From Propionibacteriaceae bacterium (GTDB lineage Bacteria; Actinomycetota; Actinomycetes; Propionibacteriales; Propionibacteriaceae): 58,040 nt of DNA. Within the stretch, counting starts at the first letter, position 1. Every line of letters starts with the position of its first letter. Below are positions 1 to 58,040 of this stretch, piece by piece. The DNA is taken from positions 1 to 58,040 of the forward strand of contig JAIRYW010000036.1 of the NCBI GenBank assembly GCA_031267645.1, given 5' to 3'. The notes beneath the pieces were generated by a model that had not been told where the DNA came from, made no database searches, and was given only the letters and a program-made list of their open reading frames with translations. The translations under genes were made by a program, and so were the position numbers.

Positions 1-203
1 GGGGCCACCAAGGCGACGCTGCGGGTGCGGCCCGAGGCCAGGGCGACGGCGCTGGGCGAGGGCACGTAGTCCAGTTCGGCCGCCACCCGACGCACCAGGG
101 CGCGGGTCTGGTCGGTGACGTGGGGCAGCCCGCGCAGGGCGCGGGAGACGGTCGCGGTCGACACGCCAGCCGCCCGGGCCACGTCCTCGATGCTGGTCGC
201 CAT
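1..203 (-). CDS. LacI-family transcriptional regulator, N-terminal part only
   Basis: The reverse strand encodes the first 67 residues of a LacI/GalR regulator, which runs off the left edge of the window. The start ATG is at 201-203. The opening reads MATSIEDVARAAGVSTATVS, the typical LacI helix-turn-helix, followed by a hinge-like segment ending in ASGRTRSVALV. The family binds palindromic operators and responds to a sugar or related effector through its C-terminal domain, which is not visible here. It lies 13 bases downstream of glyA on the same strand and may be co-transcribed with it. The target cannot be told from this piece. Confidence 0.85.
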   Translation of the reverse strand, partial: MATSIEDVARAAGVSTATVSRALRGLPHVTDQTRALVRRVAAELDYVPSPSAVALASGRTRSVALVA

Positions 204-216
204 GGCCGCGGACGGA

Positions 217-1662
217 TCAGACCGTCGGCAGGTCCAGCTCGAGGCCGGGGTAGAGCGGGTGGGCCTCCAGCAGCTCGGCCGCCTGAGCCTTGACCCGCTG
301 GGCCAGGCCGTCGGGCAGGACCGCCTTGGCCCGGCTGGGCCCGCCGTCGCGGGTGCTGGCCGGACTGGCCTGGGACAACACCTGGGCGATCAGGTCGGCC
401 ACCCGCTCGAACTCGGCCGCCCCGAAGCCGCGCGAGGTCAGAGCCGGGGTGCCCACCCGGATGCCGCTGGTGTACCAAGCCCCGTTGGGGTCGCGCGGGA
501 TCGAGTTGCGGTTGGTCACGACGCCGCTGTCGAGCAGGACGGACTCGGCCTGACGGCCGGTCAAACCGAAGTCGGTCAGGTCGATCAACAACAAATGATT
601 GTCTGTGCCGCCGGTCACCAGCCGCACCCCCCGGCGCAACAGGCCGTCGGCCAGGGTCTGGGCGTTGGCCGCCACGGCCTGGGCGTAGGTCTGGAAGGCT
701 TCGGTGCGGGCCTCGGCGAAGGCCACCGCCTTGGCCGCCATGACATTGCCCAAGGGGCCGCCCAGGACCATCGGGCAACCCTTGTCGACGGCGCCGGCGT
801 ATTCCTGGGTGGTCAGGACGAAACCGCCCCTGGGGCCGCGCAGGGATTTATGAGTGGTCGAGGCCACGACGTGGGCGTGCCGGACCGGATCCTCGTCGCC
901 GGTCAGGACCCGGCCCGCCACCAGGCCGGCGAAATGGGCCATGTCGACGAACAGGGTGGCGTCGACCTCGTCCGCGATCTGACGCAGGCGGGCGAAGTCG
1001 AGCCGCCGCGGGTAAGCCGAGTAGCCGGCCACGATGATGAGGGGGCGGAACTGGCGGGCCTGCTCCCGCAGGGCGTCGTAGTCGACCAGGCCGCTGACCG
1101 GGTCGGTGCCGTAGGAACGCTGTTGGAACATCTTGCCCGAGATGTTGTGCCGGAAGCCGTGGGTCAGGTGGCCGCCGGCGTCCAGCGCCATGCCCATCAC
1201 CTTCTGCCGGTTGAACTCGGCCCGCAGGTCCTCCCAATCGGCCTCGGTCAGGTCGTTGACGGTGGCGGCGGACAGCCGCTTCAAGGTGGGCGACTCGACC
1301 CGATGGTTCAAGATGGCCCAGTAGGCCACCAGGTTGGCGTCGATGCCGGAATGGGGCTGGACGTAGGCGTGGTCGGCCCCGAATAGGGCCCGGGCGTGCT
1401 CGGCCGCGACCGACTCGACGGTGTCGATGTTGCGACAGCCGGCGTAGAAGCGGTGGCCGACGGTGCCTTCGGCGTATTTGTCGGACAGCCAGGTGCCCAT
1501 GGCCAGCAGGACCGGCAGGGAGGCGTAGTTCTCGCTCGCGATCAGCTTCAAGCTGCCGCGCTGGTCGGCCAACTCCTGGGCCGTGGCCTGGGCCACGCGG
1601 GGCTCGACACTGGCCACGACGTCGAGCAACTGGCCGTACAGCTGGGACAGATTCTCAGTCAC
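217..1662 (-). CDS. glyA: Serine hydroxymethyltransferase (long form)
   Basis: This PLP enzyme interconverts serine plus tetrahydrofolate with glycine plus 5,10-methylene-tetrahydrofolate in the cytosol. The GTG at 1660-1662 is chosen because AGGAGG sits 5 nt upstream; an upstream in-frame start would add 12 residues. The product is 481 aa, clearly longer than the usual 415-430 aa. PLP-lysine is K272 in [13 protein letters not shown], and [12 protein letters not shown] is at about residues 37-49. The extra length lies roughly at residues 120-190, after [14 protein letters not shown], where it reads [20 protein letters not shown]. This looks like the long SHMT type I associate with chlamydiae and some actinobacteria. 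It is divergent from the alcohol dehydrogenase; I see no glycine riboswitch in the 269-nt gap. Confidence 0.93.
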
Positions 1663-1931
1663 GGAGCCTCCTTGGAACGGTGTCCTACGGACGGTCAATC
1701 TACCAACGTGGCACGCCCCGGGAGACGGCCTGGCCGGGATGGAAGACCCGGCCCGGCCGGGCCATGGACGTTCTCACAGCCAGCGACTGTCCATCTGACC
1801 ATGTGACCAACTTGTCGATCAGTCGGTCTATTCCGGTCCAAGTGCAACTAGGGTCCCAATCGGCCGCCAAAAACACAGACACTGATGTGTGGGCGATGGG
1901 GCGTGTCGAAATTGAGCGAAGGAGAGCGATC

Positions 1932-2984
1932 ATGCGCGGATTCGGAATGCACTCGGTCGGCGACGTCGGCTGGATCGAGAAGGACAGGCCGCAGTGCGGT
2001 CCGCTGGACGCCATCGTGCGCCCCACCCTCATCGCCCCCTGTAGTTCCGACACCCACGTCAGCCATGGCGGGTCGGGCCCCCACAGCGAACTGATCTTGG
2101 GCCATGAGGCGGTCGGGTTGGTCGAAGAGGTCGGTCCGCTGGTCCAAACGGTCAAGCCAGGCGACCTGGTGGCGGTGCCTTGCGTCACCCCCGACTGGCT
2201 GGTCGGCGGGGTCCAGAACCACAAGACTTTCTCCCATGACGTCGGCCCCTTCGGCTCTTTCAAGCTGGTCGGCAGCAAGGACGGAGTGATGGCCGAGTTC
2301 TTCCACGTCAACCAGGCCGACGCCAATCTGGCAGTGATCCCGGCGGGCGTCTCCCCGGAGGCCGCCTTGATGACGGTGGACATGGCCTCGACCGGTTTCT
2401 ACGGGGCTGAGATGGCCGAGGTCGCCCTGGGCGACACCGTCGTCGTGATCGGCATCGGTCCGGTCGGCCTGATGGCTCTGACCGGCGCGATCCTGCGCGG
2501 GGCGGCCCGCGTCATCGCCGTCGGCACCCGGCCCCAGGCGGCGGCCGTGGCCCGGGAGTACGGCGCCAGCCAGATCATCAGCTACAAGGACGGCCCGATC
2601 GACGCCCAGGTGCTGGAGCTGACCGGCGGCGTGGACAAGGTCATCCTGGCCGGCGGCGGCCCGGAGGCTTTCGTGCAGGCCCTCAACATGCTCAAGTCCG
2701 GTGGCACGCTGGCCAATGTCAACTTCTTCGACGCCGCCGCCTCCTTGACCTTCCCGGCTCTGAGCTGGGGCCTGGGCATGGCGGACAAGGACATCCGGGG
2801 CGGCTTCTGCCCCGGCGGCAAGATCCGGATCGAACGGTTGATGGCGTTGATCGAGTACGGCCGCTTCGACCCGACCAAGATCATCTCGCACCACTTCCAC
2901 GGTTTCGACGCCCTGCCCGAGGCCTTCGACCTGATGGACCGCAAGGCTCCCGACCTGATCAAGCCGATCGTCTACCTGGGCTGA
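1932..2984 (+). CDS. NADP-dependent secondary alcohol dehydrogenase (zinc, TbADH type)
   Basis: A 350-aa medium-chain zinc dehydrogenase that should reduce or oxidise secondary alcohols and ketones such as isopropanol/acetone. It resembles the Thermoanaerobacter brockii and Clostridium beijerinckii enzymes along its whole length. The catalytic zinc ligands are C37, H58 and D150 (in the TVDMASTGFYGAE segment), and the Rossmann motif is GIGPVG near residue 175. G198-T199-R200 sits exactly where TbADH has Gly-Ser-Arg, which contacts the NADP phosphate, so NADP preference is inferred. AAGGAGAG lies 6 nt before the ATG. It stands alone, divergent from glyA. The exact physiological substrate is unknown. 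Confidence 0.88.
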   Translation: MRGFGMHSVGDVGWIEKDRPQCGPLDAIVRPTLIAPCSSDTHVSHGGSGPHSELILGHEAVGLVEEVGPLVQTVKPGDLVAVPCVTPDWLVGGVQNHKTFSHDVGPFGSFKLVGSKDGVMAEFFHVNQADANLAVIPAGVSPEAALMTVDMASTGFYGAEMAEVALGDTVVVIGIGPVGLMALTGAILRGAARVIAVGTRPQAAAVAREYGASQIISYKDGPIDAQVLELTGGVDKVILAGGGPEAFVQALNMLKSGGTLANVNFFDAAASLTFPALSWGLGMADKDIRGGFCPGGKIRIERLMALIEYGRFDPTKIISHHFHGFDALPEAFDLMDRKAPDLIKPIVYLG

Positions 2985-3129
2985 GCCGACCGGCCGAGCC
3001 GGATCGGGGCCGGCCCCGGGGAGCGACGACGGGGAGTTCTCCCCCTGGTGGCGGTCGGCCCGCCCCCTTAGGCTCGGCCCTGCCGAGCGCGGCCGCTAGT
3101 CCCTGCGGCCGTCCGGCCAGGAGGTGACC

Positions 3130-4278
3130 GTGGTCTGGGCTGGCATGGATCCGGCGGTGGTCCAGCAGGTGGCGCGCGAAGTGTCGGTTTGCGCCCAGGA
3201 CGTGCGCGCCTCGTTGCGGCGGTTGGACTCTTTGGTGGTCCAGGCCCGTCGAGTCTGGTGGGGCGCCGATTTGAAACGGTTCGAGTCGACCTGGCGGTCC
3301 TCCGCTCGGGCCACGCTGTCGCGAGCCGGCAGCGATCTGGACGCTCTGGCGGCGTCGTTGCGGCGGGACGCCGAACAGCAGTTGGAGACCAGTCGGGCCA
3401 GCGCTGACGGCGGCGGTGGGGCGGCCGGGGCGGACGGCGGCTCCGAGCCGCCGACCAATCTGGGTCTGAAATGGCCTTGGGAAGACGATGACAGCCCGCA
3501 CGAGAAGGTCTACTCCGGGACGGTGGCGGACGACAGCTTCGATCCACTCGACAACTTCCAGGGCTCCTTCGGCGACTGTTGGATGATCTCGGCTATCAAC
3601 GGTCTGTCTTTGAACGACACCGGCGACGACATTTTGCGTTCGCGCGTGCGCTGGGACGAAGCAGCCCAGGGGTACTGGGTCAAACTCCTGATCGACGGCG
3701 TCGAGGAAGAAATCTTCGTCGAGCGGGTCTGGGACCAGGGCGGCGGCCGCAAGGAGGAGGGCTGGTTCTGGTCGATCCACAAAAAGGCCAATCTGATCTC
3801 CTTGTTCGAAGCCGCTTTGGGCCAGCGCTTCGGCGCCGACGTTTTGACCGATCCGAAGACCATCGGTCTGGCCTGGACCGATATGGTCACCATGGTGACC
3901 GGTCAGCCGACTCACGCCATGTCGCTCCAGGACAGAGCCGATTTCGCCATCGAGGTCGATTTCGGCCTCACCGAGGGTAATGCCGTGGTGGCGCGCACCG
4001 CCAACCTGGATCAGTCCGGCGGCCTCCAATCAGGTTGGGATCCGGACACCGCCCAGACAGTCATGGCCTCCCGTGAGTCCAACGGTCAACTGACCGAAGC
4101 GGTCCAGCTGGTCGGTAGCCACGGCTACACCGTGGTCGGCGTCGACGCCCAAGGCAACGTCGGTCTGATGAACCCTTGGGGCCGGGACAATCCGGCCGAC
4201 TCGGGCGGGGTCTTCTACATCTCGTGGGATGATTTCCAAGACAATTTCGACGGCGCGGTGATGGTGGGAGAGAGCTGA
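3130..4278 (+). CDS. WXG100-like N-terminus fused to a calpain-type (C2) cysteine protease; probable secreted effector
   Basis: The start is GTG 3130, with AGGAGG 5 nt upstream (3119-3124); the product is 382 aa. Residues 1-95 form a predicted helical hairpin containing W43-W44-G45 followed by ADLKRFESTW, which fits the WxG...F...W pattern of WXG100/ESX proteins. A Gly/Ala-rich linker follows at about 96-115. Residues 130-370 carry a calpain protease core with an intact triad: C150 in QGSFGDCW, H331 in GSHGYTVVG and N348 in LMNPWG. No signal peptide or membrane segment is seen. Such fusions fit type VII secretion effectors or polymorphic toxins, but no ESX genes are in the window. The stop is 2 bases from the next start, so the two genes are coupled. 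Confidence 0.82.
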   Translation: MVWAGMDPAVVQQVAREVSVCAQDVRASLRRLDSLVVQARRVWWGADLKRFESTWRSSARATLSRAGSDLDALAASLRRDAEQQLETSRASADGGGGAAGADGGSEPPTNLGLKWPWEDDDSPHEKVYSGTVADDSFDPLDNFQGSFGDCWMISAINGLSLNDTGDDILRSRVRWDEAAQGYWVKLLIDGVEEEIFVERVWDQGGGRKEEGWFWSIHKKANLISLFEAALGQRFGADVLTDPKTIGLAWTDMVTMVTGQPTHAMSLQDRADFAIEVDFGLTEGNAVVARTANLDQSGGLQSGWDPDTAQTVMASRESNGQLTEAVQLVGSHGYTVVGVDAQGNVGLMNPWGRDNPADSGGVFYISWDDFQDNFDGAVMVGES

Positions 4279-4280
4279 CC

Positions 4281-4565
4281 ATGACGACTCGATTCACGCT
4301 GCTGGCCGGCGCCCAACATCATCTGCCCGACGCCGTGATCGGTCTGTTCAGCGTCGGCCAAGTCGACGGCCAGCCCTGGGCCCTGGTCGGGGTGGGGCGG
4401 CCCGGCGACCGTCAGCAGGCCAAATTGGCCGTCGGCCAAGATCTGTCCCTGGACGGCTGGGGCCGCCTGCGCCTGCTCGACGTCCACCTGGGCGACAGTC
4501 CGGCCCGGCGGGCGGCCGCCTTCGAATTCGAGCCGGTCGCGGACGCCGCCGGCGTCGAAGCCTGA
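4281..4565 (+). CDS. Small hypothetical protein, coupled partner of the calpain-like effector
   Basis: A 94-aa acidic protein starting 2 bases after the stop of the WXG-calpain gene, so translation is almost certainly coupled. It opens MTTRFTLLAGAQHHLP and has alternating hydrophobic stretches suggesting a small beta-rich fold, without a signal peptide, membrane segment or cysteine. It loosely resembles short actinobacterial proteins grouped as DUF6406, but I cannot verify that. From the context I infer a cytosolic inhibitor or immunity protein, or a chaperone for the upstream protease. The sequence alone does not prove any of these. Confidence 0.7.
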   Translation: MTTRFTLLAGAQHHLPDAVIGLFSVGQVDGQPWALVGVGRPGDRQQAKLAVGQDLSLDGWGRLRLLDVHLGDSPARRAAAFEFEPVADAAGVEA

Positions 4566-4680
4566 AGCGGCGGCCGGGCCCGCCACTCGGTCCCGCTCCG
4601 GCGGCCGGCCCCGTCTCCGCAGACTTCCGCTGGCGTGAGGATCTTCGAGGTCGGGCCTCTTGGGCCGGGCGCCGTGGTCC

Positions 4681-5751
4681 CTAGCGTCGGCGCTGAGCCA
4701 ACTCGTACAAAGCCACTCCGGCCGCCACCGAGGCGTTGAGGGATTCGACCGGACCGGCCAAGGGGATACGGACCAGCTGGTCGCAGTGTTGGCGCACCAG
4801 GTGGCTGAGACCCGAACCCTCCGAACCGACCACCAAGACGATGGGGCCGCTCAGATCCTCGATCTGAGCCAGTTCCTCCTCGGCCTCGCCGGCCAGCCCC
4901 AGGATCAAGCAGCCGGCGGCGGCGGCGTCGGTCAGACAGCGGTTCAGATTGGTGGCCTTGGCCACCGCGACATGGGCGGCGGCCCCGGCCGAGGCTTTCC
5001 AGGCGGCGGCCGTCAGCTGGGCGCTGCGGCGCTCCGGGATGACGACGCCGACCGCCCCGAAGGCGGCGGCCGAGCGCACGATGGCGCCCAAGTTGTGCGG
5101 GTCGGTGATCTGGTCGCAGGCCACCACCACCCCGTCGCTGGCCAAGGCGTTGGCCAAGACGTCGTCGGGGTGGGCGTAGTCGAAGGGAGGCAGGTGCAAG
5201 GCCACGCCCTGATGGACGGCTCCGCCGGTCAGACGGTCCAGCTCGGCCCGCGAGACCTCCAGCAGGGCTAGGCCGGCGGCGGCGGTCAGCTGGAAGATGT
5301 CGCGCAGACGGTCGTCCCGCTGGGCCCCTTCGACGACGTAAGCCGCCTTGACCGGCAGGCCGGCCTGCAAGGCCTCCCAGACCGGATTGCGGCCCACCAC
5401 CCAGTCGGCCGTCTTGGAGCGGCCGCCGGAGCCGGTCGGGCGCCCGGACCCAGCGGCCGGGCGGAACCGCGCCGCCGCCGAGCGGGTCGAGCCGGAGCCA
5501 TTGGGGCCGCCCAGGGAGCCGGACCGAGTCGAGCCGGACCGGCCGCTCTCAGTCCGACCCCGGTCGGACCCGGCTTGATCGGCCGGGTCGCCCCGGTAAG
5601 CCTTGTGCCAGACCCGGTCTTCCGCTTTCGGGGTCGGGCCACGACCCTCCAGACCGCGCCGGACCCGGCCGCCGGAGCCGGCCGTGTTCCCCTTCGAGCC
5701 GATGCCCCGGCCGCGCTGACGGGCCCCTCGACGGGCCGAGTTGCCCGCCAT
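4681..5751 (-). CDS. rlmB: 23S rRNA (guanosine-2'-O)-methyltransferase, SpoU/TrmH family
   Basis: A SAM-dependent SPOUT methyltransferase that modifies a guanosine in 23S rRNA (G2251 in E. coli numbering). The start ATG at 5749-5751 overlaps the TGA of cysS by one base. Residues 1 to about 110 are a basic, Arg/Gly-rich, low-complexity tail common in actinobacterial RlmB. The conserved part runs from VVGRNPVWEAL through the SpoU substrate-binding domain to the knot motifs DPHNLGAIVRSAAAFG, VVGSEGSGLS and ESLNASVAAGVALYEL. The product is 356 aa; the cysS-rlmB pairing is the standard arrangement. Confidence 0.92.
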   Translation of the reverse strand: MAGNSARRGARQRGRGIGSKGNTAGSGGRVRRGLEGRGPTPKAEDRVWHKAYRGDPADQAGSDRGRTESGRSGSTRSGSLGGPNGSGSTRSAAARFRPAAGSGRPTGSGGRSKTADWVVGRNPVWEALQAGLPVKAAYVVEGAQRDDRLRDIFQLTAAAGLALLEVSRAELDRLTGGAVHQGVALHLPPFDYAHPDDVLANALASDGVVVACDQITDPHNLGAIVRSAAAFGAVGVVIPERRSAQLTAAAWKASAGAAAHVAVAKATNLNRCLTDAAAAGCLILGLAGEAEEELAQIEDLSGPIVLVVGSEGSGLSHLVRQHCDQLVRIPLAGPVESLNASVAAGVALYELAQRRR

Positions 5752-7151
5752 CACAGGCTCCAACGGGGGCCGGCCGGGGTGTCCTCGACGGTCACTCCTA
5801 GAGCGGTCAAACGGTCTCGTATCTGATCGGAGCTGGCCCAGTCGCGCCGGGCCCGGGCCTGCTGGCGTTGCTCCAAGAGGGACTCGACCAAGCCGGAGAC
5901 GATCTGGCTCAGATCGCCGTTGGCCCGGTCAGCCCAGATCGGGTAGTCCGCCCGTAAGCCCAGGACCGTCAACATGGCCTGGACTTGGGCCAGGCTGGTC
6001 TGGACCACCGCCGTCTGGCCGGCGTCGATGGCCCGGTTGCCCTGGCGGACCGTCTCGTGCAGCTGGGCCAGGGCGGCCGGAGTGCCCAGGTCGTCGTCCA
6101 GGGCGGCGGCGAAGGCCTCCGGCGGTTGGCCGGTCGCGGTTTCCGGGACCAGGTCGCGGGCCCGGGCCACGAAAGAGTCGATCCGGGCCAGGGACTGGCT
6201 GGCCTCGCCCAGAGCCTGGTCGGAATACTCCACCATCGAGCGGTAGTGGGGGGCGACCAGGTAATAACGGACGGCCCGGGGGGCGTACCGCTGGGCCACC
6301 TCGGTCACCAACATGCCGTTGGACAAAGACTTGCTCATCTTCTCGCCGGTCGGGTCGGTCACGAAGGCGTTGTGCATCCAATGGTGGGCGAAGTCCCGCC
6401 CGGCGGCCTGGGACTGGGCCCGCTCGTTCTCATGGTGGGGGAAGCGCAGGTCGATGCCGCCGCCGTGGATGTCGAAGGCGTCGCCCAGGTATTTCCCGGC
6501 CATGGCCGAGCACTCCAGGTGCCAGCCCGGCCGACCCCGGCCCCAGGGCGAGGCCCAGGAGGCGGTCTCGGGTTCGCCCGGCTTGTGCGACTTCCAAAGG
6601 GCGAAGTCTCTAGGGTCGCGTTTGCCCCTAGGGTCGGCGTCCAAGGCCGGAGCCAGGTCGTCCAGGCGTTGGCCGGACAGTTGGCCGTAACTAGGGAAGC
6701 TGCGCACGTCGAAGTAGACGTCGCCGCAGCCGTCCGCCGCCGGGTAGCCGTGGCCGCGGTCCAAGATGGCCTGGACCAGCTCGATCATCTCCGGGATGTG
6801 CCCGGTGGCGCGGGGCTCGTAGGTCGGCGGTTGGCAGCCCATCAGCTGGGCGGCCTGGTGCAGAGCCCGCTCGTACAGGTAGGCGTGGGCGTACCAAGGC
6901 CGCCCGGCTTCGGCCGCCCGAGCCAGGATCTTGTCGTCGATGTCGGTCACGTTGACCACCAACGAGACCTCCAAGCCACAGTGGGTCAGCCAGCGGCGCA
7001 GGGTGTCGAAGACGACTTCTTTGCGGATGTGGCCGAGGTGGGGCGGGGCTTGCACGGTCAGCCCGCAGCAGTAGATCGAGACCTGGCCCGGTCTTAAGGG
7101 GACGAAGGGGACCAGGCGGCCCTGAGCGGAGTCGTAGAGCGAGAAAGTCAC
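5751..7151 (-). CDS. cysS: Cysteinyl-tRNA synthetase
   Basis: A class I aminoacyl-tRNA synthetase that charges tRNA-Cys with cysteine; 466 aa, the usual length. The HIGH motif appears as HLGH at residues 38-41, and KMSKS is exact in GEKMSKSLSN near residue 270. Zinc-site candidates are C28/C29 in IYCCG, the Cys in GWHLECSAMA and HHENE. It heads a two-gene operon with rlmB. The cognate tRNA-Cys gene is elsewhere in the window at 41.0 kb. No T-box or other leader was noticed upstream. Confidence 0.96.
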   Translation of the reverse strand: MTFSLYDSAQGRLVPFVPLRPGQVSIYCCGLTVQAPPHLGHIRKEVVFDTLRRWLTHCGLEVSLVVNVTDIDDKILARAAEAGRPWYAHAYLYERALHQAAQLMGCQPPTYEPRATGHIPEMIELVQAILDRGHGYPAADGCGDVYFDVRSFPSYGQLSGQRLDDLAPALDADPRGKRDPRDFALWKSHKPGEPETASWASPWGRGRPGWHLECSAMAGKYLGDAFDIHGGGIDLRFPHHENERAQSQAAGRDFAHHWMHNAFVTDPTGEKMSKSLSNGMLVTEVAQRYAPRAVRYYLVAPHYRSMVEYSDQALGEASQSLARIDSFVARARDLVPETATGQPPEAFAAALDDDLGTPAALAQLHETVRQGNRAIDAGQTAVVQTSLAQVQAMLTVLGLRADYPIWADRANGDLSQIVSGLVESLLEQRQQARARRDWASSDQIRDRLTALGVTVEDTPAGPRWSL

Positions 7152-7174
7152 CGGCCCAGCCTACCTGGCTCGGT

Positions 7175-8569
7175 TCAATCGGCCGCTTCGGCGGCGGCCT
7201 TGGCCCGCAAAGCGTCGATGTCGAGGAAGGGGCTGGCCACGGCCACCTGATCGACGCCGTCCTCCCAGGGGTCCTGGGGCGGCGTCTGGCCCGGCTCGAC
7301 GTAGCCCTGCGAAGGGTCGTAGGGGTTGACCAATTGGCGCGACTCGATCGGCAGCAAAGACTCAGTGTTGAGGGCTTCGTCCGGCAGGCAACGTAGGACG
7401 TCTTGGACGTAACCTTGAGCGGCCTCCGTCATGGGCACGTCGCGGCTCTGGCGCTGGGCGGCGTACCAGCGGTAGTCCAGCACCTCGTGGAAGATCTGGG
7501 CCGGCTCGCGCTTGGCCCGCAGGTCGGCTGGCACCAGGTCCATGACCGGCTGGAAGACGTGGGTCAGCCAGTCGTGCGCCGCCACCGCCTCGTCGACGTG
7601 CTGCTGGCCGGTGCGCCAACGGTAGGTGTCGAGGTCGTTCAAGATACGGCGGGCCTGGTTCTCCTCGGTGTCCAATCCGGTCAGGCGCATCAGGCGGCGC
7701 GAATGGTGGCCGGCGTCGACCACCATGGGCTGGATCCGGATGGTCGAGGAGTCGGCGGCGGTCTGGATGTCGAGTTCGGCGATGTCGAAGCCGAGGGCGT
7801 TGAGGCGGCGCACCCGGTTCTCGATCCGGCCCATCTGGTCGCCGGAGAACTCCTCCGCCCCGGTCAGCTCCTGCCACAGCTCGTAGTACCTCGACTGCAC
7901 CAGGTCGACCAGCTGGAGCGGGTCGAGGTCCTCTTGCAGCAGGCCGCCGGCCTTGAGGTCGAGGAAGTCGCCGTAGAGGTTGGTGCGGGCGATCTCCAAA
8001 TCCTGGTGGCGTTGCCCGTCGCTCAGCTTGGGGTACATCCCGCCCGTCTCGGCGTCGACCAAGTAGGCCGCGAAGGTGTCGGCGTCGCGCCGGAAAAGGA
8101 TGTTGGACAAGGACACGTCGCCCCACTGGAAGCCGATCAAGTGCAGCCGGGCCAACAACACCACCATGGCGTCGAGCAGGCGGGAGACCGTCTCCGGGCG
8201 CACCCCGGGGGCGAACAGGGCGCGGTAAGGCAAGGAGAATTGGAGGTGGCGGGTGATCAGGATCGGGTCCAGCGGCACGCCGCCGCAGACACCTCGCTCG
8301 GTGATGATGCCGATCGGTTCGACCGACGGGGTGCCCAAACGCATCAGGTCGTGCAGGAGGCGGTACTCGTGGCGGGCCAGGTGGTCGATCACCTCTTTGG
8401 CGGCGTAGACGTCGTCGCCCACCTTGATGAAGCGGACGACGTGCCGGGACAGGCCGCGGGGCAGGGCCACCAGCAATTCGACCGGCCATTCCGCCAACGG
8501 AGTCTCCCAGGGCAACGGGATCAGGCGGGAGTCGGGAGTGGCCGAGATGAAGCGAGGCACGGGAGACAT
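7175..8569 (-). CDS. DUF4032 domain protein (kinase-fold-like N-terminus)
   Basis: A 464-aa cytosolic protein of the actinobacterial DUF4032 family. The N-terminal half looks like an atypical small-molecule or lipopolysaccharide kinase fold: an Ala-Lys-Glu strand in DVYAAKEVIDHLARHEY, then a catalytic-loop-like segment GFQWGDVSLSNILF near residue 150 and VDAETGG shortly after. The C-terminal half, with RRLNALGFDIAELDIQT and DVLDYRWY-like stretches, is characteristic of DUF4032. The last 60 residues are acidic and Pro-rich. The function of the family is not established. It follows cysS-rlmB on the same strand after only a short gap. Confidence 0.75.
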   Translation of the reverse strand: MSPVPRFISATPDSRLIPLPWETPLAEWPVELLVALPRGLSRHVVRFIKVGDDVYAAKEVIDHLARHEYRLLHDLMRLGTPSVEPIGIITERGVCGGVPLDPILITRHLQFSLPYRALFAPGVRPETVSRLLDAMVVLLARLHLIGFQWGDVSLSNILFRRDADTFAAYLVDAETGGMYPKLSDGQRHQDLEIARTNLYGDFLDLKAGGLLQEDLDPLQLVDLVQSRYYELWQELTGAEEFSGDQMGRIENRVRRLNALGFDIAELDIQTAADSSTIRIQPMVVDAGHHSRRLMRLTGLDTEENQARRILNDLDTYRWRTGQQHVDEAVAAHDWLTHVFQPVMDLVPADLRAKREPAQIFHEVLDYRWYAAQRQSRDVPMTEAAQGYVQDVLRCLPDEALNTESLLPIESRQLVNPYDPSQGYVEPGQTPPQDPWEDGVDQVAVASPFLDIDALRAKAAAEAAD

Positions 8570-8689
8570 TCTCCCACGCCCACCCGACCGGCCGCCTAGT
8601 GGTGGTGGCGACCGGTCGGGCTGTGGTGGGTGGGTACGTCGAGTCTCAGTCGGCTGTCGTCGGGGTGATTGGCCGCCGGCGACGGGGAC

Positions 8690-9781
8690 TTAGGAGATGC
8701 GCTCTTGGTTGGAGTTGGAGAAGACGTGGATCGACTGCGGGTTGGCCGTCAGCCGGACCTGTCCGGACGGGGTGCTGCTGTGGCGGGTCGAGATGCGGGC
8801 CACGATCTGCTGGGCGTTGAAACGCTCGTCGTCGCTCAGGCCGGACAGTGTGCCGTAAAGGTAGGTGTCGGAGCCGAGTTCCTCGACCAGGGACACGTCG
8901 ACGCCGATGCCGGTCTCGCCCAATTCGAAGTTCTCCGGCCGGATGCCGACGGTGAGGCTGTCCTCGTTCGCGGCCTTGGCCAGCGTCTCGCGCGCCACCG
9001 GCACCACGTAGTCGCCGATCTGGACGCCCTCGGCCGTGACCTTGCCCGGCAGCAGGTTCATGGCCGGCGAGCCGATGAAACCGGCCACGAACAGATTGGC
9101 CGGCTTGTCGTACAGGGCCAACGGCGAGTCGACCTGCTGCAAGATGCCGTCCTTCATGACCGCCACCCGGTGGCCCATGGTCATGGCTTCGACCTGGTCG
9201 TGGGTGACGTAGACGGTGGTGACGCCGAGTCGCTTCTGCAGAGCGGCGATCTGGGTCCGGGTGGCGACGCGCAACTTGGCGTCCAAGTTGCTCAAGGGCT
9301 CGTCCATCAGGAAGACCTGGGGCTGGCGCACGATGGCCCGGCCCATCGCCACGCGCTGGCGCTGGCCGCCGGACAGAGCCTTGGGCTTGCGGGCCAGGAA
9401 GTCTTCCAGACCGAGCAGCTTGGCCGCCTCCAGGACGCGGGCTTGGCGCTCGGCCTTGGGCACGTTCTGCATCTTCAGGGCGAAGCCCATGTTGTCGGCG
9501 ACGGTCATGTGGGGATAGAGGGCGTAATTCTGGAAGACCATGGCGATGTCGCGGTCTTTGGGCGGCAGGTCGGTGACGTCGCGGTCGCCGATCATGACTC
9601 GGCCGGAGTTGACCTCTTCCAGGCCGGCCAGCATACGCAGGGAGGTCGATTTGCCACAACCGGACGGCCCGACCAGGACCATGAATTCGCCGTCGCCGAT
9701 CTCAAGATTGAGGCCGTCGACGGCGGGATGGTCGGAGTTGGGGTAGATCCGGGTGGCGTCTTTGAAGGTGACACTAGCCAT
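8690..9781 (-). CDS. ugpC: Sugar ABC transporter ATP-binding subunit (UgpC/MsiK type)
   Basis: A 363-aa ATPase of the MalK/UgpC/MsiK group that powers carbohydrate importers. It has Walker A GPSGCGKSTS near residue 38, the ABC signature LSGGQRQRVAMGRAIVR, Walker B VFLMDEPLSNLDAK and the H-loop YVTHDQVEAM, followed by a regulatory OB-type C-terminal domain. It stands alone, and none of the permeases in the window has its own ATPase. By analogy with MsiK it is inferred to serve several importers, including the one at 20.3-23.6 kb. The 5' region contains a small hairpin (CGGGC/GCCCG at 9801-9816). Confidence 0.93.
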   Translation of the reverse strand: MASVTFKDATRIYPNSDHPAVDGLNLEIGDGEFMVLVGPSGCGKSTSLRMLAGLEEVNSGRVMIGDRDVTDLPPKDRDIAMVFQNYALYPHMTVADNMGFALKMQNVPKAERQARVLEAAKLLGLEDFLARKPKALSGGQRQRVAMGRAIVRQPQVFLMDEPLSNLDAKLRVATRTQIAALQKRLGVTTVYVTHDQVEAMTMGHRVAVMKDGILQQVDSPLALYDKPANLFVAGFIGSPAMNLLPGKVTAEGVQIGDYVVPVARETLAKAANEDSLTVGIRPENFELGETGIGVDVSLVEELGSDTYLYGTLSGLSDDERFNAQQIVARISTRHSSTPSGQVRLTANPQSIHVFSNSNQERIS

Positions 9782-9930
9782 GACAAAACAAACCTTTCCA
9801 CGGGCGGTACGTGCCCGACGATCCTTAGTGGTGAAGGTGGAGCGCGACGCTCTGCCTCAGGGGTCAGTCTTGCACGATCGATCAAGGCCGCGGTAGGCGG
9901 GGTCGCTTTTGGTCAGCTAGGACGGACTTC

Positions 9931-10869
9931 GTGCCAACGGCCCGACCCCCTACGGTGGAGACCGTGGACAGACCAGAAGCCGAGACCCGGCCCGACGGCC
10001 CGGCGCCGGACCCGGCCGAGGCGCCGGAGGCCGAGGTCGTCCCCGGCGGCCCGGCGACGGGCTCGGCGGACCAGGCTCCGGCGGAGGTGTTGGAGGCCGA
10101 GGTCGTCCCCGGCGGCCCGGCGACCGACTCGGCGGACCAGGCTCCGGTGGAGGCGACGGACCCGGCCGTCCCGGCGGACGGAACGGACGAGGAGAAGCCC
10201 TGGTGGGCCGACCCGGCCTGGCCCTGGAGCCACCGTCCGACCCGGGCCGACTTGGTCTGCTGGGCCATGATCGCCGTGGTCGGGGTCTACGCCTTGGCCA
10301 TCGCCCCCACCCGGGCTCTGCTGATCGGCTACAGCCCCCCCCTGGCCGCCGCCATCACCGGCGGGCGGACCTCAGTGGTGGCGACCGGGGCCTGGGTCCA
10401 TGTCCGGGGCGGCCCCTTGGTCCTGTGGTGGGCTCTGGCCGGGCTCTCCCTGATCAAGTTCAGCTGGGTCTACTGGTGGGCCGGCCACCGTTGGGGCGAC
10501 GGCATCGTCACCATGCTGGCCGGTCAGACCGCCTGGTCCCAGCGGCGGGCCGAGCGGGCCGTCCGTCTGACCCAGCGCTGGTGGCCGCTGGCCGTCGCCT
10601 TGACCTTCTTGCCGGTGCCCTTCCCGATGCCGATCGTCTACGCCGCCGTCGGCGCCGCCGGAGTCAAGTTGGGTCGCTTCTTGGGCACGGTCCTGGCCTG
10701 CTCCCTGGTCTTCCAAACCGGCTACCTGGCTTTGGGCTGGTGGATCGGCCAACCGGCCGTCGACCTGGTCGACCTCTACGCCCGCTACATGTGGTACGCC
10801 ACCGCCGCCATCCTGGTCGGTATGTTGGCCCTGGCCTGGTGGCGGTCGCGGCGGCGGCGGGCCGAGTAG
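9931..10869 (+). CDS. DedA/VTT-like membrane protein with repetitive acidic N-terminus
   Basis: The C-terminal ~215 residues have several membrane segments (starting with LVCWAMIAVVGVYALAIAP) and resemble actinobacterial DedA/VTT (SNARE-associated) proteins, which are linked to membrane homeostasis and lipid scrambling. The first ~90 residues are acidic, Pro/Ala-rich and probably disordered. They contain a 22-aa unit (EAEVVPGGPAT...) present twice. The start is uncertain: GTG 9931, GTG 9955 and GTG 9964 are all possible, none with a strong ribosome-binding site. It is divergent from ugpC. I infer the family from the hydrophobic pattern and the FLPVPFPMPIVYAAVG motif region. Confidence 0.65.
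   Translation: MPTARPPTVETVDRPEAETRPDGPAPDPAEAPEAEVVPGGPATGSADQAPAEVLEAEVVPGGPATDSADQAPVEATDPAVPADGTDEEKPWWADPAWPWSHRPTRADLVCWAMIAVVGVYALAIAPTRALLIGYSPPLAAAITGGRTSVVATGAWVHVRGGPLVLWWALAGLSLIKFSWVYWWAGHRWGDGIVTMLAGQTAWSQRRAERAVRLTQRWWPLAVALTFLPVPFPMPIVYAAVGAAGVKLGRFLGTVLACSLVFQTGYLALGWWIGQPAVDLVDLYARYMWYATAAILVGMLALAWWRSRRRRAE
10027..10158 (+). repeat. Two tandem 66-bp units inside the DedA-like gene
   Basis: Units at 10027-10092 and 10093-10158 differ at only a few positions and keep the reading frame, so each encodes 22 residues of the acidic N-terminal tail. It is a recent in-frame duplication in a disordered segment. Confidence 0.85.
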
Positions 10870-10926
10870 AGGCCCCGGCCGGCGGCGGCGGTGGGACCAG
10901 GCGGTCGGGCGGTCGGGCGGAACGGC

Positions 10927-11670
10927 TCAGACGGCCTGGGAGTCGGACGCCTCGGACTCGTCGCCGTTGGCCGTCACCACCGGATGCTCCGTCGGCGGCA
11001 GCGGACTGGCCAGGTCGATGGTGCGGACGGTGCGGGGGGCCGGCGGGGCTGAGACGTAGGTCTGGGCCGGCACCGGCAGCGGATCCCACAAGGACAGACT
11101 GGGTTGGATCCAAGCCGAGCCGTCGGCTGGGTCGGACTCGGCCGGGTCGGCCGCGATTTCGACCATGATGGCCACGGTGGCTTCGGCGTCGGCACCCTCG
11201 ACCCGCTGACGCAGACGGTCCAGCCGGCGCTCGCTCCGAACCACGTCCCAACGGGCCAAGCCGGCCCAGGCCGGCAGCGAGAGGGCGGCCAGGCCGGGCG
11301 TCCACCAGCTGGTCAGACCGGCCAGGGCCAGCCCGGCGGCCAGCCCGATCAAGGCCAGCAGGCCGATCAAGACCAAGCGGCGGCGACGGGCCGTGCGCCG
11401 AGCCAAGCGGGAGATGGCGTGCAGCCGGGCTCGGCGGGTCAATTCGCTCGAGACCGGCAGATCGGGGTTGGTCAACAGGTCCAGCTCCAAGTCGAGGTCG
11501 AACTCGTCTTGGCCCAGCGGGGAACCCTGGTGGACCTTGACCGACAATTCGCCGCCCGGGCGCCCGACTTCGGGCGCGGACGGCCGAGGCCGCCGTGAGA
11601 CTCGGCTGGGGACGAGATAGAACAGCCAAGCCACGACGACGACAAGGAATATAAGGCCGGTGGCATCCAT
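10927..11670 (-). CDS. SepX/GLPR-like membrane protein (probable cell-division component)
   Basis: A 247-aa protein starting at ATG 11668-11670. It opens MDATGLIFLVVVVAWLFYLV, a transmembrane segment at the extreme N-terminus, as in Streptomyces SepX and corynebacterial GLPR. A cytoplasmic linker of ~70 residues and an Arg-rich stretch (RLARRTARRRR) follow, then two close hydrophobic segments at about residues 97-140 (LVLIGLLALIGLAAGLALAG and the WTPGLAALSLPAWAGL region) and an acidic C-terminal tail. In those organisms the protein anchors division or polar-growth factors. The order and spacing of the segments match; the usual glp/moeA neighbour is absent here. An unrelated membrane protein with the same layout remains possible. 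Confidence 0.6.
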   Translation of the reverse strand: MDATGLIFLVVVVAWLFYLVPSRVSRRPRPSAPEVGRPGGELSVKVHQGSPLGQDEFDLDLELDLLTNPDLPVSSELTRRARLHAISRLARRTARRRRLVLIGLLALIGLAAGLALAGLTSWWTPGLAALSLPAWAGLARWDVVRSERRLDRLRQRVEGADAEATVAIMVEIAADPAESDPADGSAWIQPSLSLWDPLPVPAQTYVSAPPAPRTVRTIDLASPLPPTEHPVVTANGDESEASDSQAV

Positions 11671-11756
11671 CACCGTCAGGCTAAGAGGTCGGCTCGGGTC
11701 GGCCCGGAAGACGCGCCGAAAAAGCAGCTGATCCGGGCTATGGATCCTGCGACGGC

Positions 11757-11862
11757 GCGCAGGATGACGTGGGGCGCGGGACGCGCGGGGACGCGCGGGA
11801 TGGTGTGGGGCGCGGGACGCGCGGGGACGCGCAGGATGGTGTGGGGACGCGCGGGACGACTC
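11757..11862. repeat. 36-bp tandem repeat, about 2.5 copies, intergenic
   Basis: Two complete 36-nt units (11757-11792 and 11793-11828) share the core TGGGGCGCGGGACGCGCG and are followed by a shortened third copy from 11829. They fill the gap between the NCS2 permease stop and the SepX-like start. No gene is visible in this 218-bp gap; the repeat is the only notable content. Confidence 0.85.
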
Positions 11863-11888
11863 GGGGCTGGCCGGGTGATTGGGCCCGC

Positions 11889-13304
11889 TCAGTCGGCCTG
11901 GGGTTTCTCCTCTTCGAAGAAGCCGGGGCTGTCGAAAATGATGGCCGCCCCTTCGGCTTCGCGGCGCACCTGGGCCGGGGCCAAGACCCGGGCCAGGTGG
12001 TAGACCGCCACCGTCACGATGGTGCCCAGGGCGATGCCGGAGAGGGAGAAGTCGTCGGAGAACTGCAAGGACACGTCGCCCACGCCGATGATGATGCCGG
12101 CTGCCAGCGGCACCAGGTTGATCGGATTGCCGAAGTCGACCTTGTTCTCTTTCCAGATCTTGGCCCCCAGCAGGCCGATCATGCCGTACAGCACCACTGT
12201 GATGCCGCCCAGCACGCCGCCCGGGGTGGCCGAGATGACGGCCCCGAACTTGGGCGAGAAGCCGAATAGGACGGCGACCAGGGCGGCCACCACGTAAGCG
12301 GCGGTGGAATAGACCCGGCTGGCGGCCATGACGCCGATGTTCTCGGCGTAGGTCGTGGTGGGGCCGGCGCCGACCGCGGTGGCCAGCATGGAGGCGGCGC
12401 CGTCGGCGGCGATGGCCCGGCCCATCAGCGGGTCGAGGTTCTCGCCGGTCATCTCGGCCACCGCCTTGACGTGGCCGGTGTTCTCGGCGATCAGGGCGAT
12501 CACGACCGGCAGCGCGATGAGGGCGAAGCCGATCGAGAAATGGGGCAGGTGCAATCCGACCACGCCGGTGGCGGCGTCGGACAGCGGCGGCAGGCCGATC
12601 CAGTCGGCCGAGGCCACCGCGCTCCAGTCCACCCGCAGATGCTCGGTGACTTGGCCGGCCGAGTTCTGGGACGTGATCGGGCCCAGCACCAGGTCGAACA
12701 GCCAGCTCAGGACGTATCCGACCAGCAGGGCCACGAAGATGGCGATCCGGCCGATGAAGCCCTTGAAGCCGACCGACAGGACCACCACCACCAGCATGAC
12801 GATGAAGGCGGTCCACTGGTCTTGCGGCCAGTAGGTCCGGGCCACCACTGGGGCCAGGTTGAAGCCGATCAACATGACCACGGCGCCGGTCACGGCCGGC
12901 GGCAGGACGCGGTGGATGACGCGGGCGCCGGCGAAGTGGATGATCAAGCCGACGATGAACAGGGCCGCGCCGGTCACGAACAGGGCCCCGGTCAGATCGG
13001 CGGCGTCGCCGCCGGCGGCGTAGATGGCGGTGGCGACCCCGACGAAGGAGGCCGAGGAGCCGAGGTAGCTGGGCACCCGGTGTTTGACCACGACGATGAA
13101 GAGCAAGGTCGCGATGCCGGACATCATGACAGCCAGCTGCGGGTTCAAGCCCATCAAGAGGGGGAAGACGAAGGTGGCTCCGAACATGGCCACGACGTGT
13201 TGGGCGCCCAATCCGACGGTCTTGCCCCAGCCCAATCGTTCGGTCGGTTTCACCACTTCGCCCGGAGCCAGTGAACCGCCGCCGTGCAGAGTCCAAATCG
13301 CCAT
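11889..13304 (-). CDS. NCS2-family nucleobase permease (uracil/xanthine type)
   Basis: A 471-aa membrane transporter with about 12-14 hydrophobic segments, importing uracil or another nucleobase by proton symport. The family marks are the early GLGAQHVVAMFGATFVFP motif, VIALIAENTGHVKAVAEMTG and the NCS2 signature region AVGAGPTTTYAENIGV. These favour a UraA-like uracil permease over a purine carrier. I start at ATG 13302-13304 (MAIWTLHGGG); a TTG 18 bases upstream is less likely because a G-run ribosome-binding site precedes the ATG. It is monocistronic as far as can be seen. Confidence 0.88.
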   Translation of the reverse strand: MAIWTLHGGGSLAPGEVVKPTERLGWGKTVGLGAQHVVAMFGATFVFPLLMGLNPQLAVMMSGIATLLFIVVVKHRVPSYLGSSASFVGVATAIYAAGGDAADLTGALFVTGAALFIVGLIIHFAGARVIHRVLPPAVTGAVVMLIGFNLAPVVARTYWPQDQWTAFIVMLVVVVLSVGFKGFIGRIAIFVALLVGYVLSWLFDLVLGPITSQNSAGQVTEHLRVDWSAVASADWIGLPPLSDAATGVVGLHLPHFSIGFALIALPVVIALIAENTGHVKAVAEMTGENLDPLMGRAIAADGAASMLATAVGAGPTTTYAENIGVMAASRVYSTAAYVVAALVAVLFGFSPKFGAVISATPGGVLGGITVVLYGMIGLLGAKIWKENKVDFGNPINLVPLAAGIIIGVGDVSLQFSDDFSLSGIALGTIVTVAVYHLARVLAPAQVRREAEGAAIIFDSPGFFEEEKPQAD

Positions 13305-13391
13305 TCTCGTCCCCCCTGTCAAGAGTGGCCCAGTGCCGAGACGATCCTAACGGAGTTCTAAGACGGTCCGATCCCGGTTCGGCGGACTGGC

Positions 13392-15431
13392 CTAGCGGCG
13401 CGCTGAGTCGGGGCCGGCCGGGCCGTGCCGGCGGTAGTCGCGCCAGACGTTCTCGAACACGTCGTCGTCGTCCGGCAAGGGGCGCCGGGGGCGCCAACGG
13501 CAGACGGGGCCGGCCGGGGTCCAGACGACGGATTGGACGCGATCGTCCCAGGCTCCCGCGTCGAGGAGGAAGCGGAAACCCGCCACCTGCTCCACCGTTC
13601 CGTCGCTCGGGGCGGACGGCTGGTCGTACAGGGCGGAGCCGCGCGACCGTCCGCCCCGGGCCAGATAATCAGCCATGGCGGCCAGGTAGACCTGGGCGGC
13701 GATCAGGAGGTCCCGCAGCAAGAGCGTCCGGTCGAGCGACTGCCGCGAGCCGCCGTCGGCGGACAGGTCGGAGGCGAGCTGGCCGAGCCACTGGTCGACC
13801 TGGGCCCGGGCCTGGCCGATGGACTTCGCCGACCGGACCGGACCGGCTTGCGCGCTCATCAACTGGCCCAAGGCCCGCAAGCGCTCGGCGCTGTCGTCCG
13901 GCCGACCGGCGGCGGCCCGTCGGGTGGCCTGAACGACGATCTGATCGGCTGCCGCTAGCACCGGCTCGGCCGCCCGGACGAAGTCGGCCGGATCGATCGG
14001 CTGGCCGCCGTCGGCGACGATGCGCTGGGCGGCCCGGGTGGCGCCGACCTGGCCGCTGTTGAGGGCGGCTCCGCCGGGCCGGTAGACCCCATGGGCGCCG
14101 CTGGCTTCACCGACCGGGAAGAAGCCGTCCAGATTGGACCGCCACCAGGCGTCGACCGCCAGGCCGCCGTTGTTGTGCTGGGCGACCAGGTCGATCTCGA
14201 GCGGCTGCCGGGCCAGGTCGAGACCGGGGTTCCTCTCCTTATAGAACTGATAGGCCGGTTCGTTCATGTGTCGCAGGCGCTCGATCGGACTGCCCGACAA
14301 GGCGCCGGCTCGGGCCAGATAGTCTCGGGCCTCGTCGTCCAAAGCGGCCGGATCGAGCTGGTCGCGGCCGGGGTTGCGCCGGAAATCGAGCCAGACCCGC
14401 CGGCCCCGCCCGGCCGTCTCCCGGTGGACCAACAGGTCGATCAAGGACGAACCGGACCAGGCTCGGCGGACGTCGAAGGGCCATTGGTAGCCCTTGCGGA
14501 AGGTCAGTGACAACAGCTGGCCGTAGTCGCCGATCGCCTCGGCCACGAACTCGCGCTCATCGCCGCCGTCGGGAGCGGTCGAGAGGAAGCGGGGCAGAGC
14601 TTGCATATAGGTCCCGGAGACGTTCCAGCGGGGCTGCAGGGAGGCCAGGCCGAATTGCCACTCGGTCAGGTTCTGGCCCTCGGCCCCGGCCCGGTAGGCC
14701 GCCCCGGCGGCGCCCCACTGGCCGTGGGGATAGGCGCTGCGCGCGTAGAGGCCGGCCGGTCCGCCGCTGGCGTAGACCAGGTTGGCGCAGCGGAACAACA
14801 GCCAGGGCGACTCCGCCCCCTCGGCCGGCTGGTCGGTCCGCCAGACCAACAGTCCGACCACCCGTCGGCCGGTCGCGGTCGGGACGACGACCAGGTCGAC
14901 CACGCGGCAACGGTCGAAGATCTCCGTGCCCTGGGCCCGTACCTTGGCCTCCAGGGCTTCGACCATGGCCCGGCTGGTGTACGGCCCGGCCGAGGTGGCC
15001 CGCTGCCTGGGATCGTGGTCGGTCTTGTAGCCGACGAACTCCCCCCACCGGTTCTGGGGGAAGGCCACTCCGGCTTCGACCAAGTGGAAGAAGGACCGCG
15101 TCGACAGCGCCGCCTCGGCCCAGGCGGTGTCGCCGTCCATCGCCCCGCCCTCGAAAAGGGTCCGGGCCATCTCCTGGACCGAGTCGTCGCCGCCCCCGGC
15201 CAGCGTCAACTTGTAATAGGTCTGCTTGTCGGAGCCGGCCTGGCGCGAAGCCCCAGTCGTGACTCGGTCGGTCGTCATGACGACGTCCTGGGCCCCGAAG
15301 TCGACCAGTCGGGCGGCGGCGCAATAGCCGGCCGCGCCGGTCCCGACGACGACGGTCTGGGCCGTCACGACCGGCACTCGGAGCCCGGCCACCCGAACCC
15401 ACTCCCAGCGGTCCGCCAATTCGTCAGTCAT
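13392..15431 (-). CDS. FAD-dependent oxidoreductase of the fumarate reductase/succinate dehydrogenase flavoprotein family
   Basis: A 679-aa flavoprotein. ATG 15429-15431 is preceded by GAGGAG. It has an ADP-binding motif VVGTGAAGYCAAARL near residue 28 and an active-site region HNNGGLAVDAWWRSN, then GFFPVGEASGAHGVYRPGG, as in SdhA/FrdA/L-aspartate oxidase enzymes. The His that covalently holds FAD in SDH/FRD is absent from the TTGASRQAGSDKQ segment, and no iron-sulfur or membrane anchor subunits are near, so a soluble enzyme with non-covalent FAD is inferred. It is the last gene of the minus-strand catabolic operon and probably oxidises or reduces a sugar-derived intermediate; the substrate is unknown. 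Confidence 0.8.
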   Translation of the reverse strand: MTDELADRWEWVRVAGLRVPVVTAQTVVVGTGAAGYCAAARLVDFGAQDVVMTTDRVTTGASRQAGSDKQTYYKLTLAGGGDDSVQEMARTLFEGGAMDGDTAWAEAALSTRSFFHLVEAGVAFPQNRWGEFVGYKTDHDPRQRATSAGPYTSRAMVEALEAKVRAQGTEIFDRCRVVDLVVVPTATGRRVVGLLVWRTDQPAEGAESPWLLFRCANLVYASGGPAGLYARSAYPHGQWGAAGAAYRAGAEGQNLTEWQFGLASLQPRWNVSGTYMQALPRFLSTAPDGGDEREFVAEAIGDYGQLLSLTFRKGYQWPFDVRRAWSGSSLIDLLVHRETAGRGRRVWLDFRRNPGRDQLDPAALDDEARDYLARAGALSGSPIERLRHMNEPAYQFYKERNPGLDLARQPLEIDLVAQHNNGGLAVDAWWRSNLDGFFPVGEASGAHGVYRPGGAALNSGQVGATRAAQRIVADGGQPIDPADFVRAAEPVLAAADQIVVQATRRAAAGRPDDSAERLRALGQLMSAQAGPVRSAKSIGQARAQVDQWLGQLASDLSADGGSRQSLDRTLLLRDLLIAAQVYLAAMADYLARGGRSRGSALYDQPSAPSDGTVEQVAGFRFLLDAGAWDDRVQSVVWTPAGPVCRWRPRRPLPDDDDVFENVWRDYRRHGPAGPDSARR

Positions 15432-15454
15432 CTTGGCTCCTCTGCCAGATCGGT

Positions 15455-15523
15455 CGTCGGCTGGGCCGGGCCTGCGCTCGGCGTCCGGCCGGCGCAATCA
15501 GAGTCGGCCCGGCCCAGCCGACG
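15455..15523 (-). promoter_or_regulatory. Perfect 18-bp inverted repeat in the leader of the flavoprotein gene
   Basis: Arms at 15455-15472 and 15506-15523 are exactly complementary and separated by 33 nt. In the transcript this hairpin lies between the SDR stop (15601) and the flavoprotein ribosome-binding site, so it could stabilise or attenuate part of the operon mRNA. There is no U-run, so a classical terminator is unlikely. The motif GGGCCGGGCCTGCGC also occurs twice here in direct orientation. Confidence 0.6.
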
Positions 15524-15600
15524 ATCGGGCCGGGCCTGCGCCTGGTTGGTCACCTCGCCCGCCACCTCCTCGCTCCTGCACCGAGTCCTCCAACCGCCTG

Positions 15601-16380
15601 TCAGAGTTGGGGGATGTGGAGGCCGCCGTCGACGTGGAAGACCTCGCCGGTCGAGTACGGCGTCGTCCCCGCCGCCAAGAGCGAGACGGCCGCCGCCACG
15701 TCGGCCGGCCGCCCCCAACGGTTGACGGGAGCCATCCCGCGGTCGATCAGAGCGTCGTACTTGGCCTGGGCGGCGGCGGTCATGTCGGTGGCGATGACGC
15801 CGGGACGGATCTCGTGGACGACGATCCCCTCCGGAGCCAGCCGGGCGGCCCAGAGCTGGGTGGCCATGGCCACCCCGGCCTTGGACAGGCAGTAGTCCCC
15901 CCGGTCGATCGAGACGGCCGTGGCCGAGATCGACGACAGATTGATGATGGTGGCGACCGGCCGGTCCGGCCAGCCGGTCCAAGGGCCGCGCAACTCGATG
16001 ACCCGACGGGCGAAGGCCTGGGTCAAGAAATAGGGACCGCGCAGGTTGACGCCGAGGACGCGGTCGAAAGACTCCGGCCCCGCCTCCAGCAGATCGGCCC
16101 GCGGACTGGGGGCGACGCCGGCGTTGTTGACCAAGAGGTCGAGGCGGCCCCAGGCGGCGACCGCGTCGTCGAGCAGGCGGGCGTGGTCGGCCAAGTCGGC
16201 CACCGAGCCTTGGACGTAACGCACCCGGTCGGCCCGACCGGCTAGGTCGCGCAACTCGGCCACGGCCTCGGGCTCGGGCCGAGTGGCCAAGATGGCGACG
16301 TCGAAGCCGTCGGCCACCAGCCGTCGGCTGATGCCCAAGCCGATGCCTCGACTGCCTCCGGTCACCAACGCCACCGCCAT
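15601..16380 (-). CDS. Short-chain dehydrogenase/reductase (FabG-like)
   Basis: A 259-aa classical SDR that oxidises or reduces a hydroxyl/keto group with NAD(P). The nucleotide motif is TGGSRGIG near residue 7, the NNAG motif is at about residue 90, the catalytic serine is in INLSSISA, and Tyr/Lys are in the YCLSK segment. The C-terminus PYSTGEVFHVDGGLHI is typical. It sits between the LacI regulator and the flavoprotein in the catabolic operon, so a sugar or polyol derivative is a more likely substrate than a fatty acyl chain. The exact specificity is not visible. Confidence 0.88.
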   Translation of the reverse strand: MAVALVTGGSRGIGLGISRRLVADGFDVAILATRPEPEAVAELRDLAGRADRVRYVQGSVADLADHARLLDDAVAAWGRLDLLVNNAGVAPSPRADLLEAGPESFDRVLGVNLRGPYFLTQAFARRVIELRGPWTGWPDRPVATIINLSSISATAVSIDRGDYCLSKAGVAMATQLWAARLAPEGIVVHEIRPGVIATDMTAAAQAKYDALIDRGMAPVNRWGRPADVAAAVSLLAAGTTPYSTGEVFHVDGGLHIPQL

Positions 16381-16396
16381 CGGTCCACCTCCTGAC

Positions 16397-17470
16397 TCAG
16401 GCCGGCCCAGCCGGCTGCGAACCGACCCGGACCGGGTCCGCGCCGGGGGTGCTGTCGCGCAGCACCACTTCCAAACTCAAAAGGGTGGCGTCGGGCTCCC
16501 ACTCGGAGTCGACCGCCGCGCGTAAAGCTTGATAGCCGACTTCGTCCAAGGGGATGTGGACGGTCGTCAGCGACGGGGTGACGTCACGGCTGACCGGGGT
16601 GTCGCCGAAGCCGGCCACCGCCACGTCGGAGCCGGCTTCCCGGCCGGCCTCCCGCAGGGCGATCAGGGCGCCGACGGCGGCCATGTCGGAGGCCCCGAAG
16701 ACGAGCGTGCCGCCGTCCAGGCCGGCGGCCAGGGCCCGCCGCATCGAGCGGTAGCCGCTGTCCCGGGTGTAGCCGTCGTGGTGGATCTGGGTGACGACGC
16801 CGCCGGCGCTGGCGAAGCCGGCGCTGAAGCCGGCCACCCGGTCGTCGGAGCTGCGCACGCCGGCCGGAGCGGCCAAGACGACGGCTCGACGGTAGCCGAG
16901 CTCGGACAAGGCGGCCCCCAGGGCTTGGGCGCCGCCGAAATTGTCGATCACGACCGAGCGGGCGTCGCCGGCGCCGGCGCCGAGCGCCACCACCCGTCCG
17001 CCGGCGGCGGTGAAAGCGTCCAGCTCTTGGCTCAGCCGGGCCGCCACGTCGATCTCACGGGAGGCGGCCAAGATCAGCCCGTGGGGGCGCAGGCCGCGCA
17101 AGGTCCGCACCAGCCGGGTCTCACGTTCGGGATCGCCTTCGGTCACGGCGATGGTCACGACCAAGCCGGACTCGTCCGCCCCGCGGGCCACGCCGGAGGC
17201 GATCTGGCCGAAATAGGGGTCGGCGATGTCCGCCACCAGCAAGGCGATGACGGAAGCCTTGCCCCGGGCGGTGGCCTGGGCCGACAGGTTGGCGGTGTAG
17301 CCGATGCCACGGGCGGCGGCTTCGACCCGTTGGCGGTAGGACTCGGCCACTCGCCGGCGCGACCCGTTGAGGACGCGCGACGCCGTCGCCAGCGACACCC
17401 CGGCGGCGCGGGCGACGTCGTCCAAGGTGGGGGCCGGGCCGGACCCGCGCACGGAGGGGGCATCAGTCAT
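16397..17470 (-). CDS. LacI-family regulator of the catabolic operon
   Basis: A 357-aa LacI/GalR protein: an N-terminal helix-turn-helix TLDDVARAAGVSLATASRV, a hinge, then a periplasmic-binding-like effector domain (VIALLVADIADPYFGQI...). The start ATG 17468-17470 overlaps the stop of the TIM-barrel gene by four bases (ATGA), giving translational coupling. It is encoded inside the operon it most likely controls; matching palindromes lie at 23694-23715 and 25907-25928. The effector is presumably the imported substrate or a keto derivative. Confidence 0.9.
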   Translation of the reverse strand: MTDAPSVRGSGPAPTLDDVARAAGVSLATASRVLNGSRRRVAESYRQRVEAAARGIGYTANLSAQATARGKASVIALLVADIADPYFGQIASGVARGADESGLVVTIAVTEGDPERETRLVRTLRGLRPHGLILAASREIDVAARLSQELDAFTAAGGRVVALGAGAGDARSVVIDNFGGAQALGAALSELGYRRAVVLAAPAGVRSSDDRVAGFSAGFASAGGVVTQIHHDGYTRDSGYRSMRRALAAGLDGGTLVFGASDMAAVGALIALREAGREAGSDVAVAGFGDTPVSRDVTPSLTTVHIPLDEVGYQALRAAVDSEWEPDATLLSLEVVLRDSTPGADPVRVGSQPAGPA

Positions 17471-18387
17471 GGCATGGAGCCTACTTGGGCCGGGTCGATC
17501 AGGTGCGGGGCGACCGCCCGCTCGAAACTGTCCACCGTCCGTCGCAGCACCCGCTCGGGGCGGTCGGCCCAGATCTCGGCGTTGAAGATCTCGACTTCGA
17601 CGTCGCCGGCGTAGCCGGTGGCCAGGACGGCCCGAGTCAGCGGGCCGAAATCGATCACGCCGTCGCCCGGGTAATGGCGGGCCAAGAGCACGTCGGGCGG
17701 CAACGGCGTGCGCCAGTCGCAGACCTGGTAGGCGGCCAAGCGGCCTTCGCGCCCGGCCCGGGCCAGCTGGGTCGGCAAATCCGCGTCCCACCAGAGGTGG
17801 AAGGTGTCGATGGTGACTCCGACCACGGCCGGGTCGAAGGGGCGGGCCAGGTCGAGGGCCTGGCCCAAGGTCGAAACCACGGCCCGGTCGGAGGCGTACA
17901 TCGGGTGCAGCGGTTCGACGGCCAGTCGTACCCCGGCCGCCGCCGCCTCCGGGACCAACTCGGCCAAGGCTTGGCCGACCCTCTGGCGGGCGCCCGCCAG
18001 GTCGCGCGATCCGGCCGGCAAGCCGCCGACCACGAGCACGAGGACGGCCTGCGAGCCGGCCGCCCCGGCCTGGGCCAAGGCGGCGGTCTCCTCGATGGCC
18101 CGGCGGTTGTCGTCCAGGGCGCGGCGGCGGGCCGGCCCTTCGGGGTCGGTGAAGAAACCGCCCCGACAGTAACTCGACAGGCGCAGGCCGGAGTCGCCCA
18201 GCAGGCGGACGGCCGCCGTCAGACCGACCTCGGCCACCGGCTCGCGCCACAGCCCGATGGCGGCGAGGCCGGCCTGGGCCGTCAGCCGGAGGGCGTCGGG
18301 CAGGCTGGTCCGCTTCAGCGTGGCTTGGTTGATCGACAAACGGGGATGGGGCTGGCCCAGCTCCGGCCGCCGCGGCGACCCTGTCAT
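17467..18387 (-). CDS. Sugar phosphate isomerase/epimerase-like TIM-barrel protein
   Basis: A 306-aa member of the xylose-isomerase-like TIM-barrel (AP endonuclease 2) superfamily. Metal-ligand candidates are the Glu in VRLAVEPLHPM, the Asp/His of VTIDTFHLWWD and the terminal Glu in DVEVEIFNAEIW, the usual E-D-H-E set. ATG 18385-18387 is preferred over a GTG two codons earlier because GAGGAG is spaced 7 nt from it. Such proteins isomerise or hydrate keto-sugars, and partners of Gfo/Idh enzymes in C-glycoside or 3-keto-glycoside breakdown belong to this fold. The role here is inferred from context. Confidence 0.78.
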   Translation of the reverse strand: MTGSPRRPELGQPHPRLSINQATLKRTSLPDALRLTAQAGLAAIGLWREPVAEVGLTAAVRLLGDSGLRLSSYCRGGFFTDPEGPARRRALDDNRRAIEETAALAQAGAAGSQAVLVLVVGGLPAGSRDLAGARQRVGQALAELVPEAAAAGVRLAVEPLHPMYASDRAVVSTLGQALDLARPFDPAVVGVTIDTFHLWWDADLPTQLARAGREGRLAAYQVCDWRTPLPPDVLLARHYPGDGVIDFGPLTRAVLATGYAGDVEVEIFNAEIWADRPERVLRRTVDSFERAVAPHLIDPAQVGSMP

Positions 18388-18421
18388 GGTCACTCCTCTC
18401 CTGCGCCTGGCCGCCGACGGC

Positions 18422-19621
18422 TCAGGCCAGAGTCAGCTCGGGTAGGACGATCTTGCGCCCCAGACGACTCGACTCCAGCCCGGCCTCGGCCAGGCTGACG
18501 CCGCGGGCGCCGGCCAAGAGGTCGTACGGATACGGCGTCCCCAGGGCGTAGGAGCGCAGGAAGTCCTCCCACTGCCGCTTGAAAGCGTTGACGAAGACCT
18601 CGTTGTCGGGCGCCTCGATCCAATCCGCCGCGTAATCGTGGGTGTCGGCCAGATCGGGGTTCCAGATCGGCCGCGGGGTGACGTCACGTGGTTGCAGTTT
18701 GGCCCCGAACAGCCCCACCACGGCCGAGCCGTGGGTGCCGTCGATCTGGAACCGGACCAGTTCGTCGCGATCGACCCGGACCGTCCAACTGGAGTTGATC
18801 TGGGCCACTACCGAGTCGGCCAGTTCGAAGATGGCGTAGGCGGCGTCGTCGGCGGTGGCCGGATAGGGCTGGCCCTGTTCGTCCCAGCGTTGGGGGATGT
18901 GGGTGGCGGTGTGGGCGTAGACGCTGCGGACCGGGCCGAAGAGGTTCTCCAAGACGTAGCCCCAGTGGGGGAACATGTCGGACACGATGCCGCCGCCGTC
19001 TTGGCTGCGATAGTTCCAACTCGGACGTTGGGCCGACTGCCAGTCGCCCTCGAAGACCCAGTAGCCGAATTCGCCTTGGACGGACAGGACGCGACCGAAG
19101 AAGCCGGAATCGAGCAGTCGTCGTAACTTGCGCAGACCGGGCAGGTAGAGCTTGTCGTGCACGACGCCGCTCTTGAGGCCGGCGGCGGCGGCCAGCCGAG
19201 CCAATTCGAGGGCTTCGGCGGCGGTCGAGGCGGTCGGTTTCTCGCTGTAGATCGTCTTGCCGGCGGCGATGGCCCGGCGGAGGGCGTCGGCCCGGGCCTG
19301 GGTGGCGAGGAAATCGGCGTAGATCGGCCAACCGGGGTCGCCCAGGGCGGCGTCGAGGTCGCAGGTCCAGTCTTCGATGTCGTGGCGCCGGGCCAATTCG
19401 GCCAGCTTGGCCGGGTGGCGTCCGGCCAAGAGCAGACGGGGCGTCAGCCTGGTCCCGTCGGGCAACTCGACTCCGCCTTGGTCCCGGATGGCGAGCAGGG
19501 AACGGACCAGATGCTGGCGGTAACCCATCCGGCCGGTCACCCCGTTGACGATGATCCCGACCTGACGGGCGTCGGACCGGTCCGGGGAGGGGACGGGCGT
19601 CGGGCGGGTGGGGTCGGTCAT
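18422..19621 (-). CDS. Gfo/Idh/MocA-family oxidoreductase
   Basis: A 399-aa NAD(P)-dependent sugar/inositol-type dehydrogenase. The N-terminal Rossmann motif is unusual: GIIVNGVTGRMGYRQ replaces the common GxGxxG. The EKP motif is present as GKTIYSEKPTA near residue 125, with the active-site Lys. The C-terminal alpha/beta substrate domain includes GGIVSDMFPHWGYVLENLFG, where Asp and His occupy the expected catalytic positions. It lies 34 bases downstream of the TIM-barrel gene's opposite neighbour in one transcript with the importer. Oxidation of a glycoside or keto-sugar hydroxyl is the inferred role. Confidence 0.85.
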   Translation of the reverse strand: MTDPTRPTPVPSPDRSDARQVGIIVNGVTGRMGYRQHLVRSLLAIRDQGGVELPDGTRLTPRLLLAGRHPAKLAELARRHDIEDWTCDLDAALGDPGWPIYADFLATQARADALRRAIAAGKTIYSEKPTASTAAEALELARLAAAAGLKSGVVHDKLYLPGLRKLRRLLDSGFFGRVLSVQGEFGYWVFEGDWQSAQRPSWNYRSQDGGGIVSDMFPHWGYVLENLFGPVRSVYAHTATHIPQRWDEQGQPYPATADDAAYAIFELADSVVAQINSSWTVRVDRDELVRFQIDGTHGSAVVGLFGAKLQPRDVTPRPIWNPDLADTHDYAADWIEAPDNEVFVNAFKRQWEDFLRSYALGTPYPYDLLAGARGVSLAEAGLESSRLGRKIVLPELTLA

Positions 19622-19673
19622 CGGGTTTTCCTATCACTCGGTTGGCGGAGTTGGCGGCGGCTGGCGAAGAGAC

Positions 19674-20348
19674 TCACGAGCCCTCCTTCCGTCGGCGGGC
19701 CTCGACCGCGACGACGGCGAAGGCGACTAAGCCGCAGCCGGCCGGCGTCAGGACGATCGACTGCCAGGCCAGCAGGACGGCCCCGACCACGGCGAAGGCG
19801 ACCAGGCCGCAGCCGGCCGGATCGGTCTCGAGACGACGGCGCAGGCCGCCCACGGCGGCGGTCCATCCGCTGTCCGGTCGCCAAGCGCCGGCGGCCAGGG
19901 CGACGGCGGTGGCGACGAAGAGCATGCCGACGGCGCCGAGGATGGCTATGGCCGGACCCCCGGGGGCACCGTCGAGGCGGGCCAGCCGGATGGTCAGCCC
20001 GGCCGCGGCGGCCAGTCCGGTCGCCCCGGCGCCGACCACTAGGCCGCCCGGCAGGGCCGCCCTCAGATCTCGTCCGCACAGTCGCAGGGAGTTGTCCTCG
20101 GCTCTGAGATGGCGGCGCAGGTGCCCGGCTCCGACCGCTAGAGCGACCGGCAGAGTCAGCACGGGCAAAGCCAGCAGGAACAGACCGACCCCGACCAGGA
20201 GTACCTCGCCCCAGAGGGAGAACCAGTCCCGTGCCCCCGGATGGACGTCCGGCGCCCGGCCCGATCGGTCGGGGCCGGAGCCGGTCCGGTCCGCCCAACG
20301 GGCCGCCTGGCGGCGTCGACGCTGGTAGCGGGTGGCGGGCGGCGTCAT
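19674..20348 (-). CDS. YesL/DUF624-like membrane protein of the sugar transport operon
   Basis: A 224-aa membrane protein with about five hydrophobic segments (for example GEVLLVGVGLFLLALPVLTL). ATG 20346-20348 overlaps the stop of the upstream permease by four bases. Small membrane proteins of this kind (YesL, DUF624) often sit between sugar ABC permeases and catabolic genes; their function is unknown. The C-terminus contains an internal duplication in which PAGCGLVAFAVV occurs twice. Assignment to YesL rests on context and hydrophobic layout. Confidence 0.6.
   Translation of the reverse strand: MTPPATRYQRRRRQAARWADRTGSGPDRSGRAPDVHPGARDWFSLWGEVLLVGVGLFLLALPVLTLPVALAVGAGHLRRHLRAEDNSLRLCGRDLRAALPGGLVVGAGATGLAAAAGLTIRLARLDGAPGGPAIAILGAVGMLFVATAVALAAGAWRPDSGWTAAVGGLRRRLETDPAGCGLVAFAVVGAVLLAWQSIVLTPAGCGLVAFAVVAVEARRRKEGS
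19714..19820 (-). repeat. 32-bp direct repeat inside the YesL-like gene
   Basis: Copies at 19714-19745 and 19789-19820 differ at two or three positions and are 75 nt apart in frame. They encode PAGCGLVAFAVV twice in the last membrane region and look like a local segmental duplication. Confidence 0.8.
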
Positions 20349-21292
20349 CCTTTCATCCCCTGGGTCGCCATGCCTTGGATGAGGAAGCGTTGGAAGAAGA
20401 GGAAGAAGAGCAGCACCGGCACCAAGGCGACGAAGGAGGCCGCCACGGTGGCCCCGTAGTCGGACGTGCTGGTGGCGTCGTTGAACAGCCGCAGGGCGAC
20501 CGGCAGGGTGTAATTCGACGGCGAGGTCAGATAGATCAGCGGGGCCAGGAAGTCGTTCCAAGCCCAGATGAAAGAGAAGATGGCGCTGGTGATGAGGGCG
20601 GGCCGGAGCAGGGGCAGGATGACGGACCAGAAGATCCGGGGGTGGCCGGCTCCGTCGATGCGGGCGGCCTCGTCGAGGTCGCGCGGGATGTTGCGCACGA
20701 ACTGGACCATCAGGAAGACGAAGAAAGCGTCGGTGGCCAAGAACTTGCCTAAGACGAGAGGTACGTAGGTGTCGATCAGCCCGAGCTGGTTGAAGATGAG
20801 GTACTGGGGGATGATGACGACGTGGAAGGGCAGCAGCAGGGTTCCGATCATGGCGGCGAAGAAGACGCCCAGGCCGCGGAAACGGATGCGGGCGAAAGCG
20901 TAGGCGGCCAGCGAGGCGGACAGCAAGGTGCCGACGACGGCCAACGAGGCGACTAGAGCCGAGTTGGCGAAGTAGCGCCACAGCGGCACCCCGGCGATGC
21001 CCCGGATGATTTTACGGAAATTGTCGAAGGAGGGATCCCACGGCAGCAGAGAGGTGTTGCGGCCGAACTCGCTCGACGGCTTGAAGGTGGAGAAGCCCAG
21101 CCAAATCAGGGGATAGAGCATGACGACGGTGAGGCCGAGCAAGATGACGAACCAGGCGATGGTGGCGGCCGGGTTGTGACGCGGTCCGCCCAGGCGGCGC
21201 CAGCGGCGGCCGACGGCCGGGGCGGCGGGGGTCTGGGCGTCCGGGGCTTGGGCCTCGAGGGTCTGGGTGTCCGGGGTCTGGGTGTCGCTCAT
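20345..21292 (-). CDS. Carbohydrate ABC transporter permease (MalG type)
   Basis: A 315-aa inner-membrane permease with six predicted segments. The EAA loop that contacts the ATPase is DLDEAARIDGAGHPRIFW, typical of the MalG/CUT1 class. The first ~35 residues are a Pro/Thr/Gln-rich tail with repeated PDTQT-like units. Its start overlaps the stop of the other permease by four bases. With that permease and the binding protein it forms the importer of the operon; the ATPase must come from elsewhere, probably the gene at 8690-9781. Confidence 0.92.
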   Translation of the reverse strand: MSDTQTPDTQTLEAQAPDAQTPAAPAVGRRWRRLGGPRHNPAATIAWFVILLGLTVVMLYPLIWLGFSTFKPSSEFGRNTSLLPWDPSFDNFRKIIRGIAGVPLWRYFANSALVASLAVVGTLLSASLAAYAFARIRFRGLGVFFAAMIGTLLLPFHVVIIPQYLIFNQLGLIDTYVPLVLGKFLATDAFFVFLMVQFVRNIPRDLDEAARIDGAGHPRIFWSVILPLLRPALITSAIFSFIWAWNDFLAPLIYLTSPSNYTLPVALRLFNDATSTSDYGATVAASFVALVPVLLFFLFFQRFLIQGMATQGMKG

Positions 21293-22263
21293 CGGTTATC
21301 TCCGGCGTAATGCACCCAGGAGCGGGAGCTGCGGAACAGGATGACCGCCACTAAGGCGGCGAAGACGACGACGACCCAGGCGATGGCGGCGGCGTAGCCC
21401 ATCTGCATGTCGGCGAAACCACGTTTGTACATGTAGAGGGTGATGAAGTTGAGCCGGCCGCCGGGGCTGCCCGTGCCGTTGGAGATGATGAAAGCCGAGC
21501 CGAAGACCTGGAAGGCGCGGATCGTCTCCAACAAGAGGTTGAAGAAGATGACCGAGGACAGCATCGGCACGGTCACAGAGACGAACTTGCGCACGGCCCC
21601 GGCGCCGTCGACCTCGGCCGCCTCGTACAACTCGGCCGGGATCTCTTTCAGACCGGCCAGGAAGATGACCATGGGGGCGCCGAACTCCCAGACGCTGAGT
21701 ATGACCATCATGGGGATGGCCAAATCGACATTCCCCACCCAGCCGCCCAGGTCGAGCCCGAAAACGGAGAGGGCGTTGTCGACCGGGCCGTCCGTGCCGA
21801 ACATGGCCCGCCAGACGATGGCGACCGAGACCGAGGCTCCGATCAGGCTGGGGGCGTAGAAGGCCGAGCGGAAGAACCCAGACCCCCGACTGAAGTAGTT
21901 CAGCAGTAGGGCGATGCCGAGGGCGGCGGCCAATTTGATCGGGGTGCCGACGAGGACGTATTGGAGGGTCGACTTGACTGATTTGATGAAGACCGGATCT
22001 TGGGTGAACAAGCGGACGTAGTTGTCGAAGCCGATCCACCGCGGCGGACTGAAGATGTTGTACTTGGTGAAGGAGAGGTAGAGCGAATACAGCATCGGGC
22101 CGATCGTGAGGCCGAAGAAGCCGACCAGCCAAGGGGCTAGGAAGGCGTAACCGGCTCGGGTCTCGCGACCGGCCCGAGCTTTGGCCCGGGTCGCCCGGTG
22201 GGAACCGGGCGACCCGTGGCCGTCAGCTGTCGGGGCCTCGGGGGAGATTCGTGATCGTCCCAC
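21289..22263 (-). CDS. Carbohydrate ABC transporter permease (MalF type)
   Basis: A 324-aa CUT1 permease. An Arg/Ala-rich N-terminal tail precedes six membrane segments beginning with YAFLAPWLVGFFGLTIGP. The EAA loop reads ELYEAAEVDGAGAVRKF. It is directly downstream of the binding-protein gene (31-nt gap) and overlaps the MalG-type gene by ATGA. The two permeases make the heterodimeric channel. Confidence 0.92.
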   Translation of the reverse strand: MGRSRISPEAPTADGHGSPGSHRATRAKARAGRETRAGYAFLAPWLVGFFGLTIGPMLYSLYLSFTKYNIFSPPRWIGFDNYVRLFTQDPVFIKSVKSTLQYVLVGTPIKLAAALGIALLLNYFSRGSGFFRSAFYAPSLIGASVSVAIVWRAMFGTDGPVDNALSVFGLDLGGWVGNVDLAIPMMVILSVWEFGAPMVIFLAGLKEIPAELYEAAEVDGAGAVRKFVSVTVPMLSSVIFFNLLLETIRAFQVFGSAFIISNGTGSPGGRLNFITLYMYKRGFADMQMGYAAAIAWVVVVFAALVAVILFRSSRSWVHYAGDNR

Positions 22264-22294
22264 GATTTGGCTCCTGTCAGTCTTGGGTCGGTGG

Positions 22295-23587
22295 TCAGGC
22301 GTTGAGGACGTTCGTCATCTCGACGAAGAACTCAGCCACGGCGTCGTCGACGCTGATCGTGCCCAGGCCCAACTCGGTGCCGAGGACGCGGAATTTCTCT
22401 TCGATGGTGCCGAAGCCGACCACGGGCACGGGCGGCGGGTCGCCCAAGCGGTTGGCCACCGAGATCTCATAGTCGTAGATCTGCTGCGACAAGGGGTCGA
22501 GGTCGACCCCGGCCAGCTGAGTGGCCGAAGCCGGGATGCCCCGGTTGGTGCCGAAGATGCCACCCACCCGCTCGTCGTTGAGGAGGAAGTCGACCAAGAT
22601 GGCGGCGGCCTCGGGATGCTCGGTGGTGGCGGCGATGGAATGCATCATCGACGGCTTGAGATAGAGATCCTTCGAGCCGATCTTGGCGGTCGGCGGGGCG
22701 GCCAGGGCCAGAGCGGAGGCTTCGACTCCGAGGTCGCCCATGTAGCTGGCTCCGAAGTTGTCCCAGGTCAGCTCGGTGGCGGCCAGTCCGCCGCCGAAGC
22801 CGCTCTTGGGGTAGATCTCTTCGGCTCTCGACTGTGGCACCACGACGCCGGCCCGGATGGCTTCGGTCTGGTTCCAGAAATCTTTCAGATCGTCCTGGCT
22901 GAAGGCGGGGCTGCCGTCCTGGTTGAAGAGGTTGCCGCCGTTGGCCCGCAGGATCAGCTCGAAGTTCTGGATCCGGCCGCCCCAGTCCACGCCGCCCCAG
23001 TATTGGCCGGCGCCGGCGGTGGTGACTTGCGTCATCCAGGCGTTGTAGTCGTCCCAGGAGCCGCCGCCGGCGAAGGGCTGGAGGCCGAGCTGCTGGATCA
23101 GGGGCAGGTTGAGGTGGACGGCCCAGGCGTTGGTCCCGATCGGCAGAGCGGTCGTGACGCCGCCGACCACGCCGACGCCGAGGGCCTGCTGGCTGAAGCT
23201 GTCGGTCTTGATGGTGGAGCCCAGGTAGGGGCCGAGGTCGAGCAGGAGCCCGTTCTCGGAGTATTGCCGCAGGTAGGAGTAGTCGAACATCATGACATCC
23301 GGCAGATCGCCGCCGACGGCCTCGATCTGGCGCTTCTCCCAGAATTCAGGGAAAGCCAAGAAGGAGGAGTTGACCGTGATGTTCTCGTGTTCATCCTGGA
23401 AGATGGCCAGGGCTTGCTCGTAGAACCCGGCTCGGACGTCGTTGCCCCAAAAGGCTAGGTCCAAGGTGACCGGTTGGTTCGGGTCGTAGCCGCTGTCGGA
23501 GGGGTCGGGGTCCGACCCGCCGCAGCCCGCCGTCAACGCGGCCGCCACGGCCAGGGCAAGCGCCGAGACAAAACGCTTTTTCAACAT
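22295..23587 (-). CDS. Sugar ABC transporter substrate-binding lipoprotein
   Basis: A 430-aa extracellular solute-binding protein (family 1). The signal peptide ends in a lipobox LTAGC with the lipidated Cys at residue 22. The mature protein starts with an acidic Gly/Ser/Asp/Pro linker and continues with the binding fold. Many surface Trp/Tyr residues (for example GQYWGGVDWGGR) suit an oligosaccharide or glycoside ligand. It is the first gene of the ~10-kb minus-strand operon, with a promoter and LacI operator 107-157 nt upstream of its start. Confidence 0.92.
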   Translation of the reverse strand: MLKKRFVSALALAVAAALTAGCGGSDPDPSDSGYDPNQPVTLDLAFWGNDVRAGFYEQALAIFQDEHENITVNSSFLAFPEFWEKRQIEAVGGDLPDVMMFDYSYLRQYSENGLLLDLGPYLGSTIKTDSFSQQALGVGVVGGVTTALPIGTNAWAVHLNLPLIQQLGLQPFAGGGSWDDYNAWMTQVTTAGAGQYWGGVDWGGRIQNFELILRANGGNLFNQDGSPAFSQDDLKDFWNQTEAIRAGVVVPQSRAEEIYPKSGFGGGLAATELTWDNFGASYMGDLGVEASALALAAPPTAKIGSKDLYLKPSMMHSIAATTEHPEAAAILVDFLLNDERVGGIFGTNRGIPASATQLAGVDLDPLSQQIYDYEISVANRLGDPPPVPVVGFGTIEEKFRVLGTELGLGTISVDDAVAEFFVEMTNVLNA

Positions 23588-23693
23588 CGTTGTCCTCTCT
23601 GAGCAGTCTCAGCCGGCCTTTGAAGGGCTGAACTGCTCTGTGCGTGTGGTCGCGAAACGCGATATGGAGGCGGTCTCACATCACAGACGACGT

Positions 23694-23715
23694 GATGGGA
23701 AAGCGCTTACCCATC
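23694..23715 (-). promoter_or_regulatory. LacI-type operator upstream of the sugar importer operon
   Basis: The core GGGAAAGCGCTTACCC (23697-23712) is a near-perfect palindrome extended by GAT/ATC flanks, with one mismatched pair. A central CG flanked by A/T-rich half-sites is typical for LacI-family operators. It lies 3 nt downstream of the predicted -10 box, so binding would block transcription. The in-operon LacI protein is the likely ligand. Confidence 0.75.
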
Positions 23716-23744
23716 AACGTAGCCACCACCGCTGAGTTCCGCAA
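23716..23744 (-). promoter_or_regulatory. Promoter of the sugar importer/catabolic operon
   Basis: On the minus strand a -35 box TTGCGG (23739-23744) and a -10 box TACGTT (23716-23721) are separated by 17 nt. The LacI operator follows directly. The same -10-to-operator spacing recurs upstream of the DUF6807 gene, which strengthens the call. Confidence 0.6.
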
Positions 23745-23848
23745 GTCAGCGTTATAGAACTGTTACGAAAGGCCTCGGTCGAGGCCGCGGCGGGCCCGTC
23801 CCCGGGGGTTGGGCGGGCGGGGCTTGGGAAGCGGTGGTCGCCGCGGCG

Positions 23849-24955
23849 TCAACGCTGCGGCCGGAGATCGGCCACCGGACTGGCGAAGCCGCTGCGGTGA
23901 GTCGGATGGCGGGCCAAGTCGGCTGGTCTGACGACGCCGCCGTCGGCGGCGGCCGAGGCGTAGATGGCGGCCACTATCTCGAAGGCCCGGGCCGGATGCG
24001 AGGCCGTCGCCGGCAGCGGGGCCCCGGCCAGGAGGGCGTCGAAGACGTCACGTAGCCAAGGGGCGTGGCCGGACTGCTCGTCTTCCGTCTGGTCCGGGAA
24101 GGCCCAGGCGGCGGCCTCGGCGGCGCTGACAGCGGGGGCGGGGGTGACGCGCCAGTCGGCCCGGCCGTGGCCGTAGAGGTGCTCCAGGGTGATGGTGGCT
24201 TTGTCGGTGTCGATGCGGATGGCGGAGGTCTGGCGAGGCGACACCGCGCTCGAGCTGACGACGGCGACGACGCCATTGGCGAAGACGACGGTGGCGGTCG
24301 AGACGTCCTCGGTCTCGGTCTGACGGGCCAGCCGCCAGAGCCGGCCCCAGACGCAGTCCCAGTCGCCCAGCAGATAGGCCAGCAAGTCGATCTGGTGGAT
24401 GCCGTGGCCCAGGGTGGTGCCGCCGCCCTCGCTCTGCCAGCGGCCCCGCCAGGGGGCGGCGAAATAGTCGGCGTCGCGGTACCACAGGGTCTGGCAATGG
24501 GCCAGCAGGGGGCGGCCCAGGGCGCCCGAGCCGAGCAGGCCTCGGATGTGGGCGGCGGCGGCGCCGGAGCGCTGCTGGAAGACCACGGCCAACTCGCGGC
24601 CGGCCCGCCGGCCGGCCCTGATCATGTCGTCGAGCTGGTCCAAAGACGAGGCCGGCGGTTTCTCGACCACGACGTGGGCGCCGGCGGCGAAAGCCGCCAA
24701 GGCCTGCTGGCGGTGGGCCTCGGGCGGGGTGCAGAGCAGGACGACGTCCGGGGTTTGGGCGGCCAGCAGCTGGTCGACCGAGTGGTAGACCGGCGGATCG
24801 CCCCATTGGGCGGCGAACTGACGGGCTTTGGTCGGAACCAAGTCGGTGACGGCGACCAAGTCGGCCCGGGGATGGACGGCGATGGCCTGGGCGTGCAACT
24901 GGGCCACGGCGCCAGCGCCGACGATGGCGCAGCGCAAACGGTCCGGCGGGTTCAT
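23849..24955 (-). CDS. Second Gfo/Idh/MocA-family oxidoreductase
   Basis: A 368-aa NAD(P)-dependent oxidoreductase with a canonical Rossmann start, CAIVGAGAVAQLHAQA, and an EKP motif in AHVVVEKPPASS. The substrate domain contains GGGTTLGHGIHQIDLLAYLLG, where the Asp/His pair of the family's active site is conserved. ATG 24953-24955 overlaps the DUF6807 stop by four bases. It is distinct from the Gfo/Idh enzyme at 18.4 kb, which has an atypical nucleotide motif, so the two probably act on different steps or regiochemistry. Confidence 0.88.
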   Translation of the reverse strand: MNPPDRLRCAIVGAGAVAQLHAQAIAVHPRADLVAVTDLVPTKARQFAAQWGDPPVYHSVDQLLAAQTPDVVLLCTPPEAHRQQALAAFAAGAHVVVEKPPASSLDQLDDMIRAGRRAGRELAVVFQQRSGAAAAHIRGLLGSGALGRPLLAHCQTLWYRDADYFAAPWRGRWQSEGGGTTLGHGIHQIDLLAYLLGDWDCVWGRLWRLARQTETEDVSTATVVFANGVVAVVSSSAVSPRQTSAIRIDTDKATITLEHLYGHGRADWRVTPAPAVSAAEAAAWAFPDQTEDEQSGHAPWLRDVFDALLAGAPLPATASHPARAFEIVAAIYASAAADGGVVRPADLARHPTHRSGFASPVADLRPQR

Positions 24956-25851
24956 CGGTCGGCCGCCCGGTCGAGTTCGGCCACCAAGGCGACCGCGGCG
25001 CCCTGGCGGGCGGCGATGTCGTGATCGCCTAGACACAGGACGACGGCCAGGACCAGTTCGGCGGCGGGCGCGACGACGGTCTCGCGGTGGAAGAAAGGAG
25101 CCGGGCCGAGGCCGGCGTACTCCTGGCTGCGGACGAACCAAGGGTGGGGCCGCCCCGGCGTGGCGTCGGCCATCAGGACTCCGACCGGCTGGTCGGGCGC
25201 GAGATAGGCCAGCCACTCGGCCGAGCTGTCACGGGCCTCCTGGCCGACCAGTCCGTCCGGGCCGACGATCCGGCCGCCTCGGAAATCGGCCGGGCCGCGC
25301 CAGAAGAGACCGGCGTAGCCGGCGTCAGGGCGTCCGCGCACGGTCGGCGAGGCGATGACGAGGGGCTGGGAGGTCAGGTTGCGCAGACGGCTGCACCAGG
25401 TCAGGGCCCAAGCCTTGGAGTCGATCGGGCGGGCGGTCAGACGGCGGGTCTCGGTCAGCACGACTTCCTCATGGCCGGTCACCCAGTCGAGGGTCTGATC
25501 GAGCCGGGCCACCGGGCCGTCGGTCAGCCGGTCGAAGGAGCGATGGATCTGGCGGCCGTGGTTGGGCAGGTCGACGTAGCCGCGGCCGGACAGATAGGTC
25601 GGTCCGCCCCAGAAATTGTCCGGGCCGACGCAGGGCAGAGCCAAAGACAGACCGTGGTGCCAGGGGTGGTCGACCGGCCGGAAACCGGTGGCCGGCAGGC
25701 CGCCCAGGGTGGTCAGGCGGGCGTAGGGGCGGGGTGACTCGATCCGGGCCGTGTCGGGGCGGAAAATGTACTCGGCCACGACCCGTCCAGCCAACCTCAG
25801 CCGGACCCGGTCCGACAGCGACCGGTCGATGGCCACGTCGTCTTCCGCCAT
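24952..25851 (-). CDS. DUF6807 (PmoA-like) family protein
   Basis: A 299-aa protein with the conserved run RPVDHPWHHGLSLALPCVG and NFWGG typical of the PmoA/DUF6807 family, which is frequent in polysaccharide and glycoside catabolic clusters next to Gfo/Idh dehydrogenases. Conserved His residues in DHPWHHG could bind metal or act in catalysis; the family's chemistry is not settled as far as I know. It is the first gene of a two-gene operon. The ATG has GGGAG 4 nt upstream, and a LacI operator/promoter lies 56-83 nt further up. Confidence 0.8.
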   Translation of the reverse strand: MAEDDVAIDRSLSDRVRLRLAGRVVAEYIFRPDTARIESPRPYARLTTLGGLPATGFRPVDHPWHHGLSLALPCVGPDNFWGGPTYLSGRGYVDLPNHGRQIHRSFDRLTDGPVARLDQTLDWVTGHEEVVLTETRRLTARPIDSKAWALTWCSRLRNLTSQPLVIASPTVRGRPDAGYAGLFWRGPADFRGGRIVGPDGLVGQEARDSSAEWLAYLAPDQPVGVLMADATPGRPHPWFVRSQEYAGLGPAPFFHRETVVAPAAELVLAVVLCLGDHDIAARQGAAVALVAELDRAADR

Positions 25852-25906
25852 GTCACTCCCGTCTTTTTGGACAGCCCGTCGTCGCCTCCGAGCGGTTTCC
25901 CGCCAC

Positions 25907-25928
25907 CTTGGGAAAGCGATTACCCGGC
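25907..25928 (-). promoter_or_regulatory. LacI-type operator upstream of the DUF6807 operon
   Basis: The core GGGAAAGCGATTACCC (25910-25925) matches the operator at 23697-23712 at 15 of 16 positions. It is the second member of the predicted regulon of the LacI protein at 16.4-17.5 kb. Confidence 0.72.
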
Positions 25929-25934
25929 ATCGTA
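25929..25934 (-). promoter_or_regulatory. -10 box for the DUF6807 operon
   Basis: TACGAT on the minus strand, 3 nt from the LacI operator core, the same spacing as at the importer promoter. A weak -35 (CTGGCG) lies about 18 nt upstream. Confidence 0.5.
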
Positions 25935-25965
25935 GCGGCTGCGCCAGGTCGTCGCCAGGGACGTC

Positions 25966-27651
25966 TCAGGAGGTGAAGCCGACGTCCTCCCAGCGCAGGG
26001 TGGCCCAGGCGGTGGGGCCCAGGTTGGCCAGCTGGGGGACGGCGGTCCAGGTCTCCGGCAGGGCGTACAAAGGCAGCAAGACGACGTCGCGCCACAGGAT
26101 GTTGACGGCCGAGGCCAGCAGGGTGGCGCGGGTGTCGGGGTCCATCACCTGGGTGGCCGATTCGAGCAGGGAGTCGACCGTCTGGCTGGAGTAGCCGGTC
26201 GGGTTCGAGGCGGAGCCGCTGGTGAACCAGTCGGCCAGCCCCTGGGCCGGGTAGATCGAGTTGGACCAAGTCAGCGTCACCAGGTCGAAGGCGCCGGAGC
26301 GGATCAAGTCGACGGCGGGGCCCGGCTCGACCACTAACTCGACGGCGCAGCCGAGGCTGGTCAGCTGGGCCGCGATCTGCAGGGCGTCGGCTTCGCCGTC
26401 CGGGTCGTCGGCCGAGCGGCCCAGGCGCAGGCTGAGGGGCTGGCCGTCGCGCTGGCGGCGGCCGTCCGGGCCGACCGTCCAGCCGGCCTGGTCCAACCAA
26501 GCCTGAGCCGACTCCAGGTCCGGGCCCAACCCGACGGTCTGGCTCAAGTCGGTGTAACGGGACTGACCCGGTTGCCAGGCCAAGTTGTCTACGGTCTGAG
26601 CCGTCCAGTCCAGGCCGGCCAGGGCCGACTGGCCGATCCGGGAACGGTCCAACCCCACCAGGATGGCTTGCCGGACCCGCCGGTCGGCCAGAGGCGAGTC
26701 GGTCTGGGCCAGGCTGAGGGCGCGCCAGGTCAAACTGGGGGCGCGGCGGATCTGGGCCTGCTCGCGCCGTTCGGCGGCGACGTGCAGGCTGGGGCTGAGG
26801 CCGATCGGCCAGACGTCGATCTGCTGGCGGTCGAAGGCTTCGACCAGTTGGTCCTGGGCCAGCAGCTGGAAGGTCAAGCCGTCCAGCAAGGGGTTGGCCC
26901 CCCACCAGTGGGGGTTGGGCTGGAGTTCGATCCAGCCGTTGTCGGCCTCGACCGCCACCGCCGTGAAGGGACCGGCCCACCAGCCCGGTTGGTCCGACGG
27001 GTCGGTCCAGCCGGAGTCGAAGGCTTCGGCCGTGGCCACCGACTCGGCCCGGGCCGGGCCGTGCGGGAAGGTCAAGGGCCAAGCCGGGTACGACCCGTCG
27101 TAGGTGACTTGGACGTCGCCCGGCTCGGGGCCGGCCTCGACCGACCGGACGCGGTCGAAGCCGGCGTCGGCCGGGCAGCGCCGGGCCAGGTCGCCGGCGC
27201 AGGCGGCGAAGGTGGCCTGGAAGTCGGCCAGACCGATCGGCTGGCCGTCGCCCCAGCGGATCTCCGGGTTGAGGTGGTAGACCACCACCGTGTCGGGGTC
27301 GGTCGTGACGGTGGGCGGCTCCACCAGCCAATCCGGGTTCGCCTGCAGGCCGCCCGAGGCGGTGATGTCGAACATGTTCGAGCGCAGGGCATCGAACAAC
27401 CATTCGGTCGCTTGGTCGGCCGGGGCGGCCCAGGGGTTCCACTGCTGGGGCCATTCGGTCAGGGCCAGCCGGAGGTGGCCGCCGGGGGCGATCCGGTCGC
27501 GCTCGGTCTGGTTGATGCCCGAGACCGGGCCCAGGGCGGTCGTCTGCGGGGTCGAGGTGGGGTCGGGCTCCGGCTCCGGGCCGGGGCCGCAAGCGCTCAG
27601 GGCCAAGACCAAGGCGAGGACGGCTGCACTCGCGCGTCCGACCCATGCCAT
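25966..27651 (-). CDS. Peptide/nickel-type ABC transporter substrate-binding lipoprotein (SBP family 5)
   Basis: A 561-aa exported lipoprotein: signal peptide with lipobox LSAC (Cys21), then an acidic Pro/Glu/Thr linker and the family-5 binding fold. Recognisable pieces are HLNPEIRWGDGQPIGLADF, the LADRRVRQAILVGLDR motif and the C-terminal IYPAQGLADWFTSGSASNP region. It binds oligopeptides or similar ligands outside the cell. No permease or ATPase of the Opp type is adjacent, so it is an orphan. A TAGTCT hexamer 7 nt before the ATG suggests a leaderless or very short-leader transcript. Confidence 0.88.
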   Translation of the reverse strand: MAWVGRASAAVLALVLALSACGPGPEPEPDPTSTPQTTALGPVSGINQTERDRIAPGGHLRLALTEWPQQWNPWAAPADQATEWLFDALRSNMFDITASGGLQANPDWLVEPPTVTTDPDTVVVYHLNPEIRWGDGQPIGLADFQATFAACAGDLARRCPADAGFDRVRSVEAGPEPGDVQVTYDGSYPAWPLTFPHGPARAESVATAEAFDSGWTDPSDQPGWWAGPFTAVAVEADNGWIELQPNPHWWGANPLLDGLTFQLLAQDQLVEAFDRQQIDVWPIGLSPSLHVAAERREQAQIRRAPSLTWRALSLAQTDSPLADRRVRQAILVGLDRSRIGQSALAGLDWTAQTVDNLAWQPGQSRYTDLSQTVGLGPDLESAQAWLDQAGWTVGPDGRRQRDGQPLSLRLGRSADDPDGEADALQIAAQLTSLGCAVELVVEPGPAVDLIRSGAFDLVTLTWSNSIYPAQGLADWFTSGSASNPTGYSSQTVDSLLESATQVMDPDTRATLLASAVNILWRDVVLLPLYALPETWTAVPQLANLGPTAWATLRWEDVGFTS

Positions 27652-27706
27652 GGCTCCCAGACTAGTCCGCTCGGTCGACCGGACCCGGCTGGGCGGGCGG
27701 GGGCGG

Positions 27707-28459
27707 TCAGGCTCGCAGCCGGGCGAAGACCTGGCCGATGGGCTCGGTCACGACCAGGTCGGCCCGGCGTCCACCGGCCCCGGACCGGTTCACCACCGCC
27801 AACCGCCGACCTTGGAAGTGGTCCACCAGACCGGCCGCCGGGTAGACCACCAGCGAGGTGCCGCCGATGATCAGGCAGTCGGCCTGGCGGATGGCGTCGA
27901 GGGCGGCGGCGATGGTGCCGGAGTCCAGCGGATCCTCGTACAACACCACGTCTGGTTGGACTGTTCCGCCGCAGGGGCAGCGCGGTGGAGCGGTCCCCTC
28001 CATCACCTGGGCCAGGCTGAAGGAGCGGCCGCAGCGCCGGCAGTGGTTGCGGTGGACCGAGCCGTGCAACTCGATCACGTCGACGGAGCCGGCGGCTTGG
28101 TGCAGGCCGTCGATGTTCTGGGTCACGATCGCCCGCAGCCGTCCGGCCCGTTCCAGCTCGGCCAGCTTGAGGTGGGCCGGGTTGGGTTGGGCCTCGGGGT
28201 GCAGGACGCGGTCGCGGTAGAAACGGAAGAATTGGTCCGGCCGGTCCTCGAAGAAGGTGCGCGACAGGATCGTCTCGGGTGGGAAATCGTATTGTTGGGA
28301 GTAGAGGCCGTCCTGGCTGCGGAAGTCAGGGATGCCCGACTCGGTCGAGACCCCGGCGCCGCCGAAGAAGACCAGCCGCCGGCTGGCGTCGATCATGGTT
28401 TGCAGGGCTTGGACCGCCTGGTCGAGATCGGCCGGCCGGTCGCCGAGGTCCGCTGTCAT
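27707..28459 (-). CDS. cobB: NAD-dependent protein deacylase (sirtuin)
   Basis: A 250-aa class I/III sirtuin that removes acyl groups from lysines using NAD. It has GAGVSTESGIPDFRS near the N-terminus, the TQNIDGLH motif, catalytic His in VIELHGSVHRNHC, and a zinc ribbon of four cysteines (CRRC and CPC). C-terminal GTSLVVYPAAGL completes the NAD site. It may share a transcript with the mshA-mshB pair upstream (60-nt gap), although this is only spacing evidence. Confidence 0.92.
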   Translation of the reverse strand: MTADLGDRPADLDQAVQALQTMIDASRRLVFFGGAGVSTESGIPDFRSQDGLYSQQYDFPPETILSRTFFEDRPDQFFRFYRDRVLHPEAQPNPAHLKLAELERAGRLRAIVTQNIDGLHQAAGSVDVIELHGSVHRNHCRRCGRSFSLAQVMEGTAPPRCPCGGTVQPDVVLYEDPLDSGTIAAALDAIRQADCLIIGGTSLVVYPAAGLVDHFQGRRLAVVNRSGAGGRRADLVVTEPIGQVFARLRA

Positions 28460-28519
28460 GGGGCCATCTTGGCGCCCGCCGACCGCCGGGGTCCGCTGCG
28501 GCGGCGTGGGACGGCCGGC

Positions 28520-29287
28520 TCAGGCGGCTTGGGCTGGCTCGGCCGGCCAATCCGGGGGGTACGGCCACAGCCCCAGCCGGGTCTGCAGGGGGTCGATCTG
28601 GCCGCCGACGTGCAAGACGCCCCGCTCGGTCAATTTGAATTGGCTGGCGTAGCAGCTGTGGGCGGCCAGCAGCCGGTCGTGGTCCACGCCGGCCTCGAAC
28701 CAGGTCGCCTGGGTGGCCGCTTGGGGGTCGGGCACGCCCCGGCCCAGGTGGTCCGGCGAATGGACGATCTGGGCCCAGGGCAGCCCGGTCAGGCGGGCCG
28801 CCGCGACCATGGCGTGGTGGCAACGTATGTGGTCGGGATGGCAGTAGCCGCCGTGGCGGTCGTACGACACCAAGAGATCGGGCCGCCAGTGCTGGATGGC
28901 CTGGGCCACGTCGGTCGCGACTTCGGGCAGGGGGGCTCGGGACAGGGCGTTGGTGGGGGCGTGACGGCTCGGACCGGCCACCGTGGCGGTCACCCAGGCC
29001 ATGCCGGAGTCGCCGTAGCGGCGCCCGGAACGGCCCGGCTCCCGGTTCGGGGAACAACCCAAGAAACCGGCGTCGACCGCCCCCAGCTCGGCCAAGGCCT
29101 GGGCCCGCTCGGCCAGCCGCCGGCTGGCCAAAGCCTGAGGGTCGGCCGGCGGGTTCGGTCCGCCCTGCTCGCCCCGGGTGGCGGTCAGAACCAGGCACTC
29201 CTGGCCCAGCCGGCGTAGCGCCAGGATCAAGCTGCCGGAGACCAGGGTCTCGTCGTCCGGGTGGGCGTGCAGGAAGAGGAACCTCAT
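28520..29287 (-). CDS. mshB: N-acetyl-glucosaminyl-inositol deacetylase (PIG-L/LmbE family)
   Basis: A 255-aa zinc deacetylase for mycothiol synthesis, which removes the acetyl group from GlcNAc-inositol to expose the amine for cysteine ligation. The zinc motif is HAHPDDE at residues 8-14, and the third ligand is the His in GGYCHPDH. The RYGDSGMAW segment resembles MshB more than the amidase Mca. It is shorter than the ~300 aa of mycobacterial MshB. ATG 29285-29287 overlaps the stop of the glycosyltransferase gene by four bases. Mca or a bacillithiol-type deacetylase is the alternative. Confidence 0.78.
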   Translation of the reverse strand: MRFLFLHAHPDDETLVSGSLILALRRLGQECLVLTATRGEQGGPNPPADPQALASRRLAERAQALAELGAVDAGFLGCSPNREPGRSGRRYGDSGMAWVTATVAGPSRHAPTNALSRAPLPEVATDVAQAIQHWRPDLLVSYDRHGGYCHPDHIRCHHAMVAAARLTGLPWAQIVHSPDHLGRGVPDPQAATQATWFEAGVDHDRLLAAHSCYASQFKLTERGVLHVGGQIDPLQTRLGLWPYPPDWPAEPAQAA

Positions 29288-30522
29288 TTCGATGCCACCT
29301 CCGAATCCAAGAGTTGGTGGTACAGCCGGTCGAGCTGCTCGGCCATGCCCTCCCAGGTGAAGCGACGGGCGTGCACCTCGGCCACCACTCCCATGCGCCG
29401 GAGCAAGCGCTGGTTGCCGAGTAATTTCATCATCGCCACTCCCCAGTCCTCCGGTTGACGCGAGTCCATCAGTTGGCCGGATTCGCCATGCACCACGGCC
29501 TCGCGCAGTCCGCCGGCGGCGGCCGCGATGACCGGCGTGCCGCAGGCGGCCGACTCCAAGGCCACCAGGCCGAAGGTCTCGGAGTGGCTGGGCACCAGGG
29601 TGAGGCGGGCTTGGCGCAGCAGACCGGCCAGGCTGGGCCGGTCCTGGGCCCCGATGAAGCTGACGTACGGCTCCAGCTCCAGATCGGCCGTCAGCTGACG
29701 CAGGTGGTCGCTGTAGGCGGCGAAATCGGGGCTGTCGGCCCCGGCGATGACGAGGTCGGGCCGGATGCACTCGCTGACCTGGGACAGACCGGCGATGGCC
29801 AGGTCCGGGCCTTTGAGGGGCTGGAGGCGGGCGGCGAAGAAGGCGTAGCCCCGCCCGTGGGGAGCCAAGCGGGCTTCCAGAGCGGGGTCGAACTGGTCCG
29901 GGCCGAGGGGGTGGAAGAGGGCGTGGTCGACGCCGGGCGGCACGATGGCGACCCGGTCGGGATCGGCCCCGCACCGCTCGATGACAGTGCCGGCCTCAGC
30001 CGCCGAGATCGCCACCACCAGGTCGGACTCGACTGCCAGCCGGGCCTCGCCGGGCACACGGGCGGGCGACTCGGGCGGCTCGCCCTCGCTCAGGGCGGAG
30101 CCGGGGCGGGCGGCCACGGAATGGTAGCTCTGGGCGTGCGGCACGCCCCAGGCCCGGGCCCAAGGCAGGGCGGCCAGGCCGGACATCCAGTGGTGGGAGT
30201 GGATCAGGTCGTAAGGCTGGAGCTGGCCCAGCCCGGCCGAGAACTGGGGGATGTGGGCGTCGATGGCCGATTTGGCCAGGGGTCGGAGCGGGCCGGCGTC
30301 GAGGTGGATCAGGTCGACGCCGGGGCCCAGGGCTTGGCGGTCGGGTTGGGCCGGGTCGCAGCGGCGGGTGATGATGTCGACGCGGTGGCCGAGGGCGGCC
30401 AGGGACTGGGCCAGGTGCAGCTCCACCACGTTCATGCCGCCCGCGTCGCCCGATCCGATCGAATCGACCGGTGAGGTGTGCATCGAGACCATGGCGACAC
30501 GCAGCCGCCGACGAACGCGCAT
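29284..30522 (-). CDS. mshA: D-inositol-3-phosphate glycosyltransferase (mycothiol step 1)
   Basis: A 412-aa GT-B family 4 glycosyltransferase that joins UDP-GlcNAc to inositol-3-phosphate, the committed step of mycothiol synthesis. The N-terminus has HTSPVDSIGSGDAGGMNVVE, matching the MshA HTSP...GDAGGMNVY signature. The donor-site E-x7-E motif is in SHSETFGLVALESAACGTPV. It forms a two-gene operon with mshB. The hexamer TACAGT ends 6 nt before the ATG, so the mRNA is probably leaderless. Another GT4 enzyme is possible, but the MshA signature and the neighbour agree. Confidence 0.82.
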   Translation of the reverse strand: MRVRRRLRVAMVSMHTSPVDSIGSGDAGGMNVVELHLAQSLAALGHRVDIITRRCDPAQPDRQALGPGVDLIHLDAGPLRPLAKSAIDAHIPQFSAGLGQLQPYDLIHSHHWMSGLAALPWARAWGVPHAQSYHSVAARPGSALSEGEPPESPARVPGEARLAVESDLVVAISAAEAGTVIERCGADPDRVAIVPPGVDHALFHPLGPDQFDPALEARLAPHGRGYAFFAARLQPLKGPDLAIAGLSQVSECIRPDLVIAGADSPDFAAYSDHLRQLTADLELEPYVSFIGAQDRPSLAGLLRQARLTLVPSHSETFGLVALESAACGTPVIAAAAGGLREAVVHGESGQLMDSRQPEDWGVAMMKLLGNQRLLRRMGVVAEVHARRFTWEGMAEQLDRLYHQLLDSEVASK

Positions 30523-30528
30523 GGCGGA

Positions 30529-30534
30529 ACTGTA
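30529..30534 (-). promoter_or_regulatory. -10 box of mshA, probable leaderless start
   Basis: TACAGT on the minus strand, 6 nt upstream of the mshA ATG. It fits the TANNNT pattern; a start site at or next to the ATG would leave no 5' leader. No clear -35. Confidence 0.45.
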
Positions 30535-30603
30535 CCTCGGACTGGCAACCGGTCCGACCAGGGTCCGTGGCGGCTGTCAGTCGGGCCGGGCAAGATAAGG
30601 TCG

Positions 30604-33600
30604 ATGACTGATTCGCCGCTCGCCTTCAGCCCGGACACCCGGGCCTGGTTCGCCTCCGCCCTGGGTCAGCCGACCGAGGCTCAGAGCCAAGCTTGGGCCG
30701 CCATCGCCTCGGGCCAGCACACCTTGGTCATCGCGCCGACCGGGTCGGGCAAGACCTTGGCCGCCTTCCTGTGGAGTCTGGACCGCCTGTTGACCCGGCC
30801 GCCCCAGAGCCAGGCCGAGGCCTGCCGAGTGTTGTACATCTCCCCCCTGAAAGCGCTGGCGAGTGACGTCCGGCACAATCTGGACGCTCCTTTGGAGGGT
30901 ATCCGGCGGCAGGCGGCGGCGGTCGGCCGACAGCTGGCCCCGGTCCGGGTGGCCTTGCGCACCGGCGACACCCCGGCTCCCCAACGGCGCCACTTCGCCC
31001 GGCATCCGGCCGACATCCTGGTCACCACGCCGGAGTCGCTCTACCTGATCTTGACCTCCCAGGCCCGGCACAGCCTGGTCGGCGTCGAGACGGTGGTGGT
31101 GGACGAGATCCACTCCCTGGTGGGGAGCAAGAGGGGGGCCCACCTGGCGGTCTCTTTGGAGCGGTTGGACGAGCTGCTGGCCCGTCCGGCCCAACGGGTC
31201 GGATTGTCCGCCACGGTCAGACCGGTCGACCAGGTGGCCCATTTCTTGGCCGGCGGCCGCCCGGTCACGACGGTGGCCCCGCCCTCCGCCAAACGCTGGC
31301 GGCTCGACATCGTCGGCCCGACGCCGGACCTGTCCGACCTGGCCGCCGAGACCGCCGACCGGCCCTCGGCTAAGCCAGTCGGCCGGCCCCGCCCGCCCTC
31401 GGTCTGGCCCGACCTGATCGAGCGTCTGACCGACCTGGTGGCTCAGCACCGTTCGACTCTGGTCTTCGTCAATTCGCGCCAAGTGGCGGAGCGGGTGACA
31501 GCGCGTCTGAACGAGGCCTGGCAGGCCCGCCAGACGGGTTCGCCGGGGGCGGTGGCTCCGGCGGACGACGAGGCCTTGCCCGCCGGGTACATCGGCCAAA
31601 CCCAGATCGCGGCCGGGGCCCCGCCGGTCGCCATGGCCCACCACGGCTCCCTCTCCCAGGAGCGTCGCCGCCTGGTCGAAGACGACCTCAAAGTCGGCCG
31701 GCTGCGCGCCGTGGTGGCGACCAGTTCGCTCGAGCTGGGCATCGACATGGGGGCCATCGACCTGGTGGTCCAGATCGAGGCCCCCATGTCGGTGGCCGCG
31801 GGCTTGCAACGGGTGGGCCGGGCCGGCCACCAGGTCGGAGCGGTCTCGCACGGCGTCCTCTTCCCCAAGCACCAAGGCGACCTGGTGACCTTGACCGTGG
31901 TGACCGAGAGGATGCGCCAAGGTCAGATCGAAGCCGTCCGACCGATGGTCAACCCGCTCGACGTGCTGGCCCAACAGATCGTGGCCATGGTGGCGATGGA
32001 CGACTGGCCGGTGGAGCGGCTGGGGGCGCTGCTGCGCCGATCCGCCCCCTTCGAACGGCTCAGCCGCCGGCTGTTGGACTCGGTCTTGGACATGCTGTCC
32101 GGAGCCAGCCCGACCCACGACTTCGACGGGTTGAGCCCCCGCTTGGTCTGGGACCGCCTCAGCGACACCCTGTCCCGTCGGCGGGGCAGCCAACGTCTGG
32201 CCGTCACCTCGGGCGGCACCATCCCCGACCGCGGGCTCTACCCGGTCTTCCTGGACGACCCGACCGGAGCCGGCCGACGGGTGGGCGAGTTGGACGAGGA
32301 GATGGTCTTCGAGTCCCGGGTCGGCGACATCATCACCTTGGGCTCCAGCTCTTGGCGCATCCGCCAGATCACACCGGACCGGGTGACGGTCGACCCGGCG
32401 CCCGGATCGGCCGCCCGCCTGCCCTTCTGGAAGGGCGACTCGGTCGGCCGCCCGGTCGAGCTGGGCCTGGCCATCGGGGCCTTCGTCCGCCGGCTGGGGG
32501 CTCTGGACCAGCCGGCCGCCCGCCAAGCCTTGGCCCAAGCCGGCCTCGACCAGTGGGCGGCCGACAATCTGCTGAATTACCTGGCCGATCAGCGGGCGGC
32601 CGTCGGTCCGCTGGCGGACGACCGCACCATCGTGGTGGAGAGTTGTCGGGACGAGACGGGCGGCTGGCGGGTGGCGCTGTGCTCGCCTCTGGGCGGGCGC
32701 GTCCTGACGCCCTGGTCGCTGTTGATCGGGGCCAGCTTGAGGCGGCGCTTCGGGCTGGACGTTCAGTCGATGGCGACCGACGACGGCATCGTCATGCGCC
32801 TGCCTGGAGCGCTTGACCCGGACCGATCCGACTGGGACGACCCTCTGGGCGGCTCCGGCGGCCCGGCCCCCAGTTTGCTGTCCCACCTGGTCTTCGCGCC
32901 CGACCAGGTGACCGAGGAGGTCACCCGGGAACTGGCCAACTCTTCCCATTTCGCCACTCGTTTCCGCCAGTGCGCCGCCCGGGCCCTGCTCCTGCCCCGG
33001 CCCCAGCCGGGCAAGCGCCAACCGCTGTGGCAGGCCCGCAACCGGTCCGCCCAATTGCTGGCTTTGGCCGGCCAATGGCCCGACTTCCCGATCATGGCGG
33101 AGGCGGTCCGGGAGTGTCTGCGCGACGATTTCGACCTGCCCGCCCTGATCGACCTGATGGAGCGCCTGCGCCGAGGCCAGGTCGAGTTGGTCGAGGTCAC
33201 GACGCCCCAGCCCTCGCCCTTCGCCCGTTCGGTCATGTTCGGTTACGTCGGTCTGTTCATGTACGACGCCGACACGCCTCTGGCTGACCTCAGGGCGGCC
33301 GCCCTGACGGTCGATCCGGCTTTGTTGGCTGATCTGCTGCCGGGCCAGCCCGAGGCCGATCCGGCCGATGCGATCGACCCGGCGGTGCTACGTCGGACGG
33401 TGGACGAGTTGCAGCGCCTGACCGACCGTCGGCGGGCCCGTGACCAGGATGAATTGGTCGACCTGGTGCGCGCCCTGGGGCCGATCTCGACCGCCGAGCT
33501 GGTCCGTCGGACCACCCCCCAGACGGCCGACCGGACGCCGGACCTATTGTCCCGGCTGGCCGGGGCCGGCCGCTTGGTGGAACTCGACTGGGCCGCCGGC

Positions 33601-35475
33601 CAGCGCCGCTGGTTGGTGGTCGAGGACGCCGGTCGGGCCTCCCGGCTGTGGCCCGACCGCTGGCGAGCGGCCGAGCGGCCCGATCTGCCGGCCGAGCTGA
33701 CCGTGCCCGGGCCCGACCCGCTGGGGGATTTCCTGCGGCGCTACGCCCTCAGCCACGGTCCTTTCACGGCCGACGATTGCGCCGGCTGGCTGGACCTGCC
33801 GCTGGAGCTGGTGCGAGCTGGGCTGGAGGGCCTGGTCCAGGCCTCCAAGCTGATGGCCGGTCGGCTGGGTCCGGGAACTGAGCGCGGGGTCCGACAATAC
33901 GGCGACGTCGAGGTGATGGCCCTGCTGCGGCGGCGCTGTCTGGCTCAGTTGCGGGCCCAGGTGGCACCGGCCCCGGCTTCGGCCTACGCCCGCTTCCTGA
34001 TCGGCTGGCACGGCCTGGACCGGCCCCGCCCCGGCCCGGACGCCGTGCTGCGGGCGGTCGAGCAACTGGCCGGGGCCGCCCTGCCGGCCAGCGCCTGGGA
34101 GACCCTGATCCTGCCCGCCCGGGTGGCCGACTACCAGCCGGCCTGGCTGGACCAGCTGCTGAGCGACGGCCAGGTGGTTTGGCGCGGCCGCGGCCAGGTC
34201 GGTGCGGACGGTTGGGTCAGTCTGGCCCCGGCGGGCTGGACCGACCTGTCGGACGAGCCGGGTCCGGCCCCGGCGGACCCGCTGGACCGGGCCGTGTTGG
34301 CCGTCCTCGGTTCCGGCGGGGCCTACCGCCTGCCGCAGATCGCGGCCCGGCTGCCACCCGATCTGAACGACGGCCGGCCGGTCGGCCAGACCGCTCTGAC
34401 GGACTCGGTCTGGCGGCTGGTCTGGGCCGGTCTGGTGACGGCCGACAGCTTGGCCCCGCTGCGAGCCCGTCTGGCCGCCGGCCGGCCCCGGCACCGGGCC
34501 CCGCGGGCCCCGGCCCAAGCCAGGTGGCGGCGCGGCCCGCGGCTGTCGCTGGGCCTGGACCCCGCCTTCCAGCGCTCGACGCCGGCCGAGGCGGCCGGGC
34601 GCTGGTGTTTGACCGCTCAAGGCGAGAGCCAAGCCGGCCGGGTCGGGCCGCCCGGGGAGCGGGAGCGGGCCCAAGCCCTGCTGGCCCAAGCCGAGATCTT
34701 GCTCGACCGTCATGGCGTCCTGACCCGGGGCGGCGTCCTGGCCGAGGACAGTCCGGGCGGCTTCGCCGCCCTCTACCCCGTCCTACGTCTGGCCGAGGAC
34801 CAGGGCCGTCTGCGCCGGGGATATTTCATCGAGGGCCTCTCGGCCAGCCAATTCGCCTCCACCGAGGCGGTCGAACGATTACGGGCCGCCAATGCCGCCG
34901 ACTCGGCCGACCACGTTGACTCGGCCGATTCCGTCCGGGCCGGTTCGGCCCCGCCTCCGTCCGGCTCAGTTCCGCCTCTGTCCGGCTCGGTTCCGCTTCC
35001 GTCCGGCTCGGTTCCGCCTCTGTCCGGCTCGGTTCCGCCTCCGTCCGACTCGGTTCCGCCCGGCTGGTCCGACGCGGCCCAGTCCGAGCCTGCGGCCGGG
35101 GCGGTCCGGCCGGCTCTGGTCCTGTCCGCTTGCGACCCGGCCAATCCCTACGGCGCCGCGCTGCCCTGGCCGGCCCGACCGGGCCACCAACCGGCGCGGC
35201 GCGGCGGCGGTCTGGTCGCTCTGGCGGAGGACGGCCAACTGCTCGGCTTCGTCGAACGCGGCGGTCACACCGTTTTGACCTGGGACAGCTCGCCCGGCCG
35301 CCTGTCCGCCCTGGCCCAGGGGTTGGCCGCGATGGTCCATCAGGGTCGCTGGGACGGCCTGCGGATCGATCAGATCGACGGACGAGCGGTTTTGACCGAT
35401 CCCCACCCCCTGACCCAGGCTTTGGCCGAGGCTGGTTTCGTGCTCGGCCCCCAAGGTTGGCGGCTGCGCCGCTGA
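30604..35475 (+). CDS. lhr: ATP-dependent helicase Lhr (long form)
   Basis: A 1623-aa superfamily 2 DNA/RNA helicase of the long bacterial Lhr type, implicated in DNA repair. The Lhr core comprises two RecA domains with Walker A APTGSGKT (K50), VVVDEIHSL (motif II DEIH), GLSATVRP (motif III), the HHGSLSQERR and SSLELGIDMG region and RVGRAGHQ (motif VI). A winged-helix and beta-barrel domain follow, then the long C-terminal extension. ATG 30604 with AAGG upstream is used. Near residues 1447-1488 is a low-complexity insert of SGSVPPL-type 7-residue repeats, which makes this protein longer than typical (~1500 aa). Confidence 0.93.
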   Translation: MTDSPLAFSPDTRAWFASALGQPTEAQSQAWAAIASGQHTLVIAPTGSGKTLAAFLWSLDRLLTRPPQSQAEACRVLYISPLKALASDVRHNLDAPLEGIRRQAAAVGRQLAPVRVALRTGDTPAPQRRHFARHPADILVTTPESLYLILTSQARHSLVGVETVVVDEIHSLVGSKRGAHLAVSLERLDELLARPAQRVGLSATVRPVDQVAHFLAGGRPVTTVAPPSAKRWRLDIVGPTPDLSDLAAETADRPSAKPVGRPRPPSVWPDLIERLTDLVAQHRSTLVFVNSRQVAERVTARLNEAWQARQTGSPGAVAPADDEALPAGYIGQTQIAAGAPPVAMAHHGSLSQERRRLVEDDLKVGRLRAVVATSSLELGIDMGAIDLVVQIEAPMSVAAGLQRVGRAGHQVGAVSHGVLFPKHQGDLVTLTVVTERMRQGQIEAVRPMVNPLDVLAQQIVAMVAMDDWPVERLGALLRRSAPFERLSRRLLDSVLDMLSGASPTHDFDGLSPRLVWDRLSDTLSRRRGSQRLAVTSGGTIPDRGLYPVFLDDPTGAGRRVGELDEEMVFESRVGDIITLGSSSWRIRQITPDRVTVDPAPGSAARLPFWKGDSVGRPVELGLAIGAFVRRLGALDQPAARQALAQAGLDQWAADNLLNYLADQRAAVGPLADDRTIVVESCRDETGGWRVALCSPLGGRVLTPWSLLIGASLRRRFGLDVQSMATDDGIVMRLPGALDPDRSDWDDPLGGSGGPAPSLLSHLVFAPDQVTEEVTRELANSSHFATRFRQCAARALLLPRPQPGKRQPLWQARNRSAQLLALAGQWPDFPIMAEAVRECLRDDFDLPALIDLMERLRRGQVELVEVTTPQPSPFARSVMFGYVGLFMYDADTPLADLRAAALTVDPALLADLLPGQPEADPADAIDPAVLRRTVDELQRLTDRRRARDQDELVDLVRALGPISTAELVRRTTPQTADRTPDLLSRLAGAGRLVELDWAAGQRRWLVVEDAGRASRLWPDRWRAAERPDLPAELTVPGPDPLGDFLRRYALSHGPFTADDCAGWLDLPLELVRAGLEGLVQASKLMAGRLGPGTERGVRQYGDVEVMALLRRRCLAQLRAQVAPAPASAYARFLIGWHGLDRPRPGPDAVLRAVEQLAGAALPASAWETLILPARVADYQPAWLDQLLSDGQVVWRGRGQVGADGWVSLAPAGWTDLSDEPGPAPADPLDRAVLAVLGSGGAYRLPQIAARLPPDLNDGRPVGQTALTDSVWRLVWAGLVTADSLAPLRARLAAGRPRHRAPRAPAQARWRRGPRLSLGLDPAFQRSTPAEAAGRWCLTAQGESQAGRVGPPGERERAQALLAQAEILLDRHGVLTRGGVLAEDSPGGFAALYPVLRLAEDQGRLRRGYFIEGLSASQFASTEAVERLRAANAADSADHVDSADSVRAGSAPPPSGSVPPLSGSVPLPSGSVPPLSGSVPPPSDSVPPGWSDAAQSEPAAGAVRPALVLSACDPANPYGAALPWPARPGHQPARRGGGLVALAEDGQLLGFVERGGHTVLTWDSSPGRLSALAQGLAAMVHQGRWDGLRIDQIDGRAVLTDPHPLTQALAEAGFVLGPQGWRLRR
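34942..35067 (+). repeat. 21-bp tandem repeat (6 units) inside lhr
   Basis: Six contiguous 21-nt units starting at 34942, 34963, 34984, 35005, 35026 and 35047; the first and last are degenerate. The core is GGCTCGGTTCCGCCTCTGTC and each unit encodes SGSVPPL or a close variant. The length is divisible by three, so copy-number changes would keep the frame. Confidence 0.9.
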
Positions 35476-35485
35476 CGGCGTCAGT

Positions 35486-36802
35486 TCAGACCGGGTCCGG
35501 CTCCGATGAGCCGCCGCGTTGGGACTGCAGGAGCCAGGGCCGTTCGGTCTGGCCGACGTAGACCTGGCGCGGGCGGTAGATCCGGGACTCGGGGTCACGG
35601 TGGATCTCGGCCCAGTTGGCGATCCAACCCGGCATCCGGCCGATGGCGAACAAGACTGTGAACATCTCCACCGGAATGCCCAGGGCGGTCAGGATGATGC
35701 CGGAGTAGAAGTCGACGTTGGGGTACAACCGCCGCTCGATGAAGTAATCGTCGGCCAGGGCGACGGCCTCCAACTGGCGCGCCAACTCGAGCCGGGGATC
35801 GGCCACGTGCATCTGGTCCAACAGGTCGTCGGCCGCCTTCTTCAGGATCAGGGCCCGCGGGTCGAAGTTCTTGTAGACGCGGTGGCCGAAGCCCATCAGG
35901 CGGACCTTGGAGCGGCGGTCTTTGACCTTGGTCACGTAGTCGTGGATCGAGACGTCGGAGGTTTGGATGGCGGTCAGCATCTCCAGGACGGCCTGGTTGG
36001 CGCCGCCGTGCAGACGGCCCCAGAGGGCGCAGACCCCGGCCGCCGCGCTGGCGTACAGGTTGGCTTGGCCGGAGGCCACCATCCGCACGGTCGAGGTCGA
36101 GCAGTTCTGCTCATGGTCGGCGTGCAACATCAGGAAGAGGTCGAGGGCGCGGGTCGCCTCGGGCGAGGGGACGTAGTCGCGGTAGGGCCGGGAGAACATC
36201 ATGTGCAGGAAGTTCTCGGTGTACTTCATGTCGTACCGGGGGTACATGATCGGTTCGGAGATGCTCGACTTGTAGGCGGCCGAGGCGATCGTGCGCACCT
36301 TCGAGATCAGCGAGGCCGCCACCCGTTCCAGTTCCTCCTCGTCGTCGATGACCTGGCCCGGCAGGTCGTAGGCCTGGAGGCAGTTGATCATGGCCGACAG
36401 GATCGACATCGGGTGGGCGTGGGGCGGGAAGCCGCTGAAGTGGCGCCGGAAATCCTCCGGCAAGGCAGAGTTGTCGGTCAACAGGTCGGAGAAGCGCATA
36501 CGTTGCTCGGTGGTGGGCAGTTCGCCCCAGATCAACAGTTGGGCGGCCTCGATGAAGGTGCTGCGTTTGGCCACCTCCTCGATCGGATACCCGCGGTAGC
36601 GCAGGACGCCCCGGTCGCCGTCGATGAAGGTGATGGCGGAGCGGCAGGACCCCGTGTTCTCGTAGGCGTCGTCCACCGTGATGTGGCCGGTGCGATAGCG
36701 CAGGCGGCTGATGTCGATGGCTTTCTCGCCCTCGCTGCCGACCACGACCGGCAGCGCCACGGTCTGACCGTCGGGCAATGTCAAAACGGCGTTCGCAGTC
36801 AT
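35486..36802 (-). CDS. gltA: Citrate synthase, type II
   Basis: A 438-aa enzyme condensing oxaloacetate and acetyl-CoA to citrate at the entry of the TCA cycle. The catalytic His is in LMLHADHEQNCSTSTVRM, the second His in MGFGHRVYKNFDPR, and the Asp in the PNVDFYSG segment. The N-terminal beta domain is that of the hexameric Gram-negative/actinobacterial type II enzymes. AGGAGGAG precedes the ATG. It is convergent with lhr, only 10 bases between the stops. Confidence 0.96.
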   Translation of the reverse strand: MTANAVLTLPDGQTVALPVVVGSEGEKAIDISRLRYRTGHITVDDAYENTGSCRSAITFIDGDRGVLRYRGYPIEEVAKRSTFIEAAQLLIWGELPTTEQRMRFSDLLTDNSALPEDFRRHFSGFPPHAHPMSILSAMINCLQAYDLPGQVIDDEEELERVAASLISKVRTIASAAYKSSISEPIMYPRYDMKYTENFLHMMFSRPYRDYVPSPEATRALDLFLMLHADHEQNCSTSTVRMVASGQANLYASAAAGVCALWGRLHGGANQAVLEMLTAIQTSDVSIHDYVTKVKDRRSKVRLMGFGHRVYKNFDPRALILKKAADDLLDQMHVADPRLELARQLEAVALADDYFIERRLYPNVDFYSGIILTALGIPVEMFTVLFAIGRMPGWIANWAEIHRDPESRIYRPRQVYVGQTERPWLLQSQRGGSSEPDPV

Positions 36803-36950
36803 CTGGCTCCTCCTGGCGACGAAATCAGGGAAGTTCGGATGATAACTGAGTCAAGTGACAATCAGGTGATGATACGACGGCGCTGGACCGGCTGGACCAG
36901 CCGCCCCGGGTCGGCTAACGGCGCCGCGTCCGGGTCGGTCCCTTCGACCG

Positions 36951-38018
36951 TCAGGCCGTCGGGCCGGGCCCCGGAGCCGCGGCGGTCCGCTCGGCCGCGT
37001 CCGGGCCATCGGCCCCGGCCGACCCCTCGTCGTCGGGCTGGTCGGAGCCGAAGTCGGAACCGAAGCCGCGCTGTTCGTCGGCCGCCAAAGCGGTGTGTCG
37101 GTGCGACACCACAGCGATCACCAGCAAGGTTCCGGTGGCCAGAACGACGACCACGAAGAAGACCATGGCCAAGATGAACAGGGGCGAGGAGAAGTCGAAG
37201 GTGGACGACGGGGGGGAGCCGGCGGTGGCGGTGGAGGTGGAAGTGGCGGTGGCCGAGCTGGTCGGTCGAGGCGAGCCCGACTCGGTCGGGCTGGGACTGG
37301 TCTCGGGGGTGGCGGAGGGCGCCGGGACGGTCACGGCCAGTTGGACGTTCTGACTGGCGGCGGGGTAGTAGCCGTCGCCGGCGAAACGGGCCGTGACGCT
37401 GAGGCCGCTGGGCGGGTTCTCGCCCTCAGGCACGCCCAGATAGGCGTCGAAGGAGCCATTGGCGGACGTCATGACGGTGGCGGGGCTGTCGCCGCCCCAG
37501 GACAGACCGACTTCGATCAGGGCTCCGTCGACCGGGCTGCCCCGGCTGGTCAAGGTTCCGCTGATGGAGAAGGAGCCGCCCACGGGGACCGTGCTGGGGT
37601 CGGCCGACAGCGTCATCTCGGTCGTGACGGGGGAGGGCACGTCGATGGGTTGGGACCGGTTGGACGAGCTCCACTGGTCGTTGCCGGGCCATTGGACCGA
37701 CAAGACGTGGCTGCCAGTGGTCGGACGGGCCACCCGGACGGAGAAGCCGGTCGATCCGGTCGGGCCGGAGCCGACTTGGACGCCGTCGATCAGGACGTTG
37801 ACGACCAGCCCGGAGATGGGCCGCTCGGAGCTGTCGTGCAGGGTCCCCTCGACCAGGAAGCCGGCGCCGTCCGGAGCCTGATGGGTGATCTGGATGGTGC
37901 AATTCTGAGGGGCGGCCCATGCCCGGGGGGCAGCCATCGAACCGCAGGCCAAAAGGGCCAGCAGGCAGCCGACCAGCCAGCGGACGGCATGGCGTCTGGC
38001 GCCATGGTGCCAGAACAT
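36951..38018 (-). CDS. Exported membrane-anchored protein with Ig-like domains and Ser/Thr-rich stalk
   Basis: A 355-aa protein of unknown role. A signal peptide (VGCLLALLACGSMAAPRAWA) ends near residue 35. Two beta-sandwich, Ig-like or carbohydrate-surface-type segments follow at about 38-130 and 130-230, the second beginning TEMTLSADPSTVPVGGSFSI. A Ser/Thr/Pro stalk of ~45 residues leads to one transmembrane helix (FILAMVFFVVVVLATGTLLV) and an acidic cytoplasmic tail. The layout is that of a surface protein held in the membrane with its domains outside. No sortase motif is seen. It lies downstream of nothing obvious and is divergent from the Cys-leader unit. Confidence 0.72.
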   Translation of the reverse strand: MFWHHGARRHAVRWLVGCLLALLACGSMAAPRAWAAPQNCTIQITHQAPDGAGFLVEGTLHDSSERPISGLVVNVLIDGVQVGSGPTGSTGFSVRVARPTTGSHVLSVQWPGNDQWSSSNRSQPIDVPSPVTTEMTLSADPSTVPVGGSFSISGTLTSRGSPVDGALIEVGLSWGGDSPATVMTSANGSFDAYLGVPEGENPPSGLSVTARFAGDGYYPAASQNVQLAVTVPAPSATPETSPSPTESGSPRPTSSATATSTSTATAGSPPSSTFDFSSPLFILAMVFFVVVVLATGTLLVIAVVSHRHTALAADEQRGFGSDFGSDQPDDEGSAGADGPDAAERTAAAPGPGPTA

Positions 38019-38188
38019 TTGGGTCTCCTTGTTCCCCGAGCGGACGGGCCAAAGCTTATCCAGTGGGCTCGATCATGGCCAGGATCGGAGTATTGGCCCC
38101 GGCGCGGGTCGGCCGGCCCAGCTCGGCGGGAGGGTCCGGGGCCCGACGGCCGAGCCGGCGCGGAGGGGTCCTGTCTTCAGACGTTGAG

Positions 38189-38218
38189 TTGTCAGATCGG
38201 GTGCGGCCGTGCTACGGT
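38189..38218 (+). promoter_or_regulatory. Promoter of the Cys-leader/GST/amidohydrolase unit
   Basis: A -35 TTGTCA (38189-38194) and -10 TACGGT (38213-38218) are separated by 18 nt. The predicted start near 38225 leaves about 54 nt before the leader-peptide ATG. Confidence 0.5.
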
Positions 38219-38278
38219 CGGTCGCCATCGGGCCGACTAGGCGGTCGGCCTCAGTCGGCCACAACCACGGGAGGGGCC

Positions 38279-38326
38279 ATGGCAAAAGTCATGTTGATCT
38301 CTGTGTGTTGTTGTCTGTGTCTGTGA
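38279..38326 (+). CDS. Cysteine-rich leader peptide (probable attenuator)
   Basis: A 15-codon ORF reading MAKVMLISVCCCLCL, with GGGAGGGG just before the ATG. Codons 10-12 and 14 are Cys, all four TGT, although TGC would be expected in such a GC-rich genome. The size, position and dense Cys codons fit a leader peptide whose translation speed senses Cys-tRNA. Polycysteine short ORFs are known cysteine-responsive attenuators in mycobacteria. The next gene starts 138 nt after its stop, and that interval can fold into competing hairpins. The peptide itself probably has no function. It is too short to be called by coding statistics, so chance cannot be fully excluded. Confidence 0.7.
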   Translation: MAKVMLISVCCCLCL

Positions 38327-38351
38327 CGCGCTAGCCGACCCAATCTGCTAG

Positions 38352-38424
38352 AAGACGGATCGTTGCCGTCTTGGTGTGAACCACCCGCGTCCCCCATCGA
38401 ATCGTCCGGGCCGCGACGACGGCC
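38352..38424 (+). promoter_or_regulatory. Candidate attenuator hairpins between leader and GST gene
   Basis: Hairpin 1: AAGACGG (38352-38358) with CCGTCTT (38366-38372), a perfect 7-bp stem with a 7-nt loop, 25 nt after the leader stop. Hairpin 2: GGCCG (38409-38413) with CGGCC (38420-38424). CCGTC of hairpin 1 can instead pair with GACGG at 38418-38422, so the two are mutually exclusive. No U-tract follows, so control may act on translation or through Rho. Confidence 0.4.
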
Positions 38425-38464
38425 TCGTCCGTACCCCTCCTTCAGACACAGAGATGAGACCATC

Positions 38465-39547
38465 ATGACCACCAACCCTGCTTCCGACCGTCCCGCCGTG
38501 CCTTTCGTCGAGCCCTTGGCCGGCGACGGCCCCACCCCCGAGCGCACCGCCGACGGCGCCTTCGTCCGCCAGCGCAACTGGTTCAACACTCGTTTCGGCC
38601 CGGGTCCGGGCCAGGCTCCGGTCGAACCGGGCCGCTACTTCATTTTGGGCTCGCTCGGCTGCGGCTGGGCCCGGCGTCAGAACATTCTGCTGCGCTTGCT
38701 GGGCTTGACCGAGGCGGTGCCTTTTTATCTGTTGACCGGCAAGGACGAGATCGGCTGGATCATCTCCGAACAGGGCAACGACATCCGTCAGCGCTTCGGC
38801 TACGACCATTTGAACGGCTTCTACGAGCGGACCGACTCGGCTTACCGGGGCCGGGCCACCTCTCCCACCGTCATCGACGGCCAGACCGGCCTGGTGGTGT
38901 CTAACAATTACCACTTGCTACCGCAAGATTGGGAGACGGTCTGGCAGCCGTTCCACGCCCCGGGCGCGCCCGACCTCTACCCGGCCGACCTGCGCCAGTC
39001 GATCGACCTGCTCAACCAGCAGATCTTCGACGACGTCAACAATGGCACCTATAAAGTCGTGTTCGCACGGGGCGAGGCCGCCGCTCGGGTCGCCTTTGAC
39101 GTCTTCTACGCCCGGCTGGCTGAGTACGACTTCCGTTTGTCGACCCGGCGCTACCTCTTCGGCCCCCGCCTGACCGACTCCGACGTCCGCCTGTTCCAGA
39201 CCTTGTCCAGCTTCGAGCGCAGCTACCGTCCGGCCCTGGCCGGCCGTTTCGGCGAGGCCGCCACCAAGCAGGTTTGGGATTTCCCCAACCTGTGGGGTTA
39301 CGCCCGCGACCTCTTCGCCCAGGGTTTCGCCAGCCCGCAGGAGCAGTACCACCTGGGCTGGGCCCCGGACCAGTCGGGCCAGTACCTGTCCCACGCCGGC
39401 TTCGCGCCGGCCGGCTACGAATTGCGTCCGCCGGCCGAGTCCTTGGCGGCTTGGAGCGAGCCGGTCGACCGTTCCGGTCTGACCGACGCGGCCGAGGCCC
39501 CTGGCCCCGGCGGCGGCGGGTCGGTCGAGAACTGGACCTTCGCCTGA
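38465..39547 (+). CDS. Xi-class-like glutathione S-transferase / glutathionyl-hydroquinone reductase homologue
   Basis: A 360-aa thioredoxin-fold transferase of the YqjG/ECM4 type. The redox Cys is C66 in the motif CGWARRQ; the family usually has CPWA, so the Pro is replaced by Gly. VVSNNYHLL matches the VSNN segment that binds the thiol cofactor, and the C-terminal helical domain is complete (LFGPRLTDSDVRLFQTL). Xi-class enzymes reduce glutathionyl-hydroquinones. Since this organism has mycothiol genes, the cofactor may be mycothiol or another thiol. It is the first structural gene after the Cys leader peptide and 39 nt upstream of the amidohydrolase. Confidence 0.82.
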   Translation: MTTNPASDRPAVPFVEPLAGDGPTPERTADGAFVRQRNWFNTRFGPGPGQAPVEPGRYFILGSLGCGWARRQNILLRLLGLTEAVPFYLLTGKDEIGWIISEQGNDIRQRFGYDHLNGFYERTDSAYRGRATSPTVIDGQTGLVVSNNYHLLPQDWETVWQPFHAPGAPDLYPADLRQSIDLLNQQIFDDVNNGTYKVVFARGEAAARVAFDVFYARLAEYDFRLSTRRYLFGPRLTDSDVRLFQTLSSFERSYRPALAGRFGEAATKQVWDFPNLWGYARDLFAQGFASPQEQYHLGWAPDQSGQYLSHAGFAPAGYELRPPAESLAAWSEPVDRSGLTDAAEAPGPGGGGSVENWTFA

Positions 39548-39586
39548 TCCGGTCCGGCCGATCCAACGGCAGACCAGGAGTCTGAG

Positions 39587-40930
39587 ATGACCATCACCGC
39601 CTCGCGGGCGGTCGACGCGCCCCAGGCCGAGCCACCGGCCCGGGTCCTGTTGGCCGACCGCCTCTTCTCCGGCGCCAGCGCCGACCAGCTGGAGCACGCC
39701 GCCGTCGCCATCGCCTCGGGCCAGGTGGTCTGGGCCGGGCCGCGCTCGGAGCTGCCGGCCGCCTACGCCGACTGGCCCCGGCAGGATCATGGTGACGCCA
39801 CCATCCTGCCCGGGCTGGTCGAGACCCACGCCCATCTCGGCTCGTACAGTCGGGCAGCCCAGCCCGACGTGCCCGACCCGGCCCGCCACGCCGTCGCTTG
39901 GGAGGTCCTGTCCTCGGTCAAGATCGCCCGTCAACTGGCCTCGGTCGGGGTCACCACGGCGCAGTCCTTGGGAGCCCGGGACTACGTCGACGTGGCTCTG
40001 CGCGAGGCGGTCAAGGCCGGTTTGGTGGACGGGCCTCGGATCGTAGCGGCCGGGCCGCCCATCACCTTGACCGGCGGCCACAGCTGGTACGCCGGGGCCG
40101 AGGCGGACTCGAAGACCGAGCTGCGCCGTCAGGTGCGGCTGCACCACAAGGCTGGCACGAACGCCGTCAAAGTGATGGCGACCGGTGGTTTCATGTCCCA
40201 TTCGACGGCGCCTTGGAACGCCCAGTTCACGGTCTCGCAGTTCCGGGCCTTGATCGACGACGCCCACCGGCTGGGCCTGCACGTGGCCGCCCACGCCCAC
40301 GGCAGCGAGGGCATCCGACGGGTGGCTCAGGCCGGCGTCGACTACATCGCCCACGCCAGTTTCGTCGGCCCGGACGGCCGGACCGCCTTCGACCCCGAGC
40401 TGGCCGACCAGTTGGCCAGCGCCGGCGTCTACGTCGACCATTCGGCCGTGCCGACCTATCCGCCGGTGGCCGGCGAGGGCTTCGCCGCCCGGGCCTATCA
40501 GCTCTATCAGCACGGTGTCCGGCTGGTGGTCGGCCACGACATCGGAGCGGTGTTGCCGGCCAGCGCCTACACCTGGGGCCTGCGCCAGCTGGAGCAGGCC
40601 GGCCTGCCCCGGGCCGAGGTGCTGATCGCGGCCACCTCGCGGGGGGCGGCGGCGGTCGGGCTGGCCGGGGTGACCGGTGTGGTGGCGCCAGGGTACGCGG
40701 CCGATCTGATCGTGGCGGCGGGCGACCCCTTGGCCGATCTGACGGCCTTGGACCACCTGCTCGAGATCGTCCTGGCCGGGCGCCGGTTCGAGCCCGACCC
40801 GGTGGCCCGGTTCGATCCCCAGGAACGTTTGGCGGCTCCGGTCCGGGCCCCACTGGCCCCGGACGACGCCCGGGCAGCCCATCTGGAACGTCAACGTCGG
40901 CGAGCGGCCCATCCCCTGCCCCGGGGCTGA
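39587..40930 (+). CDS. Amidohydrolase family metal-dependent hydrolase
   Basis: A 447-aa TIM-barrel amidohydrolase of the imidazolonepropionase/prolidase-like group. Metal ligands are the two His in VETHAHLG, a probable carboxylated Lys in NAVKVMATGG, His in HVAAHAHG and HASFVG, and Asp in VVGHDIGA. An AGGAG lies 7 nt upstream. It hydrolyses an amide, cyclic amide or peptide bond; the substrate is unknown. Co-transcription with the GST homologue behind a Cys leader suggests a step in releasing or processing a cysteine- or thiol-containing compound. Confidence 0.85.
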   Translation: MTITASRAVDAPQAEPPARVLLADRLFSGASADQLEHAAVAIASGQVVWAGPRSELPAAYADWPRQDHGDATILPGLVETHAHLGSYSRAAQPDVPDPARHAVAWEVLSSVKIARQLASVGVTTAQSLGARDYVDVALREAVKAGLVDGPRIVAAGPPITLTGGHSWYAGAEADSKTELRRQVRLHHKAGTNAVKVMATGGFMSHSTAPWNAQFTVSQFRALIDDAHRLGLHVAAHAHGSEGIRRVAQAGVDYIAHASFVGPDGRTAFDPELADQLASAGVYVDHSAVPTYPPVAGEGFAARAYQLYQHGVRLVVGHDIGAVLPASAYTWGLRQLEQAGLPRAEVLIAATSRGAAAVGLAGVTGVVAPGYAADLIVAAGDPLADLTALDHLLEIVLAGRRFEPDPVARFDPQERLAAPVRAPLAPDDARAAHLERQRRRAAHPLPRG

Positions 40931-41001
40931 GCCGTCGACCCCGGGGAGCGCGGCATCAGCGCTCCCCGGCCCGGTCGGTCCTCAACCGGACCGGCCGGCT
41001 G

Positions 41002-41073
41002 GCTGGAGTGGCCGAGTGGTCGAGGCACAGGCCTGCAAAGCCTGACACGCGGGTTCGAATCCCGTCTCCAGCT
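41002..41073 (+). tRNA. tRNA-Cys (GCA)
   Basis: A complete cloverleaf of 72 nt. The acceptor stem GCTGGAG pairs with CTCCAGC, the anticodon loop is CTGCAAA with anticodon GCA, the T-arm is CGGGTTCGAATCCCG and the discriminator is U73, as expected for tRNA-Cys. CCA is not encoded. It lies 72 nt after the amidohydrolase gene. Confidence 0.97.
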
Positions 41074-41154
41074 CCGAGCCGGCCTGATTTCCCGGGCGAC
41101 GGGATTCGAGCCCGAGAGGGCGCGAGCGTCGAGCGGGACAGCCCGGTGGGGCGC

Positions 41155-41316
41155 TCAGACGGCGGGGCGGGGGCGTTTGAGGAAGGCCAACAGACCGTCG
41201 CCGGCCGGATTGGGCACCACGGAGACCAGTTCCCAGCCGTCGGCTCCCCAGGTGTCCAGGATCTGTTTGGTGGCGTGGATCAGGAGGGGGACGGAGGCGT
41301 ATTCCCAAGCAGTCAT
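41155..41316 (-). CDS. DUF4177-like small protein
   Basis: A 53-aa protein, MTAWEYASVPLLIHATKQIL at the start and DGWELVSVVPNP in the middle. The W-E-Y...D-G-W-E-L-V pattern is that of small DUF4177 proteins conserved in actinobacteria beside ponA2 (for example near M. tuberculosis Rv3682). It is divergent from ponA2 here, which supports a real gene in spite of its size. The function is unknown. Confidence 0.78.
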   Translation of the reverse strand: MTAWEYASVPLLIHATKQILDTWGADGWELVSVVPNPAGDGLLAFLKRPRPAV

Positions 41317-41441
41317 GGCCTCAGCCTAAGGCGTGTCTGAGACGGCCCCGGGGCGGGGGAGTCTCTCTGAGAGGCTGGGTCCGACCAGATCCGCTACCCG
41401 TCGGCCGCCCCCGCCAGTTGTCCGTTCGTAGGGCTGGTCGG

Positions 41442-41447
41442 CTAGCC
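41442..41447 (+). promoter_or_regulatory. -10 box of ponA2, probable leaderless start
   Basis: TAGCCT ends 8 nt before ATG 41456 and there is no Shine-Dalgarno sequence, consistent with a leaderless transcript. Confidence 0.45.
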
Positions 41448-41455
41448 TGGTGCCC

Positions 41456-43783
41456 ATGGCACGACGTCGCCGCGACCAAAATCCAAGTAAATGGCGCTCC
41501 TTCGGACTCTTCTGCGGAGTCAGCGTCTTGGCCGGGCTGCTGGTGGCCGGCCTGTCGGTGCCCTTCGCCGCTTTGGCCGGTGTCTCCGGTTCGGCCATCA
41601 CCCATTCTTTGGAAGTGTTGCCGATCGAACTGGAGACCCCGCCCCAGTCCACCCGTAGCACGGTCCGCCTGGCCAACGGCGAGGTCTTGGCCGAGTTCTA
41701 CGAGGAGAACCGCATCCTGGTCTCGCTCGATCAGATCGCCCCCATCATGCGTCAGGCCCAGATCGACATCGAGGACGACCGCTTCTACAGCCACGGCGCC
41801 ATCGACCTCAAGGGCACCCTGCGGGCTTTCATCTCCAATCTGGGCGGTGGCGAGACCCAGGGCGGTTCGACCATCACCCAGCAATACGTCAAGCTGGTCC
41901 AAGTCGAGGCCGCCGTCGCCCGGGGCGACAACGCCGGGGTGGCCTTGGCCCAGGAGGAGTCGATAACGCGCAAGATCCGCGAGATGCGGTTCGCCATCGC
42001 CATCGAGCAGAAGCTGCCCAAAGACGAGATCCTGGAGCGGTACCTCAACATCGCCTATTACGGCGACCACGTCTACGGCGTCGAGGCCGCCGCCAACCAT
42101 TACTTCAACACCACGGCCGCCAACCTGACTCTGCCTCAGGCCGCCATGTTGGCCGGTCTGGTCCAAAACCCCAACCGCGACCCCATCAGCCATCCGGAGG
42201 AGGCTCTGGAGCGGCGCGACGTCGTCATCAGCCGGATGCTCCAGCTGGGCCACATCACCGCCGAAGAGGCGGCCGAAGCCAAGGCCACGCCTTTCAGCCC
42301 GGTCGAGGTGCAGCCCAGCCGCAACGGCTGCGTCTACTCGCGTTATCCCTTCATCTGCCAGTACGTGCTGAACAGCCTGCTGACCTTCGATTCCCTGGGC
42401 CCGACGCCGGAGGCCCGCGAGAACGCCATCAAGCGGGGTGGCTACGAGATCGTCGTCACCATCGATCCGGTCAACCAGGACGCCGCCCAGCAGGGCGTCT
42501 CGGCCATGATCGCCCCCAACGATCCGGTCATCTCGACGGTGGTGATGGTCAAGCCGGGCACCGGCCAGATCCTGGCCATGGCCCAGAACCGGCCGGTCAT
42601 GGGCGACGACATGGAGGCCGGCGAGACCTATTACAACTACGCCGTCGAGCAAGCCATGGGCGGGGCCGAGGGCTATCAGGCCGGCTCCACCTTCAAAGCC
42701 TTCGTGATCGCGGCCGCCTTGGACAAGGGCATCCCACCCAAGAAGGAGTACGACGCTCAGTTCCGGATTGAATACCGTGGTCGGACTTTCCCCGGGTGCG
42801 AGTCGGGCGAGACCTTCAGCATCATCGACTCTTGGCCGGTCAAGAACGCCTCGCCCAGCGGCGTCATGAACATGTACGCCGCAGCGGGAGCGTCGGTCAA
42901 CAATTACTTCGTGCCTCTGGAACTGGCTGTGGGCCCCTGCGCCGCCGCCCGGATGGCGGTGGCAGCCGGTGCCAAATCTTCCACCGGCACCGACTTGGTG
43001 GAGTGGTACAAAGACAAGCCCTCCTTCACCTTGGGGGTGGAGACAGTGACGCCGCTGTCGATGGCGGTGGCCTACGCCACTTTCGCCGCCCGCGGCCTGC
43101 ACTGCGATCCTTTCATCGTGGCCCAGATCAACGACCCGGAGGGGAACCAGCTGGAGGTGCCGGGCGGCAACTGTCAGCAGGTCATGCGTCCAGAGGTGGC
43201 GGATGGCGTCAATGACGTCTTGTCTTACGTCGTGACCAACGGATCCGGCGGTCGGGCCAGGGTGCCCGGCTACAGCATCGCTGGCAAGACTGGAACGACC
43301 GATCGGGCGGGAGCGGTTTGGTTCATGGGTTACACCCCCGAACTGGCCGCCTCGGCCATGATAGCGATCGACCGTAACCCGCGGTGGAGCGAGTTCTGGG
43401 ATGGTAGGAACAACAATATGAGTTCGACTGTTCTGCCGGGGTCCGGCACCAAGCTGTCTGGCTCATCTGGCACCGATACCGGCCAAATGTGGCACGACAG
43501 CGTCGAATCGACCCTACGCACCATGCCTCAGACCCGTTTCACGCCGATAACGGCTGAGATCCGCAACGGCAAGCCGATCAATCCGCCCAGCACCGACGGT
43601 TTGACTCCGGAGGCGGCCAAGGCCAAGGTCGAGGCGGCCGGTTTCACCACCACTCAGCGCGAGGTCTTCGATCTGGCTCCGCCCGGCACCTATCTGGGCA
43701 CGCGCTGCGAACGTTACGTCACCGGCCTGTGCTACCAGGATTACTCCAAGGGTCCCCGGCCGGGCGAAGAGCCGCCCATCTGA
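41456..43783 (+). CDS. ponA2: Bifunctional penicillin-binding protein 1 (PonA2 type) with PASTA-like C-terminus
   Basis: A 775-aa class A PBP that polymerises and cross-links peptidoglycan. A short basic tail and one membrane helix (FCGVSVLAGLLVAGLSVPFA) anchor it. The GT51 transglycosylase shows EDDRFYSHGAIDLKGTLRA and GGSTITQQYVK. The transpeptidase motifs are S411-x-x-K in GSTFKAF, SVN in GASVNNYF and K611-TGT. Residues ~700-750 (DGLTPEAAKAKVEAAGF) form one PASTA domain, as in mycobacterial PonA2. A GTG six bases upstream is an alternative start. It is followed by a metallophosphoesterase, the same order as Rv3682-Rv3683. Confidence 0.92.
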   Translation: MARRRRDQNPSKWRSFGLFCGVSVLAGLLVAGLSVPFAALAGVSGSAITHSLEVLPIELETPPQSTRSTVRLANGEVLAEFYEENRILVSLDQIAPIMRQAQIDIEDDRFYSHGAIDLKGTLRAFISNLGGGETQGGSTITQQYVKLVQVEAAVARGDNAGVALAQEESITRKIREMRFAIAIEQKLPKDEILERYLNIAYYGDHVYGVEAAANHYFNTTAANLTLPQAAMLAGLVQNPNRDPISHPEEALERRDVVISRMLQLGHITAEEAAEAKATPFSPVEVQPSRNGCVYSRYPFICQYVLNSLLTFDSLGPTPEARENAIKRGGYEIVVTIDPVNQDAAQQGVSAMIAPNDPVISTVVMVKPGTGQILAMAQNRPVMGDDMEAGETYYNYAVEQAMGGAEGYQAGSTFKAFVIAAALDKGIPPKKEYDAQFRIEYRGRTFPGCESGETFSIIDSWPVKNASPSGVMNMYAAAGASVNNYFVPLELAVGPCAAARMAVAAGAKSSTGTDLVEWYKDKPSFTLGVETVTPLSMAVAYATFAARGLHCDPFIVAQINDPEGNQLEVPGGNCQQVMRPEVADGVNDVLSYVVTNGSGGRARVPGYSIAGKTGTTDRAGAVWFMGYTPELAASAMIAIDRNPRWSEFWDGRNNNMSSTVLPGSGTKLSGSSGTDTGQMWHDSVESTLRTMPQTRFTPITAEIRNGKPINPPSTDGLTPEAAKAKVEAAGFTTTQREVFDLAPPGTYLGTRCERYVTGLCYQDYSKGPRPGEEPPI

Positions 43784-43825
43784 GCCTTCGCCGTTCGAGC
43801 TCCGAGAATAGATAGGTGGTCCGTC

Positions 43826-44749
43826 ATGCCCACACCACGGTCGGCCCGGGCGGTCGCGACCGGCCTGGCGGCGGCTGGCTTGGCCGGTCTGACCTGGGGG
43901 GTGGCGGTGGAGCGGCACTGGTTCGCCTTGCGTCGTCTCGTCTTGCCGCTGCTGCCGGCCGGGGCCGAGCCTGTCACCGTTCTGCATCTGTCCGATCTGC
44001 ACCTGACGCCGGGCCAGGACCGTAAGGTGGCCTGGCTGCGGCGCCTGGGCGATCTGCGGCCGGATCTGGTGGTCAGCACTGGCGACAACGTGGCCCAGGC
44101 CGAGGCTCTGCCCGCCCTGGCCCACGCTTTGGAGCCGTTGTTGGATCGTCCGGGGGGCTTCGTCTTCGGTTCGAACGACCTTTATTCCGCCCGCTGGACC
44201 TCGCCCCATCGTTATCTGGGCGGCACCACCAGCGGTTCCCGGCGTCAGCACCAGCGGCTGCCCACCACCGCGCTCAGGGCTTTGCTGTCCGGCGGCGGCT
44301 GGTCCTTTTTAGAGGGCCGGCGGGTGGTCGTGGAGTTGAACGGTTCGCGGATCGAATTACGCGGCTGCGGTGACGCCCACCTCGGTTTGGACACCAATTA
44401 CGCCGCGGTGGCCGGTCCGCCGGACCCGACCGTCGACCTGGCCCTGGGCGTGGCCCACGCGCCTTACCGAAGGGTGTTGGACGCCATGACGGCCGACGGG
44501 GTGGGCCTGATCTTGGCCGGCCACACTCACGGCGGCCAGGTCTGTCTGCCCGGTTACGGAGCCCTGACCACCAACTCCGACCTCGACCGTCGTCAAGCCA
44601 AGGGCCTGTCCAGCCACCGTTGGGCCGGCCGTCAGTCCCAGCTCCACGTCTCGGCCGGCCTAGGCACCTCCCCCTTCGCCCCCTACCGTTTCGCCTGCCG
44701 TCCCGAGGCCAGCCTGTTGGCGTTGGTGCCCAGCGACGCCCTGGGTTAG
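43826..44749 (+). CDS. Metallophosphoesterase
   Basis: A 307-aa calcineurin-like phosphoesterase with a hydrophobic N-terminal segment that may anchor it in the membrane. Metal motifs: HLSDLHLTPG (D-x-H), VVSTGDNV (GD), FGSNDLYS (GN-like, here SND), and LGVAHAPY with GHTHGGQV. It directly follows ponA2 (42-nt gap), the arrangement conserved in mycobacteria, and is assumed to share its promoter. Substrates of the family range from nucleotides to lipid pyrophosphates; none is established for this branch. Confidence 0.9.
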   Translation: MPTPRSARAVATGLAAAGLAGLTWGVAVERHWFALRRLVLPLLPAGAEPVTVLHLSDLHLTPGQDRKVAWLRRLGDLRPDLVVSTGDNVAQAEALPALAHALEPLLDRPGGFVFGSNDLYSARWTSPHRYLGGTTSGSRRQHQRLPTTALRALLSGGGWSFLEGRRVVVELNGSRIELRGCGDAHLGLDTNYAAVAGPPDPTVDLALGVAHAPYRRVLDAMTADGVGLILAGHTHGGQVCLPGYGALTTNSDLDRRQAKGLSSHRWAGRQSQLHVSAGLGTSPFAPYRFACRPEASLLALVPSDALG

Positions 44750-44759
44750 ATCGGCCGTT

Positions 44760-44784
44760 CCTTGTAGACAAGGCCCAGGTGGGC
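44760..44784. terminator. Two small hairpins between convergent genes
   Basis: CCTTG/CAAGG with loop TAGA (44760-44773) and GCCCA/TGGGC (44773-44784). They sit between the metallophosphoesterase stop and the AbiEii stop. No U-run, so a weak bidirectional terminator at best. Confidence 0.3.
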
Positions 44785-44793
44785 TTGTGATGA

Positions 44794-45731
44794 TCAGGCC
44801 AAGTCGATGCCGTCGAGCCAGGCGTTCACCTGGCTGATTGCTTCTTCCATGGTCAAGCGCAGGCCGGCCTGTCCCGCGCTTTTGGTGAATCCGACTTCCC
44901 AGTGTGGGTAGGCGGTCAATCGGGCAGGCCAAGGCATGCCTGGCCGCCCGAGGGCCTCCGCCTCGGCTGCTCGTGCGGCGAAGATGTCGGTGATTGCCTC
45001 TCGGATGGACGCCAGGCTGGGCTCGCGGGTCCGGGTTATCAGATCGCGCATCAGCAGAAGGTCGACCACATCCCTGGGACGGTCATTGCGGAACTCCGGC
45101 GGGTCGTGCGGGTCGGTCGCCGCGTGGACTTTCTGCGCCACCTGGTAGCGCATCGTCAGGCTGACAAGCCGGTCGGGAGTCGGTAGGCCGAAACCAGCCA
45201 GGGATGGCGGAGGCAATTCCTCGGCCACTGCTCCGGCAAGGCCCTCGTCGGGCGAGATTTCCACCTGGATTCGCCGCCATGTGACACCGTTGAGAGTGGC
45301 CACGACGTCAAACCGCCGAGGCTTGGCCACCTTGTAGGGGACGTTGATTGTCTCCACATGTCCACGATTCAAGGCGAGTGGACCCCACGGCTCTTCGAGC
45401 GCGTCGTCCACCTGCTGGATGAAACTGTCCAGATCGCCTGTGACTAGTCCATCCAAGTCTTGTGTGGTGCGGCTCATACCCGGAAGCCGGTATTGCAGCA
45501 TGGTGCCGCCCTTGAGCAGGAACCTAGTCCGGCCCGCGTCGTCAACGGCCCGCTGCAAGGCGGCCGTGACGACGGTGGAAGCCACCAACCAGCCCGTGAC
45601 CCTCCCGAATCGAGGCGTTCTTGGGCCTGCGCGATCCACACGCCCAAGACGCGAGCCGAGTTGGGTGTCTTGTCCTTCGGTTTAAGTAGGCTCAGGGCGT
45701 CGGCCAGGTTAATGGGATCAGTGTTTGCCAT
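44794..45731 (-). pseudogene. abiEii: AbiEii/AbiGii nucleotidyltransferase toxin, frameshifted
   Basis: The toxin of the AbiE (type IV) toxin-antitoxin system, a DNA polymerase beta-like nucleotidyltransferase. The N-terminal part starts at ATG 45729-45731 (MANTDPINLADALSLLKP) and runs to about 45605. The rest continues in another frame from WLVASTVVTAALQ through the catalytic region FLLKGGTMLQYRLPG and TTQDLDG to the stop at 44794. Reading is restored if one base is added at the GGGAGGG run (minus strand; 45600-45607). Everything else, including the catalytic motif and C-terminus, is intact. Either the gene is inactivated or a sequencing error or programmed slip explains it. It overlaps the antitoxin gene by 14 nt. 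Confidence 0.82.
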
Positions 45732-46290
45732 CGCGGGCCTCCAGTTGAAAAGTCAGTTGTCGCTGGTCGGCCTCTCGGAGCAGAGTCGTGCGTGAGGCGC
45801 GTTCGAGGGCTTGACGGATCAGATAGGTGGGCACGTCGGCGTCGATGCACTGGCGGATCGTCGTCGGCACGTTGGTGACTCGGATGCCCTGCCACCACGC
45901 CAAGTCTGAGTTCACCAGGTTCTCATGATGGATCACGTACAGGCCGCCGCCGGCACGGCGCAAGCGTCGTGTCTTCGACACTGTGAGGTGCGTCCTGTCG
46001 GGGTTGATATCTGTGACGTCCCACGCCATCAGGGCCGTGTCATGGCTGAGACACGCTTCAGGCGCTCCGGTCCATAGCACGGCTAGCGTGTACTGGTCGT
46101 ATTCGGTTTCGGGAACTTGGGGCACTCGGTAGACGCCGTGGGCGACCCGGTCCAGACGGTCACGGGCAACCAGCTTAGACAGCTCTGTGTGCATGACGCC
46201 CTCCTCCAACGCCTGCGCCGTGGTGACAAAGCCGTGTTGGTCCATGGCGATCTCGCGCAGGCGTTCGAGCTGGGTCCGGATCATAGCCAT
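45718..46290 (-). CDS. abiEi: AbiEi antitoxin / transcriptional repressor
   Basis: A 190-aa AbiEi-family protein: an N-terminal winged helix (LREIAMDQHGFVTTAQALEE) and a C-terminal antitoxin domain with VPTTIRQCIDADVPTYLIRQ. AbiEi represses its own operon and neutralises AbiEii without a stable complex. The start is MAMIRTQ at 46290, and TAAGGT lies 6 nt upstream, hinting at a leaderless mRNA. The upstream A/T-rich stretch contains TTGACAT twice, a plausible binding site. Base composition is less GC-rich than its neighbours, suggesting acquisition. Confidence 0.88.
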   Translation of the reverse strand: MAMIRTQLERLREIAMDQHGFVTTAQALEEGVMHTELSKLVARDRLDRVAHGVYRVPQVPETEYDQYTLAVLWTGAPEACLSHDTALMAWDVTDINPDRTHLTVSKTRRLRRAGGGLYVIHHENLVNSDLAWWQGIRVTNVPTTIRQCIDADVPTYLIRQALERASRTTLLREADQRQLTFQLEARDGKH

Positions 46291-46482
46291 GTCAATACCT
46301 TACTAAAATGTCAAGGTTTTGACTCCCGTTCTGAGAGCTAGGATCCATGCCACTACGAGGTGGCCTTGACGGCGGCCCGGGCCATCACGGGATCCGTCGG
46401 ATCGCTCGCCCGTCCAGGTCGGTGTCCCATTGGTGCCCGGCGGTGCCCTGGGTTAGACTGTCCGTCGGCTCACAACCAGCCA

Positions 46483-46559
<77 letters not shown>

Positions 46560-46567
46560 AGTGAGCC

Positions 46568-46597
46568 GAAAGCCGCCGAAAGGCGGCTTTCGCTTTT
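46568..46597 (+). terminator. Rho-independent terminator of tRNA-Pro
   Basis: A perfect 10-bp stem GAAAGCCGCC / GGCGGCTTTC closed by a GAAA tetraloop, then GCTTTT. It begins 9 nt after the tRNA. Confidence 0.92.
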
Positions 46598-46654
46598 GGG
46601 GCTCGGGCGGTCGCCGCGAGCTGGCTCGCGGAGCCCGACCGAGAACCAAAAGTA

Positions 46655-46679
46655 GAGAGCCGGTCGCAGACCGGCTCTC
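46655..46679. repeat. Perfect 11-bp hairpin with GCA loop
   Basis: GAGAGCCGGTC and GACCGGCTCTC flank the loop GCA. It is the first of several hairpins in a gene-free stretch from 46598 to 46981. The phrase CGAACGCGCAG follows it and recurs before the last repeat at 46875. Confidence 0.85.
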
Positions 46680-46693
46680 GTAGCGAACGCGCA

Positions 46694-46741
46694 GGGGTTG
46701 CCCGAGGTTGGCCCGCAGGGCCGGCCGAGTAACACCCCGAC
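46694..46741. repeat. Structured intergenic repeat, copy 1
   Basis: 48 nt with the layout GGGGT - CCCGA - GGTTGGCCC GCA GGGCCGGCC - GAGTAAC - ACCCC. It matches copy 2 at 46 of 48 positions; the two differences turn Watson-Crick pairs into G-U pairs and keep the stem. Confidence 0.85.
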
Positions 46742-46755
46742 ATTGTGCTAGGTCT

Positions 46756-46821
46756 GGTGTTGGGTGGGGGTTGCCCGAGGTTGGCCCGCAGGGCCAACCG
46801 AGTAACACCCCGACCAACACC
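46756..46821. repeat. Structured intergenic repeat, copy 2, nested hairpin
   Basis: Three nested stems: GGTGTTGG (46756-46763) with CCAACACC (46814-46821); GGGGT (46767-46771) with ACCCC (46807-46811); and GGTTGGCCC (46779-46787) with GGGCCAACC (46791-46799) around a GCA loop. The 48-nt core is 46767-46814. Confidence 0.85.
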
Positions 46822-46883
46822 CTCGACGTGGTGTTTCTCGGTTGTTTTCTTGGTCGTGGACCGGTTCTCGTGGCGAACGCGCA

Positions 46884-46917
46884 GTGTGTCGCCCGAGCCC
46901 GGCCGAGTGACACCTCG
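46884..46917. repeat. Structured intergenic repeat, diverged copy 3
   Basis: A shorter relative: GTGTC and GACAC close a segment with GCCCGAG and GGCCGAGTGAC in the order seen in copies 1 and 2. The closing stem differs in sequence but still pairs. Apart from these elements I see no gene in 46598-46981. Confidence 0.6.
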
Positions 46918-46981
46918 GCTCGGTGGTCGGTCCAGCTATTGATGGCTTCTGGTGCTGGGACATCGTCCAAGGCATCGGTTT

Positions 46982-47869
46982 TCAGTCGCGGGGAGGATAC
47001 GCGCCGGTCGCCAGGTCATCCAGCAGGCTGGGATGTTCCGGCTGCCAATCGAAGCGCCGTCTGGTCGACGCGCTGGAGGAGGGCTGGTCGGCGGCGAACA
47101 CGCTGCCCAGGAACCCGAAGCTCTGGGCCGGGACGGACTGGGCGGGCAGGTCGAGCCGTCGGCCGATCACTTCAGCCAGGGAGAGCATCGAGTCGCCCTC
47201 GTCGGCGACGGCGTGGGCGACCGTCCCGGGCGCGGCACGCTCCAAGACCAGCCGGAAGAGCCGGGCGGCGTCGAGCCGGTGCACGGCCGGCCAGCGTTGG
47301 CTGCCGTCGCCCACATAACCGGAAACTCCGGTCCGCCTCGCCGTCTCGATCAGCATGGACGCGAAGCCGTACCTTCCGTCGGCGGCGTGGACCGACCGGG
47401 GCAGACGGACGACGGCGGAGCGGACGTTCTGGCCCGCCAAAGCGAGCACCGTCTGGGCGTTGAGGGCTCGGCCGCCCAGCGGGCCGGCGGTGTCCAACGG
47501 ATCGTCCTCGGTGGACGGGCGTCCCGGCACAGCGGGAGTGCCGGACGCTAAGACGAAAGCTTTGCCGCTGCCTTCGAGAACCTTGGCCAGGGTCCGCACG
47601 GCCAGGCTCTCCTCGTCGACGCCCTGCTGGAGGTTGGAGAAGTCGTTGGAGAAGGCCAGGTGGACTACGCCGTCCGCTGGCTCGGCTCCCGCCCTCAGCG
47701 ATTCCGGTTGGCGCAGATCGCCGCGCAGGGGCGCCGCTCCGAGGGCGGCCACGGCCCGCGCCGATGATTCGGAGCGGGCCAGGCCCAGAACGCTGTGGCC
47801 GGCGGCGATCAACTCGGACACCACCGCCGATCCGATCCAGCCGCTGGCGCCGGTGACGAAGACGAGCAC
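46982..47869 (-). CDS. Extended SDR / NAD-dependent epimerase-like oxidoreductase
   Basis: A 295-aa NAD(P)-binding protein with VTGASGWIGSAVVSELI at the N-terminus, an extended-SDR Rossmann start. The usual YxxxK is not clear (the region reads GGRALNAQTVLALAGQ), so it may be an atypical member acting in NAD(P)H sensing or a divergent reductase. It is divergent from a TetR gene with an operator between them, the common pattern of a repressor controlling its neighbour. Its C-terminal stretch RRRFDWQPEHPSLLDDLATG is echoed by a fragment at 51.2 kb. Confidence 0.85.
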   Translation of the reverse strand: MLVFVTGASGWIGSAVVSELIAAGHSVLGLARSESSARAVAALGAAPLRGDLRQPESLRAGAEPADGVVHLAFSNDFSNLQQGVDEESLAVRTLAKVLEGSGKAFVLASGTPAVPGRPSTEDDPLDTAGPLGGRALNAQTVLALAGQNVRSAVVRLPRSVHAADGRYGFASMLIETARRTGVSGYVGDGSQRWPAVHRLDAARLFRLVLERAAPGTVAHAVADEGDSMLSLAEVIGRRLDLPAQSVPAQSFGFLGSVFAADQPSSSASTRRRFDWQPEHPSLLDDLATGAYPPRD

Positions 47870-47918
47870 GGTTCCCCTCCAGTCGATGAGACCTTTATCG
47901 CATCACCATAGCAGAATG

Positions 47919-47936
47919 ATGAGATAAGAGTCTCAT
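47919..47936. promoter_or_regulatory. TetR-type operator between SDR and tetR
   Basis: ATGAGATAAGAGTCTCAT: 6-bp arms around a 6-nt spacer. A wider inverted repeat joins 47884-47899 with 47923-47938 (14 of 16 matching). It overlaps the region just upstream of the tetR -10 box. Confidence 0.65.
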
Positions 47937-47941
47937 CGTTA

Positions 47942-47947
47942 TATATT
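47942..47947 (+). promoter_or_regulatory. -10 box of tetR, probable leaderless start
   Basis: TATATT ends 6 nt before ATG 47954; there is no Shine-Dalgarno sequence. It lies right beside the palindromic operator. Confidence 0.55.
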
Positions 47948-47953
47948 GGCCGC

Positions 47954-48526
47954 ATGCCACGTTGGAGCCCCGACGCCCGCGAACGCCTGCTCGCCGCCGC
48001 GCTGCAGCTATTCGCCGAGAGGGGCTACGACGCCACCACGGTGGCGGAGATCGCCGAACGCGCCGGTCTGACCAAGGCCACCTTCTTCCGCCACTTCCCG
48101 GACAAGCGGGAGGTGCTCGCGGCTGGCCAAGAGACTCTCTCCCGCCTCCTGTCGGAGGGGATCGCCTCCGCGCCGGCCGGGGCCACGCCGTTGGCCGCGG
48201 TCGGGGCCGGCCTGGAACGGGCCGCGACCGCCATGACGCCGTTCAACCGCGAACTCGGCCCCCTGCTGCGAGACGCGATCGCCGCCAGCGCCGAGCTTCA
48301 GGAGCGCGACGCCCTCAAACGGGTCGGCTTGGCGGCCGCCATGGCTCACGCCCTGCGCCGAAGGGGCGTGGCCGAGACGACCGCCATCCTCGCCGCCGAA
48401 CTCGGCGGTCTGGCCTTCAAAGAGGCGTACGCCACCTGGATCGCGGAGGGCGATGATCAGGATCTGGGGGCCTTGGCCGGCACGGCCCTGGACCGCCTCC
48501 GGGTGGCCGCCGGAGAACTTAGCTGA
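47954..48526 (+). CDS. TetR-family regulator
   Basis: A 190-aa TetR/AcrR repressor. The N-terminal helix-turn-helix reads YDATTVAEIAERAGLTKATF followed by FRHFPDKREVL. The helical C-terminal domain binds an unknown ligand. It is transcribed away from the SDR gene at 46982-47869 and probably controls both genes through the operator at 47919-47936. Confidence 0.92.
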   Translation: MPRWSPDARERLLAAALQLFAERGYDATTVAEIAERAGLTKATFFRHFPDKREVLAAGQETLSRLLSEGIASAPAGATPLAAVGAGLERAATAMTPFNRELGPLLRDAIAASAELQERDALKRVGLAAAMAHALRRRGVAETTAILAAELGGLAFKEAYATWIAEGDDQDLGALAGTALDRLRVAAGELS

Positions 48527-48552
48527 TCCAACTGTCTCGGGTCCCAGAGAAA

Positions 48553-48565
48553 ACAATATTATTGT
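48553..48565. promoter_or_regulatory. Palindrome upstream of the zeta toxin-antitoxin operon
   Basis: ACAATA-T-TATTGT, a perfect A/T-rich palindrome about 90 nt before the antitoxin start and upstream of a consensus-like TACAAT -10 box at 48620-48625. It is a plausible autoregulatory site for the ribbon-helix-helix antitoxin. Confidence 0.5.
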
Positions 48566-48656
48566 CGAACGATTCTGACGCCACTGGGGAAGGGTGGGTC
48601 AGAAGTGTGACAAGGTGCGTACAATGGGGATACCAGTCCAGCGTCAGGAGGACACC

Positions 48657-48983
48657 GTGTCGGAATCGCGCCTGAGCGTCCGCGTGGACGTCGAAGTCAA
48701 AAAGGAAGCGGAGGCCGTCTTCAAAAGAGCTGGCCTCAGCTTGTCCAGCGGGATCAACACGTACCTCCGCCGGGTGGTTCAGGACCAGCGCGTTCCGTTC
48801 GCGCTCGCCGACGCCGCGCCCAGGCCAGCGCCAGTCGCGCGGTTGGAGGATGACGCCCGCCGGGCGGTCCTCGACGCCCGCGCCGAGAATTGGGCGGTGG
48901 GAGCCCCAGTGGCGTTGTACGACAGCGAACTTGGCCGGCCGTACCTGCGCTATCCGGACGGGCACACGGATTACGACCTGTGA
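48657..48983 (+). CDS. RelB/DinJ-like antitoxin
   Basis: A 108-aa protein with GTG start 48657 and AGGAGG 5 nt upstream. The N-terminal ~45 residues SRLSVRVDVEVKKEAEAVF and GLSLSSGINTYLRRVV form a ribbon-helix-helix of the RelB/DinJ type, used for DNA binding and dimerisation. The C-terminal half is acidic and probably wraps the toxin. Its TGA overlaps the GTG of the zeta toxin gene, so translation is coupled. RelB/DinJ proteins usually pair with RelE-type RNases, so the partner here is unusual. Confidence 0.85.
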   Translation: MSESRLSVRVDVEVKKEAEAVFKRAGLSLSSGINTYLRRVVQDQRVPFALADAAPRPAPVARLEDDARRAVLDARAENWAVGAPVALYDSELGRPYLRYPDGHTDYDL

Positions 48984-49534
48984 CCCGGCCGCCGCAGGTG
49001 TTGGTCTTCGCCGGCCCCAACGGCTCCGGCAAGACGACCATCACCCGGGCGTGGGCGCCAGTCGGCACATACGTCAACGCCGACGACATAAGATCGGCGA
49101 CCGGCTGTTCGGACTTGGAAGCCGCGCAAGCAGCCGAGCAGATCCGCGAATTTTGTCTGGCTGACCGGCTGGATTTCACTTTCGAGACAGTCTTGTCGAC
49201 CGACCGCAACCTACGGCTGCTGCGCGCTGCCCAAGGCGCCGGATACAAGATCACTGGCGTATTCGTGATGACGGTCTCCGCCGAGTTGAACGTGGCGCGC
49301 GTCATGAGCCGGGCCTTGGCGGGCGGGCACGATGTCCCGCCAGACAAGACCAGGACGCGCTACGCCCGGTCTTTGGCGAACCTTCCCGAGTTCGTCCGGC
49401 TGTGCGACGAGGCTAACGTCTTCGACAATACGGATCGACCTACTATCGTGTTCGCTAAGACAGCCGAGGGCGGAGTGTTCTTCCCAACCGAGTGGTGGCC
49501 CGCTCCGGCGCTGCACGAGTTGATAGGCCGCTGA
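48980..49534 (+). CDS. Short zeta-toxin-family kinase
   Basis: A 184-aa P-loop protein starting at GTG 48980 inside the antitoxin stop (GTGA overlap). Walker A is GPNGSGKTT at residues 12-20 (K18), followed by YVNADDIRSATG, and FTFETVLSTDRNLRLLR, the zeta/PezT signature with the substrate-contacting Glu and Thr. Zeta toxins phosphorylate UDP-GlcNAc and block cell-wall synthesis. This is the short stand-alone type. It is smaller than PezT and lacks the epsilon antitoxin; the RelB-like protein is the likely neutraliser. Confidence 0.88.
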   Translation: MTRPPQVLVFAGPNGSGKTTITRAWAPVGTYVNADDIRSATGCSDLEAAQAAEQIREFCLADRLDFTFETVLSTDRNLRLLRAAQGAGYKITGVFVMTVSAELNVARVMSRALAGGHDVPPDKTRTRYARSLANLPEFVRLCDEANVFDNTDRPTIVFAKTAEGGVFFPTEWWPAPALHELIGR

Positions 49535-49730
49535 CCGACCCGATGTCGTGACGAGCGTCAACTTGTCGTCGTTGTCTCGCTGCTGGTCGATACGGGAGAC
49601 TGTCTTGACCCCACGGATTAAGTCCACAGAGGAGTGGGAATCGCCCAGATCCGGTGGAACCATCAGCGGCTAACCGGATCGTCATCGGGACCCGACGATC
49701 CTAGACCGCCTGGCCGGGGCAGGCGGCGGG

Positions 49731-49907
49731 TCAGACTGGCGCGGCGGGCAAACGTACGGTGACGCGGAGTCCGCCGGGGGCGAGGGAGCCGTCGTGGGCT
49801 TGGACGATGCTTTTATGGCCGAGGTCGGCAGCACCCTTCGCCTCAAGGGCCTTGAGCACGAGCACGTCATCCTGGCCGCCCCACGGGGCGCCAAACTGGT
49901 CAGCCAT
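49731..49907 (-). pseudogene. Small ORF resembling the C-terminus of a sensor histidine kinase
   Basis: A 58-codon frame from ATG 49905-49907 that overlaps the VOC gene stop by 8 nt. The last ~27 residues, HKSIVQAHDGSLAPGGLRVT and then VRLPA, look like the final strand of a HATPase domain. The first part (MADQFGAPWGGQDDVLVLKA) does not. It could be a remnant of a two-component sensor joined to other DNA, or a genuine small gene. Otherwise 49535-49730 shows nothing. Confidence 0.35.
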
Positions 49908-50277
49908 TCCAGTCGACCAGTTGGACGATGACGCCGTTCGGGTCGCGGACTTGGAAGGCTCGTTCGCCCCATTCTTCGACCCTGAGCGGCATGGTGATGG
50001 CGACCCCTGCTGCTTCGAGGCGGGCTAGTTCGCCTTCCAGGTCTTCCACGACGAATGCGAGGATCACCCCTTGGGCGCGCTCGTGGCGCTGGTCGGCGGG
50101 CAGCGTCGCGATGCCCGCGGTCAGGAAGATGACGTTGGCGCCGACGTCCGGTCTTGTGAGGGAGGCGAACCCGGGTGCCGCCTGGGCTGTCTCGAAGCCG
50201 AAGTGGGTGGCCAGGAAGGCCGCTGACGCCTCGGCGTCCTGGACCGTCAGGCTGACTGCGGTGCCGGTGATGATCAT
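49900..50277 (-). CDS. VOC/glyoxalase-superfamily protein
   Basis: A 125-aa vicinal-oxygen-chelate protein. ATG 50275-50277 follows AAGGGAG. It has the paired beta-alpha-beta-beta-beta layout with AVSLTVQDAEASAAFLATHF at the start and FQVRDPNGVIVQLVDW at the end. Metal-ligand residues are not all obvious, so it could be an enzyme or a binding/resistance protein (bleomycin type). It is divergent from a TetR gene with two palindromes in the gap. Confidence 0.88.
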   Translation of the reverse strand: MIITGTAVSLTVQDAEASAAFLATHFGFETAQAAPGFASLTRPDVGANVIFLTAGIATLPADQRHERAQGVILAFVVEDLEGELARLEAAGVAITMPLRVEEWGERAFQVRDPNGVIVQLVDWNG

Positions 50278-50351
50278 GGTTTCTCCCTTCAGTTGGTGGC
50301 GGACACCGAGCCCCGCCGGGTAGTGGCGAGCAGCGAGCGGCCGTCGGCGAC

Positions 50352-50380
50352 AGCGTACTATGTACGCTGTACGTTGTACA
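50352..50380. promoter_or_regulatory. Double palindrome, TetR operator between VOC gene and tetR
   Basis: AGCGTACTATGTACGCT (50352-50368; 7-bp arms) and TGTACGTTGTACA (50368-50380; 5-bp arms) share one base and both carry GTAC. They lie in the divergent promoter region, as expected for the regulator at 50409. Confidence 0.7.
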
Positions 50381-50408
50381 ACCTGCCTCGCTGTGGGAAC
50401 ATGGCCCG

Positions 50409-51182
50409 GTGCCCACAAACCCGTCCGGCGGCCCGACCGCCCGCACCAACGCCGCCGATCCGGCGCGGCTGCTCCTGTTGCTGTGGGGTGACGGCCGTTC
50501 GACGCGCCGCGGACCCGCCAGGTCCTTGGACGTCGAATCGGTGGTGAGTGCCGGAATCGCGCTGGCGGACGGCACCGGCCTGACGAGCTTGACCATACGG
50601 GGCCTGGCGGCACATCTCGGGATCGGCGCGATGAGCCTCTACACCTACGTGCCGGGGAAAGCCGAGCTGGTCGACCTCATGGTGGACCGGCTCTACCTGG
50701 ACATGGACAGACCGGCGATGCCGTCGCTCAGGCCGGCCGCGCGGATACGGGCGGTCGCGGAGGCGAATTGGCATCTCTGCCGCGCCCATCCGTGGATTGT
50801 CCGGGTCGCTACCACCCGACCCGGGTTGGGGCCGGGAGCGACTGCGAAATACGAGTACGAGCTCGGCGCGTTCCAAGACCTCGGTTTGACCGACGTCGAG
50901 ACCGATTCCTGGTTGACGTTGCTGCTCACAGTGGTGCGCGGCGCAGCCAGCCTGGCGCTGGAAGTCGACCAGGCGCGGGCGGAATCTGGGGAATCGGACC
51001 AGGAGTGGTGGGACCGGGCCGGTCCGGTGCTGGCGGCTCACGTCACCCCGGAGGAATATCCCTTGGCCACAAGGATCGGCGCGGCCGCTGGGGCTGCCCA
51101 CGGCGGAGCGGTCGACGGCGAGCACGTGTTTCGGTTTGGCGTGGCCAAGCTGCTCGACGCGCTCGGCTGCTCCGCTACCTGA
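50409..51182 (+). CDS. TetR-family regulator (TetR_C-type, 257 aa)
   Basis: A TetR regulator starting at GTG 50409. An N-terminal extension of ~40 residues precedes the helix-turn-helix LTIRGLAAHLGIGAMSLYTY. The rest is all helical and includes DEWWxR-like and GAAAGAAHGG stretches typical of TetR proteins with a tetracycline-repressor C-domain. It is divergent from the VOC gene, which it probably controls. The ribosome-binding site is weak, and a leaderless or near-leaderless mRNA is possible. Confidence 0.9.
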   Translation: MPTNPSGGPTARTNAADPARLLLLLWGDGRSTRRGPARSLDVESVVSAGIALADGTGLTSLTIRGLAAHLGIGAMSLYTYVPGKAELVDLMVDRLYLDMDRPAMPSLRPAARIRAVAEANWHLCRAHPWIVRVATTRPGLGPGATAKYEYELGAFQDLGLTDVETDSWLTLLLTVVRGAASLALEVDQARAESGESDQEWWDRAGPVLAAHVTPEEYPLATRIGAAAGAAHGGAVDGEHVFRFGVAKLLDALGCSAT

Positions 51183-51223
51183 ACCGACCGCGGGCCCGAG
51201 GCTCCGCGGGCTGGATCACTTTG

Positions 51224-51307
51224 ACCCAGCGGCGCTTCGACTGGCGGCCCGAGCGCCCCAGTCGGCTGGAGGACTTGGCCACCGGGGCCTATCCGTCTCG
51301 TTTCTGA
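51224..51307 (+). pseudogene. C-terminal fragment of an SDR, paralogue of the 46982 gene
   Basis: The frame reads TQRRFDWRPERPSRLEDLAT then GAYPSRF and stop. It matches the end of the SDR at 46982-47869 (RRRFDWQPEHPSLLDDLATG, AYPPRD) but on the other strand. Nothing similar to the rest of the SDR precedes it, so it is a remnant of a second copy or of a rearrangement. 51308-51509 shows no gene. Confidence 0.75.
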
Positions 51308-51509
51308 TCACCGCCGGCCGGCGGCCACCCGTATCGCCACTGGCCGTCGTCAGGAAGCCAGCCAGATCGCGTCGCAGCCCAGCTGGACGATGCTGGAAGG
51401 ATGCGTCTCCGGCGGTCGAGCTTGGGTCAGACCTCCAAGGGTGATCGTTCAGCGAGTTCGGCGGAGCGGGAGATTGGGCGCACCGGCCGGCCGTTCCGGA
51501 ACATTCGCC

Positions 51510-51974
51510 TCAGGGGTGGGAAGGGCGGGTGTCGGTCCATCGGATGACGAGCTTCCGCTCGGCGAAACGCCACCCGGCGGCCGTCCGCCTGAAAACGTCC
51601 TCGTATCGGATCGACATGACGATCAGTTCGCGGTCGGCCCCGCTACCGGCCAGGTGGTGCGCCAGGCAGTAGGTCTCACCCGTCGCGCCGTCCCCGTCGA
51701 CCACGATGGTCGACTGCCCGTTGAAATGGGTGGTGGCCTCGTATTGCGACAGCGCCCCGAAACCGGCCAGGTGCTCCTCCCGGGTGGTCAGGATCTGGTC
51801 GGGCGCGGTCTGGGCGTCGCCCAGCTGGACCAGCGTGCGGCCGTGCTCGGCGTAGAGCCCGTATTGTTTCTCGGGCTCACGGCCGTCGGCGTGGTGGGCG
51901 TAGGCGTCGATCAGCTCTCGGATCTCGAGGCGGTCGGCCACCTCCCGCCAGGTCAGGTCGGGGTGGGCGCTCAT
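51510..51974 (-). CDS. SnoaL/NTF2-like protein
   Basis: A 154-aa nuclear-transport-factor-2-like fold protein of the SnoaL_4 kind. ATG 51972-51974 is preceded by GGAAGG. The opening WREVADRLEIRELIDAYAHH and the closing GWRFAERKLVIRW are typical. Such proteins act as isomerases, dehydratases or binding proteins in catabolism of ring compounds. Here it is divergent from a TetR gene and likely under its control. The substrate is unknown. Confidence 0.88.
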   Translation of the reverse strand: MSAHPDLTWREVADRLEIRELIDAYAHHADGREPEKQYGLYAEHGRTLVQLGDAQTAPDQILTTREEHLAGFGALSQYEATTHFNGQSTIVVDGDGATGETYCLAHHLAGSGADRELIVMSIRYEDVFRRTAAGWRFAERKLVIRWTDTRPSHP

Positions 51975-52008
51975 GGGGTTCTTCCTTCCAGTCGGGGCCA
52001 GAGTGAAC

Positions 52009-52055
52009 CGGAGTGAACTCCGTATCGGCTGACACGATAAGCGGAGCGTGCTCCG
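52009..52055. promoter_or_regulatory. Paired CGGAG-N4-CTCCG operators between SnoaL-like gene and tetR
   Basis: Two palindromes with identical arms: CGGAG-TGAA-CTCCG (52009-52022) and CGGAG-CGTG-CTCCG (52042-52055), 33 nt centre to centre, about three DNA turns. They probably bind two dimers of the adjacent TetR protein. Confidence 0.72.
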
Positions 52056-52082
52056 ATAGCAAGCTGGTGGGAGGATGGGCGG

Positions 52083-52655
52083 ATGGCGGAGCCGGCCCAA
52101 CCCAAGCGGAGAGCGGACGCGCGGCGCAACCGACAGGCCCTGTTGGACTCAGCGGCCCGGGTATTCGCCCGGGCTGGGGCGGAGGCCTCGCTGAACCAGA
52201 TCGCCCGCGAGGCCGGCCTCGGCATCGGCACCTTGTTCCGCCACTTCGCCACCCGGGCGGAGCTGGTCGAGGCCACGTTCCGCAATGAGCTGAGGCGGAT
52301 TTGCGACGCGGCGCCGGAACTGTTGGCCGTTCAAGCTCCGCCGGCGGCGACTTCCGAATGGATGGAGAGATTCCTGGACTACATGACGACCAAACACGGG
52401 ATGGTCGACACGCTCCAGGCCATGATGACCACGGGCTCGCCGCTTTACGAAGAGACCCTGGGGCGCCTGACCGACGCGGTGCGCGGGCTGATCGAAGCCG
52501 GCGTCAGCAGCGGCGACTTCCGGTCGGACGTCGACCCCTCCGACGCCCTGGCCCAACTCGGCGGCATCGCCTACATGGCGGGCCAGCCGGGGCGACGGGA
52601 CCAGGCCCGGCGGATGATCGACCTGCTCGTCCGAGGGCTCCGCGCCTCAGCCTGA
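52083..52655 (+). CDS. TetR-family regulator
   Basis: A 190-aa TetR/AcrR regulator with NQIAREAGLGIGTLFRHFAT as helix-turn-helix and an SBI-type helical C-domain (MTTGSPLYEETLGRL). It is transcribed away from the SnoaL-like gene. The paired palindromes 28-74 nt before its ATG are the expected binding sites. Confidence 0.92.
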   Translation: MAEPAQPKRRADARRNRQALLDSAARVFARAGAEASLNQIAREAGLGIGTLFRHFATRAELVEATFRNELRRICDAAPELLAVQAPPAATSEWMERFLDYMTTKHGMVDTLQAMMTTGSPLYEETLGRLTDAVRGLIEAGVSSGDFRSDVDPSDALAQLGGIAYMAGQPGRRDQARRMIDLLVRGLRASA

Positions 52656-52777
52656 GCCGGGCCGTCCCGGTGGTCCGAGGCTAGGCTGGAGCGTCGCAGC
52701 CGGGTCGGCCCGATCCCGCCGGCCGCTTGGCCGCCCGTCCAACGAGAGCGATGTCACACACGCCAACACCGGCCGGT

Positions 52778-53683
52778 TCAAGCGCGCAGGAGGTCGACGA
52801 TCTGGCGGGTGGCCCGGCGGGCTTCGGGTAGCCAGGGGACGAGCATCCAGTCGTGGATCATGTGGGGGTAGACGTGGGCGGTGTAATCGAGGCCGGCGGA
52901 GGCGGCTTTCTCCCCTAGGCCTTCGGCGCCGGGGTAGAGCATGTCGGCGGTGCCGGTGAAGACCGTGATGGGGCCGAGGCCGGCGAGGTCGCCGTACAAG
53001 GGGCTGACCCGGGGGTCGTCCAGGGGGAGGCCGTTGGCGTACCAGAGCCCGATCTGAGTCAGGGCGGGGGACCCCAGCATGGGGTCGATCCGCTCGATCA
53101 GCGCGGCTCTGGGATCGCTCAGGGTCAGATCCAGGGCGGGGGAGAGCAAGATCGTGTGGGCCGGCGGCGGTTGGCCTTGGGCGGCCAACTGTTGGGCCAG
53201 CACCAGGGCCAGGTTTCCGCCGGCGGAGTCTCCCATCACGATCGGTGGCCGCCGGGGGCGGTCGGCCAGGCCGTGGCGGGTCTCGTCGTGGCGGGCTTGG
53301 ATGAAGGCCAGCGTCTCGAGGCAGTCGGCGTGGGGCACCAGGGGATAGTCCGGGATCACGACCGTGGCCCCGGTCAGTCGGTTGAGTTCGAGGCAGAGCC
53401 GCCAATGGTACGACAACGGCCCTAAGATCCAGCCGCCGCCGTGGATGAAGAACAAGGTGTTCGCCCCGGGGCGGCCCGGGATGGTGTAGACGTAGCGGCC
53501 GTCCACCGAGCGGGGTCGGATGCGACCGCTTGTCAGCTCCGCCCGCGGTGGCGGGGCCACCCCTTCGCAAGCGCGTGGATTGGCGATGTAGGCCCGTAGC
53601 CGATCCCCGGTGTAGTACCACATCGCATCCATGTCGATCAGCCGGAGCGACAGTTTCAGCGCCCGGCTGCGCAGGCTCTCCAT
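52778..53683 (-). CDS. Alpha/beta-hydrolase, hormone-sensitive-lipase-type esterase
   Basis: A 301-aa esterase. The oxyanion motif HGGGW and nucleophile elbow GDSAGGN are intact; Asp in FTGTADMLYPG and His in HVYPHMIHDW complete the triad. No signal peptide, so it is cytosolic and acts on short-chain esters. It stands alone between the TetR gene and the GNAT gene. Confidence 0.9.
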   Translation of the reverse strand: MESLRSRALKLSLRLIDMDAMWYYTGDRLRAYIANPRACEGVAPPPRAELTSGRIRPRSVDGRYVYTIPGRPGANTLFFIHGGGWILGPLSYHWRLCLELNRLTGATVVIPDYPLVPHADCLETLAFIQARHDETRHGLADRPRRPPIVMGDSAGGNLALVLAQQLAAQGQPPPAHTILLSPALDLTLSDPRAALIERIDPMLGSPALTQIGLWYANGLPLDDPRVSPLYGDLAGLGPITVFTGTADMLYPGAEGLGEKAASAGLDYTAHVYPHMIHDWMLVPWLPEARRATRQIVDLLRA

Positions 53684-53822
53684 GGCTCAAGCCTAAGGCC
53701 GAGCCGGCGCCGGGCTGGGCCTGGTGCGATGCGCGGTCTCGGGCTCCCTCCGGGACGGGCGAGCCGGTTGGGTTGGTCGACCGCTCCGGTCGTCGGGGCT
53801 GGCTTGGCCATAGGCTGGGCCG

Positions 53823-54410
53823 ATGACGGAGACCCACACGGACCGGCTGCGCTTGAGCCCGGTCGACTTGGACTTAGCGATCATGGACGACGTGTACGAG
53901 TTCTATCTGTCGCCCCAAGCCTGGAGCCACCTGCCGCAGGCGCGGCCGTCCGATTTGGAATCGGTGCGCGGTTACTTCTCGGCCCATGCCCGGTCGTGGA
54001 TGGATCACGGCTTGGGCTGGTGGGTGGTCCGCCTGCGGCGGGAGTTGGCCGGGCTGGCGGCCGAGACCATGGTCGGGGTGGGCGGTTGCGCCGCCACCCG
54101 GCCGCAGCTGCCGGCTTGGAATCTCGGTTACGGTCTCCGCCCGGAGGTCCGGGGCCATGGTTTGGCCACTGAACTGGCGCTGGCCGGCCTGACCGCCGCC
54201 GGTCGGGTGGACCCCACCCGGCCAGTCACCGGTCGGGTGCTGGAAAGCAATCAAGCCTCCTGGCGGGTGATGGACAAGATCGGGTTGACGTTGGTTTGGC
54301 AAGGGGATTCACCGGTCCAGAACGGTTCGACCGCTGGCCCGCCCCGGCGGGTCTACGCCGACCGTCCGCTCGATCAGAGCTTGCTCGATCAGCTGGTCGC
54401 CCTCGGCTGA
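53823..54410 (+). CDS. GNAT-family N-acetyltransferase
   Basis: A 195-aa acetyl-CoA-dependent acetyltransferase of the RimJ/RimL-like branch. The acetyl-CoA motif is in GYGLRPEVRGHGLATELALA (RxxGxG/A). The C-terminal motif VLESNQASWRVMDKIGL is characteristic of this group. The ATG is preceded by a GC-rich region with no strong ribosome-binding site. The acceptor is unknown. Confidence 0.9.
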   Translation: MTETHTDRLRLSPVDLDLAIMDDVYEFYLSPQAWSHLPQARPSDLESVRGYFSAHARSWMDHGLGWWVVRLRRELAGLAAETMVGVGGCAATRPQLPAWNLGYGLRPEVRGHGLATELALAGLTAAGRVDPTRPVTGRVLESNQASWRVMDKIGLTLVWQGDSPVQNGSTAGPPRRVYADRPLDQSLLDQLVALG

Positions 54411-54564
54411 CCGCCGGCCGGGTGAGGCGTCGGACGGTCGCCGCGGTCGTGCGACTGGTCTGGGGCGAGGCGTCGGATGGTGGCTGTGGTCGTGTTCCCG
54501 GGGCAGGGCGACCGTTGGCGGGGCGAGGCCTGCTCGGCTCCCGAGCCGGCGCCATAATCGGACG

Positions 54565-55164
54565 GTGACCAACGATCGGTTCGCCGCTCGGGCGCGGCGC
54601 CAGCGCTTCGACGCTTGCCCTTGGTTGTTCTGGCCTGAGTCGACGCCGGCGGAACAGGCGGAGCAGCTGGCCTATCAAGATTTCTTGGCCGAGAGCCAGG
54701 GCGTCGTGCTGGGAGAGCATTGTTACGTGTCGGAGTTGGCCGCCGTGGTCGGCGGTTTCGATGAGCCGATCGAGCTGGGCGACCGTTCGTACATCGCCGG
54801 CCAGGCCCAAGTCACCGGTCCGGTCCGGCTGGGCCAAGACTGCTCGGTCAATTCGTTCGTGTCTTTACGGGGCCGGGTGGTGGGCGGCGACGGGGTGCGC
54901 GTCGGGGCTTTCTCAGCCCTGATCGGGTTCAACCACGGGTTCGAGCGCCTGGACCAGCCGGTCTTCCGCCAGCCCCACACCAGTCTGGGCGTCGAGTTGG
55001 GCGACGACGTCTGGGTCGGGGCCCATGTCACCGTGTTGGACGGGGTCCGAGTCGGCCACCACACGATCTTGGCCGCCGGCGCCGTGGTCACGCGGGACGT
55101 GCCGGACGCCGTCATCGTGGGCGGCAACCCGGCCCGAGCGCTGCGGTCACGGAGCGAACGGTGA
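54565..55164 (+). CDS. Hexapeptide-repeat acyltransferase (NodL/LacA-like)
   Basis: A 199-aa left-handed beta-helix transferase using acetyl-CoA or another acyl-CoA. Repeats such as IAGQAQVTGPVRLGQDCSVN and WVGAHVTVLDGVRVGHHTIL build the helix, and the His in GFNHGFE is the likely catalytic base. GTG start 54565. It may acetylate a sugar or small molecule. The next gene is 121 nt downstream in the same direction. Confidence 0.88.
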   Translation: MTNDRFAARARRQRFDACPWLFWPESTPAEQAEQLAYQDFLAESQGVVLGEHCYVSELAAVVGGFDEPIELGDRSYIAGQAQVTGPVRLGQDCSVNSFVSLRGRVVGGDGVRVGAFSALIGFNHGFERLDQPVFRQPHTSLGVELGDDVWVGAHVTVLDGVRVGHHTILAAGAVVTRDVPDAVIVGGNPARALRSRSER

Positions 55165-55285
55165 GGGCGACCACTGGCCCGTTAAGCAAGATTAAATTGA
55201 CTATCGCGCTTCCGGATGGGGTCGGCCGGCGGTCCCCCGGCGTAAGACCATGGCTGATGTCAAAGACACGACACTGGGAGGGGCG

Positions 55286-56362
55286 ATGAGTCTGGCGGCC
55301 GATCTGAGCCGGTTCGGCGGCGCCGTGCTGGCCGACCTGCCGCGGCTCTTCCACCGTCACGCCGCCCAGGTGGACGACGGTCCTTGTTTCGTGGACCAGC
55401 CGGGGCGGCCCCGCCGGGTGCGGCCGAACTGCGACGCGGTCGAGATCGCGGCCATGTTCGACCAACTGCCGCCGGGCCGGTCGAGGGCCGGTTGGGTCGA
55501 GTTGTTGGGCTCCTGCCAGGACTCGGCCAGCGGCTTGGTGGGCGAGCACCTGGCCTGTGACCGCCGTCTCGATCCGCCGCCGCGCCCGGATGGCCCCGAC
55601 CGTTACACCACCATGGCCGTCAACTACGCCTTGGAGTGCCTGGGGGCCCATCTGCCGACACCCGTCCACGACGTCGCCGCCATCGACGCCGACCGTCTGG
55701 TCCATCTGCTGGAGGCCCAGGCCTGGGATGACGACCCCTGGGAGGCCGGGCATTGGGTGGACTGCCACGCTTCCTGTATGGACGCCAACGTGCGCCATTT
55801 CTCCCTGGCAGGCCCGGTGGAGGTCCTGTTCGATTGGTTGGACGCCCACTGCGACAAGGCCAGCGGCCTGTGGGGGACGCCGGGAGAGAATGGTTGGTTG
55901 TTGCCGGTCAACGGTTTCTACCGGCTGACCCGAGGGACTTACGCCCAATTCGGCCGGCCCCTGCCCCATCCGGCGGCGGCCCGGGCCACGGTGTGGGCGC
56001 ACTGCGGGGACCAAACCGTCTTCGGCCAGGGCCGGGGCACGGCCTGCCAAGTGCTGGACGTGGTCCACCCGCTCTGGCTGTGCCAGAGCCAAGGCTTGGA
56101 CCGGCTGGGGCCGATCGAGGATTGGACGGCCGCCCGCCTGCGCTTGGCCCTGTCCCGCTGGTCGCCCGGCCAGGGCTTCGCCTTCGACCCGGCGGACGGG
56201 GAACCGGGTCTGCAAGGGACCGAGATGTGGCTGAGCATCGTCTATCTGATGGCCCAGACCCTGGGCCTGGCCGACCAGTTGGGCTACCGCCCGAGGGGCG
56301 TCCATCGGCTGGAACCGCCGACGACCGGAGACGACGCCGGGGCGACGGCCATGACGTCCTGA
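55286..56362 (+). CDS. Unrecognised 358-aa protein, possibly alpha-toroid fold
   Basis: ATG 55286 is chosen for its GGGAGGGG ribosome-binding site; an upstream ATG at 55250 has none. The sequence is rich in Trp, His and Cys, with notable stretches HWVDCHASCMDANVRHF and GLWGTPGENGWLLPVNGFYR. Regularly spaced helices and GxGW-like motifs suggest an alpha/alpha-toroid related to terpene cyclases or glycan lyases, without the DxDD or DDxxD signatures. No signal peptide or membrane segment. I do not recognise the family. Confidence 0.75.
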   Translation: MSLAADLSRFGGAVLADLPRLFHRHAAQVDDGPCFVDQPGRPRRVRPNCDAVEIAAMFDQLPPGRSRAGWVELLGSCQDSASGLVGEHLACDRRLDPPPRPDGPDRYTTMAVNYALECLGAHLPTPVHDVAAIDADRLVHLLEAQAWDDDPWEAGHWVDCHASCMDANVRHFSLAGPVEVLFDWLDAHCDKASGLWGTPGENGWLLPVNGFYRLTRGTYAQFGRPLPHPAAARATVWAHCGDQTVFGQGRGTACQVLDVVHPLWLCQSQGLDRLGPIEDWTAARLRLALSRWSPGQGFAFDPADGEPGLQGTEMWLSIVYLMAQTLGLADQLGYRPRGVHRLEPPTTGDDAGATAMTS

Positions 56363-56426
56363 TCGCCGACAGCGGACTGGAACTTGGAGCAGGTTCCAAC
56401 GGCTCCGGTCTGACAAGCGGCGTCTT

Positions 56427-57542
56427 TCAGGCCATCAGGGCCAGCAGCACCCCGCCGGCCACCACGGAGGCGACCTGGCCGGCGGCGTTGGCGCCCATGG
56501 CGTGCATCAGGAGGAAATTGGAGAAGTCTTCGCGGGCGGCTTCCTTCTGGACCACGCGGGCGGCCATGGGGAAGGCGGAGATGCCGGCGGCGCCGATCAA
56601 GGGGTTGAAGTGGCCGCGGGTGAAGACGTTCATCAGTTTGCCGAAGAGGACGCCGGTGGCGGTGTCGAGCAGGAAGGCCAGCAGGCCGAGGGCGAGGATG
56701 GCCAGGGTGGAACCGCGCAGGAAGTCTTCGCCGCGCATGGTCGAGCCGATGGCCAAACCCAGGAAGAGAGTCACCACGTTGGCCATCTCGTTGGCCGAGG
56801 CGTTGGTCAGGCGTTCGACCACCTTGGACTCGCGCATCAGATTGCCCAGCATCAGCATGCCGATCAAAGGTGTGGCGAAGGGCACCAGCAGACCGACCCC
56901 GACCGTCACGATGATGGGGAACAGGATGCGGGTGCGTTGCGAGATATGGCGCTGGGAGTACGGCATGCGGATGGCCCGCTCGGCCTTGGTCGTGAGCAGA
57001 CGCATGACCGGCGGCATGATGATCGGCACCAGGGACATGTAGCTGTAGGCGGCCACCGTGATCGGCCCCAGCAGGTGGGGGGCCAAGATGCCGGAGACGT
57101 AGATCGAGGTCGGCCCGTCGATGGCTCCGATGATGCCGATGGAGGCGGCCTCCTCGCGGGTGAAGCCGAGCAGCAGGGCCAGGATCAAGGTCAAGAAGAT
57201 GCCGAACTGGCCGGCCGCGCCCAGCAGCACCATCTTGGGGTTCTCCAGCAGGGGCCCGAAATCGGTCAGAGCCCCGATGCCGACGAAGATCAGCAGAGGG
57301 AAGAGTTCGTTGCCGACGCCGACGTCGTACAAGATCTGCAGCAGCCCGTCCTCTCCCACCAAGGGCGACAGGGGCAGATTGGTCAGAATGGCGCCGGCGC
57401 CGATGGGTAGCAGTAGCAGGGGCTCGTATTCCCTGGCCACGGCCAGGTAGATGAGCAGTCCGCCGATGGCCATCATGACCAGGGACTGCCAGGTGACGTT
57501 GGTCAAGCCCTCCAAGACTTGGCTGACGCGGTCTAAGTTCAC
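56427..57542 (-). CDS. Sodium-translocating decarboxylase, beta subunit
   Basis: A 371-aa membrane protein with ~9-11 segments, homologous to OadB/MmdB/GcdB. It decarboxylates carboxybiotin and couples it to sodium export. Marks of the family: IGAIDGPTSIYVSG with the essential Asp, and GAAGISAFPMAARVVQ with the Ser/Arg of the second sodium site, plus LMHAMGANAAGQV at the end. GTG start at 57540-57542. It is 8 nt downstream of the biotin carrier gene in one operon. Confidence 0.93.
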   Translation of the reverse strand: MNLDRVSQVLEGLTNVTWQSLVMMAIGGLLIYLAVAREYEPLLLLPIGAGAILTNLPLSPLVGEDGLLQILYDVGVGNELFPLLIFVGIGALTDFGPLLENPKMVLLGAAGQFGIFLTLILALLLGFTREEAASIGIIGAIDGPTSIYVSGILAPHLLGPITVAAYSYMSLVPIIMPPVMRLLTTKAERAIRMPYSQRHISQRTRILFPIIVTVGVGLLVPFATPLIGMLMLGNLMRESKVVERLTNASANEMANVVTLFLGLAIGSTMRGEDFLRGSTLAILALGLLAFLLDTATGVLFGKLMNVFTRGHFNPLIGAAGISAFPMAARVVQKEAAREDFSNFLLMHAMGANAAGQVASVVAGGVLLALMA

Positions 57543-57550
57543 GGCTGCAC

Positions 57551-58040
57551 CTATTCGAACTTGATCAGCGGATCGCCGTGTTTGACCTGTTGTCCGGCGG
57601 CCACCAGGACGTCGGCCACGATGGCGTCACGCGGCGCTTTGAGCTCGTTCTTCATCTTCATGGCTTCCAGCACGAGCAAGGTCTGGCCTCGTTGGACCGG
57701 GGCGCCGGGGGCGATTTCGATGGACAGCACGACCCCTGGCATGGGGGCTTCGAACAGGTTGGGGCCGCCGCCGCGTCCGCTGGCGGCCGCCGGTCCAGTC
57801 GGTCGAGCGGGCGGCGGCGGGGTCGGGGCGCGGGCCGGTCCGGTCGCCGCCGGTCCGGCGGAGCCAGTCGCGGCCAGCTGGAGCGGGTCGGGCGTCAGCG
57901 CCGGATCGCCGGCCGGGCCGCCCGCGCCGCGCGACGGGCCCAGGTCACGGTCCTCGACCAGGCTGGCGGTCAGCTGACGGCCGTCGGGCAGCGCGACGCT
58001 GAAGGTCTGGCCGCCCAGCTCCTCCACGTCGACGGTGTGG
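57551..58040 (-). CDS. Biotin carrier subunit/domain of a decarboxylase, 5' end outside the window
   Basis: The frame is open to the right edge, so the N-terminus is missing or lies beyond 58040; a GTG at 58025-58027 is possible but weakly supported. The C-terminal ~75 residues form a biotinyl domain with the modified Lys in LVLEAMKMKNELKAP. A Pro/Ala-rich hinge of ~45 residues precedes it, and the visible N-terminal part (VEELGGQTFSVALPDGRQLT) looks like the end of an OadA or MmdC-type subunit. It shuttles carboxybiotin to the beta subunit downstream. Whether it is an alpha subunit C-terminus or a separate carrier cannot be decided here. Confidence 0.88.
   Translation of the reverse strand, partial: HTVDVEELGGQTFSVALPDGRQLTASLVEDRDLGPSRGAGGPAGDPALTPDPLQLAATGSAGPAATGPARAPTPPPPARPTGPAAASGRGGGPNLFEAPMPGVVLSIEIAPGAPVQRGQTLLVLEAMKMKNELKAPRDAIVADVLVAAGQQVKHGDPLIKFE

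Follow-up and report, generated by a model that had tools for sequence, protein, structure and literature searches.

In mycobacteria, short open reading frames (ORFs) with a run of cysteine codons reportedly act as attenuators, in which a stalled ribosome is said to free the ribosome-binding site (RBS) of the next gene. Passages of PMC13236596 state that mycobacterial polycysteine ORFs act by translational attenuation, and Canestrari et al. (2020) is cited in passages both of that paper and of PMC9094748. Cysteine leader peptides were predicted earlier for the cys operon of Mycobacterium spp. and Propionibacterium acnes and for cbs in Bifidobacterium longum (Seliverstov et al., 2005; passages of PMC1262725). 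Here we describe a Cys-rich leader ORF before a GST homologue and an amidohydrolase in a Propionibacteriaceae bacterium and suggest, from sequence comparisons and folding models, that it probably encodes a cysteine-responsive leader peptide acting by translational attenuation. The window, i.e., the whole stretch of DNA that was analysed (58,040 nt), is an entire contig of a 2.85 Mb genome. A divergent gene ends at 38018, and the leader ORF sits between that end and the GST start at 38465:

38269..38276, + strand: Shine-Dalgarno (SD)-like sequence of the leader, GGGAGGGG, read from the sequence; GGGGAGGG in the relative L045
38279..38326, + strand: 15-codon leader ORF, MAKVMLISVCCCLCL followed by a stop, from its translation; MVETVLNPVCCRLCL in L045
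38306..38320, + strand: leader Cys codons 10, 11, 12, and 14, all TGT in the sequence, with Leu 13 in between
38465..39547, + strand: Xi-class-like GST, 360 aa, with motif CGWARR and a single Cys (PDB relatives 4pts and 3m1g; alignment; Cys count)
39587..40930, + strand: amidohydrolase, 447 aa, no Cys (PF01979, 1e-28)
41002..41075, + strand: tRNA-Cys (GCA), candidate operon member; second copy in the genome

The initial annotation had placed a 15-codon ORF with its own SD 138 nt before the GST gene, with four Cys, all TGT, among its last six sense codons. Coordinates and sequence agree with this description: codons 10-15 read C C C L C L, and 138 nt separate the end of the ORF from the GST ATG. 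The preference for TGC that it had expected of the genome holds locally, with 16 TGC and 1 TGT across five neighbouring CDSs, two of which are GST and the amidohydrolase. The locus thereby has the outline of a polycysteine attenuator, i.e., a short ORF with a run of Cys codons near its stop and upstream of an operon. Since the reading frame is open upstream as far as 37919, we infer the 15-codon start from the presence of the SD and from the retention of both SD and ATG in L045 (Propionibacteriaceae MAG Gx481_bin45), the nearest named relative in our searches. In the window's own genome, the pattern TGYTGYTGYN{0,12}TGA occurs 33 times. Among the 34 loci (33 distinct places) checked, with two overlapping duplicates omitted and three matches lacking a locus, only the window leader and one 6-codon ORF formed the end of a short ORF with at least three Cys in the last eight codons, and no further Cys leader was found by this pattern.

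Conservation of the leader codons among relatives had been proposed as a check, and the outcome was divided. The GST ortholog of L045 (genome G012; 87% identity) is preceded by the leader MVETVLNPVCCRLCL, in which SD, start, tail, and stop are conserved and three of the four Cys are retained. L045 also keeps the 12 bases after the stop, the GST ribosome-binding region, three hairpins (P1-P3, below), and a stretch rich in C, while the flanks and most codons in the first half of the leader have changed. Its leader-GST gap carries an insertion of ~100 nt, which forms part of a 109-nt repeat present in L045 between GST and amidohydrolase as well. The leader was absent before the 71 and 67% GST homologues (L006 and L007; units L230 and L231), and the 71% ortholog, L006, has its amidohydrolase yet no leader. 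Of 19 genomes of the genus, 5 contain a GST homologue at E ≤ 1e-3; at E ≤ 1e-60, such homologues were seen in 21 of 198 genomes of the family. When those 198 genomes were searched with the leader DNA, 193 had a match at E ≤ 1, of which, besides the window, only that in G012 was strong (leader DNA, 7.6e-33; RBS piece, 3.8e-6). A broader set of leaders sharing this DNA was considered and rejected, since the remaining matches in the 198 genomes were short pieces (best, 8.9e-5).

Although, among the 198 family genomes, strong matches to the leader DNA were limited to this pair, dissimilar Cys-rich leaders occur before homologous operons, 16 leaders in 11 genomes when the window and L045 are counted. 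They precede the homologous operons of L018, L029, L034, L036, and L030, that of L084 (Ancrocorticia populi), a GST paralogue in the same genome as the window (L002), operons in which the amidohydrolase comes first (L055 and L076), operons in which ABC-transporter genes come first (L183, in the same genome, and L184), and L190, L195, and L233. Counting as a leader any ORF of ≤45 codons with at least three Cys among the last eight, and taking all unit heads from the same 25 stretches, we found one at the head of 9 of 27 GST/amidohydrolase units, compared with 6 of the 162 other heads (Fisher P = 1.9e-5); the nine include one doubtful case (L194) and two near-duplicate pairs (window/L237 and L190/L233), and two of the six "other" heads are transporter genes of GST operons (L183 and L184). 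The C57 unit of the window's genome (L182) was uncounted, its GST having been missed by the simple gene caller. In a survey of 79 named loci, a leader-like ORF was seen upstream of GST in six, on the reverse strand in one, and downstream in none, and no such ORF was found farther upstream wherever sequence was covered. The remaining 73 loci, all Bifidobacterium ones included, had no leader directly upstream of GST. One of the six, L053, has a TTG start and no SD; Acidipropionibacterium is represented in this survey as L086. For L065, L066, and L072 the operon head may lie outside, since what precedes the amidohydrolase there looks like the tail of a different coding frame. A search of 19 genus genomes with the pattern RCCR* gave 47 matches versus 19 for the reversed pattern; the 30 that had loci were inspected and yielded no leader-like ORF apart from the C11 leader, and an SD filter gave none. 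Six of the leaders were compared with curated leader-peptide families, with no NCBIfam match at E ≤ 1.

That the window ORF is a chance ORF which is never translated appears highly improbable in this light. Its frame is open a long way upstream, and short ORFs with several Cys do arise by chance, as four of the six matches at "other" heads appear to have done; however, such an ORF would account neither for the conservation of SD, start, tail, and stop in L045 nor for the enrichment of Cys leaders at operon heads.

Complementarity between the Cys-codon tract and the GST ribosome-binding region had been overlooked by the initial annotation. Two registers of this pairing are available in the window:

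38297..38306, + strand: anti-RBS strand of register B, ATCTCTGTGT, pairing with 38446-38455
38314..38323, + strand: anti-RBS strand of register A, TCTGTGTCTG, within the last leader codons, forming ten pairs with 38443-38452
38443..38464, + strand: GST ribosome-binding region, CAGACACAGAGATGAGACCATC, from sequence comparison with L045

All ten pairs of register A are kept in L045, with a predicted probability of 0.29 in the window and 0.65-1.0 in L045. Register B (0.67-0.69) belongs to the window only and is not kept in L045; together, the two registers reach ~0.97 in the predicted window ensemble. The GST SD is weak, and a single difference separates window and L045 over the 28 nt up to and including ATGACC. 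We then placed a ribosome footprint on the leader codon by codon and computed the cost of opening the RBS. In the window, the computed cost was 13.8 kcal/mol without a ribosome and 13.6 with the ribosome at the stop, and it fell to 7.9, 5.2, 4.7, and 4.9 kcal/mol once Cys 10, 11, 12, and 14, respectively, occupied the A site. For L045, the predicted cost was 11.2 kcal/mol without a ribosome and dropped to 4.6-4.7 on the Cys codons; at the stop it was 6.5, a fairly open state. Stalls at codons 6-9 of the window (6.3-10.0 kcal/mol) and at early codons of L045 (6.2-8.5 kcal/mol) were also computed to open the RBS, so the effect is not limited to Cys codons.

Shuffling controls reached the real drop of 8.9 kcal/mol in 0 of 60 cases when the whole region was shuffled, in 7 of 100 when only the leader was, and in 23 of 60 when only the interval was. 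Since the drop survives interval shuffling, the interval hairpins do not seem to be needed for it. A 10-bp complement arose in 271 of 5000 leader shuffles (5%), 178 of 5000 RBS shuffles, and 11 of 10548 window 33-mers. The frequency with which leader shuffles reach the drop and the complement indicates that the pairing follows in part from the UG-rich codons. An RNA structure that would close the downstream RBS and open upon stalling is thus predicted for the window, with moderate backing from the controls. When 13 other leaders were folded in the same manner (L018, L034, L036, L029, L030, L084, L002, L183, L184, L055, L076, L190, and L195), none showed a fall in opening cost like that of the window; the computed fall was moderate in L184 (from 11.4 to 7.8-9.1 kcal/mol on later Cys codons) and small in L036 (from 4.7 to 2.7). 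Therefore, we argue for the RBS mechanism in the window/L045 pair only, for which cysteine-responsive translational attenuation is the most likely reading. With enough Cys-tRNA, the leader would be read through and released, its UGU-rich end would pair with the GST ribosome-binding region, and little GST would be made. When Cys-tRNA is scarce, a ribosome would stall on the UGU run and cover the anti-RBS strand, so that the GST start would open and both GST and amidohydrolase would be made. If true, this would be a compact arrangement, with the sensing codons doubling as the anti-RBS strand.

TGT accounts for 43 of 54 Cys codons in 15 leaders, three of which (L034, L002, and L055) have two Cys only and were picked by eye, versus 57 of 332 in the genes used for comparison (CDSs of ≥300 aa of L182-L197; odds ratio 18.9, P = 2e-19). 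Since the bias is also found in leaders without RBS pairing, it is not merely a by-product of pairing; slow wobble decoding of UGU is a possible reason for it. These observations weigh against a translated short ORF that does not sense cysteine, in which the ORF would serve translational coupling or the UGU tract would be an RNA structure element only. In favour of such an ORF, the window leader has an SD, and UG-rich shuffles of the leader also pair with the RBS (7/100), yet it would explain neither the recurrence of differing Cys leaders at homologous operons nor the TGT bias where RBS pairing is lacking, and we regard it as quite unlikely. The proposal of the initial annotation that a cysteine leader heads a thiol-linked operon is supported by these sequence comparisons, given the Cys tail kept in the nearest ortholog, the recurrence at homologous operon heads, and the TGT bias.

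The interval between leader and GST contains three hairpins:

38331..38351, + strand: hairpin P1, CTAGC/GCTAG; five pairs kept, one G-C changed to G-U in L045
38352..38372, + strand: hairpin P2, AAGACGG/CCGTCTT, the first hairpin of the initial annotation; in L045, one A-U changed to G-C and one to G-U
38408..38425, + strand: hairpin P3, GGGCCG/CGGCCT; two one-sided changes in L045, pairing kept

Two hairpins competing through CCGTC/GACGG had been put forward as the switch. The alternatives exist as sequence and partly covary: CCGTC (38366-38370) can pair with a local GACGG (38354-38358) or with a distal GACGG within P3 (38418-38422), and both copies, as well as CCGTC, are kept in L045. As a main switch, however, they found no support in the folds. 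The local hairpin P2, despite its covariation in L045, has a predicted probability of 0.04 in the window and 0.07 in L045; the minimum-energy fold of the window takes the distal pairing, and in L045 both alternatives are low (0.07 and 0.03). The local hairpin may have a role, e.g., in distance setting or Rho access. A classical transcription attenuator, with an intrinsic terminator before the structural gene, was also considered and set aside; no terminator-like site occurs in the leader interval, the sole one in 37900-41200 lying within GST, so termination of the classical type is not indicated. Transcription could still be the level of control if translation of the leader, or stalling on it, altered access of Rho to an untranslated C-rich site. 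A C-rich stretch, GTGTGAACCACCCGCGTCCCCC, is identical in window and L045, other Cys leaders of the family lack RBS pairing, and passages of PMC1262725 suggest that mycobacterial and P. acnes cys leaders involve Rho. Nevertheless, a cysteine-responsive leader acting through Rho would leave the conserved complementarity between Cys tract and RBS unexplained, and we consider it unlikely.

If translational attenuation as proposed is correct, the operon would be switched on at cysteine shortage, which makes a thiol or a sulfur source its likely substrate. The GST is related to structures 4pts (7e-45) and 3m1g (8e-42), the latter presumably from a Corynebacterium-type relative, and both its homology and its catalytic Cys (C66) place it with the Xi-class GSTs/mycothiol S-transferases. 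Since the genome encodes MshC (above cut-off), mycothiol is the likely partner thiol. The nearest NCBIfam model to the amidohydrolase is Xaa-Pro dipeptidase, below its cut-off. In 20 of 117 loci compared, the amidohydrolase is found close to a GST homologue; some of these are the same place twice, one is weak (25%), and two are on opposite strands. A second tRNA-Cys gene, also overlooked by the initial annotation, starts 71 nt after the amidohydrolase, the other copy belonging to a Gly-Cys-Val cluster in another part of the genome. The idea that it is a conserved operon member was rejected: in a scan of 80 loci, some of them overlapping and including the same places twice, tRNA-Cys was found besides the window at only two places, 75 nt after GST in L055/L021 and immediately ahead of a GST paralogue in L012, and it is absent in L045.

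The operon proteins are also poor in Cys, with one Cys in 807 residues in the window (P = 0.044), namely GST C66, and 5 in 2775 in the L190 operon (P = 7e-4); the other operons fell below background without reaching significance (P = 0.085 to 0.35). Farther along, the L190 operon encodes a GNAT-GST protein and an ABC importer whose solute-binding protein is of family 5 (SBP_bac_5; the match to TIGR04028 is below its cut-off). GST homologues also lie near ABC-transporter genes in Symbiopectobacterium, Gilliamella, and Clostridium loci, where the permeases and ATPases best match cystine models and, of the two binding proteins, one also best matches a cystine model (L094) and the other fits a lysine/arginine/ornithine model better (L089), all below the cut-offs of the cystine models. 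In L083, the transporter is on the other strand. Taken together, the Cys leaders, the Cys-poor proteins, and the transporter context suggest thiol salvage, and the operon type (GST, amidohydrolase and, in relatives, an oligopeptide-type ABC importer) probably salvages cysteine or other thiols. More tentatively, GST, amidohydrolase, GNAT-GST, and the oligopeptide-type ABC importer could form a cysteine-starvation regulon for actinobacterial thiol/S-conjugate salvage, in which Cys-codon leaders have repeatedly evolved or been re-made, stay at the operon head through changes of gene order, and favour wobble-read UGU; in the window's clade the Cys codons would be the anti-RBS strand, and the operon may include its own tRNA-Cys. 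We hold this wider picture to be possible rather than probable. If true, the leader offers a regulatory clue to the function of this type of GST/amidohydrolase/ABC-transporter operon.

The mycobacterial polycysteine attenuators resemble the window in having a short ORF with a Cys run before an operon. They are said to be leaderless, whereas the window ORF, with an SD before its ATG that is kept in L045, would by its sequence not be, and the downstream genes differ. In the predicted fold of the window, the anti-RBS strand is formed by the Cys codons, which may be a further difference. Polycysteine attenuation as such, which the initial annotation had noted for mycobacteria, is thus known from there; of its other statement, that a GST/amidohydrolase target was not described, we can say that no Cys leader before such an operon was found in searches of the open-licence PMC literature, mostly represented by titles and the starts of abstracts. 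MstX of Corynebacterium glutamicum, a Xi-class mycothiol S-transferase, belongs by homology to the same enzyme class as the window GST, with C-P-W-A as its motif versus C-G-W-A in the window, and the searched passages of PMC6815410 hold no mention of an operon for it. In the passages of PMC1262725, the predicted leaders resemble that of the window in that Cys codons form runs close to the stop of a short ORF, and they come in part from the same family; they differ in that biosynthetic genes lie downstream, no hairpins are conserved, and the mechanism was left open by its authors. If our reading is true, polycysteine attenuation reaches beyond biosynthetic operons to a scavenging operon, an already known principle in what is possibly a new regulon.

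Genes for tRNA-Cys were found adjoining GST genes in three places, each in a different genome (the window and, at loci with GST homologues, L055 and L012):

window 41002-41075, tRNA-Cys near GST
L055 3694-3765, tRNA-Cys near GST
L012 2458-2529, tRNA-Cys near GST

No tRNA-Cys was present beside the GST gene of the nearest ortholog (L045, from the nearest relative). The adjacency could reflect chance, an integration site, or co-transcription. In L045, the GST gene is flanked on both sides by a 109-nt repeat (copies 87% alike), with one of the two copies contained in the leader-GST interval:

L045 2815-2923, 109-nt repeat copy
L045 4057-4165, 109-nt repeat copy

The contig carrying the leader/GST operon also encodes a cysteine--tRNA ligase, and an msiK RNA motif was detected in the window:

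window 5964-7151, minus strand, cysteine--tRNA ligase (TIGR00435, above cut-off)
window 9786-9843, minus strand, msiK RNA motif (RF01747, above gathering score)

In alignment A1 of GST homologues, the Acidipropionibacterium GST (L030) has Ser at the catalytic Cys position (SGWS), which sets it apart from most of the aligned homologues.
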